Shown: positions 1 through 64,000 of the stretch, piece after piece
Position numbering within the stretch: position 1 is the stretch's first letter
Layout: the number at the start of each line of letters is the position of its first letter
Origin: Herminiimonas contaminans
GTDB lineage: Bacteria; Pseudomonadota; Gammaproteobacteria; Burkholderiales; Burkholderiaceae_D
Direction: 5' to 3'
Length of the DNA stretch: 64,000 bases
NCBI RefSeq assembly: GCF_015645465.1
Contig: NZ_JADOEL010000019.1
Coordinates: 1-64,000, forward strand
Program-made: the position numbers and the translations under genes
Notes under the pieces: generated by a model
What the model was told of the DNA's origin: nothing
What the model saw: only the letters and a program-made list of their open reading frames with translations
The model's database searches: none

Positions 1-2
1 AG

Positions 3-83
3 ATGCCTCCGGTGACGTGGAAGCAGGCGGCCAATCAGTTTGCCATTCTGTTCGGCGAACGCTTCACCAACGCATTGCACTAG
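3..83 (+). CDS. C-terminal fragment of an unknown protein (cut by window edge)
   Basis: An open frame enters from the left edge and stops at TAG 81-83. It encodes about 26 visible residues, MPPVTWKQAANQF and then AILFGERFTNALH. There is too little sequence to name a family, and the ATG at position 3 may be internal. A second open frame, ending at 199, has a hydrophobic tail (LSFIFNAAIIGLSINIAAGL) and could be the real gene end instead. Both calls are tentative. Confidence 0.3.
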   Translation: MPPVTWKQAANQFAILFGERFTNALH

Positions 84-618
84 AATTTTTTAACCGACCT
101 TCACACACAGAATTTCTGACACTACCGTTGAGCTTTATTTTTAACGCCGCGATTATCGGTTTGTCGATCAATATCGCTGCGGGTTTGATCGGGAACTGAA
201 GCGTCAACTCATTAGCTGATGCTATTTTTTGCTGCACAGTGCCAACGGCACAATCAGCTTTCTATGTACTTGTAGGTCAAACCATCGTGTTCGCCCTGAC
301 CTCATCGCAATATATGCGCCACGTTTTTCCATGCAGGCGACATTGTCTTGGTCAGAGGCATGTAGGTCATCTTCTAAGCTCATTACCAAGTTGTTGGAAA
401 CGGTGGTCGCCACCAGGTTATATATCATTTCCTTCAAACGATATTTCCCCTCTCATAAACATGGGAGGAATTGTCAATTTTTGAAACACATGTCAATTAA
501 CCTGCCGTTAGGAGTGATAATGCTCGCGAGCAACATTAACGGGTGCAGTAGTTATATGCTGTACAGGGAAGCTAACTAATAACAAAAGGGCGACGCCATT
601 TTTTGCACGAGAAAATGG
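84..618. other. 535 bp spacer with no convincing gene
   Basis: This stretch is AT-richer than the housekeeping DNA further right. It holds the hydrophobic open frame ending at 199 and several short overlapping frames without good start signals. One tiny frame, 520-579, encodes 19 residues behind a good AGGAG at about 511-515 and could be a leader peptide for the following cluster. A TGTCAATT motif is repeated at about 474 and 491. The promoter of the OmpA-type operon should lie in the last 150 bp, but no clear -35/-10 pair is visible. Confidence 0.4.
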
Positions 619-2235
619 TTGTGCTATTCGATGACAAAGAAAATTAAACGCGCTGGAAAGCGCAATGCGGTCGTGCTGTTGTCCTGCATGCTCGCCACTA
701 GCGGGTGTGCAATAGATCCGAAGACAGGGCAGGCATCTTTCAAAGAAACGTTCGCGAGTGAAGATCCGTGTTCCAACAACAGTCGCAATATCGGTCTGGT
801 TGCGGGAACCGTTTTAGGTGCGGTATTAGGACATCAGTTAAAAAATAAAGGCGGGGCACTTGCAGGTGCTGGTGTTGGCGCTTTAGTCGGCGGGCTGGTT
901 GGCCACGATATGGATAGAAAGAAATGTGAGTTGTCGAAACTCGCTAAGAAGTACGCACTTGATATGACCTTTGTGGAGGTCAAGGCTGGCAACGTCAATC
1001 CCGAGGCAACCGAAGCAAAGTCCGATACGGTAGGGCTTTCAGTATCCATTCGGGATCAAGATAGTAATGGTCACTTTCAGGTTGGTTCTGACAGCCTGAG
1101 TCCAAATGCGCAGAAGTATTTTACGGAAATCGCTAATGAATACTCTTATCCGCAACAGTTGGCGCGACTACCTGCGAATGCCAGCGCCGAATCTCGTCAA
1201 GCCGTTGAACTGTTGAAGACAAAGCGATTGCTCATCATTGGTCATACCGATGACACGGGTAATTCGCAATTGAACGCTGATCTCTCCGAGCGCCGCGCTA
1301 AGGCGTTGGCTACCGTATTCAAACAAGCTGGCGTTTCACCAGATAATCTTTTCTTCCAAGGGGCGGGTGAAACACTTCCTGTTGCTGACAATCGTAGTAG
1401 CGAAGGACGTGCGAAGAATCGTCGGGTTGAAATAGTGGATTTGACCGACGACACGGTATTCCGTCAGTATCTGGCAACGCGCAGTGCGCGCACTGATTTT
1501 TATAGGGTTGAGGTGGCGCGCCCGGCGCAAGCGGAAAAATCAGTCAGCGTCGTTGATCGTCAGGACGTCAAGAAAGACCAGCGCCTTCTTGTAGCGAAAA
1601 AAATGCCGCCCAAAATTCCAGTAGCACCTGTGCCGCAGGTGAGTACTTCAACGCCCGCGACACAAGCTCAGTTCGATTTTAATGGCAAGTCCAGCAGTGA
1701 GAAAATTGCTGCACTCGATATCGGTCCGCTTGCATCACCCTCATCCTTCAATATCTTGCCTTTGGCGCAAGCAAACGATACACCTCTGGCCCGTAGCTGC
1801 GAATACGATAAGCCTCGTATCGCCAATGGTGTGAAATCGTTTAGAGACAGTAAGGAAATAGCTACTGGCGATTACATGCCCGGCTTGTATGGCACATCGT
1901 GGACGGATAATGTGAACGGCCATTTGGTGGCTCTAACACGTGTCGCCGTGTTACGCGATGGCGGGGCGCCAGCAGGAAAGCCACAACTTCTCGTCTATAA
2001 GAATTACACGCCTGGCAGCAAGGCAAGGCCGGACTATAGCGTTACCCCTGAGGTGAATACCTATAAAGGCCAAAAGGCCTTGCTATATCGAGTATTCGTT
2101 GGTGGGCCTATCAATTGTCTTGACATCGTCATTCCAAATTCAGATCCGAACGCGAGTAAGGAATCCTGGCTTTACTACGATTCTGATGGCAAACCGCTGA
2201 GAGCCAACTTCAATCCAAAAAAATTAAAATCGTAA
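619..2235 (+). CDS. OmpA-family lipoprotein with glycine-zipper segment
   Basis: A 538-residue envelope protein, first of a three-gene cluster. The N-terminus has basic residues, a hydrophobic stretch and a lipobox ending LATSGC, so Cys30 is the likely lipidated residue. Alanine follows it, which fits outer-membrane sorting. Residues about 57-95 form a glycine zipper (LVAGTVLGAVLG, GVGALVGGLVG). Residues about 200-275 are an OmpA/MotB peptidoglycan-binding domain (IIGHTDDTGNSQLNADLSE; GRAKNRRVEI). The last 140 residues form an unrecognised domain with two cysteines (SCEYDKP, INCLDIV). The frame opens at TTG 619, with GAG 8 nt upstream; ATG 631 is an equally good start and keeps the signal peptide. 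The next gene begins 11 nt downstream. It probably anchors a complex to peptidoglycan, but its process is unknown. Confidence 0.8.
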   Translation: MCYSMTKKIKRAGKRNAVVLLSCMLATSGCAIDPKTGQASFKETFASEDPCSNNSRNIGLVAGTVLGAVLGHQLKNKGGALAGAGVGALVGGLVGHDMDRKKCELSKLAKKYALDMTFVEVKAGNVNPEATEAKSDTVGLSVSIRDQDSNGHFQVGSDSLSPNAQKYFTEIANEYSYPQQLARLPANASAESRQAVELLKTKRLLIIGHTDDTGNSQLNADLSERRAKALATVFKQAGVSPDNLFFQGAGETLPVADNRSSEGRAKNRRVEIVDLTDDTVFRQYLATRSARTDFYRVEVARPAQAEKSVSVVDRQDVKKDQRLLVAKKMPPKIPVAPVPQVSTSTPATQAQFDFNGKSSSEKIAALDIGPLASPSSFNILPLAQANDTPLARSCEYDKPRIANGVKSFRDSKEIATGDYMPGLYGTSWTDNVNGHLVALTRVAVLRDGGAPAGKPQLLVYKNYTPGSKARPDYSVTPEVNTYKGQKALLYRVFVGGPINCLDIVIPNSDPNASKESWLYYDSDGKPLRANFNPKKLKS

Positions 2236-2246
2236 GGAACTACAAC

Positions 2247-3701
2247 ATGTTTGACGCATTCAACCAACACATGGACGTGGTGGCAACAGTCATTTCACTA
2301 GCCATACTTGTCGCACTTTATTTTGCATTGAAACCACGGGTTGATTTTTGGTGGTTGAATTTTTGGTATGCGCTTCCATTCGTTGGCAAGAGCATCCGTT
2401 TGTCCAAGGATTCGACACGCAACGCCAAGAATAAAGAATGGACCAATGCGGAACGTACGCTGTGCGAAGATTACAAGCAACATATCCATTTCATTACCGA
2501 GCCGGAACTCAATAACCGGCTGGACTATCTTGCTAAGGCAAATGATCTGGGACGCACGCCGACTCCCGTCTGGCTCTTGGCAGTGCTGTCGTTGTTGGTG
2601 ATAGCCGAAGGCCTGGGTTTCTCTTATCTGCTGGGTAGCTGGATGGCGATGGAGGGAAGTGAAGATACGCGTACCCTGCTGATGGTCGCAATCGTTCTGG
2701 TCTTATGTGTCATTCTGATATTTGTCACGCATAGTGCAGGACATCAGCTGTATCGTACGAATCTGATTCGTGCGAGCGAGAAAGAGTGGCGTGATGCCGG
2801 TCAGCCAGGACCACTTAGAAGCCAGACCATGATGCTCAAGGATGATCAAAAGATGGACAGTGATCAACCCGAGTACACGCAATTGGTTAACCGGGTAGGG
2901 ACTTCGGGCAGTTACTTTATGGTTATTGTTGCGATTGCTATTATTGTAGTTATCGCTGTCACTTCAACCTGGATGCGGGTTAAGCATCTGGAGAATGAGC
3001 AAACGCAGGAGACCATGCAAAGTGGTGCCACAGCAGCCTCGGGGAATCCATTTGCCAGCGGCCTGGCCTTGCCGAAGGAAGTGACTGAGCCACAGAATGA
3101 AGCAGATCAGAAAGGCATTGCCGATAGAAACGATGCGAAGGCAACCGAAGGTATGGCTGCTTTCATTATGTTGGGCTTCATCTTTGTGGTTACGCAGGTG
3201 GTCGGTATTGCAGCCGGCTTTAAATGGGGTTTCGCTGGCAAGGAAAGCAAAGCGGCATATGCGAGTACGCGCGGCTTTTCTACCTATGAGGATTATCAGG
3301 CGCAATACGCACCAGTAATCCAGGTTGCACAATCCAAATTGCAGACCTTGCAACAACAACTTGCTCGACAAGGTGGCAATCAAAGTCTCAATTTACGTAA
3401 GTCATTTGATGATTATCTAAGCGAGAGCAGAGGCTTTGTGATGGGTGCAGGTAGTGCGGCTGCCGCTCCGACCCAAGCGACATCACCTGTTGAACCAAGT
3501 GTCACGGTCGATCAGGCATTGGTCCGCTTTGAACAACTCAAGTCTGATCAGGCTGCGGCCAAGGCGTATATCTCCGGTTTGCCGTTGGCAGTCAGGGAGC
3601 CCTTAATTGTCGCGATTAAAGAGAAGAAGGCCAGAGAGGCAGAAGAGCAGGCTCAGCGTGAGCGTGCTCGTAATGAGGATGAACTGAATGAATTGTTCTA
3701 A
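2247..3701 (+). CDS. Multi-pass inner-membrane protein of unknown function
   Basis: A 484-residue protein that I do not recognise. Hydrophobic segments lie near residues 10-27, 107-133, 141-167, 220-245 and 302-325 (for example VIVAIAIIVVIAVTS and FIMLGFIFVVTQVVGIAAG). A cytosolic region follows and ends in a highly charged helix rich in Arg and Glu. The start ATG 2247 follows a TAAGGA site, 11 nt after the OmpA-type gene. Its 3' end overlaps the next gene by 14 nt, so the three genes are probably co-translated. Together with the peptidoglycan-binding lipoprotein and the vWA-like secreted protein this looks like an envelope-spanning assembly. No enzymatic motif is visible. Confidence 0.75.
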   Translation: MFDAFNQHMDVVATVISLAILVALYFALKPRVDFWWLNFWYALPFVGKSIRLSKDSTRNAKNKEWTNAERTLCEDYKQHIHFITEPELNNRLDYLAKANDLGRTPTPVWLLAVLSLLVIAEGLGFSYLLGSWMAMEGSEDTRTLLMVAIVLVLCVILIFVTHSAGHQLYRTNLIRASEKEWRDAGQPGPLRSQTMMLKDDQKMDSDQPEYTQLVNRVGTSGSYFMVIVAIAIIVVIAVTSTWMRVKHLENEQTQETMQSGATAASGNPFASGLALPKEVTEPQNEADQKGIADRNDAKATEGMAAFIMLGFIFVVTQVVGIAAGFKWGFAGKESKAAYASTRGFSTYEDYQAQYAPVIQVAQSKLQTLQQQLARQGGNQSLNLRKSFDDYLSESRGFVMGAGSAAAAPTQATSPVEPSVTVDQALVRFEQLKSDQAAAKAYISGLPLAVREPLIVAIKEKKAREAEEQAQRERARNEDELNELF

Positions 3702-4563
3702 GCCTGCTGCAGTGAGAACCCTAATTGCGCTCTTAGCTATGAGTCTGCTTGCTGCCCAAGCGTTGGCAGCAGCGCCTCTGAACCAGATTCCAAGCTGCTA
3801 TGCAGCTAATAAACTGGATATCCCTCAGCCACCGCAAGTGCGTGAGGTCTTTATCCTGCTGGATCAAACGGTTGTTCTGGATAACGCCTTGAAGCAGTCA
3901 CTGGCGACTTCCGTTCATTCCTTGATGACGCCTGGTACGACCTTTACTGTTTTACGCTTTTCTGCTTTTTCGCAGGGCCATTATCTGGACGTAGTGTCGA
4001 CCGGAGCGCTTGAACAAAGTGTGCCTGAAAAATTGCGCAGTTCAATTGGCGTGAAACTGCTCAAGAACTTTGATGCATGCATGAAAGGCCAGCTCGATTA
4101 TGGAATCAAGTTGGCTATGACTTCAGTGGGGGACACTATTGCGCAAAGCACGACGGAGCTTGCCAAATCCGATTTATTCTCCAGCCTGTCGGAAACATCG
4201 AGGATAGTCAAAGCATCTGCAGCACCGCGTCGGATTGTCCTTCTGGTTTCGGATATGCTTGAAAACTCGTCAGTTTCGAGCTTTTATGCGAAAAACCGGA
4301 TACGTCAAATTCAACCAGATGTTGAAATGCAATTGGTTCGGAAAGAAAAACTACTGGGTGATTTTGGTGGCGCATCCATTTTTGTTATGGGCGCCGGCGT
4401 CATTCCGGAAGTAGCGGTCAAGGTAGGTGGGAAAGAGCAAATGCAGTATCGTGACCCCAAGACTCTTGGCGCATTGAAGCAATTCTGGTCAAACTATTTT
4501 TCGCAATCTAATGGAAAACTGGAAGAGTTTGGTATGCCGGCTTTAATCATGCCGGTCAGATAA
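3688..4563 (+). CDS. Secreted von Willebrand A-like protein
   Basis: A 291-residue protein with a typical Sec signal peptide (LIALLAMSLLAAQALA, cleavage near residue 27). The mature part looks like a vWA fold. An early strand carries FILLDQTVVLDNALK where the MIDAS motif DxSxS would sit. A later strand, RRIVLLVSDMLENSS, resembles the third metal-site motif. The first motif is degenerate (DQTVV), so metal binding is uncertain. The start overlaps the preceding membrane-protein gene by 14 nt, which implies translational coupling. It closes the cluster, and the next gene runs in the opposite direction. The family call rests on pattern recognition only. Confidence 0.6.
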   Translation: MNCSKPAAVRTLIALLAMSLLAAQALAAAPLNQIPSCYAANKLDIPQPPQVREVFILLDQTVVLDNALKQSLATSVHSLMTPGTTFTVLRFSAFSQGHYLDVVSTGALEQSVPEKLRSSIGVKLLKNFDACMKGQLDYGIKLAMTSVGDTIAQSTTELAKSDLFSSLSETSRIVKASAAPRRIVLLVSDMLENSSVSSFYAKNRIRQIQPDVEMQLVRKEKLLGDFGGASIFVMGAGVIPEVAVKVGGKEQMQYRDPKTLGALKQFWSNYFSQSNGKLEEFGMPALIMPVR

Positions 4564-4653
4564 TTGGAAGATATCTAACAGTGCAGCCATCGTCGGCTTA
4601 CCGACTAATAGGAGAGTAAGTCTGGTCGGTGCTTGATGGTGGCAAGTTGCTGA

Positions 4654-5490
4654 CTATTTCTTTTGTCGACGCTGTGCCAGATGCAGAGTCAGCTTGCCCA
4701 TGTGCTTGTAGAGCTTGCCATAACGTTTGTCCCAGCCGTTGACCGCGCGATACTGTTTGACGACGGTAGCGATGTCACCACGCGCTATAGGACCTGTCAG
4801 CGCCTGTTCCGGTCCTATCTGCAAGACGTTCTCGCTCGTTTCCCGTACCAGTGAGGCCATCATTTTTAACGCTACGTCTTGCGGTATGCCCGCCTGTGCG
4901 TAGGTCTGTACGGCAGTATCCAGCAGCGTGACGAGGTAGTTGGAGGCGAAGACCGCGCCTGCGTGATACAGCACTTTGCTTTCTCGCTGGATAGGAACCG
5001 TTTGCGCGCCTATGGCTGCAAATATTGGGGCGAGTACATCAACTGCTGCCTGATCGCCTTCCATGCCGCAGTAGGTGCCTGCAAAGTCTGCCGCTACCTT
5101 CTCCGGTACTGCAAAGCTGCGTATCGGATGAATACTGCCAACTGCTGCGTCGCGTGCACTGGCGCTGGCCAGTATGCTGGAGGAGAGTGCGCCGCTGCAG
5201 TGGAAGACTATGCTGCTTACTGATAAGTGCCCGCTGCTAGCCAATGCGTCGCAGCAAGCGGCAATTTGGTCATCGGGTGCTGCTATGAGGTAGATGTCGG
5301 CCGCTTGCAGGTCGGCGTAGCTGCTTGCCACGCGACCGGCACCGGCAAAAGCGGCGGCGCGTGCGCCGCTTGCTGTCGAGGTGTTGAGGATGTCCAGTAG
5401 CTGGACAGTCTGATGCTGCACCCACAAGCGCGCCAGCGTCTGGCCGACTTTGCCGCAACCGATGATGGAGAGTGTTTGCGGTTTGCTCAT
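4654..5490 (-). CDS. Rossmann-fold / DUF2520 oxidoreductase-like protein
   Basis: A 278-residue protein with an N-terminal dinucleotide-binding motif (IIGCGKVGQTLARLW) and a C-terminal helical half typical of the DUF2520 family. The family resembles F420/NADP-dependent and ketopantoate-type reductases. SIHPIRSFAVPE and VLYHAGAVFASNYLVTLLD are family-like blocks. The substrate is unknown. ATG 5490 lies 10 nt beyond the stop of the ABC-F gene, so the two are probably co-transcribed on the minus strand. The only neighbour downstream is the convergent vWA-like gene, with about 90 bp between them and no strong terminator. Confidence 0.8.
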   Translation of the reverse strand: MSKPQTLSIIGCGKVGQTLARLWVQHQTVQLLDILNTSTASGARAAAFAGAGRVASSYADLQAADIYLIAAPDDQIAACCDALASSGHLSVSSIVFHCSGALSSSILASASARDAAVGSIHPIRSFAVPEKVAADFAGTYCGMEGDQAAVDVLAPIFAAIGAQTVPIQRESKVLYHAGAVFASNYLVTLLDTAVQTYAQAGIPQDVALKMMASLVRETSENVLQIGPEQALTGPIARGDIATVVKQYRAVNGWDKRYGKLYKHMGKLTLHLAQRRQKK

Positions 5491-5500
5491 GGGTTGATAC

Positions 5501-7495
5501 CTAGCTGTTGATCTGTTCCAGCGCTTCCTGCTGTTCCAGCCATTCCGCTTCCAGTTGTGTCACTTCCTTGGTGTAGAAGGTCTGGTCTGCCAGCAGTTGC
5601 TTCAGTTCTTTTTTGTTTGCAGCATCGTAGATGAGCGGATCGGCCAGTTTTTCATCCACGCTGGCTTTTTGCGCATTGCGTTTGGCAATTTGCTCTTCCA
5701 GCTTTTTGATTTTCTGTTCTATCGGCTTTCTGCGGGCGGCCAGTTTTTGGCGTTCTTCGGCTTCCAGCTTTTTCTGTTCACGTTTGTCTACTGCGCTGAC
5801 TGTGGTGGCAGGTGCAACCGGGCTGGCCGATTTTTCCTTGACGGGTGGCAGGTTGGCATTGGCTGCTGCATTTTTTGCATCCAGCTTGGTTTTGAAGAGC
5901 CAGTCCTTGTAGTCGTCCAGGTCGCCGTCGAAGGGTTGCAGCTTGCCATCGGCAACGATGATGAATTGATCGGTGGTCGCGCGCAGCAGGTGCCTGTCAT
6001 GGGAAACGACCACCAGTGTGCCTTCGAACTGCGCCAGCGCCATGGTCAGCGCTTCGCGGGTTTCCAGGTCCAGATGGTTGGTCGGTTCATCGAGCAGCAA
6101 GAGGTTAGGGCGTTGCCAGACGATGAGTGCCAGCGCCAGACGGGCTTTTTCGCCGCCGGAGAATGGCGCGATTTTGCTGGTGACCATGTTGCCGTTGAAG
6201 TTGAAGCTGCCTAGGAAGTTGCGCAGTTCCTGTTCACGGACTGTCGGTGCGATGTGCATCAGGTGCCACAGCGGCGATTCATCGTGGCGCAGCATTTCTA
6301 CCTGGTGCTGGGCGAAGTAGCCGATAGCCAGGCCTTTGCCGAATTGCGAGGTGCCGTTCAGTGGTTGCAATTCGCCTGCGATGGTTTTGATCAGTGTGGA
6401 TTTACCGGCACCGTTGACGCCCAGCAAACCGATACGTTGGCCAATTTGCAGCGAGAAGTTGATGCCGGAGACAATTTTCTTCTCAGTGATCGAGTAGTCT
6501 TTTTCATCTTCAATGCGGTAACCGGCATCGACGTCTTCCATCACCAGCATAGGATTGGGCGCATTCGCCGGTTCACGGAATTCAAATGAGAATTCTGCCG
6601 CTGCACGCAAGGGCGCGAGCTCTTCCATCTTCGACAAGGCCTTGATACGGCTTTGCGCCTGGCGTGCCTTGCTGGCTTTTGCCTTGAAGCGATTGATGAA
6701 GGATTCCAGATGTGCGCGTTGACGTGCCTGCTTTTCTATTGCGCTTTGCGCGAGGATGAGTTGCGCGGCGCGTTGACGCTCGAAATCAGAGTAGTTACCC
6801 GAGTAGCGCTTCAGCTTGCGCTCATCAATATGCACGATGACGTTGACGACGCCGTCGAGGAAGTCACGGTCATGGGAGATGACGATCAGGGTGCCAGCGT
6901 AGCGCTTGAGCCAGTCTTCCAGCCAGATGATGGCGTCCAGATCCAGATGGTTGGTCGGTTCATCGAGCAGCAAGAGGTCGGACGGGCACATGAGCGCTTG
7001 TGCCAGGTTCAGGCGCATACGCCAGCCACCGGAGAAGCTGGCTACCGGTTGATCCATTTGCGCCATGGTAAAGCCCAGGCCGAGCAGTAGTTGCTCGGCA
7101 CGCGAACGTACGGTGTAAGCATCGGCATCGGCCAGCGCGCTGTATAGCTCGCCTATCAGGGTACCGTTGTCTGCGGTGTCCGGTTCGCTTTCGAGGAAGG
7201 CGAGTTCTTCTTCTAGGCGGCGCAGCGTGACGTCGCCGTCGATCGCGTAGTCGATAGCAGAGCGTTCCAGCGGCGGGGTTTCCTGCGCTACGTAGGCGAC
7301 GCGCCATTTGGCGGGGAAGTCGATGGTGCCGAGGTCGGCGTGCAGTTCACCGCGCAGCATGCCGAACAGGCTGGATTTGCCCGCACCGTTGGCACCGATC
7401 AGGCCTATTTTGTCGCCCGGATTGAGCGTGACATCGACGCTATCGAATAGCGGCTTGACGCCGCGCATGAGGGAAACTTGCTGGAGACGAATCAT
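5501..7495 (-). CDS. yheS: ABC-F family ATPase, YheS type
   Basis: A 664-residue soluble protein with two ABC ATPase domains and no membrane segments. First domain: GLIGANGAGKSSL, FSGGWRMRLNLAQAL and LLLLDEPTNHLDLDA. Second domain: GLLGVNGAGKSTLIK, FSGGEKARLALAL and LLLLDEPTNHLDLET. A linker of about 80 residues separates them, and the last 120 residues are a charged coiled coil. ABC-F proteins bind the ribosomal E site and relieve stalling. Overall order and length match YheS more closely than Uup or EttA. ATG 7495 fits the family N-terminus (MIRLQQVSLMRGVKPLFD). Confidence 0.9.
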   Translation of the reverse strand: MIRLQQVSLMRGVKPLFDSVDVTLNPGDKIGLIGANGAGKSSLFGMLRGELHADLGTIDFPAKWRVAYVAQETPPLERSAIDYAIDGDVTLRRLEEELAFLESEPDTADNGTLIGELYSALADADAYTVRSRAEQLLLGLGFTMAQMDQPVASFSGGWRMRLNLAQALMCPSDLLLLDEPTNHLDLDAIIWLEDWLKRYAGTLIVISHDRDFLDGVVNVIVHIDERKLKRYSGNYSDFERQRAAQLILAQSAIEKQARQRAHLESFINRFKAKASKARQAQSRIKALSKMEELAPLRAAAEFSFEFREPANAPNPMLVMEDVDAGYRIEDEKDYSITEKKIVSGINFSLQIGQRIGLLGVNGAGKSTLIKTIAGELQPLNGTSQFGKGLAIGYFAQHQVEMLRHDESPLWHLMHIAPTVREQELRNFLGSFNFNGNMVTSKIAPFSGGEKARLALALIVWQRPNLLLLDEPTNHLDLETREALTMALAQFEGTLVVVSHDRHLLRATTDQFIIVADGKLQPFDGDLDDYKDWLFKTKLDAKNAAANANLPPVKEKSASPVAPATTVSAVDKREQKKLEAEERQKLAARRKPIEQKIKKLEEQIAKRNAQKASVDEKLADPLIYDAANKKELKQLLADQTFYTKEVTQLEAEWLEQQEALEQINS

Positions 7496-7615
7496 GTAAT
7501 TTGTAAGCCGCTGGCGCGATGTAGCTACAGCAGCGGCTTTGCTTCTTTAGAGAATGATTAAAATGGCCGGCCTGTCTTCAGTTCACGCATCGTCATGATG
7601 CGGACAGGTACGACC

Positions 7616-8506
7616 TTATTGCAATTGATCTGCCGTGATCAGGAATACCATGTCATCACCGGCGCTGGTAGTGAGCCAGGTCAGGTTCAGTTCCGGGAAG
7701 GCCGCTTCCGCGAATTCACGTTCATTACCGATTTCAACCATCAGCAAACCGTTAGGTGTCAGGCGTTGACCGGCACCGGCAACGATTTTACGTACCAGGT
7801 CCATGCCATCGGTGCCGCCTGCCAGCGCGATTTGTGGTTCGCGCAGGTATTCCGGTGGCAGCTTGCTCATGGAGCCGGAGTTGACGTACGGCGGGTTGGT
7901 GACGATGAGGTCGAATTTGTATTCAGGCACGTTCGCATACAGGTCTGATTCAATCAGGTTGATGCGGTGTTCCAGTTCGTATTCGGCGACATTGCGCTTG
8001 GCCACTTCCAGTGCATCGGTAGAGATATCCACGGCATCCACATGTGCATTCGGGAAGGCGTCGGCCAGCATGATGGGCAGGCAGCCGGAACCGGTGCAGA
8101 GTTCGAGGATGTTGTTTACTTTGTCCGGGTTGCTGACCCACGGCGAGAATTGCTCAGGGATCAGTTCGGCGATGAAGGAGCGCGGCACGATGACGCGTTC
8201 GTCGACATAGAAGCGATAACCACCGAGCCAGCCTTCATTCGTGATGTAGGCAGCAGGTAGGCGTTCATCGGCGCGTTGTTCGATGACGCGCAAGACGGCG
8301 TCAACTTCTTCCTGCAGCAGGTGTGCATCGAAGAATGGATCGAGTTTGTCCAGCGGCAGCTTGAGCGTGTGCAGGATCAGGTAAGCGGCTTCATCCAGTG
8401 CATTGGTGCTGCCGTGGCCGAAGAATAGTTTCGCGGTATTGAAGCGGGTGACTGCATAGCGCAACAGGTCGCGAATGGTGGTGAGTTCGTTAGGCTTGGT
8501 AGGCAT
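7616..8506 (-). CDS. prmB: Ribosomal protein L3 N5-glutamine methyltransferase PrmB
   Basis: A SAM-dependent methyltransferase of the HemK family. The SAM site is ILELCTGSGCLPIMLAD and the glutamine-binding catalytic motif is VTNPPYV. The N-terminal helical domain and the length of about 296 residues match PrmB, which methylates a glutamine in ribosomal protein L3. The open frame extends to TTG 8518, but ATG 8506 is the more usual start and loses no conserved residues. It lies downstream of dapE with a hairpin between them, so it may have partly independent expression. Confidence 0.88.
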   Translation of the reverse strand: MPTKPNELTTIRDLLRYAVTRFNTAKLFFGHGSTNALDEAAYLILHTLKLPLDKLDPFFDAHLLQEEVDAVLRVIEQRADERLPAAYITNEGWLGGYRFYVDERVIVPRSFIAELIPEQFSPWVSNPDKVNNILELCTGSGCLPIMLADAFPNAHVDAVDISTDALEVAKRNVAEYELEHRINLIESDLYANVPEYKFDLIVTNPPYVNSGSMSKLPPEYLREPQIALAGGTDGMDLVRKIVAGAGQRLTPNGLLMVEIGNEREFAEAAFPELNLTWLTTSAGDDMVFLITADQLQ

Positions 8507-8536
8507 GGTTCTGTGCAACTAAGTAAAAGGATGATG

Positions 8537-8561
8537 CCTGATGCAGGATGACTGCATCAGG
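8537..8561 (-). terminator. Hairpin between dapE and prmB
   Basis: A perfect 9 bp stem (CCTGATGCA / TGCATCAGG) with a 7-nt loop lies 30 nt beyond the dapE stop. On the minus strand the following U-tract is weak (catcatcctttt), so termination may be partial. Confidence 0.45.
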
Positions 8562-8590
8562 AGGGTTTTTATCGATGCTGTGCACTAGCC

Positions 8591-9721
<1,131 letters not shown>

Positions 9722-10075
9722 TTATTTTTGAAAAATTTGTTGATAAAGTTCGTCGGAAAAACCAACGCTGGATTTTTTGTCCTTGACCAGTACCGGGCGC
9801 TTGATGATCGATGGCGATTCCAGCATCAGTGCAGTGGCACTGGCGGCATCGGTGATTTCGGCCTTGCGTTCATCCGGCAGCTTGCGCCAGGTTGTGCCTT
9901 TGCGATTGACCAGCACATCCCATGGCACGTCGCGCAACCAGGTTTTGATCAGGTCTGCGTTGATGCCATCTTTTTTGAAATCGTGGAAGACGAAATCGGT
10001 GCCGTTATTGCTGAGCCAGGTGCGCGCTTTTTTGACGGTGTCGCAGTTAGGTATGCCGTAGAGGGTAATCGTCAT
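9722..10075 (-). CDS. ArsC/Spx-family protein, YffB type
   Basis: A 117-residue thioredoxin-fold protein of the ArsC/Spx family. The start is LYGIPNCDTVKKARTWL, with one cysteine at the usual place, and the end is RPVLVKDKKSSVGFSDELY. The CX3 surroundings are those of YffB, which acts as a glutathione-dependent thiol reductase, rather than of true arsenate reductases that need further cysteines. It is squeezed between pilU (2 nt) and dapE (3 nt). Arsenic resistance is not implied by this gene. Confidence 0.85.
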   Translation of the reverse strand: MTITLYGIPNCDTVKKARTWLSNNGTDFVFHDFKKDGINADLIKTWLRDVPWDVLVNRKGTTWRKLPDERKAEITDAASATALMLESPSIIKRPVLVKDKKSSVGFSDELYQQIFQK

Positions 10076-10077
10076 GT

Positions 10078-11202
10078 CTACATCTTCAGGGTAAATTCGG
10101 TAAAGCTTGCTTCTTCCTGCTCCGGTGCTTCTTCCTGCACCGGTTGCGCGGAGTTGTTCAGCAGCCAGAACAGATTGCTGGCCGAGTCGGCGTGCGCCAG
10201 TGCTTCTTCTTGCGTCACTATGCCATCCTTGATCAATTGCATCAGCGCTTGTTCAAAGGTTTGTGAGCCAGGCGACAAACTCTTTTCTATCGCTTCCTTG
10301 ATCAGTGCAATTTCACCTTGCTCTATCAGCTCGGCGATGTGGCGTGTGTTCAGCATGACTTCGACTGCAGGACGGCGCTTGCCGTCGATGGCGCTGATCA
10401 GGCGTTGCGACACAATCGCACGCAAGGTCGACGATAGATCGGCGAGCAGGGATTGCCGGTTTTCTATCGGGTAAAAATTGATGATACGGGTCAGCGCCTG
10501 GTAGCTATTGTTCGCATGCAGGGTTGCGACGACCAGGTGGCCGGACTGCGCATAAGCGAGTGCTGCCGACATGGTTTCCTTGTCGCGGATCTCACCGATT
10601 AGGATGCAATCGGGAGCCTGGCGCAGGGCGTTCTTCAAGGCTAGCGGCAAGTCGCTGGCATCGCTGCCTATCTCGCGCTGGTTGACGATGGATTTCTTGT
10701 TACGGAACAGGAATTCAATCGGGTCTTCCAGCGTCAGGATATGACCGGTAGCGATGGTGTTGCGATGATCGAGCATGGCGGCGATCGTGGTCGATTTGCC
10801 GGAGCCGGTCGAACCGACTACCAGCAGCAAACCACGTTTCTCCATGATCATATCGGCCAGGATGGGTGGCAGTGCCAGGCTGTTCAGCGCCGGGATTTCG
10901 CCCGGTACATAGCGCAGCACGGCTGAAATACTGCCGCGCTGGCGGAACGCTGATAAGCGGAAGCTGCCGACACCCGTCACCGGTATGCCGATATTGAGTT
11001 CGTTTTCACGATCCAGTTCTTCCAGCTTGGCTGGCGGGACAACTTCGGCCAGCAAGGTCATGACGGCATTCTGGTCCAGCTTCTGCTGGTTGATGGGTAC
11101 CAGATTGCCATTGATCTTGATATGGATAGGCGAGTTGACTGCAATAAACAGGTCAGATGCTGCTTTTTCCTTCATCAGAAGGAATAATCTATCCATAGCC
11201 AT
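10078..11202 (-). CDS. pilU: Type IV pilus retraction ATPase, PilU type
   Basis: A 374-residue GspE-family secretion ATPase. Walker A is VVGSTGSGKSTTIAAML, the Asp box is LEDPIEFLF, and the Walker B region is APDCILIGEIRDKETM, followed by the His box GHLVVATLHAN. The N-terminal PAS-like region and a C-terminal extension rich in Glu (QEEAPEQEEASF) fit PilU better than PilT. It would power pilus retraction at the inner-membrane base together with PilT, which is not in this window. M1 (11202) and M3 (11196) are both possible starts. Its position inside a dap gene block is noteworthy. Confidence 0.88.
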   Translation of the reverse strand: MAMDRLFLLMKEKAASDLFIAVNSPIHIKINGNLVPINQQKLDQNAVMTLLAEVVPPAKLEELDRENELNIGIPVTGVGSFRLSAFRQRGSISAVLRYVPGEIPALNSLALPPILADMIMEKRGLLLVVGSTGSGKSTTIAAMLDHRNTIATGHILTLEDPIEFLFRNKKSIVNQREIGSDASDLPLALKNALRQAPDCILIGEIRDKETMSAALAYAQSGHLVVATLHANNSYQALTRIINFYPIENRQSLLADLSSTLRAIVSQRLISAIDGKRRPAVEVMLNTRHIAELIEQGEIALIKEAIEKSLSPGSQTFEQALMQLIKDGIVTQEEALAHADSASNLFWLLNNSAQPVQEEAPEQEEASFTEFTLKM

Positions 11203-11255
11203 AGCTGTCCCGGTTCAGAAAAGTGTAAACGCGTGTTGCAGTGATACCGACTTAC

Positions 11256-12080
11256 TTAATCACGCAGCAATTCGTTGATCGCTGTTTTCGAACGTGTTTG
11301 TGCATCGACGCGTTTGACGATGACTGCGCAGTACAGGCTGTACTTGCCATCAGCGGATGGCAGGTTGCCGGACACAACGACGGAACCGGCTGGGATACGG
11401 CCGTAGGTCACTTCGCCGGTTGCGCGGTCATAGATCTTGGTCGATTGGCCGATGTAGACACCCATCGAGATAACCGAGTTTTCTTCGACGATAACGCCTT
11501 CAACGATTTCCGAACGTGCACCGATGAAGCAGTTGTCTTCGATGATGGTCGGGTTCGCTTGCATAGGTTCCAGTACGCCACCGATGCCGACGCCGCCGGA
11601 CAAGTGCACGTTTTTACCGATTTGTGCGCAGGAGCCGACGGTAGCCCATGCATCAACCATGGTGCCTTCATCGACGTAAGCGCCGATGTTGACGAAGGAA
11701 GGCATCATGACTACGTTTTTACCGATGAAGCTGCCGTGACGTGCGACTGCTGGAGGAACCACGCGGAAGCCGCCTTTAGCGAAGTCAGCTGCGGTGTAGT
11801 TCGCGAATTTGGTTGGTACTTTGTCGTAGAACTGCATGTGGTCGCCGGATGGCATGCTGATGTTGTCTTCCAGACGGAAGGACAGCAATACCGCTTTCTT
11901 GACCCATTGATTGACGACCCACGAGCCGCTGTCTTTTTGCGCTACGCGCAGGGTGCCTTCGTTCAGTTGGGCGATGACTTGCGCGACTGCGTTACGTACG
12001 TCTGCAGGTGCATTTTTCGGGGAGAAATCCGCACGGTTTTCCCAGGCTTGGTCGATGATCTGTTCGAGTTGTTGAGTCAT
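11256..12080 (-). CDS. dapD: Tetrahydrodipicolinate N-succinyltransferase
   Basis: A 274-residue acyltransferase that succinylates tetrahydrodipicolinate in the diaminopimelate pathway. After a helical N-terminus it shows left-handed beta-helix hexapeptide repeats ([34 protein letters not shown]). The length equals that of other DapD proteins. ATG 12080 follows dapC by about 42 nt on the same strand. With dapC and dapE it covers three successive steps of one route. Confidence 0.96.
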
Positions 12081-12122
12081 TTGATGGTCTTGTCAGTTGA
12101 TAGAAATGATTACTAGGAAAAA

Positions 12123-13337
12123 TTACGCGGCAGTACTGGCCAATTTCTTGGCGAATTCGACTATGCGTTGCGCGGCTTCGAGGCATTCGTCCACTTCGGC
12201 GACCAGCGCCATGCGGACCCGGTTCTGCCCCGGATTGATGCCATGTGCTTCGCGACCCAGATAGCTGCCCGGCAATACCGTGACATTATATTCGGCATAG
12301 AGGCGCTTCGCGAATTCAACATCGCTGATGTTGACGAGTTTGTCGACCTTGGCCCACAGGTAGAAACCGGCGTCCGGCAGCGAGACATCCATGACTTCCT
12401 GCAGCAAAGGTGTGACCTGATTGAATTTCTTGACGTATTTCTCGCGGTTTTCGATGACGTGTTGCTCGTCGTTCCAGGCGGCAATCGACGCACTTTGTAC
12501 GGACGGGCTCATCGCGCTGCCGTGATAGGTGCGGTACAGCAGGAAGCTCTTGATGATTTCTGCATCGCCAGCGACGAAGCCGGAGCGCATGCCTGGCACA
12601 TTCGAGCGTTTCGACAGGCTGGAGAAGCCGATCAGGCGCGGATAGCCGGTACGGCCCAGTTTGTGCGCTGCTTCCAGGCCGCCGAGTGGCGCTTCCGCCT
12701 TGAAATAGATTTCCGAATAGCATTCATCGGCCGCGATGACAAAGCCATAGCGATCCGACAAAGCGAACAGTTCAGCCCAGTCTTCCAGAGTCAGCACCGC
12801 ACCAGCCGGATTGCCTGGCGAGCAGATGTAGACCAGTTGCACGCGCGCCCAGACGTCCGCCGGGATGCTGGCAAAGTCAGGCGCAAAGTTGCGTGCCGGG
12901 TCGCAATTGACGAAGTAGGGCTCGGCACCGGCCAGGTAGGCAGCGCCTTCATAAATCTGGTACAGCGGGTTAGGGCAGACCACCAGAGCCTGTTTGCTTG
13001 GATCGATCACGGTCTGCGCCAATGCGAACAAGGCTTCACGCGAGCCATTGACCGGCAGCACCTGTGTAGCGGGATTGAGCTTCGGCAGGTTGTAGCGACG
13101 CTCCAGCCAGCCCGCGATCGTGGCGCGTAGCGCATCGGTGCCAGCAGTGGTCGGATAGACAGCGAGGCCGTCGAGGTTGTCCGCCAGTGCTTTTTGTATA
13201 AAAGCCGGGGTCGGGTGCTTGGGTTCACCGATGCCGAGGCTGATCGGACGATAAGCAGCGTTCGGCGTGACGCTCGCAAACAGTTGCTTCAGTTTTTCAA
13301 AAGGATAGGGTTGGAGCTGTTTAAGAAGTGGATTCAC
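12123..13337 (-). CDS. dapC: Succinyldiaminopimelate aminotransferase
   Basis: A 404-residue fold-type I PLP aminotransferase. The N-terminus MNPLLKQLQPYPFEKL is characteristic of proteobacterial DapC. The PLP lysine lies in SSLSKRSNVPGMRSGF, and CSPGNPAGAV and AADECYSEIYF are cofactor-site blocks. It converts N-succinyl-2-amino-6-ketopimelate to the diamine with glutamate. The start codon is GTG 13337. It is the first gene of the minus-strand dap block and is divergent from smc; the 289 bp between them must hold both promoters. Confidence 0.92.
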   Translation of the reverse strand: MNPLLKQLQPYPFEKLKQLFASVTPNAAYRPISLGIGEPKHPTPAFIQKALADNLDGLAVYPTTAGTDALRATIAGWLERRYNLPKLNPATQVLPVNGSREALFALAQTVIDPSKQALVVCPNPLYQIYEGAAYLAGAEPYFVNCDPARNFAPDFASIPADVWARVQLVYICSPGNPAGAVLTLEDWAELFALSDRYGFVIAADECYSEIYFKAEAPLGGLEAAHKLGRTGYPRLIGFSSLSKRSNVPGMRSGFVAGDAEIIKSFLLYRTYHGSAMSPSVQSASIAAWNDEQHVIENREKYVKKFNQVTPLLQEVMDVSLPDAGFYLWAKVDKLVNISDVEFAKRLYAEYNVTVLPGSYLGREAHGINPGQNRVRMALVAEVDECLEAAQRIVEFAKKLASTAA

Positions 13338-13500
13338 GGCTGAGGGCAGAAATGTGAGTGTGATGTTCGTAGTCGCTGTTTGCAGCGCCGCTTTGCATGA
13401 GCGGCAACTGCAGGCTTTATTTACACGAGGTTCAAAGTGGCAACATTATACCGCCCATGAGGGCAGAACCGCTGCCTGCGTAAAGTCTGGCTGTAAATGA

Positions 13501-13528
13501 TTGGAATCGTTGTTCCAAATGCTATGAT
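13501..13528 (+). promoter_or_regulatory. Probable sigma-70 promoter of smc
   Basis: TTGGAA (13501-13506), a 16-nt spacer and TATGAT (13523-13528) lie about 100 nt upstream of the smc start. A short dyad, TGGAA-N6-TTCCA, overlaps the -35. The rest of the 289 bp dapC/smc divergent region shows no gene. Confidence 0.55.
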
Positions 13529-13626
13529 TAGCCCCTTTTACGGCCTCATTTGCCGCATCCGCCATGCTGGTCGGATGCTTGATAAATATTTAATTTGCGC
13601 TGCATATTCTAGGAACGGTTGATAAC

Positions 13627-16600
13627 GTGCGTCTAACTTCCATTAAATTATCGGGATTCAAGTCTTTTGTTGATCCGACGAATTTTCAGGTGCCGGGTCA
13701 ATTGGTCGGTGTCGTCGGCCCGAATGGCTGCGGCAAGTCCAATATCATCGATGCTGTGCGCTGGGTTTTGGGTGAATCCAAGGCTTCCGAGCTGCGCGGC
13801 GAGTCGATGCAGGACGTTATTTTTAACGGTACGACCAACCGCAAACCGGCTGGTCGCTCTTCGGTCGAACTGGTATTCGATAACGGCGACGGCAAGGCTG
13901 CCGGGCAGTGGAGCCAGTATGCGGAGATCGCGGTCAAGCGTACGCTGACACGTGACGGTACCTCGACCTACTACATCAACAATCAGGCAGTACGCCGCCG
14001 CGACATCCAGGACATCTTCCTCGGTACCGGTCTGGGCCCACGCGCTTACGCGATCATCGGGCAGGGTATGATTTCGCGCATCATTGAAGCGCGTCCGGAA
14101 GAGCTGCGTATCTTCCTGGAAGAAGCTGCTGGCGTATCGAAGTACAAGGAACGCCGTCGCGAAACCGAGAACCGTCTGCAGGACACGCGTGAAAATCTGT
14201 TGCGCGTCGAGGATATCCTGCGCGAGCTCAATACCAATCTGGAAAAGCTGCAAGGCCAGGCTGCCGTCGCGCAAAAATTCCACGAGCTGCAAGCCGACCA
14301 GGACGAGAAGCAAAAACTGCTGTGGCTGCTGCGTAAAAACGAAGCGAAGAATGAGCAGGAAAAATTCTTCCGCGATATCGAAAAAGCGCAGACTGATCTG
14401 GAAGAACAAACCGCCAAGCTGCGCCACGTCGAAACCGAACTCGAGCATATGCGCCAGGCGCATTACTCGGCCGGTGATCGCATGCATCAGGCGCAAGGCC
14501 ATCTGTATCAGACCAACTCTGAAATCGGTAGTCTGGAAGCGCAGATCAAGTTCGTTATCGAATCGCGTACCCGCCTGCAATCGCAACTGAATTCGCTGAC
14601 CGCACAGCGCGACCAATGGCAACGCCAGGGCACGCAATTCCAGGATGACCTGGTGGAAGCCGAGATGCATCTGGAAGAGCAGGCGATGCGCGTCGAGCAG
14701 GCGCAGGAAACCGCGCAACGTGAAAACGATCGCTTGCCAGCGCTGGAGCAGGCATGGCGCGAAGCGCAACTGAAAACGACAGAGTCGCGCGGCAAGATCA
14801 TGCAGGCGCAACAGCAGATCGAACTGGAATCAGCACATCAACGCAATGCGTCGAATATTTTGTCCGGCCTGTCAGTGCGTCGCGAACGTCTGCAACAGGA
14901 AAAGCAGGGCTTGAACCTGCCTGACACTACGCATCTGGCTAACCTGAAGATGCAGCTGGAAGAGAAGCAGGCGACGCTGGAAGAAGCGACCGAGCAACTC
15001 GAAGTCGCGCAAGAGCAATTGCCCAAGCTGGAAGAAGAACGCCGTGCTGCGCAGGAACAGGTCAATACCGAGACTGCAAATAATGCGCAACTGGAAGCAC
15101 GCCTGGCTGCCCTCAAGCAGTTGCAGGAAAACGTGCAGACCCAGGGCAAAGTACAGCCGTGGTTGCAAAAACATGAGTTGGGCGAGTTGCCGCGCCTGTG
15201 GCAAAAACTGCAGATAGACCAGGGCTGGGAAACCGCACTGGAATCCGTCTTGCGTGAGCGTACCTCGGCACTCGAAATGTCGAACCTGGATTGGGCCAAA
15301 GCCTTCTTCAGCGATGCGCCACCAGCCAAGCTGGCTTTGTTCACACCGAATGCAACTGCATCGGAAGCGGTGGAAACACCGGCTGGCCTGAAACCTTTCC
15401 TGAACCTGCTGCAACTGAACGATCCTGGCCTGCGCGCCTTGATGCAGGACTGGTTGCATAACGTGTATATCGCCGATGACACGGCTGCTGCTTTCGTAGA
15501 TCGCAACAAGCTGCCGGTCGGTGCTTATTTCGTCACACGCCAGGGCCATGTCATCAGCAAAACCAGTGTGCGCTTCTATGCTTCGGATTCGGAGCAGGAC
15601 GGCATGCTGGCGCGCCAGCAGGAAATCGAAAACATCACCAAGCAATTACGTGCGCAGCACATGCTGGCCGATGAAGCGAAGTCGCGTTCGATCCGCTCCG
15701 AATCAGCAGTGACGCAAGCGACACAACGCCTGCAGGAAATTCGTCAGCGCGTGAATACGCTGACGCAATCAGTGCATGGCTTGCAAATCGATGTGATGAA
15801 GCTGTCCGAAGTGCAGGAGCGCTTCAACCAGCGCAGCACGCAGATTGCGACCGATCTGGAAGAGATCGCGATGCAGGAAGCCGAGCAGCAACAAGTCAAG
15901 GCAGAATCAGAAGCGAAGTTCGAGCAACTGGATGCCGAGCTGGGCGAGCTGCAAGAAACACACGAAGAAGGCCAGACCGATTACCTCAGCAAAGAGCAGC
16001 AACTCAACGATGCGCGTCAGCGTGCGCGCGATCTGGAACGTGCTGCGCAGGAAACCGCGTTTGCCGAAAAATCACAGCGCAACAAGATCGAAGAATTGAA
16101 ACGCAGCATTGCGACCGCACTGGAACAAGCGGCGCAACTGTTTGCGAATATGCAGCAGGGCAGCCTGGAGCTGGAAAGCCTGGATGATCAGGCGGCACAA
16201 GCTGGTTTGCAAACCTTGCTGGATACCCGTAGCGAACAGGAACGTGCGCTGGCGGATGCACGCCATGAACTGGATCAGTTGACGCAGCAATTGCGCGGCC
16301 ATGACGAAGCGCGCATGCAGGCGGAACGCAGCCTGCAACCGCAGCGTGATCGCATCACCGAGTTGCAGCTGAAAGAACAGGCCGCACGCCTGAATCAGGA
16401 ACAGTACGCGCAACAACTGCTGGAAGCCGAGGCAGATGAAGCAGCACTGGCAGAGAAGCTGAACAGCGATATGCGTCCATCCTATCTGCAGGGCGAAGTA
16501 ACGCGCCTGACGAATGCGATTGCCGCTTTGGGTGCCGTCAACCTGGCAGCGCTGGACGAATTGGCGACTGCATCGGAGCGCAAAAACTTCCTCGATGCAC

Positions 16601-17154
16601 AAAATGCCGATTTGACCGAAGCCATCACCACGCTGGAAGATGCGATCGCCAAGATCGACAAGGAAACGCGCGAATTGCTGCAAGACACTTTCGACAAGGT
16701 CAATCATCACTTCGGCGAATTGTTCCCTATCCTGTTCGGCGGTGGCCAGGCCAAGCTGACCATGACTGGCGACGAGATCCTCGATTCCGGCGTGCAGGTG
16801 ATGGCGCAGCCGCCAGGCAAAAAGAATGCAACCATTCACTTGCTGTCCGGTGGTGAAAAAGCACTGACCGCGACGGCGCTGGTGTTCTCGATGTTCCAGC
16901 TGAATCCGGCGCCGTTCTGTCTGCTGGATGAGGTTGACGCACCGCTTGATGATGCCAATACCGAACGTTTCTGCAATATGGTGAAACGCATGTCAGCGCA
17001 TACCCAGTTCCTGTTCATTTCGCATAACAAGATTGCGATGGAAATGGCGCAGCAGCTGATCGGTGTGACCATGCAGGAGCAGGGTGTGTCACGTATTGTG
17101 GCGGTGGATATGGAATCGGCCGCCGATTTTGCGTCGGAAGCGCAGCTGGCCTGA
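13627..17154 (+). CDS. smc: Chromosome segregation protein SMC
   Basis: A 1175-residue SMC ATPase that organises and separates sister chromosomes. Walker A is GPNGCGKSNIIDA (about residues 32-44). Long coiled coils flank a hinge at about residues 510-640. The C-terminal head has LLSGGEKALTATALVF and Walker B FCLLDEVDAPLDDANT. It starts with GTG 13627; the family N-terminus (MRLTSIKLSGFKSFVDPT) supports this. The zipA and ligA genes follow on the same strand, a common betaproteobacterial order. No scpA or scpB is in the window. Confidence 0.96.
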   Translation: MRLTSIKLSGFKSFVDPTNFQVPGQLVGVVGPNGCGKSNIIDAVRWVLGESKASELRGESMQDVIFNGTTNRKPAGRSSVELVFDNGDGKAAGQWSQYAEIAVKRTLTRDGTSTYYINNQAVRRRDIQDIFLGTGLGPRAYAIIGQGMISRIIEARPEELRIFLEEAAGVSKYKERRRETENRLQDTRENLLRVEDILRELNTNLEKLQGQAAVAQKFHELQADQDEKQKLLWLLRKNEAKNEQEKFFRDIEKAQTDLEEQTAKLRHVETELEHMRQAHYSAGDRMHQAQGHLYQTNSEIGSLEAQIKFVIESRTRLQSQLNSLTAQRDQWQRQGTQFQDDLVEAEMHLEEQAMRVEQAQETAQRENDRLPALEQAWREAQLKTTESRGKIMQAQQQIELESAHQRNASNILSGLSVRRERLQQEKQGLNLPDTTHLANLKMQLEEKQATLEEATEQLEVAQEQLPKLEEERRAAQEQVNTETANNAQLEARLAALKQLQENVQTQGKVQPWLQKHELGELPRLWQKLQIDQGWETALESVLRERTSALEMSNLDWAKAFFSDAPPAKLALFTPNATASEAVETPAGLKPFLNLLQLNDPGLRALMQDWLHNVYIADDTAAAFVDRNKLPVGAYFVTRQGHVISKTSVRFYASDSEQDGMLARQQEIENITKQLRAQHMLADEAKSRSIRSESAVTQATQRLQEIRQRVNTLTQSVHGLQIDVMKLSEVQERFNQRSTQIATDLEEIAMQEAEQQQVKAESEAKFEQLDAELGELQETHEEGQTDYLSKEQQLNDARQRARDLERAAQETAFAEKSQRNKIEELKRSIATALEQAAQLFANMQQGSLELESLDDQAAQAGLQTLLDTRSEQERALADARHELDQLTQQLRGHDEARMQAERSLQPQRDRITELQLKEQAARLNQEQYAQQLLEAEADEAALAEKLNSDMRPSYLQGEVTRLTNAIAALGAVNLAALDELATASERKNFLDAQNADLTEAITTLEDAIAKIDKETRELLQDTFDKVNHHFGELFPILFGGGQAKLTMTGDEILDSGVQVMAQPPGKKNATIHLLSGGEKALTATALVFSMFQLNPAPFCLLDEVDAPLDDANTERFCNMVKRMSAHTQFLFISHNKIAMEMAQQLIGVTMQEQGVSRIVAVDMESAADFASEAQLA

Positions 17155-17508
17155 GTGTAGTCCGCTGCCAGCGTATTAGTTTTATGCAGTGGTGAGAAAG
17201 CGGAACGATTCGACGACTGAATAGTCGGTGATATGGATGCTTTCCCGCATGTTTTTCAGAGGGCAACCTGGCTTGACAAGCCAGATTGCTAAAATTAACC
17301 TGAGTTCTGAGAGTCGCAAGTACATCAATGACGCTGGTCGCCGCCATGTAACTTTATCGGCAGGCGCGCGTTGTGGATGTATAGATTGACGACCATCCAA
17401 CCTTTGGATTTTTATGACCCTATCTGCTTTCCCTCGATTTGCTCGCGGCGCGCATAGCGTGCTGCAGAACAGATTTTCCCTGCAATCCACAGTCACGGCA
17501 GGTGCAGC
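17155..17508 (+). promoter_or_regulatory. smc-zipA intergenic region with a perfect palindrome
   Basis: These 354 bp hold no supportable gene. At 17268-17284 lies a perfect interrupted palindrome, CTGGCTTGACAAGCCAG, which contains the hexamer TTGACA (17274-17279). A weak -10-like TAACCT follows 17 nt later. A second small dyad, CGACT-N4-AGTCG, sits near 17214-17227. The palindrome could be an operator over a zipA-ligA promoter; the regulator is unknown. Confidence 0.4.
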
Positions 17509-18627
17509 ATGAATGATCTCCAGACCAGTTTGTTTGTCATCGGTGGCGTGATTGTTGTCGGTGTCATTTCCTACAATAAGTGGCAGGAACACAAAGCCAA
17601 GAAAAGCGTGGAGCGCGCTTTCTCTTCATCGCACGACGATGTGCTGATGGCACCGGAAGGACGTGAGGCGCCGGAAGAGCGCCTGGAGCCGACCATAGAC
17701 GGCGAACGTCACGAACCTACCTTCTCGGAAAATCCATACGACGACGTCGCACCGGTGCAGCAGGATGCAGCAGCACCGCATGCCGAAGCAGAGATGGATG
17801 CGCCGGTTGATTTCGTGCAGCCGGTCGAAGAAAAAGAATTGCCTGTCGATTACCTGATCGATTGCACCATCCCGCTAGCTTTGACGACGCAATTGCGCGG
17901 CGAAAAAATCCTGGCCGCCTTGCAGTCGCTGCGTCATGTCGGCAGCAAGCCTGTGCATTTCGCTGGTCAGCATATCGATGGTGGCTGGGAAGCGATTACA
18001 CATGGCGGTATCTATAAATCGCTGATGGCTGGTGTGCAGCTGGCGAATCGCAGCAATGCTTTGAACGAACTCGAGTATTCCGAATTCGTCATGCGCCTGC
18101 GCCAGATCGCTGATGACTTCGATGCGGATCCGGATGTGCCGGATATGGCCGAAGTAATGGTGACCGCACGTTCGCTGCATCACTTCGTGACTGAATACGA
18201 TGCCAAGCTGAGCGTGAATGTACATACCAACGGTGCGCCATGGTCGGTGACGACCTTGCTAGCGGCACTGGAGCGCCAGGGCTTCGACGTGCGTCCGGAA
18301 GGCCGTCTGGTGATGCCGGATGGCGATGGTGGCGTGTTGTTCTCGCTGTCTACTAATGTGACGCTGGCGGAAGAAACCACCAGCCGCCTGACCTTGTTGC
18401 TGGATGTGCCGGTGGTATCGCCGGAACGCGATGGTTTCGGCGCGATGACAGCATGTGCCCGTTCACTGGCAGCGCGTCTGGACGGCACGGTAGTCGATGA
18501 CAGCGGCCAGCCCTTGTCCGATGCGTCGCTGAATGAAATTTCAGGTCAGATCGAAGCGTTCTATGCCGACATGGAAGCGGCAGACATTCCTGCAGGTTCC
18601 ACCAGGGCTTTACGCTTATTCAATTAA
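17509..18627 (+). CDS. zipA: Cell division protein ZipA
   Basis: A 372-residue bitopic membrane protein that tethers FtsZ to the inner membrane. One N-terminal membrane helix (LFVIGGVIVVGVISY) is followed by a basic stretch, then an acidic, Ala/Pro-rich linker to about residue 115. The C-terminal half matches the ZipA FtsZ-binding domain, for example GVLFSLSTNVTLAEETTSRL and LTLLLDVPVVSPERDGFGAM. It lies between smc and ligA, 3 nt before ligA, as in related genomes. Confidence 0.88.
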   Translation: MNDLQTSLFVIGGVIVVGVISYNKWQEHKAKKSVERAFSSSHDDVLMAPEGREAPEERLEPTIDGERHEPTFSENPYDDVAPVQQDAAAPHAEAEMDAPVDFVQPVEEKELPVDYLIDCTIPLALTTQLRGEKILAALQSLRHVGSKPVHFAGQHIDGGWEAITHGGIYKSLMAGVQLANRSNALNELEYSEFVMRLRQIADDFDADPDVPDMAEVMVTARSLHHFVTEYDAKLSVNVHTNGAPWSVTTLLAALERQGFDVRPEGRLVMPDGDGGVLFSLSTNVTLAEETTSRLTLLLDVPVVSPERDGFGAMTACARSLAARLDGTVVDDSGQPLSDASLNEISGQIEAFYADMEAADIPAGSTRALRLFN

Positions 18628-21573
<2,946 letters not shown>

Positions 21574-21577
<4 letters not shown>

Positions 21578-22110
21578 CCGTCAGAGAAATTTTAAAGATG
21601 GGTGATCCACGCTTGTTGCGCGTGGCAGAGCCGGTCAAGGAATTCGGCACGCCGGAACTCGAGGCGCTGATTGCCGATATGTTTGACACCATGCATGCGG
21701 CGAATGGCGCGGGTCTGGCTGCGCCGCAGATAGGCGTTAACCTGCGTCTGGTGATTTACGGTTTCAAGCAAAACACACGCTATCCGGATGCGCCACCAGT
21801 ACCGGAAACCGTGCTGATCAATCCCAAGCTGCGACCGCTGTCGGCCGAGATGGTGGATGGCTGGGAAGGTTGTTTGTCGGTGCCGGGTTTGCGCGGCGTG
21901 GTGCCACGTTTCAGTGCCTTGCACTATGAAGGTTTCGACCAGTACGGCAATGTGATCAGCCGTGATGCGGATGGTTTCCATGCGCGTGTTGTGCAGCATG
22001 AGTGCGATCATCTGGATGGCATCCTGTATCCGATGCGGATTACCGATTTATCGCAATTCGGCTATGTCGATATCCTGTTCCCGGACCTGGATCCGAACGA
22101 CGATGATTGA
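21574..22110 (+). CDS. def: Peptide deformylase
   Basis: A 178-residue metalloenzyme that removes the formyl group from nascent protein N-termini. All three motifs are present: [16 protein letters not shown] and QHECDHLDG, which supply the metal-binding cysteine and two histidines. Start and galU stop overlap as ATGA. It is the last gene before a strong bidirectional terminator. The usual partner fmt is not adjacent, so this may be one of several deformylases. Confidence 0.95.
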
Positions 22111-22127
22111 CGATAGCAGACAGATGT

Positions 22128-22157
22128 AAAAAAGGGCGACTTGAGGTCGCCCTTTTT
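22128..22157. terminator. Bidirectional rho-independent terminator (def / porin)
   Basis: A stem GGGCGAC / GTCGCCC with a 5-nt loop is flanked by A6 on the left and T5 on the right. It sits between the convergent def and porin genes and can serve both. Confidence 0.85.
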
Positions 22158-22166
22158 GTTTGGAAT

Positions 22167-23149
22167 TTAAAACTTGTGTCGTATGCCGACGTTGAACAGA
22201 TTGTCGTTTTTACCGGCCGCGGTGACGCGATAAGCGGCATTGTCATCGTTGCTCAGGCGTGCCCAGCTGGTGTACAGATTGGTGCGTGTTGACAGATTGT
22301 GTGTGTAGCCGAGCGCGATCTGGTTTGCATTGGCGTTGCTGATGGCTTTGTCACTCTTGTGCATATAGGACGCCATGATGGTGTCGGCAGCAGTCAGGTT
22401 GACCTTGAGACCGATCAGGGAGTCACGTGTATCCAGCGTGCCGAAGCCTTTGTTGACGGCGTAGGCGATGAAGGGTTGCAGTAAGCCGAAGTTGTAGTTA
22501 CCACCGATCAGCGTGGTCTTTGTACTGTCGGTCGCGGTTGCGTTGTTGGTGTTCTGATAGGTCAGCACGGCAGCGATAGGGCCGGATGCGTAACCTATGG
22601 CGCCAGCCACGGTGCGACCAGAGCTGGTGCTGCCAGCGACTTCACCGAAGCTGTACGCGGCCTGGCCGTTGATACCGTTCTGCGCGGCAAAGCTGTAGTT
22701 GACGGTATTGTCTATGCGGCTGCCGCCATAGTTGAAGATGCGTACCGAATCGCCTGCAAGGGTATCGGCAAATGGATCGAAGACGGAGGAGTTGGTGAAG
22801 ACCATGGTCTGGACGCGGCCCAGTTTTACTTCACCGAAACCACCAGACAGACTGACATAGGATTGCCGGTTGAAAAAACGGGTGGCATCACTTTGCGAGC
22901 CATTGTCTGCGTTGAAGCCGGCTTCCAGCACAAAGTTTGCCTTTAATCCGTTACCGAGATCTTCAGTGCCTTTGAAACCGATGCGACTGACACTTTGGTT
23001 GCCGCTGTCTATGCCGACTACACGACCACTGCCAGCGTTTTCTATCTTCAGGCCCAGATCGACCACACCGTACATGGTGACGCTGCTCTGCGCGTAGCTT
23101 GCTCCTGCTACCGACGCCAACATTGAAAATGCAAATAGAGTTTTTTCAT
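22167..23149 (-). CDS. Gram-negative porin with frameshifted signal peptide
   Basis: A trimeric-type general porin of about 318 readable residues. The mature start SSVTMYGVVDLGLKIEN, the PEF-like loops and the C-terminal strand LFNVGIRHKF with terminal Phe are typical of betaproteobacterial porins. The uninterrupted frame begins at ATG 23123 with only MLASVAGASYAQ, too short for a Sec signal. A GGGAG site stands before ATG 23149, but that frame reads MKKLYLHFQCWRR and stops. Adding one base to the A6 run at 23141-23146 restores MKKTLFAFSMLASVAGASYA. So it is either a frameshift allele, a phase-variable tract or a sequencing error. Function is outer-membrane diffusion of small solutes. Confidence 0.8.
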
Positions 23150-23494
23150 TTACCCACTCCCTTTTGTTTTCAGTTGAAACAACGATCTGATGGCAGCGTG
23201 CTGCCAGCTTGGGTTGCGTTACTAAACTTAGGTCGGTATTAAAGGTAAATCAACAGCATTTTCCCGCGTTGGAGTGTCGCTTCTGGCACATGGTTACGCT
23301 AGGGTGTGCAGAATGTGAGCAGCAACGGAATGGCTTGATATTGAACCAATATCGATGAAAGAGGGAGATTTATTTGCGAAGTTAACCGTGGTCAACAAAT
23401 TGTGTTGCGCTTTTGGCGACACTTGCTTGCGCGCAGGAATGAGCGATGGGATGTGCTGAGGGGAGAGGGTGGCAAGCCACCCTTTAGATCGGGT
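23150..23494. promoter_or_regulatory. Porin upstream region with operator-like dyad
   Basis: This 345 bp stretch between the porin and the pseudouridine synthase gene (both minus strand) has no gene. It contains a perfect dyad GATATTG-AAC-CAATATC at 23337-23353, possibly a regulator site for the porin. On the minus strand TTGATT, 17 nt, TAAGTT (around 23221-23251) is a weak promoter candidate. Confidence 0.35.
23466..23483 (-). terminator. Hairpin behind the RluF-like gene
   Basis: An 8 bp perfect stem AGGGTGGC / GCCACCCT with a 2-nt loop lies 12 nt after the stop of the minus-strand gene. The following U-tract is poor, so termination strength is uncertain. Confidence 0.4.
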
Positions 23495-24241
23495 TTAGAA
23501 CTGTTCGTCTTCGCGCAGGTAGCGCCATTGGCCTACCGGCAAATCACCGAGTTTGACATTGCCTATGCGTACCCGTTTCAGGCCGATTACTTTCAGGCCG
23601 ACCATGTCGCACATGCGGCGGATCTGGCGTTTCTTGCCCTCGCGCAGGATGAAGCTGAGCTGGTCTTCGTTTTGCCATTTGACCTTGGCTGGCAGCAGTT
23701 TTTTGCCGTCCAGCGTCAAGCCGTGATTCAGGCGTTTCAAATCCGCTTCCGGCAGTTTTCCTGGCTTGGTGTATTGCACACGCACCAGGTATTCCTTCTC
23801 TACCGATGTATCTTCACCGATCAGGTGTTTGGCGATGCGGCCATCTTGCGTCAGCACCAGCAAGCCTACCGAGTCGATATCGAGACGGCCTGCAGGGACC
23901 AGGCTGCGCAGTTGGGTAGGGTGGAATTGGGTAGGGGCTTTGTCTTCGCTCCAGCGGGTGCTGGCATTGACCAGTGCGACCGCCGGTTTGTAGCCATCCT
24001 CGGCCTGGCCGCTGACGTAGCCGACCGGCTTGTTGATGAGTACGGTGACGCGTTTGGATTGTTCTGCTGCGGCTTGTCGTTCGACGGTGACACGTTGTGT
24101 CGGCAGCACCTTGCTGCCCAGTTCTGAAACGACTTTGCCATCGACCCGTACCCAGCCGCGCGCTATCCATTCGTCAGCTTCGCGTCGCGAGCAAAGTCCC
24201 AGCTCGGACATACGTTTGGAAAGGCGGAGTGGTTCATTCAT
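23495..24241 (-). CDS. rluF: 23S rRNA pseudouridine synthase, RluF/RsuA family
   Basis: A 248-residue protein with an N-terminal S4 RNA-binding domain (LSKRMSELGLCSRREADEWI) and an RsuA/RluB/E/F catalytic domain. The catalytic aspartate lies in GRLDIDSVGLLVLTQDG; GKKRQIRRMCDMVGLKV is the second family motif. The end RVRIGNVKLGDLPVGQWRYL resembles RluF, which modifies uridine 2604 and nearby positions in 23S rRNA. It lacks the long basic tail of the E. coli protein. The exact target within the RluB/E/F group is inferred. Confidence 0.8.
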   Translation of the reverse strand: MNEPLRLSKRMSELGLCSRREADEWIARGWVRVDGKVVSELGSKVLPTQRVTVERQAAAEQSKRVTVLINKPVGYVSGQAEDGYKPAVALVNASTRWSEDKAPTQFHPTQLRSLVPAGRLDIDSVGLLVLTQDGRIAKHLIGEDTSVEKEYLVRVQYTKPGKLPEADLKRLNHGLTLDGKKLLPAKVKWQNEDQLSFILREGKKRQIRRMCDMVGLKVIGLKRVRIGNVKLGDLPVGQWRYLREDEQF

Positions 24242-24298
24242 GATGGTGCAATTCTATAAATCTGAAATTGAAAAATGCTGTCCTGCGGAGTGTAACGG

Positions 24299-26851
24299 TC
24301 AGACGCGCAAGGCATCCAGTAAATCTGTTTCCAGTTGAATCTGGCTGCGCGGATTATCCAGTACCTGGCCATCGACCAGGAATACGTCTTCGACCCGCTC
24401 GCCCAGCGTCATGACTTTGGCAGTGTGCAGGTTGACCTTGTATTTCGCCAGGATGTTTGCAACCGAATATAACAGGCCATTCCTGTCATTGGCGGATATC
24501 GTCAGCAGGTAGTAACGACCGCGCTCATCCGGGCGCAGGTCGACCGTAGGTGTGGCCGGGAAGTTGCGGCACAGGCGCGAGAGACGGCCTTTGCATGGCG
24601 AAGGCAAGTCCAGTTGCGCGCTGAGTACTTCGGTCAGCTCGTGTTCGATCAGGCTGATCAGGTCGCGATAGTTGTCGGCGAAGGCAGGCTCGGTCACCAG
24701 GAAGGTATCCAGGCCATAACCATGTTTGGTGGTGTGGATCTTTGCATCCAGGATGCTGAAGTTTTTGCGATCGAAGTAGCTGCAGATGCGGGCAAACAGA
24801 TCAGGCTGGTCCTTGACGTAGACCGTGACTTGCAAGCCTTCCCCTATAGGTGCGAGGCGACATTTGACGACTGGTGTCGGGCTGTCGATTTTGTCGTACA
24901 GGGTGCGGGTTTGCCATGCGATATCGGCCGCATCGTGACGCAGGAAGTAGACGACGTCGAGTTGCTTCCATAAGGCTTCATGTGCATGCGCAGACAAGCC
25001 GTACAGGCGCAGGGATTTGAGTGCTTCTTCCTGCCGGTTCTTGAGCTCGCGATCGGCTGACGGTGCTTCGCCACCCAGTGCACGCAAGGTCATGTTGTAC
25101 AAGTCTTCCAGCAGCTTGCCTTTCCATGCATTCCATACCTTGGGGCTGGTGCCGCGGATGTCGGCGACGGTCAGCAAGTAGAGGGCAGTGAGGTGACGTT
25201 CATCACCGACCAGTTTCGCAAAGTTGCTGATGACTTCCGGATCGGACAAGTCCTGCTTTTGCGCGATCTGCGACATCATCAAATGGTTTTCAACCAGGAA
25301 CACTACCAGCTCGGTTTCTTCGTCGGTCAGGCCATGATCGACGCAGAAGATGCGCGCATCTTCCTTGCCCAGTTCCGAGTGATCACCACCACGTCCTTTG
25401 GCGATGTCGTGGAAGAGGGCGGCGATGTAGAGTAACCACGGTTGGCTGAAGTTGGCCGCGAGCTGGCTGCAGAATGGATATTCGTGTGCGTGTTCGCTCA
25501 GCATGAAGCGGCGCACATTGCGCACGACCATCATGATGTGCTGATCGACGGTGTAGACGTGGAATAAGTCGTGCTGCATCTGGCCGACGATCTTGCGGAA
25601 GTTCGGTAGGTAGCGACCCAGGACACTGGTCTGGTTCATGCGACGCAAGGCATGCGTGATGCCCTGCGGTGCCTGCAGGATTTTCATGAACAGTGCACGG
25701 TTGACTGGATCGCGACGGAATTGATTGTCTATCTTGAAGCGCGCATTCCAGAGCGAGCGGAAGGTGCGTGCTGTCATGCCTTTCAGTTCCGGATGCAGCG
25801 ACAACAACAGGAAGACTTCCAGCATGGTCGAGGGCTTGGCTTCGAAGGTGTCGTCATTAGCGATATCGATGAAGCCGTTGACTTCGTTGAAGTCTTCATT
25901 GATCGCGACCGGCGAAGTCATTTGCGGGAATAACTGTGCTTCGATATTTTGCAGCAGGATCGCATTCAGTTGCGTGACGGCCTTGGCTGCAAGGTAGTAA
26001 CGCTGCATCAGGTATTCGCTGGCGCGGCGTGTTTCAGTGGTTTTGAAGCCTATCGATTCGGCGATCGCAGTCTGGATGTCGAAGACGAGGCGATCTTCAT
26101 GGCGATTCGCAATGATGTGCAGGCGTATGCGCACATCTTTGAGCGAACGTTCTTTTTGCGTCAGCTGGCGTGCTTCGGTTGGCGTGATCAAACCTTGTAC
26201 TGCCAGCTCGCGCCAGGAATTGCCCAGTCCGGCTGCTTTCGAGACCCACAGGATGACTTGCAGGTCGCGCAAACCGCCCGGGCTTTCCTTGAGGTTGGGT
26301 TCGAGGCTGTATGGCGTGTCTTCGTACTTGGCGTGGCGCTGGCGCAGCTCCAGGGTTTTGGCCTGGAAGAAGGCTTGTGGATCCATCGCCGCGTTACAGC
26401 GGACTTTGAGCAGTTGGAATTGGGTGGCGTTGCCGATCACCAGGCGTGCTTCCAGCAAGCTGGTTTGTACTGTGATGTCAGCTTCGGCTTCGTTCAGGCA
26501 TTCATCGATGGTGCGTATGCTGTGGCCGATTTCGAGGCCGATATCCCAGAACAGCTGCACCAGCTCTTCCAGTTTGGCTTGCAGTGCTGCGTTCGGTGCT
26601 TCCTGCAGCAGGATCAGGACGTCAACATCGGAGTGCGGGAACAGCTCACCGCGGCCATAACCACCGACCGCAACCAGGGCTGCGCTATCCGGCAGTTCGA
26701 ACGCGGTCCATGCCTTGCTGAGTGCTGCGTCGACATTAATCCTGAGCTGCGTCAGCAGGTGCTCCGCCTTGCCATCCTGCAAAAAACGATCAATGACGAT
26801 TTGTCGTTCGGCTTTGAGTTCTTCTTTTAAAGCAATGGCAAGTGAGGGCAT
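24299..26851 (-). CDS. glnD: [Protein-PII] uridylyltransferase / uridylyl-removing enzyme
   Basis: An 850-residue nitrogen sensor that modifies PII proteins according to glutamine level. The nucleotidyltransferase motif is [20 protein letters not shown]. An HD domain for deuridylylation has [18 protein letters not shown]. Two ACT domains form the C-terminus (for example [20 protein letters not shown]). Order and length match GlnD. It is followed by the rluF-like gene after a 57 nt gap, and map lies 17 nt upstream; map-glnD is a common gene pair. Confidence 0.96.
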
Positions 26852-26868
26852 GGAGCTGGGCTGTGATT

Positions 26869-27705
26869 TCAGGCGTTGACGACTTGTTGGGTAGCGGCAG
26901 GCGGCACGATGAATTCTGGTGGTGCCGGGGTGCCAGCCGATTGTGTCAGGATTTCGTAGCCGGTTTCAGTGACGAGCACGGTATGTTCCCATTGCGCCGA
27001 CAGGCTGCGATCCTTGGTTTTGATGGTCCAGCCATCACCCATTTCGCGGATTTCACGACGACCTGCATTGATCATAGGCTCAACCGTGAAGATCATGCCT
27101 GCTTCGAGTTTTTCCAGTGTGCCGGGACGACCGTAGTGCAGTACTTGCGGCTCTTCGTGGAAGACCTTGCCAATACCGTGGCCGCAGAATTCGCGTACCA
27201 CGCTGTAACCGGCTTTTTCCGCGTGCTGCTGGATGACATAACCGATGTCGCCCAAATGTGCGCCCGGTTTGATTTTGGAGATGCCCAGCCACATGCATTC
27301 ATAGGTGATCTGGGTCAGGCGGCGTGCCAGGATGGACGGCTCGCCGATAAAGAACATGCGGCTGGTGTCGCCGTGGTAGCCGTCCTTGATGACGGTAATG
27401 TCCAGATTGACAACATCGCCGTTTTTCAGCACTTTGTCGCCCGGGATGCCGTGACAGATGACGTCATTGACCGAGGTGCAGATTGCTTTCGGGTAAGGGG
27501 TATAGCCTGGCGGGCAGTAATTCAGCGGCGCCGGGATGGTGCCTTGCACGTTCACCATGTATTCGTGGCACAGCCGATCCAGCTCGCCGGTGGTGACGCC
27601 GGGTTTGACGAAAGGTGTAATGTAATCAAGGACTTCGGATGCGAGTCGGCCTGCGATGCGCATGCCCTGAATGTCTTCTGCGGTTTTAATTGAAATATTG
27701 CCCAT
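26869..27705 (-). CDS. map: Methionine aminopeptidase, type I
   Basis: A protein of about 278 residues that removes initiator methionine. Metal-ligand regions are visible: [19 protein letters not shown], the histidine block [14 protein letters not shown], and FTVEPMIN. The open frame extends to 27804, but ATG 27705 ([19 protein letters not shown]) matches the family N-terminus. It is divergent from rpsB across about 285 bp, as in many proteobacteria. Confidence 0.95.
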
Positions 27706-27839
27706 GGGAAGCCGGAAATTGCTGGAATGACAGCATGAAAAAATTGTTCGATGAGGAATTATAGACGAGCGGGCATTTATTCGCCGGGCAATGTGGCGGG
27801 ACACTTGAAACGGGCAGGGGTTATAGGGTAGAATCTTGG

Positions 27840-27989
27840 GCTTGCTTGAATTAACTTTTGTTTAATTAAGTCAGGCAAGACTTTATGTAAATCGCGAACT
27901 CGTTCGAAAAGGGTGCTGCGGTCAGGCTGAGAACAGCCAAATGACCACGGTGACTGAGCGGGTTCCAGACCTTAACCCTGGAGATATTT
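27840..27989 (+). promoter_or_regulatory. rpsB leader region
   Basis: The 150 nt before rpsB contain an imperfect inverted repeat (CTTGCTTGAATTAAC with GTTTAATTAAGTCAGGCAAG, about 27840-27876) and then a GC-rich stretch. In E. coli, ribosomal protein S2 represses its own operon through such a leader. That an equivalent RNA operates here is inferred from position, not from a matched motif. Confidence 0.35.
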
Positions 27990-28736
27990 ATGTCCGTAAC
28001 AATGCGCGAAATGCTGGAAGCTGGCGTCCACTTTGGTCACCAAACACGCTTCTGGAACCCAAAGATGGCTCCTTTCATTTTCGGCCATCGCAACCGTATT
28101 CACATCGTTAACCTCGAAAAAACGATGGGCATGTACCAAGAGGCGATGAAGTACATCCGCCAATTGTCGTCCAATCGTGGCACCGTCCTGTTCGTAGGTA
28201 CCAAACGTCAAGCACGTGAAACCATCGCAGCTGAAGCGCAACGCGCTGGCATGCCTTACGTTGATCAACGCTGGTTGGGCGGCATGCTGACCAACTTCAA
28301 AACGATCAAAACATCGATCAAGCGTTTGAAAGAAATGGAAGCAGCAATCGAAGACGGTTCCGTGCAAAAACTCAGCAAAAAAGAAGCGCTGATGTTTGAA
28401 CGTGAAAAAATCAAGCTGGAAAAATCCATTGGCGGTATCAAGGATATGGGCGGCATTCCTGACGCAATTTTCGTGGTTGACGTTGGTTACCACAAAGGTG
28501 CGATCACTGAAGCAGCGAAACTGGGCATCCCAGTTATCGGTGTAGTCGATACCAACCACTCGCCAGAAGGCGTTACCTACGTTATCCCAGGTAACGATGA
28601 CTCCTCCAAAGCGATCATGTTGTACGCTCGTGGCGTTGCAGACGCAATCCTCGAAGGCCGCGCAAACGCGACCAACGATCTGGTTGAGTCGATCAAAGGC
28701 GGCGACGACTTCGTTGAGGTTAGCGAGCAGGCTTAA
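27990..28736 (+). CDS. rpsB: 30S ribosomal protein S2
   Basis: A 248-residue ribosomal protein. The N-terminus [20 protein letters not shown] and the block [20 protein letters not shown]-like [15 protein letters not shown] are signatures of S2. ATG 27990 follows a TGGAG site. It is needed on the platform side of the 30S subunit for binding of S1 and mRNA. A terminator lies between it and tsf, so tsf may be made both by read-through and from its own start. Confidence 0.98.
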
Positions 28737-28767
28737 ACCCTGCCTCTGATGGTTTGAGCGTCAGAAT

Positions 28768-28799
28768 AAAAGGGGCAACAGTGGTTCGCCCCTTTTTTT
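28768..28799 (+). terminator. Terminator or attenuator between rpsB and tsf
   Basis: AAAAGGGGC pairs with GCCCC followed by T7. It lies 30 nt after the rpsB stop and 68 nt before tsf. Confidence 0.8.
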
Positions 28800-28866
28800 C
28801 GAGCGCATTTTGAACGTAATAAGATAGTAGACGTCTGAACTGGCGTCCGATTGTTAGGAGATTGTA

Positions 28867-29748
28867 ATGGCCGTTATTACTGCAGCGATGGTTGGTGAAC
28901 TGCGTGCGCTCACGGATGCGCCGATGATGGAATGTAAAAAAGCATTGACGGAAGCTGATGGCGATCCAGTCAAAGCAGAAGAGATCCTGCGCGTTAAACT
29001 GGGCAGCAAAGCTTCGAAAGCAGCTACCCGCGTAACCGCTGAAGGCGTAGTTGCAGCATATGTATCCGGTAATGTTGGCGCGTTGATCGAAGTCAACTGC
29101 GAAACCGACTTTGTTACCAAGAATGATGACTTCCTCGGTTTTGCCAATACCCTGGTTAAACTGGTTGCGGACAAAAATCCTGCTGACGTTGCTGCTTTGT
29201 CGGCACTGCCACTGGATGACAAAACCGTTGAAGAAACCCGTGCTGCCTTGATCGGCCGTATCGGTGAAAACATGTCTATCCGTCGTTTCGTTCGTTTCGA
29301 AACCACCGGCAAACTGGCTTCCTACCTGCACGGTACCCGTATTGGCGTGATGGTCGATTTCGAAGGTGCTGACGACCAAGTTGGTAAAGACGTTGCTATG
29401 CACATCGCTGCGATGAAACCAGTTGCCTTGTCGTCGGACAATGTTCCAGCTGACCTGATCGCTAAAGAGCGTTCGGTTGCAGAATTGAAAGCAGTTGAGT
29501 CGAACAAGCCAGCAGACATCATCGCCAAGATGATTGAAGGCTCGGTACAGAAGTACCTGAAAGAAGTTTCCCTGTTGAACCAATCGTTTGTTAAGAACGA
29601 TAAACAAACAGTGGAACAAATGCTGAAAGAAACCAAATCGACAGTTAAATCGTTCACGATGTTTGTGGTCGGTGAAGGCATCGAGAAGAAACAGGATGAC
29701 TTTGCTGCAGAAGTGGCAGCACAAGTAGCCGCAGCAAAACAGGCGTAA
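28867..29748 (+). CDS. tsf: Elongation factor Ts
   Basis: A 293-residue nucleotide exchange factor for EF-Tu. The N-terminal UBA-like domain contains [20 protein letters not shown], and the core begins with [18 protein letters not shown] 28867 follows TTAGGAG. It is second in the rpsB-tsf-pyrH-frr order found across bacteria. A terminator follows its stop. Confidence 0.98.
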
Positions 29749-29759
29749 GCGAAAAAAAT

Positions 29760-29782
29760 CGGGCCGGAAGGCCCGTTTTTTT
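29760..29782 (+). terminator. Rho-independent terminator after tsf
   Basis: CGGGCC-GGAA-GGCCCG followed by T7, 12 nt after the tsf stop. About 140 bp without a gene follow before pyrH and probably hold its promoter. Confidence 0.85.
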
Positions 29783-29922
29783 AGCTTCATCAAGTATCCT
29801 TTGATGAGCTGACAGATTAAGATTTCATACGCCAGCTTTTATCGAACTGGCTATGAAGTCTGAAAATCAGGTAAGAACTGTATCCCAGTAAAAACCGGAC
29901 ATAAAAACAAGGAATCCAGCCC

Positions 29923-30639
29923 ATGACAACCCCAGCTTATAAACGCGTTCTTCTCAAACTTTCGGGTGAGGCGTTAATGGGAGACGATCCGTACGGTATC
30001 AACCGTGCCACTATCGAGCGTATGGTGGCGGATGTGTCAGAAGTAGCAAAACTGGGTGTGGAACTGGCTATCGTTATCGGTGGCGGCAATATTTTCCGTG
30101 GTGTGGCACCAGGCGCGCAAGGGATGGATCGCGCGACGGCTGACTACATGGGTATGCTGGCTACTGTTATGAATTCGCTGGCGCTGGCCGATGCGATGCG
30201 TCAGGTCGGTATTACCGCCCGCGTCATGTCGGCGATTGCGATTGAGCAGGTTGTTGAGCCGTATGTGCGTCCTAAGGCATTGCAGTATCTGGAAGAGGGC
30301 AAGATCGTGATCTTCGCCGCCGGTACCGGCAATCCGTTTTTCACCACCGACACTGCAGCAGCCTTACGCGGTTCGGAAATCGGTGCAGAAATCGTGCTGA
30401 AGGCGACCAAGGTAGATGGCGTGTATAGCGCCGATCCAAACAAAGACCCGGACGCAACCCGCTACGCGACAATCTCGTTCGACGAAGCAATCTCCAAACA
30501 CCTGCAAGTGATGGATGCGACCGCATTCGCACTCTGCCGTGACCAAAAACTGCCGATCAAGGTATTCTCTATCGTTAAGCCGGGCGCGCTGAAAAGCGTG
30601 GTCATGGGCGAAGACGAAGGCACCCTGGTCCACGTATAA
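29923..30639 (+). CDS. pyrH: UMP kinase
   Basis: A 238-residue hexameric kinase of the amino acid kinase family that makes UDP. Phosphate-binding [12 protein letters not shown], the glycine block [10 protein letters not shown] and the late block [18 protein letters not shown] are all present. ATG 29923 follows AAGGAA. It lies between tsf and frr as usual. Confidence 0.97.
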
Positions 30640-30699
30640 GATTTAAATCCCGCTGAAATTCTATTCAGGTTTAACTCGTTGTAAAAGAGGAGAACAGTA

Positions 30700-31260
30700 A
30701 TGACTGTTGCAGATGCAAAGAAGACAGCCGATCAAAAGATGCAGAAGTCGATAGAGACTCTGAAGGCTGATCTGGCAAAAGTACGTACCGGCCGTGCACA
30801 CACCGGCATACTCGACCACGTGATGGTTGAGTACTACGGCAACCCGACTCATCTGAGCCAGGTCGCTAACGTGACCCTGATCGATGCACGTACCATCGGC
30901 GTCCAGCCGTTTGAAAAGAAAATGGTTGCTGTCGTTGAGAAAGCAATTCGCGAAGCTGATCTCGGCCTGAATCCTGCAACCCAGGGCGAGCTGATCCGCG
31001 TACCGACTCCGCCGCTGACCGAAGAACGCCGCAAGGAAATGGTTAAGCTGGTCAAGAGCGAAGCAGAAGACGCGAAAATTGCCGTGCGCAATATCCGTCG
31101 TGACGCCAACGAATCGCTGAAAAAACTGGTCAAGGAAAAAGCTTGCTCGGAAGACGAAGAGCGTCGTGCGCAGGACGAAATCCAGAAGCTGACCGATAAA
31201 TTCGTGCTCGAAATCGACAAACTCGTCGTAGAAAAAGAAAAAGAAGTGTTGACGGTTTGA
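30700..31260 (+). CDS. frr: Ribosome recycling factor
   Basis: A 186-residue factor that, with EF-G, splits post-termination ribosomes. [19 protein letters not shown] and GVQPFEKKM are recognisable; the length is standard. ATG 30700 follows GAGGAG. It sits 60 nt after pyrH and 49 nt before uppS. Confidence 0.97.
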
Positions 31261-31309
31261 GTCTGCACTCAATTCCCTCATCCCGCTTTTCGCTGCCGGT
31301 CGCTCAACT

Positions 31310-32074
31310 ATGACGTCGCCTAGCTCAACCCAGGTTGTACCGGAGGTCTCGCTGGTGCCGCGTCATATTGCCATCATCATGGATGGCAATGGACGTTGGG
31401 CTACCAAGCGTTTCATGCCGCGCGTGGCTGGCCATGTCAAAGGTGTGGAAGCGGTGCGCGGCGTCGTCGAAGCATGCGCCCGGCAAGGCGTCGAATACGT
31501 GACCTTTTTTGCCTTCAGTTCGGAAAACTGGCGGCGCCCGGAAGATGAAGTGTCGCTGCTGATGCGTCTGTTTGTGACTGCACTGGAACGCGAAGTATCG
31601 AAGATGCATGCCAATGGCATACGCCTGAAGATAGTTGGCGACCTGAGTCGTTTCGACGACAAGCTGCAGAAGATGATTTCTGCTGCCGAACGCAAGACAG
31701 CCGGTAATACCCGCCTGACCGTCACCATCTGCGCCAACTACGGCGGCCGCTGGGACATCATGCAGGCGGTGAATCAAATGCTGGCGGCCAATCCGGGTAG
31801 CAGTGATTTCACTGAAGAACAGCTGGCACCGTATCTGTCGCTGGCCTATGCGCCCGAGCCTGACCTCTTTATCCGCACCGGCGGGGAAGAGCGCATTTCC
31901 AATTTCCTGTTGTGGCAACTGGCTTATACCGAGCTGTATTTCACCGATACTTATTGGCCGGATTTTGACGCGGCCGCATTGGAGTTGGCTATCGCTTCCT
32001 ATCAGCAACGTGAACGACGTTTCGGTCGTACCAGCGCACAATTGGCCGAGCAATCGCCGGTGGCCAAATGCTAA
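31310..32074 (+). CDS. uppS: Undecaprenyl diphosphate synthase
   Basis: A 254-residue cis-prenyltransferase that makes the C55 lipid carrier for cell-wall synthesis. The signature [16 protein letters not shown] is near residue 18, and [19 protein letters not shown] is the C-terminal motif. Its end overlaps the cdsA start by 7 nt. It links the isoprenoid enzyme dxr further on to envelope synthesis. Confidence 0.97.
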
Positions 32075-32886
32075 AAACGCGCATCATCACTGCAGTGGTA
32101 TTGCTGGCAGTGCTGCTGTTGGTGATTTATTCCGGTTCCTTTGTTGCCTTTGCTGCGCTGACGGTCGCGTTCTTCGCGGCGGCTGCATGGGAGTGTTTAC
32201 GCCTGTTCGGCAATAAAGGCCCGCAGGTCGGTGCCGCACTTTGGACTGCCGCATTTGCATGGCTGATCTATAGCGGCAGCTTCAAGCAAAGCGTGTTTCT
32301 GGCAGCGATGTGCGTCGCGATCTGGGCCTTGCGCCTGACACCGTCGCTGGCGCTGGGCTTGCCTGCGATGAACAGTTTCGGCAATCGCTTGCTCACCGGT
32401 ATTTATGGCATCGCCATCCTTGGCGCTTTCATTGCCTTGCTGGTTCTCTACAATCATTCCGCGCTGTATATGTTCTCGGTCATGGCTATCGTCTGGATCG
32501 CGGATATCGGCGCCTATTTCAGCGGCAAGGCTTTCGGTAAGCGCAAGCTGGCGCCTTCTATCTCACCAGGCAAATCCTGGGAAGGTGCGATTGGCGGCGG
32601 CATTTTGGTCTTGCTGGCAGCATGCGCCAGTACGCTAACGCCCGCATTGAACGATACCTTTGCCGTGCGCTTGTATCAGACCTGGGGCTGGGCGGGTTTT
32701 CTCGCGGTATTGATCCTGATGGTAGCGGCCAGCATCGTGGGTGACTTGTTTGAGTCACAACTCAAGCGCCGCGCCGCCATGAAAGACAGCAGCAATCTGT
32801 TGCCTGGCCACGGCGGGGTGCTGGACCGGATCGATGCCTTGATCCCGACCCTGCCGCTGGCAGCACTAATCACTTATTGGATGTAA
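32068..32886 (+). CDS. cdsA: Phosphatidate cytidylyltransferase
   Basis: A 272-residue integral membrane enzyme that makes CDP-diacylglycerol for phospholipid synthesis. Multiple hydrophobic helices fill the protein. The family signature is near the C-terminus: [20 protein letters not shown] followed by [22 protein letters not shown] is also typical. It overlaps uppS and precedes dxr by 7 nt. Confidence 0.96.
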
Positions 32887-32893
32887 GGCAGAA

Positions 32894-34066
32894 ATGCAGC
32901 AAATCACGATTCTGGGTTCGACCGGTTCTATCGGTGTTTCCACCCTGGATGTTATTGCGCGTCATCCTGAGCGCTATTCGGTTTATGCATTGACTGCGCA
33001 AAGCAAGGTTGAAGAGCTGGCGCAGCAATGTGCGCGCTTCAAGCCGCAAGTCGCGGTCGTGGGTACGGCCGAGGCAGCGAAAAAATTACAGGGTTTGCTG
33101 GACGCGCAGGGCTTGCATACGCAAGTCGCTTATGGCGAAGCCGCCTTGTGCGATGTGGCCAGCGCGCCTGAGTGCGATAGCGTGATGGCGGCCATCGTCG
33201 GTGGTGCTGGCCTGGCACCGACCCTGGCAGCAGCCCGTGCTGGCAAGCGTGTGCTGCTGGCGAATAAGGAAGCACTGGTGATGTCCGGTCCGTTGTTGAT
33301 GGAAGCGGTCGCTGCCAGTGGTTCTATCCTGATGCCCATCGATAGCGAACACAACGCCATTTTTCAATGCATGCCGGCATCCTGCCAGCGTACGCCGCTC
33401 GAACATGGCGTGGCCAAGATCATGTTGACCGCTTCCGGCGGCCCGTTCCTGAAGCGTGACGTGAATACGCTGGATCAGGTGAGCTGGCAGGAAGCCGTGG
33501 CGCATCCGAAGTGGGTGATGGGGCGCAAGATTTCGGTCGATTCCGCCACCATGATGAACAAGGGGCTGGAAGTTATCGAGGCACACTGGTTATTCGATGT
33601 GCCTGCCGACAAGATAGAGGTTGTGATTCACCCGCAAAGCGTGGTTCATTCGATGGTGTCCTACGTCGATGGCTCGGTGCTGGCGCAGCTCGGCAATCCG
33701 GATATGCGTACCCCGATCGCGCATGCGTTGGCTTATCCGGAACGCATCAGTTCCGGCGTGCCGCCGGTGGATTTGATACAAATTGCGCAACTTAGCTTTG
33801 AACGGCCGGATTACTTAAGATTTCCATGCCTGAAACTGGCGTATGATGCCTTGCAGGCGGGCGGTTCTGCCCCCGCGATTATGAATGCCGCCAATGAAGT
33901 CGCCGTACAGGCATTTCTCGACAGTCGTATCGGTTTCCGTGTGATAGACCAGTTGATTTCACGTGTAATGGATGCGATGCCATCGGTGGCACTTACCGAT
34001 ATCGAATCGGTCTTTGCGCAAGATCGTTGCGCCCGTGAATTAGCGAACTCATTTATACCGTCATGA
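32894..34066 (+). CDS. dxr: 1-deoxy-D-xylulose 5-phosphate reductoisomerase
   Basis: A 390-residue NADPH enzyme that commits the non-mevalonate isoprenoid pathway to MEP. The cofactor motif is [40 protein letters not shown] and [20 protein letters not shown] carry substrate and metal residues. Its end overlaps the rseP start by 4 nt (ATGATG). Confidence 0.97.
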
Positions 34067-35430
34067 TGCTGCTGCAAACCATACTCGCATTTGCCGTCGT
34101 ACTCGGCGTACTGGTGATCGTGCATGAGCTCGGTCATTACCTGGTTGCGCGTTGGTGTGGCGTCAAGGTACTGCGTTTCTCGGTGGGTATGGGCAAGGTG
34201 GTTTACTCGCGCCGCTTTGGCGCTGACCAGACCGAGTGGGCGGTTTCCATCCTGCCGCTGGGTGGTTACGTCAAGATGCTGGATGCGCGGGATGAAGATC
34301 TGGACGATATCTCGCCAGAGGATATGAAGCGCGAATTCACCCGCCAGTCGGTATGGCGCCGGATCGCGATAGTAGCGGCTGGCCCGATCGCCAATTTCCT
34401 GCTGGCTATTGCCGTGTTTGCCGGCTTGTATAGCTATGGCATTCCTGAACCTGCACCCAAGCTGCGCGCACCAGCCGAGAAATCGGTGGCGTATCAGGCT
34501 GGTTTGCGCGGTAATGAGCTGGTTACCTCGGTGAATGGCGAGGCAGTACAAATCTGGAACGACTTGCGCTGGCAAATGGTGCAGTCCGTCATCAATAAGC
34601 AGCCAGTCCGACTGGAAGTGGAAACCCCGGTAGCCGGATCTCCGGATGCAAAGAACATTCAGACCGTGACGCTGCCGGTCGACAGCATTTCCCCAAATGA
34701 ACTGGAAGGTGACTTTCTCGGCAAGCTCGGGATAGACCTGGCGCGTCCGCCAGCGATCCTGGGACAGGTCGTGCCTGACGGTCCGGCCATGAAGGCTGGC
34801 TTGCAAAAGGGTGACCAGGTGCTGCGTGTGAATGGTGCGCCTGTGGCCGATGGTTTGGCCTTGGTAGAGCTGGTGCGTGCCTCACCGGGGAAAAGTCTTG
34901 AACTCGATTTGCTGCGGAATGGCCAGCCTTTGAGCCTACGTGTGGTGCCGGAAGAGGTGAATACAGACGGCCAGGTTTTTGGCCGCATCAAGGTCGAAGT
35001 ACCGATGGCACCGGACATGGTAGTGGCCCATCATTCGCTGTTTTCAGCCTTGCTGAAGGGCGTACAGAAAACCTGGGATACCAGTGTTTTGACGATCAAA
35101 ATGGTCGGCAAAATGATCATCGGTGAGGTTTCCTGGAAAAACGTGACCGGACCGATTACGATTGCCGATTATGCAGGGCAGACTGCCCGTATCGGCTGGA
35201 TCAGTTACCTGAGCTTTATCGCCTTTGTCAGCATCAGTCTGGGCGTGATGAATCTGCTACCTATCCCAGTGTTGGATGGGGGGCTTTTGCTGTATTATGC
35301 TGTGGAAGTTTTAACAGGTCGTCCAGTCTCGGAGCGCTTTGGTGCAATCGCCCAGCGTGCAGGTATAGGGATTTTAATGACCTTGATGCTGGTAGCAGTC
35401 TTTAATGATATCAATCGCCTGATCTCCTAG
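34063..35430 (+). CDS. rseP: RIP zinc metalloprotease RseP
   Basis: A 455-residue inner-membrane site-2 protease that cleaves anti-sigma factors in the envelope stress response and clears signal peptides. The zinc motif is [14 protein letters not shown] near residue 20. Two PDZ regions lie between about residues 115 and 300. The second active-site part is [19 protein letters not shown]. It precedes bamA by 56 nt, as in most proteobacteria. Confidence 0.97.
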
Positions 35431-35486
35431 GGATGCAAGCCTTTTTCAGACCAAGGTCTGACTAGTACAACCATTTACGATAGCCA

Positions 35487-37883
35487 ATGAAATTATATTC
35501 AGAGCTTTACTCCTTGCCGGTATTTCCCCGTCGTCTTATCGCTGTTGCTGCCTTCGCGCTGTGCTCGGGCTATGTGCACGCGGCCGATCCTTTCACTGTT
35601 AAAGACATCCGGGTCGAAGGTATTCAACGTACCGAAGCCGGTACCGTGTTCAGCTACCTGCCGGTACGTGTAGGCGAAACATTCACCGATGACAAAGGTG
35701 CGGCAGCGATTAAAGCTTTGTATGCAACCGGCTTCTTCAAGGACGTACGGATAGAAGTGGAAGGCGATGTGCTGGTGGTGTTTGTTGAAGAACGTCCGGC
35801 GATTGCCAGCGTGGAGTTCACCGGCACCAAGGAATTTGAAAAAGACCAGTTGACCAAAGCGCTGAAAGAAATCGGCGTAGGCGAATCGCGTATTTATGAC
35901 AAGGCGCTGGTGGATCGTGCTGAACAGGAATTGAAGCGTCAGTACCTGTCGCGCGGCCTGTACGGTGTACAGATCACGACGACCGTAACGCCGCTGGAGC
36001 GTAACCGTGTCTCTGTAACCTTTGCAGTGGATGAAGGTGAACCGGCACGTATCAAGAACATTAATATCATCGGCAACAAGGCATTCAGCGAAAAAGAACT
36101 GATCAGTTTGCTGGCCTTGCGTACACCCGGCTGGTTTACCTGGTACTCAAAAGCCGATCAATATTCGAAGCAAAAGCTGGCTGGCGATATCGAGACCCTC
36201 AAGTCTTACTACCTGAACCGCGGTTACCTCGAGATGCAAATCGAATCGACGCAAGTCTCGATCACACCGGACAAGAAAGATATCTTCATCACCATCAATA
36301 TCAAGGAAGGTGACAAGTTCAATGTGTCTGACATTAAGCTGGAAGGCGAAATGCTGGGACGTGAAGCTGAGCTGAGTTCGCTGGTGCAATTGAAGAAAGG
36401 TGATGTGTTCTCCGGCGAGAAACTGACTGCCAGCACCAAGAACATTTCTGATCGCCTGGGTAACTTCGGCTATGCGTTTGCAAACGTGAACGCGAACCCG
36501 CAAGTTGATCGTGAGAAGAAAGAAGTTGCCTTCACTATCATGATTGATCCGGGTAAGCGCGTATACGTACGTAACATCAACATCAGCGGCAATACCAAAA
36601 CCCGCGATGAAGTTATCCGTCGTGAAATGCGCCAGTTTGAAAATTCCTGGTACGACGCTGAAAAAATTAAATTGTCGCGTGACCGTATCGATCGTCTGGA
36701 TTACTTCAATGACGTAACGGTCGAAACACCAGACGTGGCAGGCAAGACCGACCAGGTTGATGTCAACATCGGCGTCACCGAGAAGCCTACCGGTAACATT
36801 ATGCTGGGTGCGGGTTTCTCTAGTGCGGATAAATTGTCGCTGAGTGGTGGTGTGAACCAGGCGAATGCTTTCGGTAGCGGTAATACCGTCGGTGTGAACG
36901 TCAACACCAGCCGTCTGAACCGTACCATTGCCTTGTCCAGCACCAATCCGTATTTCACGGATGATGGTATCAGCCGCAGCTACGAGGTTTTCCTGCGTAC
37001 TACGCGTCCGCCTACCATCAATACTGGTGATTATCGTATTCGTACTACTGGTGCAAACATCAAGTTCGGTGTGCCCTTTACTGAATATGACACTGTATTT
37101 TTTGGTGTCGGCGTGGAACGTACTGAGGTACAAACTTATAGCGGTGTGACGAACTATAACGATAGTCCAGAGGTCTATAAGCGGTATGTTGATAGCATCA
37201 ATAATGTTGCTAATGATGTTAATAATCCAAACAGTGCTTTCTCGCAAGGAGTGCATAACGCTTCTACTACTGGTTTGCCTTTGACTGCGGCATGGCAGCG
37301 CGACAATCGGGATAGTGCTTTGGTGCCTACCCGCGGTCGTTATCAACGTGCTAATTTTGAGTTTTCGCCTGCAGGGGATGCAAATTACTATCGTGCAACT
37401 TATCAACACCAGTATTTCAAACCATTGTTTACGAATGTAACTTTGGCGCTGAACGGTGAGATTAACTACGGTAAAGGTCTGGGCGGTAAAAACTACCCGA
37501 TTTTCAAAAACTTCTACGGTGGTGGTATTGGTTCGGTGCGTGGCTATGAAAGTTCGTCGCTGGGACCTAAGGCAGGTAACGGCGATCCGTTGGGTGGCTC
37601 GTCTCGTATTATCATGAATGCGGAATTGCAATTGCCATTCCCGGGTTCAGGTATAGATCGCAGCTTGCGCTGGTTTACCTTCTTTGATGCGGGTAACGTT
37701 TATGCTGATGGATTTGGCGGTGGTGGCTTGAAAACTTCGGCGGGCGTGGGTCTGAGCTGGGTTTCGCCTATCGGTCCGCTCAAATTGAGCTTCGGTAAGG
37801 CCTTGAATGCGACTACTTCCGGCACGGCTCAGGAAAAAGATCGCACGCAAGCCTTCCAGTTCCAGCTGGGTACAGGTTTCTGA
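35487..37883 (+). CDS. bamA: Outer membrane protein assembly factor BamA
   Basis: A 798-residue Omp85 protein, the core of the BAM machine. An N-terminal signal peptide (AVAAFALCSGYVHAAD region) is followed by five POTRA domains to about residue 430, then a 16-strand beta-barrel ending in Phe (FQLGTGF). GGIGSVRGYESSSLGP is the conserved lid-loop region with the VRGYE-type motif. Codons between about 37080 and 37430 are AT-richer than in the rest, within the barrel part. The skp gene follows 51 nt later. Confidence 0.97.
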   Translation: MKLYSELYSLPVFPRRLIAVAAFALCSGYVHAADPFTVKDIRVEGIQRTEAGTVFSYLPVRVGETFTDDKGAAAIKALYATGFFKDVRIEVEGDVLVVFVEERPAIASVEFTGTKEFEKDQLTKALKEIGVGESRIYDKALVDRAEQELKRQYLSRGLYGVQITTTVTPLERNRVSVTFAVDEGEPARIKNINIIGNKAFSEKELISLLALRTPGWFTWYSKADQYSKQKLAGDIETLKSYYLNRGYLEMQIESTQVSITPDKKDIFITINIKEGDKFNVSDIKLEGEMLGREAELSSLVQLKKGDVFSGEKLTASTKNISDRLGNFGYAFANVNANPQVDREKKEVAFTIMIDPGKRVYVRNINISGNTKTRDEVIRREMRQFENSWYDAEKIKLSRDRIDRLDYFNDVTVETPDVAGKTDQVDVNIGVTEKPTGNIMLGAGFSSADKLSLSGGVNQANAFGSGNTVGVNVNTSRLNRTIALSSTNPYFTDDGISRSYEVFLRTTRPPTINTGDYRIRTTGANIKFGVPFTEYDTVFFGVGVERTEVQTYSGVTNYNDSPEVYKRYVDSINNVANDVNNPNSAFSQGVHNASTTGLPLTAAWQRDNRDSALVPTRGRYQRANFEFSPAGDANYYRATYQHQYFKPLFTNVTLALNGEINYGKGLGGKNYPIFKNFYGGGIGSVRGYESSSLGPKAGNGDPLGGSSRIIMNAELQLPFPGSGIDRSLRWFTFFDAGNVYADGFGGGGLKTSAGVGLSWVSPIGPLKLSFGKALNATTSGTAQEKDRTQAFQFQLGTGF

Positions 37884-37934
37884 TCGCTTGAGGCATAATA
37901 GGCGGTCGATATTAAATTTGAAACACGGAGAATT

Positions 37935-38456
37935 ATGTTGAAGTCCTTCATTAAATCGTCAGTAGTCTCCAAAGGCGTGGCAGTTCTTGCCGCTGGATTG
38001 TGTTTTGTTTCCGTAGCGCAAGCGCAGGAAACTCGCATCGGTTTCATCAGCACCGAGCGTGTATTCCGCGAAGCGGCGCCTTACAAGGCGGCACAAGTCA
38101 AACTGGAACAAGAGTTCGCCAAGCGCCAGAAAGAATTGCAAGACATGGCAAATCGCCTGAAGAACCTGGCCGACAAGTTCGACAAGGATGCACCGGTATT
38201 GTCGGATTCGGAACGTGCGAAGCGTCAACGCGAATTGGCAGATCTGGATAAAGAGTTCCAGCGTAACCAACGTGAGTTCAAGGAAGACTTGAACCAGCGT
38301 CGTAACGAGGAAACTGCCAGCGCGATCGAACGTACCAATAAAGTGATCAAGCAAATCGCTGAAGCAGAAAAATACGATATCGTGTTGCAGGAAGCGGCTT
38401 ATGTCAGTCCGCGTATCGACATCACCGATAAAGTAATCAAAGCGCTGGGCAAATAA
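37935..38456 (+). CDS. skp: Periplasmic chaperone Skp (OmpH)
   Basis: A 173-residue periplasmic protein with a signal peptide (GVAVLAAGLCFVSVAQAQ). The long charged helical hairpin between about residues 55 and 140 forms the jellyfish arms of the Skp trimer. IGFISTERVFREAAPYKAA is the family start of the mature part. It holds unfolded outer-membrane proteins for BamA, encoded just upstream. Confidence 0.93.
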   Translation: MLKSFIKSSVVSKGVAVLAAGLCFVSVAQAQETRIGFISTERVFREAAPYKAAQVKLEQEFAKRQKELQDMANRLKNLADKFDKDAPVLSDSERAKRQRELADLDKEFQRNQREFKEDLNQRRNEETASAIERTNKVIKQIAEAEKYDIVLQEAAYVSPRIDITDKVIKALGK

Positions 38457-38471
38457 AATAAAAAGGCAACG

Positions 38472-39524
38472 ATGAGCACTCGGCTGGGAGATTTAGTCGA
38501 ACGCTTGGGGGGCCGGTTGATAGGCGATGCGGACATACAGGTTGTCGGCATCGCACCGTTAAACGATGCTGACGCATCGCACATCACGTTTCTTTCCAAT
38601 CCCAAGTTCAGAGGGCAGGCCGCGCAAACGCACGCGGCCGCTTTAATTTTGTCTGCTGCAGACGATGAGATCGTGGCGGCTGACTATAAGGGCGCGCGTA
38701 TCGTCACGGCGAATCCTTACGCCTACTTTGCACGGGCGGCGCAGTATTTCGCCAGTTTGCACGCGCATGTCGCGCCCGTCGGCATACATCCGAGTGCTGC
38801 GGTCGATCCGACTGCGCAAATCGCAGCCAGTGCGTCCATTGGCCCCTTTGTCACGGTAGAGGCGGGCGGGGTGATCGAAGAAGGCTGCGTGGTCGATGCA
38901 GGCTGTTTTATCGGTCGTGACGCCCACCTCGGTGCCAACACCCATTTCTATCCGCGTGTCAGCTTCCTGGCTGGTTGCCGGATAGGGGCGCGCGGCGTTA
39001 TCCATTCCGGCGCGGTGATAGGCGCAGATGGCTTCGGTTTTGCCAATGAGGGCGGGATCTATATCAAGATTCCGCAGACCGGCGCCGTCAGGATAGGCGA
39101 CGATGTGGAAATCGGCGCCAATACCTCGATAGACCGCGGCGCGCTGGCAGATACCGTGATTGAAGATGGCGTCAAACTTGATAACCAGATCCAGATCGGT
39201 CATAACTGTCATATCGGCGCGCATACGGCGATGGCTGGCTGTGTTGGCGTAGCTGGCAGTGCCATCATCGGGAAATACTGTACTTTCGGTGGAGCGGCGA
39301 TGGTGCTGGGGCATTTGACCATCGCTGATCGTGTGCATATCTCGTCCGGTAGTATGGTGTCGCGTTCTATCCATGAACCAGGGCAATACACGGGTTTTTA
39401 TCCATTGGCGAAGAATGCCGACTGGGAAAAATCTGCGGTCATCGTGCGCAATTTGGCGACGATGCGTGAGAAAATCCGCGAATTAGAAAAAACTATTAAA
39501 TCGCTAGGCGACAAATCAGAATGA
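38472..39524 (+). CDS. lpxD: UDP-3-O-acyl-glucosamine N-acyltransferase
   Basis: A 350-residue enzyme of lipid A synthesis that adds the second acyl chain. An N-terminal uridine-binding domain ([20 protein letters not shown]) precedes a left-handed beta-helix of hexapeptide repeats. The catalytic histidine lies in [11 protein letters not shown]. The stop overlaps the fabZ start (ATGA). Confidence 0.96.
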
Positions 39525-40006
39525 ATACCACAGTAAACAAAACACTCGACATCAATCAGATCAAGCAATACCTGCCGCATCGCTATCCTTTGCTGCTGGT
39601 TGATCGCGTGTTGAACTGGGAGTCGGGCAAGTCGATTACCGCGATTAAGAACGTTACCGTCAATGAAGAATTCTTCAACGGTCACTTCCCGCACAAACCA
39701 GTCATGCCAGGCGTGCTGATGATAGAAGCGCTGGCACAAACTGCCGCCTTGCTGTCCTTCCTGACCATGGGCCAAAAACCAGATGACAATAGCGTGGTCT
39801 ATTTCATCGGTATCGACGGTGCACGCTTCAAGCGTCCGGTGGAGCCAGGCGACCAGTTGAAAATGGAAGTTGAAATCCTGCGCAATGCGCGCGGTATCTG
39901 GAAATACAAAGCGACCGGCTCGGTCGACGGTCAGCTGGCGCTGGAAGCAGAACTGATGTGCACCATGCGCACGATTAACGATGCGAGCCCGGCTGCGGGG
40001 CAGTAA
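39521..40006 (+). CDS. fabZ: 3-hydroxyacyl-ACP dehydratase FabZ
   Basis: A 161-residue hot-dog fold dehydratase of fatty acid elongation. [14 protein letters not shown] and [20 protein letters not shown] carry the catalytic histidine and glutamate region. It competes with LpxA and LpxD for the same hydroxyacyl-ACP pool, which may explain the shared operon. The stop overlaps the lpxA start by one base. Confidence 0.96.
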
Positions 40007-40794
40007 TGTCATTGATCCATCCAACCGCGATTGTTGATCCCAAGGCTCAACTCGACGCTACCGTCGAGGTCGGTGCCTACACCGTCATTGGTCCGGACGT
40101 CGTCATCGGCGCGGGTAGCAAGATTGGTCCGCATGTGGTGATCGAAGGGCATACCACTATCGGTGCCGATAATAAGATTTTCCAGTTTGCCTCCATCGGT
40201 GCCGCACCGCAGGACAAGAAGTACGCGGGTGAACCGACATTGCTGACCATCGGTGATCGCAATACCATCCGTGAATTTGTCACCATCAATCTGGGCACTA
40301 CGCAGGACGTCGGCATTACCCGCCTGGGTAGTGATAACTGGATCATGGCGTATGTGCACATCGCGCATGACTGCCAGCTCGGTGACAACATCATTCTGGC
40401 CAACAATGCGACCCTGGCCGGTCATGTCCACCTGGAAGACTGGGTATTCCTCGGCGGCTTCACGTCGGTACATCAATTCTGCCGCATAGGCGCACACGCG
40501 ATGACGGCGTTTACGGCTGCCGTCAGCCAGGATGTGCCGCCATTTGTCACTGCGGCTGGCAATCGCGCGGTACCGGCGGGTATCAATAGCGAAGGCCTGA
40601 AGCGTCGCGGTTTCAGCAGTGAGCAAATCATGGCCATCAAACGCGGCTATAAAACGATCTACCGCTCCGGCTTGCCGTTGGACGAGGCCAAACAAGCCTT
40701 GCAGGCAGAAGAAACCAAATCGCCGGACGCAGCACCGTATCTGCGCCAGTTACGCGAATTCATAGAAGCATCCCCTCGTGGCATCATCCGTTAA
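40006..40794 (+). CDS. lpxA: UDP-N-acetylglucosamine acyltransferase
   Basis: A 262-residue first enzyme of lipid A synthesis. It has left-handed beta-helix repeats from residue 1 and a C-terminal helical domain. The catalytic histidine is in [34 protein letters not shown] is a conserved block. Its end overlaps the GTG start of lpxB by 17 nt. Confidence 0.96.
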
Positions 40795-41977
40795 CAGCAC
40801 TGGAAGCATCGCCGGCAGCACGGCCATCGCCATGGTCGCCGGTGAAACCTCCGGTGATTTGTTGGCAGGTCGTTTGTTATCCGGTTTGCGTCCGCACATG
40901 CCGGACGCGTATATGCACGGCATTGGCGGTCCGCACATGGCACAGCATGGCTTTGTCAGTGACTTCCCGATGGAGAAGCTGTCGGTGCGTGGCTTGTTCG
41001 AAGTCCTCGCGCACTACCGTGAAATCAAGGGCATACAAGTCGCCTTGCGTGACCAGTTGCTGGCAGAAAAACCAGCGGTATTCATAGGCGTGGATGCGCC
41101 TGACTTCAACCTCGGCCTGGAAGCACAACTCAAGAGTGCCGGTATTCCAACCATGCATTTCATCGGCCCGTCGATCTGGGCCTGGCGCGGTGGCCGCATC
41201 AAGAAAATCGCACGCGCAGCTTCGCATATGCTGGTGATCTTCCCGTTCGAGGAAGAGATCTATCGCAAGGCGGGCATACCCGCGACTTACGTCGGCCATC
41301 CGCTGGCACAAGTGATCCCGATGGAACCGGATCAGGCTGGTGCGCGCACTATGCTGGACTTGCCGGCTACAGCGCCGGTGGTGGCTATCTTGCCGGGTAG
41401 CCGCATGTCCGAGTTGAAATACAACGCGGTGGCTTTTGTCGCGGCGGCAAAGATACTGCTGCAACGCGATCCAAACCTGCGCATCATCGCGCCGATGGCA
41501 GGAGCGGCGCAGCGCCGCTATTTTGAAGAATTGATCGCACAAGCCGGTTTGCAAGACGTACCTGTGCAGATACTGGATGGACAATCGCATCGCGCACTGG
41601 CTGCGGCTGATGCGGTATTGGTTGCTTCTGGCACCGCCTCGCTCGAAGTCGCGCTGTTCAAGCGGCCTATGGTGATCGCATACAAGATGATGAGTGCGTC
41701 ATGGCACATCTTGCGTCATATGGCTTACCAGCCGTGGATCGGTTTGCCTAACATCCTGGCGCGGGAATTCCTGGTGCCGGAGTTGTTGCAGGATGCAGCG
41801 ACGCCGCAAGCACTGGCGGATGCACTATGGCCGCAATTGCAGGACAGCGCCTTGCGTGAACGCCTGCAGCGTCGCTTTACCGAAATGCACCATAGCCTGT
41901 TGCGCGACACGGCGGGAGAGAGCGCACGTGCGGTCATCGAATTGATAGAGCAATCACGCAGCGGCGGTCGCGTTTAA
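40778..41977 (+). CDS. lpxB: Lipid-A-disaccharide synthase
   Basis: A 399-residue GT-B glycosyltransferase that joins lipid X and UDP-diacyl-glucosamine. [18 protein letters not shown] is the family N-terminus, and [18 protein letters not shown] and [13 protein letters not shown] are typical. The first in-frame start is GTG 40778; a later start would shorten only the non-conserved first 18 residues. It ends the lipid A run. Confidence 0.95.
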
Positions 41978-42015
41978 AGTTAACGCAAACCTGCGCAGTA
42001 CAAGAAAGCATCTCC

Positions 42016-42642
42016 GTGAAAAAAGAAGATCCCAACCTCTCATTGTTCAGCTTCATGGACGAGGACATCATTTGCGGTGTAGATGAAGCCGGACGTGGCC
42101 CGCTGGCCGGGCCGGTGTTTGCTGCTGCGGTTATCCTCGATCCGCAGCGACCAATAGACGGTTTGCGCGATTCCAAAAAACTGAGCGAAGCAAAGCGCGA
42201 TGCACTGGCACTCGATATCAAGCAATACGCAATGTCCTGGTCGATCGCGCAGTGCTCGGAAGAAGAAATCGATAGCCTGAATATCCTGCAGGCAACCATG
42301 CTGGCCATGCGTCGTGCGATCGAAGGTTTGCACGTCCTGCCGACGCTGGCACTGATAGATGGCAATCGTTGTCCGGTGACTTCGGTGCGTTCAGAAGCCA
42401 TCATCAAGGGTGACGATAAAGTGGCGGCAATTTCCGCTGCTTCCATCCTCGCCAAGACCGCGCGTGATCACGCGCTGGGTGTCTTGCATATCCAGTATCC
42501 ACATTACGCGTTTGATCAGCACAAAGGTTATCCGACCGCCTTGCATCTGGAGCGCTTGCGCGAACATGGCGTATCGCCGGTGCATCGCAAGTCCTACGCC
42601 CCGGTACGCGCCTTGCTCGGCGACGCAGCGAACAAACGCTGA
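42016..42642 (+). CDS. rnhB: Ribonuclease HII
   Basis: A 208-residue endonuclease that cuts RNA in RNA-DNA hybrids, including single ribonucleotides. Acidic active-site residues lie in [15 protein letters not shown] and [13 protein letters not shown] 42016 is the likely start. It lies 38 nt after lpxB. Confidence 0.95.
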
Positions 42643-42654
42643 GGTACATGTACG

Positions 42655-43452
42655 ATGACGATGAAAACCATATCCTCACGCGACAATCCGCTCTACAAAG
42701 AATTAAAGCATCTGGCTGGTAGTTCGCAGGCGCGGCGCAAGGCAGGCCGTACCTTGCTGGACGGCGTGCATCTGTGTGTGGCGTATCTGGAGAAGATGGG
42801 CTTGCCACCTCTGTGCATAGTCGGTGAAACGGCTTTGTTGAATGAAGAAGTGAGTGCGATCATTCAACAATGTAGCGATAGCCATACGCAGTGCATCGTC
42901 TTGCCGGATGCCTTGTTCCATGCCCTGAGCCAGGTTGAGCATGGCGTCGATATCCTGTTTGTGATCGATACGCCAGAGATACAGCAACCGTCGCGCCTGA
43001 CGCAATCGGCCGTGCTGCTCGACCGGGTACAAGACCCGGGCAACTTCGGCTCTATCGTGCGTAGTGCAGCGGCAGCCGGTATCAAGCAGGTCTACTGCAG
43101 CGCTGGAACCACTTTTGCGTGGTCACCGAAAGTATTGCGCGCGGGTATGGGCGCACATTTTTTGCTGGAGATATTCGAAGGTGTTGATCTGTCTGATCTG
43201 CTCGGGCGTGCCGACATCCCGGTGATCGCGACCAGTTCGCACGCTGACAAGCAACTCTATGAAGTGGATTTGCGTCAGCCTGTAGCATGGCTGTTCGGGC
43301 ATGAAGGGCAGGGCGTGGCTGACGATTTATTGGCTCGCGCCAGCTATCGCGTTTCGATTCCCCATCTGGGCGATATTGAATCCTTGAACGTAGCCGCCAG
43401 CTCCGCAGTCTGCTTCTTTGAACAGGTACGGCAGCAAACCTCGGCCAAGTAA
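42655..43452 (+). CDS. TrmH-family RNA 2'-O-methyltransferase
   Basis: A 265-residue SPOUT methyltransferase. An N-terminal substrate-binding domain (SRDNPLYKELKHLAGSSQAR) precedes the knotted SAM domain with LLDRVQDPGNFGSIVRSAA, WLFGHEGQGV and SIPHLGDIESLNVAASSAV. Whether it modifies rRNA or tRNA cannot be told from sequence. ATG 42655 and ATG 42661 are alternative starts. It ends 5 nt from the convergent ppsR gene, with no terminator between. Confidence 0.9.
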   Translation: MTMKTISSRDNPLYKELKHLAGSSQARRKAGRTLLDGVHLCVAYLEKMGLPPLCIVGETALLNEEVSAIIQQCSDSHTQCIVLPDALFHALSQVEHGVDILFVIDTPEIQQPSRLTQSAVLLDRVQDPGNFGSIVRSAAAAGIKQVYCSAGTTFAWSPKVLRAGMGAHFLLEIFEGVDLSDLLGRADIPVIATSSHADKQLYEVDLRQPVAWLFGHEGQGVADDLLARASYRVSIPHLGDIESLNVAASSAVCFFEQVRQQTSAK

Positions 43453-43457
43453 TTTCT

Positions 43458-44303
43458 TCAGTCGGGCCGCTGGTCCGATTTGATTTCCTGCAAAATCGTC
43501 GCCGCGATCTCTTCGATTGATTTGGTGGTCGACGACATCCAGCGTATCCCTTCGCGGCGCATCATCCGTTCCGCCTCATTAATCTCGTAACGGCAGTTTT
43601 GTAAGGCGGCATATTTGCTGCCGGGTAAGCGTTCGTTACGAATTTCCGCAAGCCGGTCTGCTGCAATCGATAGGCCAAAAATCTTGTGCTTGTATTCCTG
43701 CAATCCGCTCGGTAATTTGCCGCGTTCGAAATCGTCGGGTATCAAAGGATAGTTAGCTGCCTTGATGCCGTACTGCATCGCCAGGAACAGGCTGGTAGGT
43801 GTTTTTCCGGAGCGTGAGACGCCGACCAGGATGACATCGGCAGCAGATAAATTCTTGTGCGATTGGCCGTCATCATGCGCCAGCGAAAAGTTAATTGCCT
43901 CGATCCGGTTCTTGTATTCCTCTGAGTCCGTGCTGGTATGACTGCGGCCTATCGTGTGCGTCGATTTGACGCCCAGCTCCTGTTCCAGCGGCTCCACAAA
44001 AGTTTGAATTAAATCCATGTGCATCCCCTGGGATTGGCGCACAATGCTGGATAAATCGGATTTCACCAATGTGGAGAAAATGATAGGGCGCTGCCCGTCG
44101 GCAGCGAAAGTCTCGTTAATTTTCCGCAATGCATCATAAGCCTTGTCCGTCGTATCGATGAACGGTAAACGGACTTGTTTGAAGCGCATTTCAAACTGGG
44201 TTAACACCGAATGACCGAATGTTTCCGCTGTGATGCCCGTACCATCGGAGACAAAGAACACGGTGCGTGTGCTAGCCGGACTACGGTCTACAGGTTGGCT
44301 CAT
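43458..44303 (-). CDS. ppsR: PEP synthase regulatory protein (kinase-pyrophosphorylase)
   Basis: A 281-residue DUF299 protein that inactivates PEP synthase by ADP-dependent phosphorylation and reactivates it by phosphorolysis. The N-terminal block [18 protein letters not shown] and the P-loop [19 protein letters not shown] are family signatures. It is divergent from its target ppsA, with about 190 bp between, which supports the assignment. Confidence 0.93.
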
Positions 44304-44494
44304 GGGTTGGTGTAAGGATGCTGTAAGTTAAAAAAATGCTGCGCTGCAGTGCGAACTCGTAAGACTTTGGGTAAAATGTCGGCCAATTGCTCGAACATGT
44401 TACGGCCTTACTCGAAGAATAACAAAAACTGTTGCCTATCTGTCGCCTCATAAGGGCGTGCACGAAGATTTCTTTCATCAAAGCAGAGGTTGTT

Positions 44495-46933
44495 ATGTCG
44501 ATTGCATTACAAACGGGGAGCAAGTATGACCCGGCAGTAGAGGGAAACTACGTCGTTTCTTTCGACCGTCTACGGATGTCCGATGTGGACTCGGTTGGCG
44601 GTAAAAACTCGTCCCTGGGCGAGATGATCAGCCAACTCGCAGAAGCTGGTGTCAGGGTGCCGGGTGGCTTTGCCACTACAGCACAGGCGTTCAGGGATTT
44701 CCTGGCGTACAGCGAAAACGGTGGGCTGAGTCTGGCACAACGTATCGCACAGCGTCTGGAAGGTCTGAATATTGACGATGTACGTGCGCTGGCGCAAGCC
44801 GGTACCGAGATTCGTCAGTGGATAGTGGAAACACCATTCCAGCCGCAATTGCTGCAAGACATCAAGCAGTACTATCAAGACCTGGCCGCAGATTCCTCCA
44901 AGGAAATGTCGTTTGCCGTGCGTTCTTCTGCGACAGCAGAGGATTTGCCGGATGCGTCGTTTGCCGGTCAGCAAGAAACCTTCCTCAATGTGGTCGGCAT
45001 CGACAATGTGCTTGAAGCAATCAAGCATGTCTTCGCTTCGCTCTACAACGACCGTGCAATTTCCTATCGTGTACACAAAGGCTTTACCCATGCTGAAGTT
45101 GCATTGTCGGCAGGCGTACAGCGTATGGTGCGCTCCGATAAGGGCGCGGCCGGTGTGATGTTCACGCTGGATACCGAATCGGGTTTCCAGGACGTGGTCT
45201 TCATCACTTCCAGCTATGGTCTCGGTGAGACCGTGGTGCAGGGCGCAGTGAACCCGGATGAATTCTATGTGCACAAGCCTATGCTGGAACTCGGCAAACT
45301 GCCTATCATCCGTCGCAACATCGGCTCCAAGCTGATCAAGATGGAATTCACCGAAGAAGCCAAGGCTGGTCGTTCGGTGCGTACTGTCGATGTGCCTATC
45401 GGCATGCGCAATCGTTACTCGCTAACCGACGAAGAAATCGTTGAGCTGGCGAAGTATGCAGTCATCATCGAGAAGCACTATGGCCGTCCGATGGATATCG
45501 AGTGGGGCAAAGACGGTCTGGACGGCAAGCTGTACATCCTGCAAGCACGTCCGGAAACTGTGAAGTCGCAACAAAAAACTACCGACGTCCAGCAACGTTT
45601 CAAACTCAAAGGCAGCGGCTCGGTATTGACCGTAGGTCGTGCCATCGGCCAGAAAATCGGTGCCGGTCCGGTCCGTGTGATTCTCGATCCGGCCGATATG
45701 GAACGTGTACAGCCAGGCGATGTGCTGGTAGCCGACATGACAGACCCGAACTGGGAACCAGTCATGAAGCGCGCTTCCGCTATCGTCACCAACCGTGGTG
45801 GTCGCACCTGTCACGCGGCGATTATCGCGCGTGAACTGGGTGTGCCTGCGGTGGTCGGTTGCGGCGATGCGACCGAGTTGCTGACTGACGGTACGCTGGT
45901 CACCGTATCCTGTGCAGAAGGTGATGAAGGTAAAGTCTACGACGGCTTGCTGGAAACTGAAGTCACTGAATTCGCACGCGGCGATTTGCCTGAGCTGCCA
46001 TTGAAGATCACTCTCAATGTCGGTAATCCGCAACTCGCATTCGACTTCCAAAGCATTCCGAATGCTGGTGTCGGCCTGGCGCGTCTGGAATTCATCATCA
46101 ACAACAATATCGGTGTTCATCCAAAAGCAATTCTGGAATACCCGCATATCGACGCTGATCTGAAAACCGCAGTGGAATCGGTCGCGCGTGGTCACGCTTC
46201 GCCGAAAGCGTTTTACATCGACAAGCTGGCAGAAGGTATCGCCACTATCGGTGCAGCGTTCTGGCCTAAACCAGTGATCGTGCGTTTGTCCGACTTCAAA
46301 TCGAATGAGTACAAAAAGCTGATCGGCGGTTCCCGTTACGAGCCGGATGAAGAAAATCCTATGCTGGGTTTCCGTGGTGTTGCACGTTACCTGGCACCAG
46401 ATTTTGCTGAATCCTTCGAAATGGAATGCAAGGCGATGAAGCGCGTGCGTGACGAGATGGGTTTGACCAACGTCGAAATCATGGTGCCATTCGTACGTAC
46501 GCTGGGTCAGGCCGACAAAGTCATCAAGCTGCTGGAAAAGAATGGTCTGAAACGTGGTGAAAACGGTTTGCGCATCGTCATGATGTGCGAAGTGCCGTCG
46601 AACGCGATCCTGGCTGAAGAGTTCCTCAACTACTTCGATGGCTTCTCTATCGGTTCCAACGATTTGACCCAACTCACATTGGGTCTGGATCGTGATTCCG
46701 GTATGGAAATCCTGGCAGCTGATTTCGATGAACGTGATCCTTCGGTACTGGCGATGTTCTCGCGTGCGATTGCTGCATGTCGCAAGCAGGGCAAGTACGT
46801 TGGTATCTGCGGTCAGGGTCCATCGGATCATCCGGACTTTGCCGAATGGCTGATGAAGGAAGGCATTACCTCCTTGTCGCTGAATCCTGATTCGGTGATC
46901 GAGACATGGCAAAGCCTGGCCAAACGCGTTTAA
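44495..46933 (+). CDS. ppsA: Phosphoenolpyruvate synthase
   Basis: A protein of about 812 residues that makes PEP from pyruvate and ATP in gluconeogenesis. The ATP-grasp domain has [11 protein letters not shown], and the phospho-histidine is in [21 protein letters not shown]. The C-terminal TIM barrel has [19 protein letters not shown] and the catalytic Cys in [15 protein letters not shown]. The open frame extends to 44432, but ATG 44495 after AGAGG fits the family start. Confidence 0.96.
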
Positions 46934-47040
46934 TGTTTTAAGGTAGTAAGGCAGTCGGGTGTGTGAATTTATGTTGCTACACGGATTTTTAGTCTAGACT
47001 GTGTGCACCCGACTGTTGATAAGTCTTATCGTGGTTTCTT

Positions 47041-47082
47041 AACCCTCGTCGCCCAACGGTCCACGAGGGTTTTTGCTTTTTT
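47041..47082 (+). terminator. Terminator after ppsA
   Basis: A perfect 9 bp stem AACCCTCGT / ACGAGGGTT with a 13-nt loop and a T-rich tail, 108 nt after the ppsA stop. It ends only 14 nt before the nfeD start, so the nfeD ribosome binding site follows directly behind it. Confidence 0.8.
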
Positions 47083-47095
47083 GGGAGAAAAACAC

Positions 47096-47554
47096 ATGAC
47101 GGACTGGATGATTTGGTTTGCCGTGGCCTGTGTACTGGTCGTACTGGAAATGGCAACCGGCACCTTCTATCTGTTGATGATAGCCATAGGAACTGCCGCA
47201 GGTGGTCTGGCGGCGCTGGGCGGCATGGGTGTGCCGGAACAATGCCTGATTGCAGCAGCCGTTGCCGCGCTCGCTACCTTTGCCTTGCGTCGTAGTAAAT
47301 TCGGTCGTCCTGATCATACTGATGCCGCGAGTGATCCGAATGTAAATCTCGATATAGGACAGGCGCTGGAAGTCGCAGAGTGGCAACAAATCAATGCCAA
47401 CTCTTACACCGCACGCGTCATGTATCGCGGCGCTTTGTGGGATGTGGCGCTGGCAGAAGGCGAGTCGCCGCTGCCGGGAAAATTCATCATACGAGAAGTA
47501 CAGGGTAGCCGTTTAATCGTCCGTAACAGTGACGCCACCGCTCACGCACAATAA
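47096..47554 (+). CDS. NfeD-like membrane protein
   Basis: About 152 residues. Two or three membrane helices (MIWFAVACVLVVLEMATGTF; LMIAIGTAAGGLAALGG) are followed by an OB-fold NfeD domain (YRGALWDVALAEGESPLPG). The open frame extends to 47003, through the ppsA terminator; ATG 47096 after GGGAG is better. Short NfeD proteins work next to SPFH-domain partners, and one follows 13 nt later. They are thought to act in membrane microdomain organisation. Confidence 0.87.
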   Translation: MTDWMIWFAVACVLVVLEMATGTFYLLMIAIGTAAGGLAALGGMGVPEQCLIAAAVAALATFALRRSKFGRPDHTDAASDPNVNLDIGQALEVAEWQQINANSYTARVMYRGALWDVALAEGESPLPGKFIIREVQGSRLIVRNSDATAHAQ

Positions 47555-47567
47555 AGGGAATAACACT

Positions 47568-48497
47568 ATGTTTGATACTACTAGCGTCACTATCTTCCTG
47601 CTGATAGTCGCCATTGTCTTTGTCATCAAGACCATCAATGTGGTGCCGCAGCAGCATGCATGGGTAGTGGAGCGTCTGGGTAAATACCATGCGACCTTGG
47701 GCCCGGGCCTGAAGATCGTGCTGCCTTTCATCGACCGCATCGCATACAAGCACTCGCTGAAGGAAATTCCACTTGATGTACCTATGCAAGTCTGTATCAC
47801 CAAAGACAATACGCAGCTGGAAGTAGATGGCATCCTGTACTTCCAGGTGACAGATCCCATGCGCGCTTCCTACGGTTCGTCGAATTACATCTCCGCGATT
47901 TCGCAGTTGGCACAAACGACACTGCGCTCCGTCATCGGTCGCATGGAACTGGACAAGACCTTTGAAGAACGTGACCTGATCAACCATGCGGTGGTCGGCG
48001 CGGTGGATGAGTCCGCCTCTAACTGGGGTGTCAAAGTCCTGCGCTACGAGATCAAGGATTTGACACCGCCCAAGGAAATCCTGCATGCGATGCAATCGCA
48101 AATTACCGCTGAACGTGAAAAGCGTGCGCTGATTGCTGCATCCGAAGGCCGCAAGCAAGAGCAGATCAATATCGCGACCGGTGAACGTGAAGCATCGATT
48201 GCGCGTTCAGAAGGTGAGAAGCAGGCAGCGATCAACCGTGCGCAGGGTGAGGCGTCGGCTATCCTGTCCATTGCTGAAGCGACGGCAGAAGCGATCCGCA
48301 AGACAGCTTCGGCTATCCGCGAGCCAGGTGGTGCGGATGCGGTGAACCTGAAAGTGGCAGAACAGTATGTCGAAGCCTTCGGCAAACTGGCGAAGACCAA
48401 TAACTCGATTATCATCCCGGCCAATCTGGGCGATATGAGCGGTTTGATCGCGACTGCGATGCAGGTTGTGAAATCGCAGGGCGCGCCAGGCAAGTAA
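47568..48497 (+). CDS. SPFH/Band 7 (stomatin-like) membrane protein
   Basis: About 309 residues with one N-terminal membrane helix (FLLIVAIVFVIKTINVV) and an SPFH domain (QQHAWVVERLGKYHATLGPG). A long Ala/Glu-rich helix then runs to about residue 255. It resembles QmcA/stomatin rather than FtsH-linked HflK/C. ATG 47568 follows AAAGGGA. It pairs with the NfeD-like gene. Confidence 0.9.
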   Translation: MFDTTSVTIFLLIVAIVFVIKTINVVPQQHAWVVERLGKYHATLGPGLKIVLPFIDRIAYKHSLKEIPLDVPMQVCITKDNTQLEVDGILYFQVTDPMRASYGSSNYISAISQLAQTTLRSVIGRMELDKTFEERDLINHAVVGAVDESASNWGVKVLRYEIKDLTPPKEILHAMQSQITAEREKRALIAASEGRKQEQINIATGEREASIARSEGEKQAAINRAQGEASAILSIAEATAEAIRKTASAIREPGGADAVNLKVAEQYVEAFGKLAKTNNSIIIPANLGDMSGLIATAMQVVKSQGAPGK

Positions 48498-48516
48498 TGT
48501 TGCGCACCGCATAAAC

Positions 48517-48545
48517 AAAAACGGCGCCTGCGGGCGCCGTTTTTT
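48517..48545. terminator. Bidirectional terminator between SPFH gene and smpB
   Basis: ACGGCGCC-TGCG-GGCGCCGT flanked by A4 and T5. The right side overlaps the stop codon of the convergent smpB gene. Confidence 0.88.
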
Positions 48546-48993
48546 ATCGCCGGTTCTGTTTCATCACGGCCTGGATTTCGCGATTGGTATCGCGCTGCTT
48601 TTCCGCATCGCGTTTATCGTGCTGCTTTTTACCCTTGGCGAGGCCGATTTCGCATTTGATGTAGCCGCGCTGGTAGTGCAGGTTGAGCGGCACCAGCGTA
48701 TAGCCGGAACGTTCTACCTTGGCGCTGAGTTTCTTGATTTCCTCAGACTTCAGCAATAGCTTGCGTGTACGCACCGGATCAGGCGTAATGTGGGTAGAGG
48801 CGGTGGCGAGCGGGCTGATATGCGAGCCAAACAGGAAGATTTCATCGTTGCGCACGATGACATAGGCTTCCTTCAGCTGCACCCGTCCGGCGCGTATGGA
48901 TTTGGCTTCCCAACCTTGCAATACGATGCCGGCCTCGAAGCGCTCCTCGATGAAGTAATCGTGGAATGCTTTTCTGTTGTCAACAATGCTCAT
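48544..48993 (-). CDS. smpB: SsrA-binding protein SmpB
   Basis: A 149-residue tmRNA-binding protein for trans-translation. [30 protein letters not shown] and the basic tail [16 protein letters not shown] are signatures. The tmRNA gene itself is not seen in the window. It is divergent from ratA-rnfH, the same arrangement as in E. coli. Confidence 0.96.
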
Positions 48994-49056
48994 GAGTTTC
49001 GGCTAGGGGTCGGTTAAAATGGATACTTCGCGATTCTATCAAACGGTTCATATTCG

Positions 49057-49488
49057 ATGGCGGTAGTACATAAATCAGTCTTGTTGGGCTACAGCGCTGA
49101 ACAAATGTTTGCGCTGGTAGACCGGGTCGAGGATTATCCTCAATTTTTGCCATGGTGTGGCGGGGTCGAGGTCAAGCAGCGGGAAGAAGGCCGGCTGGTG
49201 GCCAGCATCATGATCAATTACCACGGCGTCAAGCAGAGCTTCACCACGGAAAACACCAATGTGCGCCCGGTATCCATGACCATGCGCTTGCTGGAAGGGC
49301 CATTCAAGCAGTTGCACGGCACCTGGACCTTCAAACCACTGCGGGAAGATGCCTGCAAGATCGACTTCGACCTGCAGTATGAATTCTCGAATCGCCTGAT
49401 CGAGCAAATCATCGGGCCTGTATTCAATATGATCGCTACCAGCTTTGTCGATTCCTTCAGCAAGAGGGCAGATGCAGTATATGGCTGA
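49057..49488 (+). CDS. ratA: RatA/Coq10-type START-domain protein
   Basis: A 143-residue SRPBCC-fold protein. The N-terminus HKSVLLGYSAEQMFALVDRV and the block YPQFLPWCGGVEV are typical of the RatA/Coq10 group. In E. coli RatA was reported to block 50S association, and Coq10 homologues bind ubiquinone; which role holds here is not decidable. Its end overlaps the rnfH start by 8 nt. Confidence 0.88.
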   Translation: MAVVHKSVLLGYSAEQMFALVDRVEDYPQFLPWCGGVEVKQREEGRLVASIMINYHGVKQSFTTENTNVRPVSMTMRLLEGPFKQLHGTWTFKPLREDACKIDFDLQYEFSNRLIEQIIGPVFNMIATSFVDSFSKRADAVYG

Positions 49489-49786
49489 TCCAGCTTCCAT
49501 TCACATCCAGATTTGCTACGCGCGGCCAGGCCAGCAGTTCTTGCTGGAGCAGACCGTTCCGGTCGGCACGACCATACAGCAAGCGATCCAGAATAGCGGA
49601 ATTATTCAGCAAGCGCCGGAAATCGATGTCAGCGTCTGGCGTGTGGGTATCTATGGCAAGCTGAAAACCCTGGACACCGTCCTACGTGAGCATGACCGGG
49701 TTGAAATCTACCGGCCGCTCATCGCCGATCCCAAGGATACGCGCCGCAAACGGGCGGATCACAAGGCTGTCAAAAAAACTGCCTGA
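49481..49786 (+). CDS. rnfH: RnfH-family protein
   Basis: About 101 residues of ubiquitin-like fold (QICYARPGQQFLLEQTVPVG; VGIYGKLKTLDTVLREHDRV; EIYRPLIADPKDTRRKRA). The open frame extends to 49445, but ATG 49481 matches the family start. The smpB/ratA/rnfH neighbourhood is widely conserved. Function is unclear. Confidence 0.9.
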   Translation: MADPASIHIQICYARPGQQFLLEQTVPVGTTIQQAIQNSGIIQQAPEIDVSVWRVGIYGKLKTLDTVLREHDRVEIYRPLIADPKDTRRKRADHKAVKKTA

Positions 49787-49832
49787 TACCGTTGCCGGTA
49801 GCAGGCAGGGATTTTTAGAGCGTTTTCACTGG

Positions 49833-50336
49833 TTATTTACAGTCGTTAAGTACGCGCCGACTCTCTTTTATTTCCTGTTCGCGCTCTTCGTCGCTCAGGT
49901 AAACCCTTTCCCCCGATTGATCCATGCGGCTGACGCGCTGGCCTGATTCCAGTATGCGGTTATAGGCAGTCGCACGTTCGCAATTTTTCTTCTGATCTGC
50001 TGCCTGTTTGGTTTTTTGCTCGGTTTCCTTATCTTTCTCGGCCTGGGCTATCCGGCGCTTCTGGAAATCGGCATTCTTGTCAGCCAGCGTAGGAGGGGCC
50101 TTTTTTGTCAGATCAGCATCTTTTTCCGCCTCTTCCGTACTTGCTTCCGAGGCAGTACGCAGCGGCGTGCCCGGGGCTTTGAGGATTTTGCTGGTTGGCA
50201 CGGAGGTTGGTGGCGGGCGGTCCGAATACTGTTTCACGCCTTTGTTATCCAGCCAGATATATTGGGCAAAGGCGGCGCTGGCTCCGAGGGAAAGGATAAG
50301 TGCGAGGGTGAGGCGGGCAAAACCGGTTGAACGCAT
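49833..50336 (-). CDS. DUF4124 periplasmic protein
   Basis: A 167-residue protein with a signal peptide (LTLALILSLGASAAFAQ) and then the DUF4124 motif YIWLDNKGVKQYSDRPPP. The rest is a charged helical region rich in Lys, Glu and Gln, with one Cys in KKNCERA and one near the end. The function is unknown. It stands alone, convergent with rnfH. Confidence 0.82.
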   Translation of the reverse strand: MRSTGFARLTLALILSLGASAAFAQYIWLDNKGVKQYSDRPPPTSVPTSKILKAPGTPLRTASEASTEEAEKDADLTKKAPPTLADKNADFQKRRIAQAEKDKETEQKTKQAADQKKNCERATAYNRILESGQRVSRMDQSGERVYLSDEEREQEIKESRRVLNDCK

Positions 50337-50365
50337 GACAAATCCTTCAGGGAGTGGCGATAATA

Positions 50366-50631
50366 GAACTCATTTCATCAATATCCGTGAGATGCGTTCT
50401 TACCAAAAGCGGTGCTGGCAAGGCGTGCGACGCGTCGCATAGCGGGCTATGCGCAAGGAGCACAACGCGGCCAGCGCCGCTTTTGGTAAGAACCCGGAGG
50501 GAACGGGCTATTTGGGCGTATTGCTGCGTTGCGCCGCTTGCCAAGGGACCACCCTTGGCGGCACGACACGCCTTGCACTACCTCCCAAATAGCCGCGTTC
50601 GCACTCGCGGATATTGATGAAATGAGTTCTA
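50366..50631. repeat. 266 bp nested palindromic repeat element
   Basis: The outer arms are a perfect 23 bp inverted repeat (50366-50388 and 50609-50631). Inside are two more paired blocks. The first is 50398-50420 with 50471-50493 (22 of 23 bases, containing TTACCAAAAGCGG). The second is GGCTATTTGGG at 50508-50518 with its complement at 50585-50595. Small hairpins sit in each loop (GCATAGC-GG-GCTATGC; CCAAGGG-ACCA-CCCTTGG). No gene is encoded. The fold would be a stem with two branches, like a mobile non-autonomous or REP/MITE-type element. It separates the DUF4124 gene from guaB. Confidence 0.8.
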
Positions 50632-50730
50632 GTTGTGCGATTTCGCCATGCTTCCAGTCTGCTGTCAATCAATACGGCAATTTGTCGACAAGCTTTTTAG
50701 CAAGTGCAAGACGCAGCAAACGGATTTCTG

Positions 50731-50736
50731 TATAAT
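50731..50736 (+). promoter_or_regulatory. Probable -10 box of guaB
   Basis: TATAAT lies 28 nt before the guaB start codon. No convincing -35 is found at 17 nt, so activation or a weak -35 is possible. Confidence 0.5.
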
Positions 50737-50754
50737 TCGCTTTTGCGCCACTAG

Positions 50755-52224
<1,470 letters not shown>

Positions 52225-52233
52225 GGTCGCTGC

Positions 52234-52704
52234 ATGGCACTGTCAGCACAACTTGCCAGCCCTGCATTTGATAGCAGCAGGAGCCGGCAGGAAGATCTTT
52301 CCCACGCTGTTGCCCGCATAGAGCGGCTGGGGAAGCATCTGTTTGGTGTCTCGGCCTGTATCGTTTATTTGCATGCGGCTGACGATGATCCCGCTTCGTC
52401 TTTCGATACAGCTGCACATGCGTTTTGTGCGCAACAGGATCTGACGGATGATTTGCAGGTAGTCCCGGAAAAGTCATCGCCATTCCAGGCCGCGCTGGGC
52501 AAGATAGATAATCTGGACGTACGCTTTTATGCATTGCAGCCTGTGCGTAATCGCGACGGTCAGATCGTCGGCAGGATAGGCCTGATACACGAACGGCCAC
52601 GCATGTTCACCGAAGGCGACAAGCACTGCCTGCATGATCTGGTCGCCGTGCTGGAACGGGAACTGCATGCACATATGTCGTCCGCATCGCCCGCCGCAAA
52701 GTAA
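52234..52704 (+). CDS. Small GAF-like protein between guaB and guaA
   Basis: A 156-residue protein starting 9 nt after guaB. The helical start (ARIERLGKHLFGVSACIVYL) and the late block QPVRNRDGQIVGRIGLIHERPRM with FTEGDKHCLHDLVAVLEREL resemble a single GAF domain of signalling proteins. No output domain is attached. Its place suggests a role linked to guanine nucleotide supply, but nothing in the sequence proves it. Confidence 0.65.
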   Translation: MALSAQLASPAFDSSRSRQEDLSHAVARIERLGKHLFGVSACIVYLHAADDDPASSFDTAAHAFCAQQDLTDDLQVVPEKSSPFQAALGKIDNLDVRFYALQPVRNRDGQIVGRIGLIHERPRMFTEGDKHCLHDLVAVLERELHAHMSSASPAAK

Positions 52705-52753
52705 TCCGTTTGAAAATTAATCGTTCCACCTAGAAGCATTAGCCAACTATCCC

Positions 52754-54373
52754 ATGCATTCGAAAATACTCATCCTCGATTTCGGTTCCCAAGTCACCCA
52801 ATTGATCGCACGTCGTGTACGCGATTCCGGTGTTTTTTCTGAAGTCTATCCATACGACGTCAGCGATGAGTTCGTGCGCAACTACGGTGCCGCTGGTGTG
52901 ATCCTGTCAGGTGGTCCGAACTCGGTGATCGAAGGCGACGAATCGCCGCGTGTACCGCAAGCCGTATTTGAACTGGGTGTGCCGGTTCTGGGTATCTGCT
53001 ACGGCATGCAGGCAATGGCAGAGCAACTGGGCGGCAAGGTAGAAAACGGCAAGGTACGTGAATTCGGTTACGCCGAAGTACGTGCGCATGGCCACACCGC
53101 TTTGCTTAAAGACATCAGCGACTTCACCACGGCCGAAGGCCATGGCATGCTGAAAGTCTGGATGAGCCATGGTGACAAGGTCAATGAAATGCCACCTGGC
53201 TTCAAGCTGATGGCATCGACACCAAATTGCCCGATCGCCGGTATGGCGGACGAAGCACGTCGCATGTACGCATTCCAGTTCCATCCTGAAGTGACGCATA
53301 CCGTACAAGGTAAAGCCATCATCGCGCGCTTCGTGCATGAAATTTGCGGCTGTAAATCGGATTGGAACATGCCGGATTACATCGCCGAAGCAGTCGAAAA
53401 AATCCGCCAGCAAGTCGGCAGCGACGAAGTCATCCTCGGCTTGTCCGGTGGCGTCGACAGCAGTGTTGCTGCAGCGCTGATCCATCGCGCGATTGGCGAC
53501 CAGTTGACCTGCGTATTTGTCGATCACGGTTTGCTGCGTCTGGATGAAGGCAAGATGGTAATGGAGATGTTTGCCGAGAATCTCGGTGTCAACGTCATCC
53601 ACATCGATGCAGTCGATCAGTTCATGGGTCATCTGGCGGGTGTCAGCGATCCGGAAGCCAAGCGCAAAATCATCGGCCGTGAATTCGTCGAAGTATTCCA
53701 GGTCGAAGCTGGCAAGCGCAAGAATGCCAAATGGCTGGCACAAGGCACGATCTACCCTGACGTCATCGAAAGTGCAGGCAAGGGTAAGAAGGGTCACACT
53801 ATCAAGAGCCACCACAACGTAGGCGGCTTGCCGGAAACCCTGAACCTGCAATTGCTGGAACCACTGCGTGAATTGTTCAAGGATGAAGTGCGTCAACTGG
53901 GCGTAGCGCTCGGTTTGCCGCATGACATGGTGTACCGCCATCCATTCCCAGGCCCAGGCCTCGGCGTGCGTATCCTCGGTGAAGTGAAAAAGGAATTTGC
54001 CGACCTCTTGCGCCGTGCCGATGCCATCTTCATCGAAGAACTGCGCAAGACACCATTCGTCGCCACACCAGGCGCATCGGAAGCAACCGACAACGGTATT
54101 CCGCATCGCAACTGGTACGACGCAACCAGCCAGGCCTTTGCCGTCTTCCTGCCAGTCAAATCGGTAGGCGTGATGGGCGATGGTCGTACCTATGAGTACG
54201 TGGTGGCTTTGCGCGCAGTACAGACACAAGACTTCATGACCGCACACTGGGCGCATTTGCCGCATGAGCTGCTGGGCAATGTCTCGAACCGCATCATCAA
54301 TGAAGTACGCGGTATTAATCGCGTGGTCTACGATATCTCGGGTAAACCGCCTGCGACGATTGAGTGGGAATGA
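52754..54373 (+). CDS. guaA: GMP synthase (glutamine-hydrolysing)
   Basis: A 539-residue enzyme that aminates XMP to GMP. The glutaminase domain has the nucleophile in [15 protein letters not shown] and the catalytic His in FHPEVTHT. The ATP pyrophosphatase P-loop is [14 protein letters not shown]. The C-terminal dimerisation domain is complete and ends ATIEWE. The 3' end of guaA is a known attachment site for genomic islands, and an integrase gene lies 308 nt downstream. Confidence 0.97.
54343..54373 (+). other. Presumed attachment site at the guaA 3' end
   Basis: The last 31 bp of guaA are the likely attL core, because islands with integrases of this kind often use this spot and restore the gene end. 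No second copy is visible, since the far end of the element is outside the window. This is inferred from position only. Confidence 0.3.
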
Positions 54374-54420
54374 TCACACGTCTGGCATCAGCAGGCAGCT
54401 GATGGCACCAAAACACCCGT

Positions 54421-54446
54421 AAGCCCGCGTCACTGCGGGCTTTTTT
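54421..54446 (+). terminator. Terminator after guaA
   Basis: AAGCCCGC and GCGGGCTT pair around a 6-nt loop and are followed by T6, 47 nt after the guaA stop. Confidence 0.85.
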
Positions 54447-54502
54447 GCTTTTTGGTCTGGCATTGGCTGGCATCTTCAAGCACCGGCAAGTACGCTTTTC
54501 TT

Positions 54503-54656
54503 ATGGTACGGCGGATGGTACTATCTCACTCGATACCATGAGAGACGCCCGATACCATGCCATGGTCTTTAGACTTAACATGGTATTGAAAGTTCGTAAC
54601 GTGTTGATTTTTAAGTAGAAAAGTCGCTTTTTTAATGCTGATTTTGATCATGGTAT
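54503..54656. repeat. Cluster of ATGGTAY / GRTACCAT repeats before the integrase gene
   Basis: Seven related heptamers lie in 154 bp. ATGGTAC occurs at 54503 and 54515, GATACCAT at 54532 and 54551, ATGGTC at 54562, and ATGGTAT at 54580 and 54650. Both orientations occur. Such clusters next to an int gene can be arm-type integrase or excisionase sites, or operators of the int promoter. The rest of the 308 bp guaA-int interval has no gene. Confidence 0.6.
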
Positions 54657-54681
54657 TTTGAACCTAGATAGGACGAATGCC

Positions 54682-55890
54682 ATGCTCACCGATACCAAGC
54701 TTCGCAACATCAAGCCGCAGGACAAGCTCTACAAAGTCAACGACCGCGACGGCCTCTATGTGGCCGTCACACCGGCCGGAGCGATCTCGTTCCGCTACAA
54801 CTACTCGATCAACGGCAGGCAGGAAACCATCACCTTCGGTCGCTACGGCAGCGGAGGCATCACCTTGTCGGAAGCCCGCGAGCAGCTGGGTGAAGCCAAG
54901 AAGATGATTGCGGCAGGCAAGTCACCGGCCAAGGAGAAGGCGCGAGACAAAGCCCGCGTAAAAGATGCCGAGACATTCGGTGCATGGGCCGAAAAGTGGT
55001 TACGCGGCTACCAAATGGCCGACTCGACCAGAGATATGCGACGTGCAATCTATGAGCGGGAGTTGAAACCGAAATTCGGCAACCAGAAGCTGGTAGAAAT
55101 CACCCATGAGGACTTGCGGACGCTGACCGATACCATTGTTGAGCGCGGCGCGCCAGCTACGGCGGTGCATGTGCGCGAAGTAGTCATGCAGGTTTTTCGA
55201 TGGGCAATCGAGCGTGGCCAGAAGGTGGAAAATCCGGCGGATATGGTCAGGCCAACCACCATTGCCAAGTTTGAGCCCCGTGATCGTGCGTTGACGCATG
55301 ACGAGATCGGGCTGATGTACCAGTACATGGAGCGCATCGGCACGACACCCTCGATTCGGGCTGCGGCCAAGTTGCTACTGCTGACAATGGTTCGCAAGAG
55401 TGAACTGACGAACGCTACATGGAGCGAAGTCAATTTCAGCGAGGCCCTTTGGACGGTTCCCAAGGAGCGGATGAAGCGGCGCAACCCCCATCACGTCTAC
55501 CTATCTCGGCAGGCTCTGGATATTTTCATCGCACTGAAGACGTTTGCCGGTGGGTCTGAGTACGTGCTGCCATCAAGATATGACTCGGACTTACCAATGA
55601 GCAGTGCCACGCTCAACCAGGTGCTGACGCTGACTTACAGGTTGGCACAGAAGGAAGGCAAGACGCTGGCGAAGTTCGGGCCGCATGATCTACGGCGAAC
55701 TGCAAGCACGTTGCTACATGAAGCTGGATACAACACTGACTGGATTGAAAAGTGCCTTGCCCACGAGCAGAAGGGTGTAAGGGCGGTGTACAACAAGGCC
55801 GAATATCGGGAGCAACGCACGGCCATGTTGCAAGATTGGGCAGACATGATTGATGAATGGACGGTTAAGCGGCTGCGACCGAATGATTGA
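54682..55890 (+). CDS. Tyrosine site-specific integrase of an integrative element
   Basis: About 402 residues of the P4/DUF4102 integrase type. The N-terminal arm-binding domain (LYKVNDRDGLYVAVTP, RQETITFGRYG) precedes the catalytic domain. Catalytic residues appear as Arg in MVRKSELTNATW, the H-x-x-R box in GPHDLRRTAST, His in CLAHEQKG and Tyr in AVYNKAEY. The open frame begins with TTG 54658; ATG 54682 after AGGA is preferred. It should integrate and excise the element at guaA. The last 26 bp overlap the convergent alpA gene. Confidence 0.92.
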   Translation: MLTDTKLRNIKPQDKLYKVNDRDGLYVAVTPAGAISFRYNYSINGRQETITFGRYGSGGITLSEAREQLGEAKKMIAAGKSPAKEKARDKARVKDAETFGAWAEKWLRGYQMADSTRDMRRAIYERELKPKFGNQKLVEITHEDLRTLTDTIVERGAPATAVHVREVVMQVFRWAIERGQKVENPADMVRPTTIAKFEPRDRALTHDEIGLMYQYMERIGTTPSIRAAAKLLLLTMVRKSELTNATWSEVNFSEALWTVPKERMKRRNPHHVYLSRQALDIFIALKTFAGGSEYVLPSRYDSDLPMSSATLNQVLTLTYRLAQKEGKTLAKFGPHDLRRTASTLLHEAGYNTDWIEKCLAHEQKGVRAVYNKAEYREQRTAMLQDWADMIDEWTVKRLRPND

Positions 55891-56101
55891 CGCCAGGACG
55901 GCTGGCCTGGTTGCCAGACGACCTTCGCGCCTCAATCCATTCTTCAACCTCCGCAAGGTCCCAAGCTACGTTACGGCTGGTTAGTGCGATACGGCGTGGG
56001 AACTCCCCTCGCTGTTCCATGTTGAAAATCGTACGCTCGGCCAGTGGAATCATGGCAAGCAACTTTTTGCGGTTGATGAGGGTCTTGTTTTTCACAGGCA
56101 T
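55865..56101 (-). CDS. AlpA-family regulator / probable excisionase
   Basis: A 78-residue winged helix-turn-helix protein: KLLAMIPLAERTIFNMEQRG, then EFPRRIALTSRNVAWDLAEV, then EEWIEARR. This is the AlpA pattern. AlpA-type proteins act as activators or directionality factors for neighbouring P4-type integrases. It is convergent with int and overlaps it by 26 bp. It is read from the left arm of the 97 bp inverted repeat, through a 27-residue upstream frame whose TGA overlaps its start. Confidence 0.85.
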   Translation of the reverse strand: MPVKNKTLINRKKLLAMIPLAERTIFNMEQRGEFPRRIALTSRNVAWDLAEVEEWIEARRSSGNQASRPGVNHSVAAA

Positions 56102-56175
56102 GCTCCGAGTGAAGAAGCATGAATCACCATCAAATCGGCTTGCGGTGCCTCTGTTGAAACCTTTTTTATACGCAT
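56092..56175 (-). CDS. 27-residue reading frame leading into alpA
   Basis: ATG 56175 stands 10 nt behind AAGGA within the repeated leader and reads MRIKKVSTEAPQADLMVIH and 8 further residues. Its stop overlaps the alpA start (ATGCCTGTGA). The same start context precedes the 70-residue gene on the other repeat arm. It may be a coupling leader peptide or a gene remnant; no protein evidence exists. Confidence 0.35.
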   Translation of the reverse strand: MRIKKVSTEAPQADLMVIHASSLGACL

Positions 56176-56264
56176 TTCAATGCATCCTTTACGGTTGAAT
56201 ACTGACCGCAATGGTGCTTGGATACGTTGATTTTAATTACGCAAAAAGTTATTAATGTGTTGTC
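56168..56264 (-). promoter_or_regulatory. Left arm of 97 bp inverted repeat: outward promoter for alpA
   Basis: Read outward on the minus strand it shows TTAATAACTTTTTG, a 17-nt spacer, TATCCA, then a 45-nt leader with dyad TTGCGGT-N9-ACCGTAA, AAGGA and ATG 56175. The outer 52 bases match the right arm at 49 positions, while the 17-nt spacer hardly matches. Confidence 0.6.
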
Positions 56265-56340
56265 GGCGTCTGAGTTGCCGGTGATGACCGCCATGACGAC
56301 TCAACTAACGGCGAGCATTTTCTTGGGTGTCTGTAGAAAA

Positions 56341-56359
56341 GCAGAGCGTGTACACGCAT
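56341..56359. repeat. 19 bp repeat with GCGTGTACACGC palindrome, copy 1
   Basis: GCAGAGCGTGTACACGCAT lies in non-coding DNA 46 bp beyond the stop of the 292-residue gene. An identical copy sits inside trbL at 61598-61616. Confidence 0.6.
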
Positions 56360-56404
56360 TAGTTGCAGTCACGTCGATGCACAAAGCCGATGCGACCAGG
56401 TTCC

Positions 56405-57283
56405 TCACAACTTGTCTAGCGTCGGCTGCGGCATCAAACCATGCCGCTTTATCGCAATGGATACGGCTTGTCTTTCCAAGCCAAGTTGACGTGCTATCTC
56501 GGCCTGATTGGTGATGCCTTGGGCCAGCATATTCGCAATCAGGCTTTTTGTGTCCTTCATTGCATGCAGTAGGCGGTAGGCCTCTTTTCTTACGTAGGTA
56601 TGAGCCTCAATGTCCCAGAGTGGCAGCTTGTTCGCTTGCTTACTCCAAATCATGGACATCAATTCTGCATACTCGTTAGTCAGTCGGCGGTCACGCTGGT
56701 AGGTACGCTGGGCACTGGTGCTACGTCTCGGGTTGTGGTGTTCGCAATAAAGTTTGCTCGGCTTCGCTGATCCCTCTTTTTGATTGGGTAAAAGCGCTGC
56801 GCCGAGCATGTCACCACGCTTGCTCCATGCCGCTATCTGTGTAGCACGCTCCACTTGGTCGCGGAAAGCAGTCACAGAAAAGTCACCCCGCATCTCTCGA
56901 ACGTTGCAGTAGGTCATCACCATGCGGAGCGCTTCCTGCACGCTTGGAAGTGTGTACTCGGCACTGTCCCATCGCGGCAGCACTCCGCCTGGAAGCAGTT
57001 TTTCGTAACGCTCGATCAAGTCGTCAGCTTTGCGCTGCGCATCTTTACGCATGGCATCAGTTAGCGGCACCTCTTTGGCGCTATCTCTGGTTGTTCGTTT
57101 AAAGACTTTCCTTGCCTCTAATGCGCAGACGTACTCAGTGTTGCGCCAGCAAAGTTCGCAGAAGCACCACTTGTAGGCGTCTTGGAGTTTGGTGCGGATC
57201 TTCTCCGAAGTCGTATCGCATTCCGCCACCAAGACACCCAACAACGGGTTCATGCGGCGTGTTCGTTTAACTGTCTTCATCAT
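56405..57283 (-). CDS. Unknown 292-residue protein with C-terminal helix-turn-helix
   Basis: Not recognised. Residues about 40-55 hold the pair CFCELCWRN, and later CEHHNPRRS adds another Cys and two His, so a metal site is possible. The middle is charged and helical. The C-terminus, ANMLAQGITNQAEIARQLGL then ERQAVSIAIKRHG, is a clear helix-turn-helix. ATG 57283 begins exactly at the inner edge of the right repeat arm, and the gene fills the space between the two arms. It may be the regulator of both flanking operons. No ribosome binding site stands out. Confidence 0.65.
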   Translation of the reverse strand: MMKTVKRTRRMNPLLGVLVAECDTTSEKIRTKLQDAYKWCFCELCWRNTEYVCALEARKVFKRTTRDSAKEVPLTDAMRKDAQRKADDLIERYEKLLPGGVLPRWDSAEYTLPSVQEALRMVMTYCNVREMRGDFSVTAFRDQVERATQIAAWSKRGDMLGAALLPNQKEGSAKPSKLYCEHHNPRRSTSAQRTYQRDRRLTNEYAELMSMIWSKQANKLPLWDIEAHTYVRKEAYRLLHAMKDTKSLIANMLAQGITNQAEIARQLGLERQAVSIAIKRHGLMPQPTLDKL

Positions 57284-57380
57284 GACAACAGTTTAATAAC
57301 TTTTTGGCGCTTGTCAAGAAGCATATCAAAGCACCATTGCGGTCAGTATTCAACCGTAAAGGACGCATAGAAATGCATAT
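57284..57380 (+). promoter_or_regulatory. Right arm of 97 bp inverted repeat: outward promoter for the trfA operon
   Basis: Outward on the plus strand: TTTAATAACTTTTTG (57291-57305 region), a 17-nt spacer, TATCAA, then the leader with the dyad TTGCGGT-N9-ACCGTAA, AAGGA and ATG 57373. The inner edge touches the start codon of the 292-residue gene. Confidence 0.6.
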
Positions 57381-57585
57381 CGAAGAAGCGCTAACAAAGC
57401 AGTACGGGCCATTGATGAGCATTGCTCAGCTGGCAGCTTGCCTTGACCGTTCGGCAGAAGGATTGCGCATTAGCCTGCGCACAGAGTCGGAATGGTCCAA
57501 GTCAATCAATGCGACCAAATTGAAACTTGGCCGACGTGTCTATTTTCGGACAGCTGAAATTGCCCTCGTTCTGAGCGGCAAGTAA
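57373..57585 (+). CDS. Small AlpA/MerR-like DNA-binding protein upstream of trfA
   Basis: A 70-residue protein. LMSIAQLAACLDRSAEGLRI is a helix-turn-helix, and KLGRRVYFRTAEIALVLSG is the wing and last helix seen in AlpA/excisionase-like proteins. ATG 57373 follows AAGGA in the repeated leader. The trfA gene starts 10 nt after its stop. Such small genes often precede plasmid rep genes. A role in controlling replication is inferred. Confidence 0.7.
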   Translation: MHIEEALTKQYGPLMSIAQLAACLDRSAEGLRISLRTESEWSKSINATKLKLGRRVYFRTAEIALVLSGK

Positions 57586-57595
57586 AGCGGCCGGC

Positions 57596-58483
57596 ATGAC
57601 GTCTTCACTGCTTGCTCAACATCCCGCGTTGGTTGCGCGGATGGCAGAGGCGCAGGCCCGCACTGCAGCGCGCCGCGAATCGCCTGAGCCACAGCAGATG
57701 TTCTTACCAGGGCTTGACCCCGAAGTTAGGGCGATGCCCAACCATGTCGCCCGATCATCGCTTTTTGCGCCTGTTGCCCGTGGCCGCAAGGTTCTGCATG
57801 AACAGACGGTTCTGGTGAGTCGCGCAGACGCCACCATCACTTACACCGGGTATCAGCTGGATGAGGCTCAGGCTGATGCATGGATGCAGCTCATGTTCGA
57901 GGCGAAGGATGCCCCGCTTGGTCAGCCTGTCCTCATCAATCGAGCTGCATTCCTGCAGGCCATTGGACGCGGGACGAGCGGCCGGGAATATGAGTGGCTA
58001 CATCGAGCGATGTTCGTGTTCACGGCAGCAACCATCGTCATTGAGACGCGCAAGCGAGACGGCGCACCGAAGTACCGCTTGGGGCACACCAAGGCATTTC
58101 ACATGCTGGCCGATTTTGAATATGACGCGGATGCCGAAACCTACACCTTCACCATTGATCCGCGTTGGAAAACACTGTTTGGTGGCCGGGAATATGCCCT
58201 GATCGACTGGGACAAGCGTTTGCAGATCGCCCAGGGCCAAGACATGGCAAAGGCGCTGCAGCGACTGACCGCAACATCCTCTGACCCTGTGCAGCGGTAC
58301 GCGCTGGACTGGCTTAAAGAAAAGCTGCAATACACCAGTCCGATTCGGAAGTTCAGGGCATCGTTGATCGCTGCCATGCAGGAGTTGGAGCGTGTTGGCG
58401 TCATCGCCGGCGGCCGCATCGAACGCAGCACCAAGGGCCGTGAGCAGGCGGCCTGGACCAAGCTGGCCGGGGAGGAGTCTTGA
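57596..58483 (+). CDS. trfA: TrfA-family plasmid replication initiator
   Basis: A 295-residue protein of the IncP TrfA family. Typical blocks are the N-terminal MFLPGLDPEVRAMPNHVARS and SLFAPVARGRKVLHE, then LGHTKAFHMLADFEYD and FTIDPRWKTLFGGREYALID. It is close in size to the short TrfA form. TrfA binds iterons and loads the helicase at oriV. A replication initiator in an integrated element suggests that the excised circle can replicate. Four direct repeats lie directly downstream. Confidence 0.85.
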   Translation: MTSSLLAQHPALVARMAEAQARTAARRESPEPQQMFLPGLDPEVRAMPNHVARSSLFAPVARGRKVLHEQTVLVSRADATITYTGYQLDEAQADAWMQLMFEAKDAPLGQPVLINRAAFLQAIGRGTSGREYEWLHRAMFVFTAATIVIETRKRDGAPKYRLGHTKAFHMLADFEYDADAETYTFTIDPRWKTLFGGREYALIDWDKRLQIAQGQDMAKALQRLTATSSDPVQRYALDWLKEKLQYTSPIRKFRASLIAAMQELERVGVIAGGRIERSTKGREQAAWTKLAGEES

Positions 58484-58496
58484 TGCGCTCAACCCA

Positions 58497-58581
58497 TCGT
58501 GTTTGCGTTCCGGGGGCGTCGTGTTTGCGTTCCGCTTTCTCGTGCTTGGATTCCGCTTTTTCGTGTTTGCGTTCCACCCCA
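58497..58581 (+). repeat. Four 21-22 bp direct repeats (candidate iterons)
   Basis: Units start at 58497, 58519, 58540 and 58561 and share TCGTGTTTGCGTTCC; the third reads TCGTGCTTGGATTCC. The spacing of 21-22 bp equals two helical turns. They begin 14 bp after the trfA stop in DNA without a supportable gene. Confidence 0.7.
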
Positions 58582-58631
58582 TCGCCGCAAACCCGCATGG
58601 GCATTGGCTTTAAGAGCAGTTCGCCGCCCTC

Positions 58632-58676
58632 TACCTTCTTTTTACCTTCTCTTTACCGGGAAGTGCCTGTGGACAA
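58632..58676 (+). other. Candidate unwinding segment and DnaA-like box
   Basis: TACCTTCT occurs at 58632 and 58643 and a partial TACC at 58654, giving an 11-bp period in a pyrimidine-rich run. TGTGGACAA at 58668-58676 differs by one base from the DnaA box TGTGGATAA. Together with the four repeats upstream this resembles an iteron origin. Confidence 0.4.
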
Positions 58677-58770
58677 CCAGGCGCAACAGCAGCTCACCTC
58701 ACTTCGGCAGCGTCGTCGTCATCGACTTGCTGAGGAAATTCAATTGATGACGCCAAAAGGAGAAATAGCA

Positions 58771-59523
58771 ATGCACAACTCAACAGCACGAAAGGCCGTT
58801 TTGGTCGCGCTCGTGTCCACCATGGCAGTGTCCGCCGCTAACGCGGGGAGCGTGGCCGGTAACGGTGGCTCTACGGAAGTGACGCAGATTTTGAACAACG
58901 TCGAGCTGATTCAGCAATCGGCTCAGATGTACCAACAGGTTCAGCAGACCCTGCAGCAGGTACAGATGGCCCAGCAACAGCTGAAGAACTTGATGGCTGC
59001 ACCACAACAGTTGTGGGGCCAGGCTCAACAGGAATTGACCAGCCTGACCCAACTGGTTGCGCAGACCAACGCCATCAGCTACGCCGCCGGCAACATTGAC
59101 CAGTCGTTTAAGCAAGCGTTTCCTGGCTATGCAAAAAGTGCGGGCGCAACGAATTACGGCACCAAGTACGCCGCGCTCATTACGAAGGCCATGGACGGCT
59201 TGAGTTCGGCGCTGCAAGGAGCAGGACTGAATGCCAATCAGTTTGCGAATGAGCGCGCCGCTATCCAACAGATTCAGGGCATTTCCGCTGGTTCGCAAGG
59301 CTCCCTGCAGGCGGTTCAGGCCGGCAACATGATCGCCAGCCAAACGGTGGACCAGCTGCAGAAATTGCGCCAGTTGCTGGCCAGCCAGGCGCAGTCGCAA
59401 GCGAACTTCCTGGGCGCGCAGGCGCAGATTCAGGCAGACCAGACAGATGCCACACAGACCCTTCTGAAACAAGGTGATGGCACCGTGCGCAAGGCTGGCC
59501 AGAGCGGCTACAAAACTTTCTGA
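58771..59523 (+). CDS. trbJ: P-type conjugative transfer protein TrbJ
   Basis: A 250-residue periplasmic type IV secretion protein (VirB5-like). Its signal peptide is VLVALVSTMAVSAANAG, followed by long Gln-rich helices (QMYQQVQQTLQQVQMAQQQL). The open frame extends to 58480 across the repeat region, but ATG 58771 after AAAGGAG gives the signal peptide. The last residues, GTVRKAGQSGYKTF, closely resemble the tail of the next gene product. The trbJ-trbK-trbL order matches IncP plasmids. Confidence 0.88.
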   Translation: MHNSTARKAVLVALVSTMAVSAANAGSVAGNGGSTEVTQILNNVELIQQSAQMYQQVQQTLQQVQMAQQQLKNLMAAPQQLWGQAQQELTSLTQLVAQTNAISYAAGNIDQSFKQAFPGYAKSAGATNYGTKYAALITKAMDGLSSALQGAGLNANQFANERAAIQQIQGISAGSQGSLQAVQAGNMIASQTVDQLQKLRQLLASQAQSQANFLGAQAQIQADQTDATQTLLKQGDGTVRKAGQSGYKTF

Positions 59524-59534
59524 GGATCGACGCC

Positions 59535-59786
59535 ATGAAAAATTTCATCAAGCAAATGAGCCACGACCAAAAGCGTTGGTTTTCCCTTGGCGTTGCCTTG
59601 ATCCTGTTCACCTTGTTTTCGCTTTTGACTGGATGTAGTGACAAGGCGGCGGAAGAAAGCGCTGCGCGTCAGAAGGCGCAAGACGCAGCCATGCAGCAGA
59701 TGCTGAAACAAAGCGGAGCGGCCAGTGCGCCGGACGGTAGCCACACCGTGCGCAAAGCTGGCGAATCCGGCATGAAGGGGTACTGA
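59535..59786 (+). CDS. trbK: Small lipoprotein, TrbK-like (entry exclusion candidate)
   Basis: An 83-residue protein with a membrane segment and lipobox FSLLTGC; Cys34 is the likely lipidated residue. In IncP plasmids the small lipoprotein TrbK between trbJ and trbL blocks entry of a second copy. Size, lipobox and place agree; sequence similarity to known TrbK could not be tested. The C-terminus HTVRKAGESGMKGY repeats the TrbJ tail. Confidence 0.65.
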   Translation: MKNFIKQMSHDQKRWFSLGVALILFTLFSLLTGCSDKAAEESAARQKAQDAAMQQMLKQSGAASAPDGSHTVRKAGESGMKGY

Positions 59787-59789
59787 TCC

Positions 59790-60026
59790 ATGTGTGACGC
59801 TGAATTCAGACATTACTTCGCCAAGGCCAAGGACGCCAAAAGGGGCGGAAAGGACGCATGGGATGTGCAATCCACAGGCGAAAAGGTGGCCGTAGCGCTC
59901 GCGCTCAACAAGCCCGAATGGCTTGCAAGCCTGGGATACACCCTTGCCGAAGCCATCGACCGCACAGGGCCGCAATGGATTGCGTTGCTGCCGCGTGTTG
60001 AGCGTGCCTTGCTTGACCTCGAATAG
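59790..60026 (+). CDS. Small unknown protein between trbK and trbL
   Basis: A 78-residue soluble protein starting 3 nt after the lipoprotein gene. It contains EKVAVALALNKPEWLASLGY and ends with an amphipathic helix (WIALLPRVERALLDLE). No family was recognised. Its place inside the trb genes suggests a transfer-related or regulatory role. Confidence 0.6.
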   Translation: MCDAEFRHYFAKAKDAKRGGKDAWDVQSTGEKVAVALALNKPEWLASLGYTLAEAIDRTGPQWIALLPRVERALLDLE

Positions 60027-60046
60027 TTCAGACGGGAGAAAGAAAT

Positions 60047-61786
60047 ATGAAACAACGTAATCTGTTCCTTCTGGCCTTTGGCCTTCTGATGATCGCATCG
60101 CCAGCATTCGCCGACACCACCGGCTATGACTTGGGTTCGATCATGGACAAGTACCAAGCGGCCGCCACTCAGTTCGGCTCGAACATCACTGCTGTGGCGC
60201 TCAAGCTCTGCTACACGTTATTCGCCATCGACCTAGCTTGGACGGTTCTCGGCCGACTTCTCAAGGGTTCTGACATTGTGGAAATCGGCACCACGCTAAT
60301 CATGCGGGTAATGTGGGTTGGCCTTGTCGTGTGGGTCATCAACAACCCCAGCGTGCCGCTGGCATTCGTCAATGGCTTTATCCAGTTGGGCAAGACTGGC
60401 GCGAACACCTCAGCCATCAGTCCCGGCGACGTGTTCTGGCAGGGCATTGACCTGGTGAACATGATGATGACCAAGTTTTCCGACAATGCCACTGTGGCCG
60501 GCGTGCCGGTTCCGGCAGGGATCGCGGCGATGGCCAACCCCTTTGCTGCCATCCTGATTGGCATTGCCTTAATCGTCATCGTCGTTTGTTACGCCATGTT
60601 GGCGGCGCAATTCGCGGTGGCCTGGGTTCAACTCTGGTTTTACCTTGCTGTCTATCCGATTGTCTTGGCATTCGGTGCGATGAAGTGGACCAAAGACATA
60701 GCGATGAAGGTCATCACCACACCGCTTGTCTATGGCGTTCGGTTTATGGCGATCTACTTCATCATGGCCGTGGGAACGACCCTGGCCCAGGACTTTGGCA
60801 CCGAGATTGGAAACCTCTCGCTGACCAACCTGACGCCGATCTGGACGATCCTGGCAGGCTCTGTACTGTTGTTCATGCTCACGTTGAAGGTGCCGACGCT
60901 GGCGGCCGATTTGTTGGGCGGCACAGCATCGTTGTCTGCTGGTGATGGTGTCGGCGCTGGCCTGGTAGCTGGTGGCGCTGTCGCGGCCGTGGCCGGAGGT
61001 GCATATGCCGCTGGGTCTACCCTAGCGAACGGTGTAGGCGGTGCCATAAAGGCGGGTCAAGCTGCGATAACGCAGGCCCGCGAAAAAGGTGCCACGGGTG
61101 TCATGGGTACGGCTGCAGGTGCCGCTGGTGCGGTCGGTAGCGCCGTTGGCGAAGCTGCGATGGAGGGCATCAAGGGCTTGGGCGGTGATTCCATGGGCGG
61201 TCGCCTGGCCGGGCGCATCGACACCAAAACAGCTGGTATCCGCGAAAGCAAAGCAGCGGCCAGCGTGTCTGCGCCATCCGTTCCAGGTAGCCAACCGCCA
61301 GCGCCTGCCAGCGGTGAATCCAGTCCAGCGACCACCACACCACAGGCCCCGCCTGCAACCGAAGGAAGCCAATCCACCCAGCCGGCAGCAGCGCCCACTG
61401 AAACGCCGCCAGAGCCGACGCGCGACACGCCAGCAGCACCGACCACCAGCAGCACCGCGACAGGCGAGCCAGGCGCACCTGCAGCCACCTCGACTGACGT
61501 AACGGCTCCGGCGCTGGCCACACCACCAGCACAGAACGGGTTGCCTGCAGAGGCACCTTCTGCACACACACCGCCGATAGCTGCACCAGTTGCAAATGCA
61601 GAGCGTGTACACGCATCCGATCCGGTCGCTGTTGCCGCAGCTGTGCCAACGGGCGACACAGCGGATGCGGAATCGCCAGGTGCATCGAGTAAGGCTGCTT
61701 TGGCCGTCAAGGCAGTTCTCAACGAGGTGCAGAAAACCAGCGGCTCAGGCGGCGGGTCTGTGCAAACCAGTCACGGCAATGAATAA
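60047..61786 (+). CDS. trbL: P-type conjugative transfer protein TrbL
   Basis: A 579-residue inner-membrane channel protein (VirB6-like). A signal-like start (LFLLAFGLLMIASPAFAD) is followed by about six membrane helices to residue 300 and a Gly/Ala-rich stretch. From about residue 400 the tail is a disordered Pro/Ala/Thr-rich region. ATG 60047 follows GGGAG. The 19 bp palindromic repeat falls in the tail. It would form part of the mating pore; the other trb genes are not in the window. Confidence 0.88.
   Translation: MKQRNLFLLAFGLLMIASPAFADTTGYDLGSIMDKYQAAATQFGSNITAVALKLCYTLFAIDLAWTVLGRLLKGSDIVEIGTTLIMRVMWVGLVVWVINNPSVPLAFVNGFIQLGKTGANTSAISPGDVFWQGIDLVNMMMTKFSDNATVAGVPVPAGIAAMANPFAAILIGIALIVIVVCYAMLAAQFAVAWVQLWFYLAVYPIVLAFGAMKWTKDIAMKVITTPLVYGVRFMAIYFIMAVGTTLAQDFGTEIGNLSLTNLTPIWTILAGSVLLFMLTLKVPTLAADLLGGTASLSAGDGVGAGLVAGGAVAAVAGGAYAAGSTLANGVGGAIKAGQAAITQAREKGATGVMGTAAGAAGAVGSAVGEAAMEGIKGLGGDSMGGRLAGRIDTKTAGIRESKAAASVSAPSVPGSQPPAPASGESSPATTTPQAPPATEGSQSTQPAAAPTETPPEPTRDTPAAPTTSSTATGEPGAPAATSTDVTAPALATPPAQNGLPAEAPSAHTPPIAAPVANAERVHASDPVAVAAAVPTGDTADAESPGASSKAALAVKAVLNEVQKTSGSGGGSVQTSHGNE
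61598..61616. repeat. 19 bp repeat with GCGTGTACACGC palindrome, copy 2
   Basis: Identical to 56341-56359. It lies within the trbL coding region for the low-complexity tail. Confidence 0.6.
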
Positions 61787-61797
61787 GGACAAGTGAA

Positions 61798-62085
61798 ATG
61801 AGAAAACCAGAAAAGATCGCAGGTTTTACGGTCGAGGCATTTCCACACGTGAAGGCCACGCAGGTTGAATGGGTTATTCAATTCCGTGATCTGCCTTCTG
61901 TGCGGGCCGTTGGTGCGAGCTTGCCGGAGGCCAAGGAGCGCCTGGCCATCAAATGGGAAAAAACAGCAGAAGCTTTCAGGGCGGCTGGTGTGCCGGTACC
62001 GAAACCAAGCCGTCCGAGGGGGAATAAGCGAGTTCTTGACGCGATTCGTCGGCTGGCGGATCGGAAGTCGAAACCCATTTTCTAG
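61798..62085 (+). CDS. Small unknown protein, HicB-like fold possible
   Basis: A 95-residue protein. The pattern VEWVIQFRDLPSVRAVGASL then PEAKERLAIKWEKTAEAF recalls the short beta-alpha fold of HicB-type proteins, but no toxin partner is next to it. The C-terminus is basic (KPSRPRGNKRVLDAIRRLAD). ATG 61798 follows AAGGAC, 11 nt after trbL. Confidence 0.6.
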   Translation: MRKPEKIAGFTVEAFPHVKATQVEWVIQFRDLPSVRAVGASLPEAKERLAIKWEKTAEAFRAAGVPVPKPSRPRGNKRVLDAIRRLADRKSKPIF

Positions 62086-62485
62086 CCTACATGCAGTCAG
62101 TGTGCAGTGATATTGCCGTGTTGTTGAAGTGTTAGCGCAGTTGAGCCGCATGTTTGCGCAGTCTGTGAGCAATGAACATGCAGTGCTGTTGCCGTGATTG
62201 TGGTTGGACTGCCTTCTTTTGGCGTGATTTTGCGCAAGCAGGTTGTCTCAAACCAATCAGGCATCAGCCAGCGCAAAGATGGATAGGTACGCCCGGACTT
62301 GATGCCCCGGAAATGTGTTGCAAGACCTGAATACAAAGACCTTAGTGGAACATAAAGGGCGTATTGCGCTGCTGCTGTGTTTTTGGTGTTTTCCGTTGCT
62401 GTGCGCCGTGTAGATGCGTACCGCGTATTTTGAAAATGTGTTGCGAATGCAGGACGACCGTGCAACACGAAAGAAAGGAGGCCAC
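62086..62485 (+). other. 400 bp repeat-rich non-coding region
   Basis: No supportable gene. ACATGCAGT occurs at 62089 and 62176, and an 18-mer TGCAGTGATATTGCCGTG at 62103-62120 recurs with two changes at 62179-62196. GCGCAGT occurs twice between. The region precedes a ribbon-helix-helix gene and could be a regulatory region or an origin of transfer. No known nick-site motif was found. Confidence 0.4.
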
Positions 62486-63073
62486 ATGGCCGCGAAACAA
62501 ACTTATTCCGTTCGGCTTGATTCCGATCAACGGCTCCAGTTGGACGCCAGGGCTGAAAGCATGGAGGTGCCAGTCGGTTACTTGATACGCCTGGCCATCG
62601 ACGCATACCTGAAGCAGCAGGAAGAAAAAGATTACCTATCGGAGGTTGAGAAGCGCATCGCGGTCACGATTGATCGGCTTGCCCGTCAGGTAGCGAAAGA
62701 CCGCGCAGAACAGCAGATGGTTGTCGGGATGTTGGACTACTTGAGGGAGTGGCTGGCATTCACGCTGCCGACGCCGGCCGACAAGAACCAGGCAAATGAC
62801 CTCATGCGCGAGCGGGACAAGGTGTTTTGGGAGCGTTTGCCTTTGCAGTTCACAAACACCACCAAAGCAAAGGTGACGACCTACTTGGAAGAAAAGACGC
62901 GAGCGGCGCTCCCGTGTCCGACCTGCGGCACTGGATCGTTGTACCCCAAGGAGGGAAAAAGGGGACTGTATTGGTACTGCAGCAATTTGAAGGCATCGCC
63001 AAGGTGCGAAGCAACTTTTCCCGACGCTGATGGCCGGCCACTGTTCCCCAGTGCCGAAACCACTGGCCAGTAA
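62486..63073 (+). CDS. Ribbon-helix-helix protein fused to a zinc ribbon
   Basis: A 195-residue protein. Residues 1-48 form a ribbon-helix-helix (QTYSVRLDSDQRLQLDARAE and PVGYLIRLAIDAYLKQ). A charged helical middle follows. The C-terminal 50 residues are a topoisomerase-type zinc ribbon, CPTCGTGSLYPKEGKRG and WYCSNLKASPRC. ATG 62486 follows a near-perfect AAAGGAGG. It may be a relaxosome accessory factor or a repressor of the transfer genes. Confidence 0.7.
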   Translation: MAAKQTYSVRLDSDQRLQLDARAESMEVPVGYLIRLAIDAYLKQQEEKDYLSEVEKRIAVTIDRLARQVAKDRAEQQMVVGMLDYLREWLAFTLPTPADKNQANDLMRERDKVFWERLPLQFTNTTKAKVTTYLEEKTRAALPCPTCGTGSLYPKEGKRGLYWYCSNLKASPRCEATFPDADGRPLFPSAETTGQ

Positions 63074-63105
63074 TCACGTAACTCGACAGACCAGGAAAAA
63101 TCAAA

Positions 63106-63441
63106 ATGGAAAACCAAATCAGGATTGACTCGGCAATGGCGATGTTGACGCAGGCAACGTCCATCAGGCACGTGTTTGATGAAGACGCGGCAGAGCTGGG
63201 CTGTGGCCCGATCCACTATGCCTTGGAACTCGATGGCCAGCTTTATCTGGTGTGCCGAGACGATGACACCGAAAAAATGGTGGTCGTGCCGGTTGCGTGT
63301 TGGGAGCTGGGCAACCTGCTGGAAGCTATTGACGATCCCTTGTCCGTTTTGTCATTCCGACAGCTGGATGGCGAATCTTTTGAGAAGGTGGCAGCACGAA
63401 CGATTGCGGCGTTCGCTCTGCCTGCCACGACGACCCATTAA
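63106..63441 (+). CDS. Unknown 111-residue protein of the mobile element
   Basis: A soluble, acidic protein with no recognised family. It contains GPIHYALELDGQLYLVCRDD and the later VPVACWELGNLLEAIDDPL. ATG 63106 follows AGGAAAAA. It is probably transcribed with the ribbon-helix-helix gene 32 nt upstream. Confidence 0.55.
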   Translation: MENQIRIDSAMAMLTQATSIRHVFDEDAAELGCGPIHYALELDGQLYLVCRDDDTEKMVVVPVACWELGNLLEAIDDPLSVLSFRQLDGESFEKVAARTIAAFALPATTTH

Positions 63442-63492
63442 GAGAGCTGCCATGACCCATCAAAGATACACCATGAAGCAGGGAGCGTGACG

Positions 63493-63798
63493 ATGGCCTT
63501 TTTCATCACCTACGTTGTCAGCGAGGGCCAGGACGCAATTCGCGTGACCCTGCCGGATTTCAGCATCCACACGGTTGTTCAGGCAATTTGTGACGTGCCA
63601 GAGCAGGTGAAAAAGGCGCTGGCGGAGCAATACCGGGGACCCGTTCCGAAGGATTCGCATATCGAGGATTGGCAGGATGATCCCAGCTATCGGGGCGGTT
63701 GGTGGCTATGGCTCAATATCGACGTGGACGGCCTCACTGATTGCGGTAGACGCCGGCGAAAGCTGAAGTCTGTACCTGCCCAGGATGCAGCATCTTGA
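63493..63798 (+). CDS. Unknown 101-residue protein of the mobile element
   Basis: A small soluble protein, FFITYVVSEGQDAIRVTLPD at the start and YRGGWWLWLNIDVDGL near the end, with a basic tail. No family was recognised. GTG 63487 and ATG 63493 are both possible; GGGAG at 63481-63485 fits the ATG. A 12-residue frame at 63451-63489 overlaps its start region. Its stop overlaps the next start (TTGA). Confidence 0.55.
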   Translation: MAFFITYVVSEGQDAIRVTLPDFSIHTVVQAICDVPEQVKKALAEQYRGPVPKDSHIEDWQDDPSYRGGWWLWLNIDVDGLTDCGRRRRKLKSVPAQDAAS

Positions 63799-64000
63799 GT
63801 GCCGAAATTTATGTTTTTGGGCGCAAATTTCAGTTGCCGGCGCTGAGCTGCAGGATGCCGCTCCTAGTCGTGGGCGGGGCGCTGTGCGGCTTCGCGTGGG
63901 GTCATGTGGGATTGTCTTGGCTTGTCTGCCTCGCGGGCGCTATGCCATTGCTGTGGAGCTTGGCTGGCTCTCGGTGGTGGGCCGGCGTCATTGCGTTGGC
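63795..64000 (+). CDS. traB: TraB-like conjugal transfer protein (cut by window edge)
   Basis: Only the first 68 residues are visible, starting with TTG 63795 in a TTGA overlap. A short polar start (AEIYVFGRKFQLPALS) is followed by hydrophobic helices with LAGAMPLLWSLAGSRWW. This resembles the N-terminus of TraB proteins of conjugative plasmids, which carry an apolipoprotein-acyltransferase-like domain further on. The assignment needs the missing part. Confidence 0.5.
   Translation, partial: MSAEIYVFGRKFQLPALSCRMPLLVVGGALCGFAWGHVGLSWLVCLAGAMPLLWSLAGSRWWAGVIAL

Follow-up and report, generated by a model that had tools for sequence, protein, structure and literature searches.

The window examined here, a stretch of 64,000 nucleotides of Herminiimonas contaminans DNA (assembly GCF_015645465.1, contig NZ_JADOEL010000019.1, positions 1-64,000), probably contains a lambda-like immunity region within an element integrated at guaA. 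As read from the comparison of related sequences, paired operators in two mirrored arms would repress an excision gene and a replication operon together, and would form, with the gene for their repressor, an exchangeable cassette that sets specificity.

Gene content of the element integrated at guaA

The integrase gene adjoins the 3' end of guaA (52754-54373; Table 1). The same linkage was seen in L007, L010-L013, L026-L030, L051 and L052, and the integrase was 88-99.5% identical across 12 guaA-linked relatives. Downstream of the TrfA gene and the direct repeats that follow it, a conjugation gene of the TrbL/VirB6 family (PF04610) lies at 60047-61786, and relatives of VirB5 and VirB6 adjoin the integrase in L007, L010, L011 and L012. 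By its gene content the locus is a guaA-integrated element with conjugation genes, on a contig that ends at 74386. Two additional frames between integrase and alpA in L007 (8481-9961) perhaps mark a spot for accessory genes, and the integrase match of L028 (15441-16507) falls into two pieces, suggesting a frameshift. In L013 a phosphotransferase-like frame (APH, PF01636; 6324-7025) stands 3' of the rep gene and is cut off by the contig end.

The AlpA domain (PF05930) was recognized in the alpA product with 46.7 bits against a cut-off of 21, and the gene also matches PHROG excisionase families; its start may be the GTG at 56095 instead of the ATG. The predicted model of p70 reached a pLDDT of 91.6, and the matches of this protein to excisionases were weak (best E 0.09 in PDB). 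Together the TrfA initiator and the four 21-nt repeats, presumably iterons, are by family and arrangement a TrfA iteron replicon, and direct repeats spaced by about 21 nt were found in L012, L031 and L055 too. Excision is the function predicted for alpA, and replication that predicted for p70 and TrfA, from the families of their products.

Table 1. Features of the element and of its putative control region, in window coordinates
Feature	Position	Strand	Evidence or remark
Tyrosine integrase, beside guaA 3' end	54679..55890	+	PF00589
alpA, excisionase-type regulator, 78 aa counted from ATG	55865..56101	-	PF05930, E 2.9e-12
27-codon leader frame, opened by left arm	56092..56175	-	its stop and the proposed alpA GTG start overlap
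Exchangeable cassette: leader, both arms, repressor-like gene	56099..57372	.	no plus-strand blastn match to L010
Left arm, before alpA side, reads outward (leftward)	56168..56264	-	79/97 identical to right arm
Left outer block: dyad, AAGGA, leader-frame start codon	56168..56219	-	49/52 against right; fold z -3.05
Left inner block, probable repressor operator, GACAAC...AACTTTTTG	56242..56264	-	gene start not recognised here
Repressor-like gene, 292 aa, class A	56405..57283	-	C-terminal helix-turn-helix
Right arm, before p70-trfA operon, reads outward (rightward)	57284..57380	+	79/97 identical to left arm
Right inner block, probable repressor operator	57284..57306	+	complement GTTGTC abuts repressor ATG
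Right outer block: dyad 57337-57343/57353-57359, AAGGA 57359-57363, ATG 57373	57329..57380	+	fold z -2.00
p70, 70 aa, first gene of replication operon	57373..57585	+	predicted model read as winged helix
TrfA-family replication initiator, 295 aa	57596..58483	+	PF07042, E 3e-9, 36.8 bits, cut-off 22
Four 21-nt direct repeats, iteron-like, candidate replication origin	58497..58581	+	repeat finding in sequence

Mirrored arms flank the helix-turn-helix gene

The first-pass annotation had described two inverted arms of 97 bp before the alpA and trfA operons, and this description was borne out. Read outward from 56264 to 56168 on the minus strand and from 57284 to 57380 on the plus strand, the arms aligned without gaps (identities in Table 1), with a local alignment score of 110 against a maximum of 27 in 200 dinucleotide-preserving shuffles. 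The gene enclosed by them does encode, as had been proposed, a helix-turn-helix protein whose start touches the right arm, and it sits between two inverted, outward-reading regions in a layout of lambda type. With 56100-57450 as the query, no third arm was found in the same genome at E <= 0.001, the only matches being self and the two arm cross-matches, and nothing rose above shuffles across 20,087 bases of the element. The arms are regarded as putative control regions.

The dyad, AAGGA and start codon that had been listed for the outer part are all present, although the left start codon (56175) belongs to the 27-codon leader and not to alpA. Leader frames of 31 and 34 codons occupy the equivalent position in L010 and L011. 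Further in, TTTTTG (57301-57306 in the right arm, 56247-56242 in the left) is followed at a distance of 17 nt by TATCAA (right, 57324-57329) or TATCCA (left, 56224-56219). These hexamers and their spacing are real in the window, but TATCMA does not stand at that place in the relatives' arms compared. Their interpretation as a conserved, selected promoter is not supported, as no consistent outward -10 was found across the family and TATCMA cannot be taken as a selected family -10 box.

Arm number in related elements

Genome searches that started from the repressor or from its relatives hit 3/294, 8/399, 5/369 and 12/294 genomes. All four counts include the genome of the window itself, and both 294-genome searches cover one family, probably in one and the same sample. 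With p70 as the query, a scan of genome contigs yielded eight loci, including those of Undibacterium griseum (L010, the place of L008/G032), a Rhodoferax MAG (L011), Paracidovorax cattleyae (L012) and a Comamonas MAG (L013). Queried with p70 and with the repressors of the window and of L011, 72,556 plasmid records gave no relative, and none of the 33 stretches that fitted a pattern among viral contigs with TrfA was confirmed. Left out of the arm counts were L014-L017 (Acidobacteria; p70 relative only), L029 (contig starts within the element), L054 (without a p70 or alpA match), L056 (truncated) and the weak matches G115, G173, G224, G291, G746, G764 and G999. The p70 relatives of L014-L017 are 61-73% identical and occur without alpA, repressor or TrfA matches; in L015 the gene that comes after p70 encodes a ParA-type ATPase.

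In nine elements the repressor gene separates alpA from the p70 operon (the window, L007, L010, L011, L012, L013, L026, L051 and L052). When the paired arms of the window were sought in these relatives, as the first-pass annotation had suggested, a related block before both operons was clear in eight of the nine and weak in L051. An inverted second copy beat 200/200 dinucleotide shuffles in seven of them (the window, L007, L010, L011, L012, L013 and L052). The margin was small in L007 (28 vs 27), in which the inner block matched at 20/27 positions (0/2000 shuffles), and for L013 it is the wide test that the second copy passes, the narrow inner-block test region having cut off its block. The wide local-score test was not passed by L026 (22, reached by 32/200 shuffles), in which the inner block matched at 21/27 (0/2000 shuffles). 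For L051 the inner match of 15/27 was reached by 154/2000 shuffles and the wide score of 18 by 175/200.

No second copy rose above the best shuffle in any of the seven one-arm elements (L027, L028, L030, L031, L053, L055 and L057). L055 (3/200 shuffles) and L028 (5/200) came closest, and a wider scan with plain shuffles gave marginal extra matches in L027 (29 vs 28) and L031 (28 vs 27). Elements in which a single arm served two separate operons would count against the coupling of excision and replication. In L027, L028 and L030, alpA itself is the first gene of an operon that runs divergently from the repressor and includes the replication-type gene, and no alpA match was found in the fetched stretches of L031, L053, L055 and L057, to which the search for alpA was confined; this agrees with coupling. 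The replication-type gene behind alpA encodes an RPA initiator in L027 and an AAA_25 protein in L028 and L030, which we take to be a RepA-type helicase. Behind p70 stands TrfA in the window, L010, L011, L012, L031, L052 and L055, RepA_C in L013, AAA_25 with RepC in L051, and RepC in L026. Replication-type genes (TrfA, RepA_C, RPA, RepC, AAA_25; by Pfam or tblastn) were found in the operon of 13/16 elements, and the gene behind p70 gave no replication-initiator match in L007 (HTH_36 only), L053 (nothing) or L057 (ParA-type ATPase). Arm number appears to go with how many operons there are to control, L051 being the weak case.

Additional copies and fusions were observed in three elements. L026 carries a third copy of the right arm (5484-5581; score 62 vs a shuffle maximum of 29), complete with inner block, outer block and ATG, that opens a 92-codon frame (PF17273, DUF5338), presumably TraK-like, ahead of a gene of the TraJ family; in this element the switch may extend to a third operon, one related to transfer. 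A second, diverged p70-like frame that lies further along L051 (14085-14300) is 45% identical, and an arm copy there did not rise above shuffles. In the Paracidovorax element (L012, 3143-3388), AlpA opens with the p70-like MQIEEV, in-frame to the usual AlpA start, as if p70 codons had been copied along with the left arm.

Division of the arm into inner and outer blocks

The arm had been treated as a single unit by the first-pass annotation and is better described as having at least two parts. Outward from the repressor start it consists of G[T/A]CAAC with an AT-rich block (about 23 nt), about 20 variable nt and the outer block; L055 has TACAAC in place of the hexamer. The distance from G[T/A]CAAC to the start codon is 83-104 nt, and 86-93 nt in 21/24 arms. 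This anchor was found by the pattern [GT][TA]CAAC within the first 40 nt, which by our own estimate is expected in about 3% of random 40-mers, and its presence in 24/24 arms is partly due to selection.

Across 15 elements, the more alike two repressors are, the more alike are their inner blocks (Mantel rho 0.53, p 0.0004), a relation that the outer blocks do not show (rho 0.055, p 0.28); L057, in which p70 lies further away, was excluded from the inner-block statistics, and several of the statistics rest on shuffles that ignore relatedness, related elements not being independent. The two inner blocks of an element match each other, the diagonal sum of the 9x9 comparison being unreached in 100,000 permutations and the own partner being the sole best in 6/9 elements. 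Outer blocks are matched within elements as well (permutation p 0.00014, own best in 5/9), so left-right matching alone cannot single out the operator. Because the inner block tracks repressor identity and the outer block does not, the inner block of about 23 nt is likely to be the repressor operator. Left arms retain this block though a gene start is not recognised there.

It has to be considered whether the arms are instead a duplicated 5' region of p70 that gene conversion keeps alike. The left copy would then only offer alpA a different signal for its expression, and the protein encoded between the arms would have no special tie to that copy. Conversion would leave inner and outer blocks alike within elements and unlike between them, as is seen, and the left arms of L011, L012 and L013 start with p70-like codons (MQIEKALT, MQIEEV and MQIEAK). 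In L026 and L052, however, the inner blocks agree and the outer blocks differ, repressor identity is followed by the inner and not by the outer block, and a second arm is not convincing in one-operon elements. Gene conversion may help to keep the arms alike; as the explanation of their presence it is improbable.

A TTGACA-like peak lies inside the inner block, with a mean of 3.58 of 6 at GTCAAC+10 (24 arms; shuffle 95% level 2.25, the shuffles not preserving relatedness). A -10 peak about 17 nt beyond it was not found in the 24 arms, and the position of an outward -10 is not common to them. The -10-like peaks fall within the AT-rich inner block, with a marginal other at +49 (2.54 vs 2.50). The lack of a clear outward -10 lends some weight to the view that the 292-residue protein is an activator of both operons, in the manner of SetCD or AcaCD, with the inner block as a site overlapping or upstream of the -35. 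That view is nevertheless unlikely, for the right inner block sits on the protein's own start codon, which is a usual place of an operator for autorepression, and constitutive activation would be expected to destabilise the integrated state. Repression from the inner block is the preferred reading. A leftward -10 for the repressor itself, scored without a significance test, reached a mean best of 4.07 of 6 over the 15 arms that are right or single and of 3.56 over the 9 left arms.

The repressor ATG follows GTTGAC or a variant immediately in 10/15 elements and lies at most 4 nt away in 14/15. As several repressor genes have additional in-frame ATGs upstream, the start beside GTTGAC is uncertain. 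Since the ATG adjoins GTTGAC in most elements, the comparison suggests a repressor message that is leaderless or almost leaderless.

A leader hairpin that would hide the ribosome site was also considered for the outer block and is weakly supported. A folding tendency is present in the arms (mean z -1.42 in 25 arms, of which paired ones are not independent, vs -0.32 in 119 control 5' regions, p 0.015), and pairing of the ribosome site is not raised (3.56 vs 3.39 of 6, p 0.62).

Exchange of the central cassette

Between the window and L010, identity is 96.6% over 54300-56098 and 98.25% over 57373-60000, and no plus-strand blastn match was found between 56098 and 57373. Against L011 the two sides are 94.8% and 96.3% identical with the same edges, and the interval between them contains a single match of 26 nt (56333-56358). 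The replaced stretch runs from the start of alpA to the p70 ATG. When L010 (class A) is compared with L011 (class B), identity extends into both outer blocks (L010 positions 3901 and 4942), so that the part that differs is the inner blocks and the repressor. In both comparisons the putative operators and the repressor gene appear to have been exchanged together, as they are in lambda.

The same three elements bear on the proposal that the arms serve chiefly as AlpA or p70 sites, these two small, excisionase-like proteins switching each other on with the 292-residue protein as bystander or co-activator. In its favour, the outer dyad is nearly identical between the window's two arms and the p70 model is confident with weak excisionase matches. 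Against it, AlpA and TrfA are 95-100% and p70 86-89% identical among the window, L010 and L011, yet the window outer block differs from theirs, where conservation would be expected of a dyad that these proteins read. This is the least probable of the readings.

The 26-nt match to L011 contains the palindrome GCGTGTACACGC (window 56346-56357), another copy of which lies at window 61605. Its core is found 11-84 nt past the repressor stop in the window, L007, L011, L012 and L052; in the remaining 11/16 elements it was not seen past the repressor stop. Copies at other places occur in some elements.

The helix-turn-helix protein

Class A repressors are 44-65% identical to the window protein. Those of classes B and C are 18-22% identical to it, the common part being mainly the C-terminal helix-turn-helix and the YCxxH residues, which are kept in 11/11 aligned repressors. 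The predicted model of the window repressor is poor (pLDDT 55), and no family was matched above a curated cut-off. The KORA domain fell below its cut-off of 26.7 bits in the window (14.1 bits) and in L012 (14.5), a CI/HTH_3 match to the window protein was not found in Pfam or PHROGs at the limits used, and the repressors of L012 and L026 gave HTH_3, HTH_26 or Cro matches below cut-off only. A profile search of PDB with the helix-turn-helix gave as best match a phage immunity repressor (7r6r, which we take to be that of Mycobacteriophage TipsytheTRex; E 1.6e-4), and KORA-domain chains appeared more weakly (E 0.015) among other regulators.

A putative lambda-like switch

As a repressor, the helix-turn-helix protein would occupy the inner block of each arm and close two outward promoters, one serving alpA and excision, the other serving p70 and TrfA and, once the circle has been excised, its replication. 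The right inner block adjoins the repressor ATG, and for this reason the protein would also bind across its own start and regulate itself, from a transcript that is probably leaderless or nearly so. Were repression to fail, excision and replication would begin together. Each cassette would set its own immunity specificity, given that operators and repressor are swapped as one block. The outer-block dyad might conceivably add a second layer of control as a 5' leader hairpin near the ribosome site. The coupling of excision and replication that the first-pass annotation had drawn from twin promoters has good support from the relatives in arm number, inner-block variation and the cassette swap; the promoter argument itself is not supported.

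How the timing of excision is set against copying of the circle is a general question, since excision without replication risks loss. The layouts seen here (one arm for a single operon, an arm for each of two operons, and one arm where alpA was not found) are in effect a natural experiment on that coupling. If the cassettes are immunity groups, coexistence or exclusion of two elements in one cell would be predictable, as it is with lambdoid immunity types. A wider reading, which we consider evenly poised, is that guaA conjugative elements have built a switch of lambdoid type from a different repressor family, with swapped heteroimmunity cassettes deciding the mutual exclusion of related elements, and with the third arm of L026 placing excision, replication and transfer on one switch. 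A literature search returned no paper combining 'integrative and conjugative element', 'AlpA' and 'TrfA'.

Relation to known regulatory systems

The nearest known controls are those of trfA by KorA and of ICEBs1 by ImmR. In RP4/RK2, KorA is described as a single plasmid repressor with seven operators on RP4 that represses trfA (PMC7314908). The element is like this system in having trfA downstream of a putative operator and a KORA match, weak and below the Pfam cut-off, in the window helix-turn-helix. Unlike KorA, the window protein would control an excisionase-type gene, and it is about three times larger. In ICEBs1, ImmR acts on Pxis and the relaxase serves replication. Pxis transcribes the excisionase and relaxase genes (PMC8960796). 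ImmR-ImmA likewise belongs to an integrative conjugative element and has a single operon, as in L027, L028 and L030, whereas the window splits excision and replication onto two sides with two arms. The cited parts of these two sources mention no repressor gene enclosed by a pair of mirror-image arms, either for KorA (PMC7314908) or for ImmR (PMC8960796). In SXT/R391, the repressor SetR controls excision and transfer and excised circles replicate (PMC4489591). Unlike the putative window switch, SetR is described there as working via the activators SetCD, and SXT/R391 replication as needing the relaxase TraI and oriT and not TrfA and iterons. The TipsytheTRex immunity repressor binds an asymmetric site, as the title of its report states (PMC9283540), and the inner block, too, appears asymmetric. 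The likeness of that repressor to the window protein is confined to 45 profile positions, and its system is one of phage stoperators.

The immunity region of lambda consists of OL-pL, cI and OR-pR, with the repressor gene between inverted operator-promoters. Excision genes lie on one side, and a small DNA-binding protein followed by replication genes lies on the other; operators and repressor exchange as a unit, and the repressor start is at or near the transcription start. The element differs from lambda in being conjugative and not a phage, in having one operator block seen per arm and not three, and in a p70 model without Cro among the 50 fold matches listed for it. Because the window repressor gave no CI-family match at the limits used, the window switch would not be a member of the lambda region and would work like it. 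It shares with lambda a repressor-like gene between mirrored arms, with alpA on one side and p70 then TrfA on the other, arms and repressor that are swapped together, and a repressor start that probably lies at or near the start of transcription.
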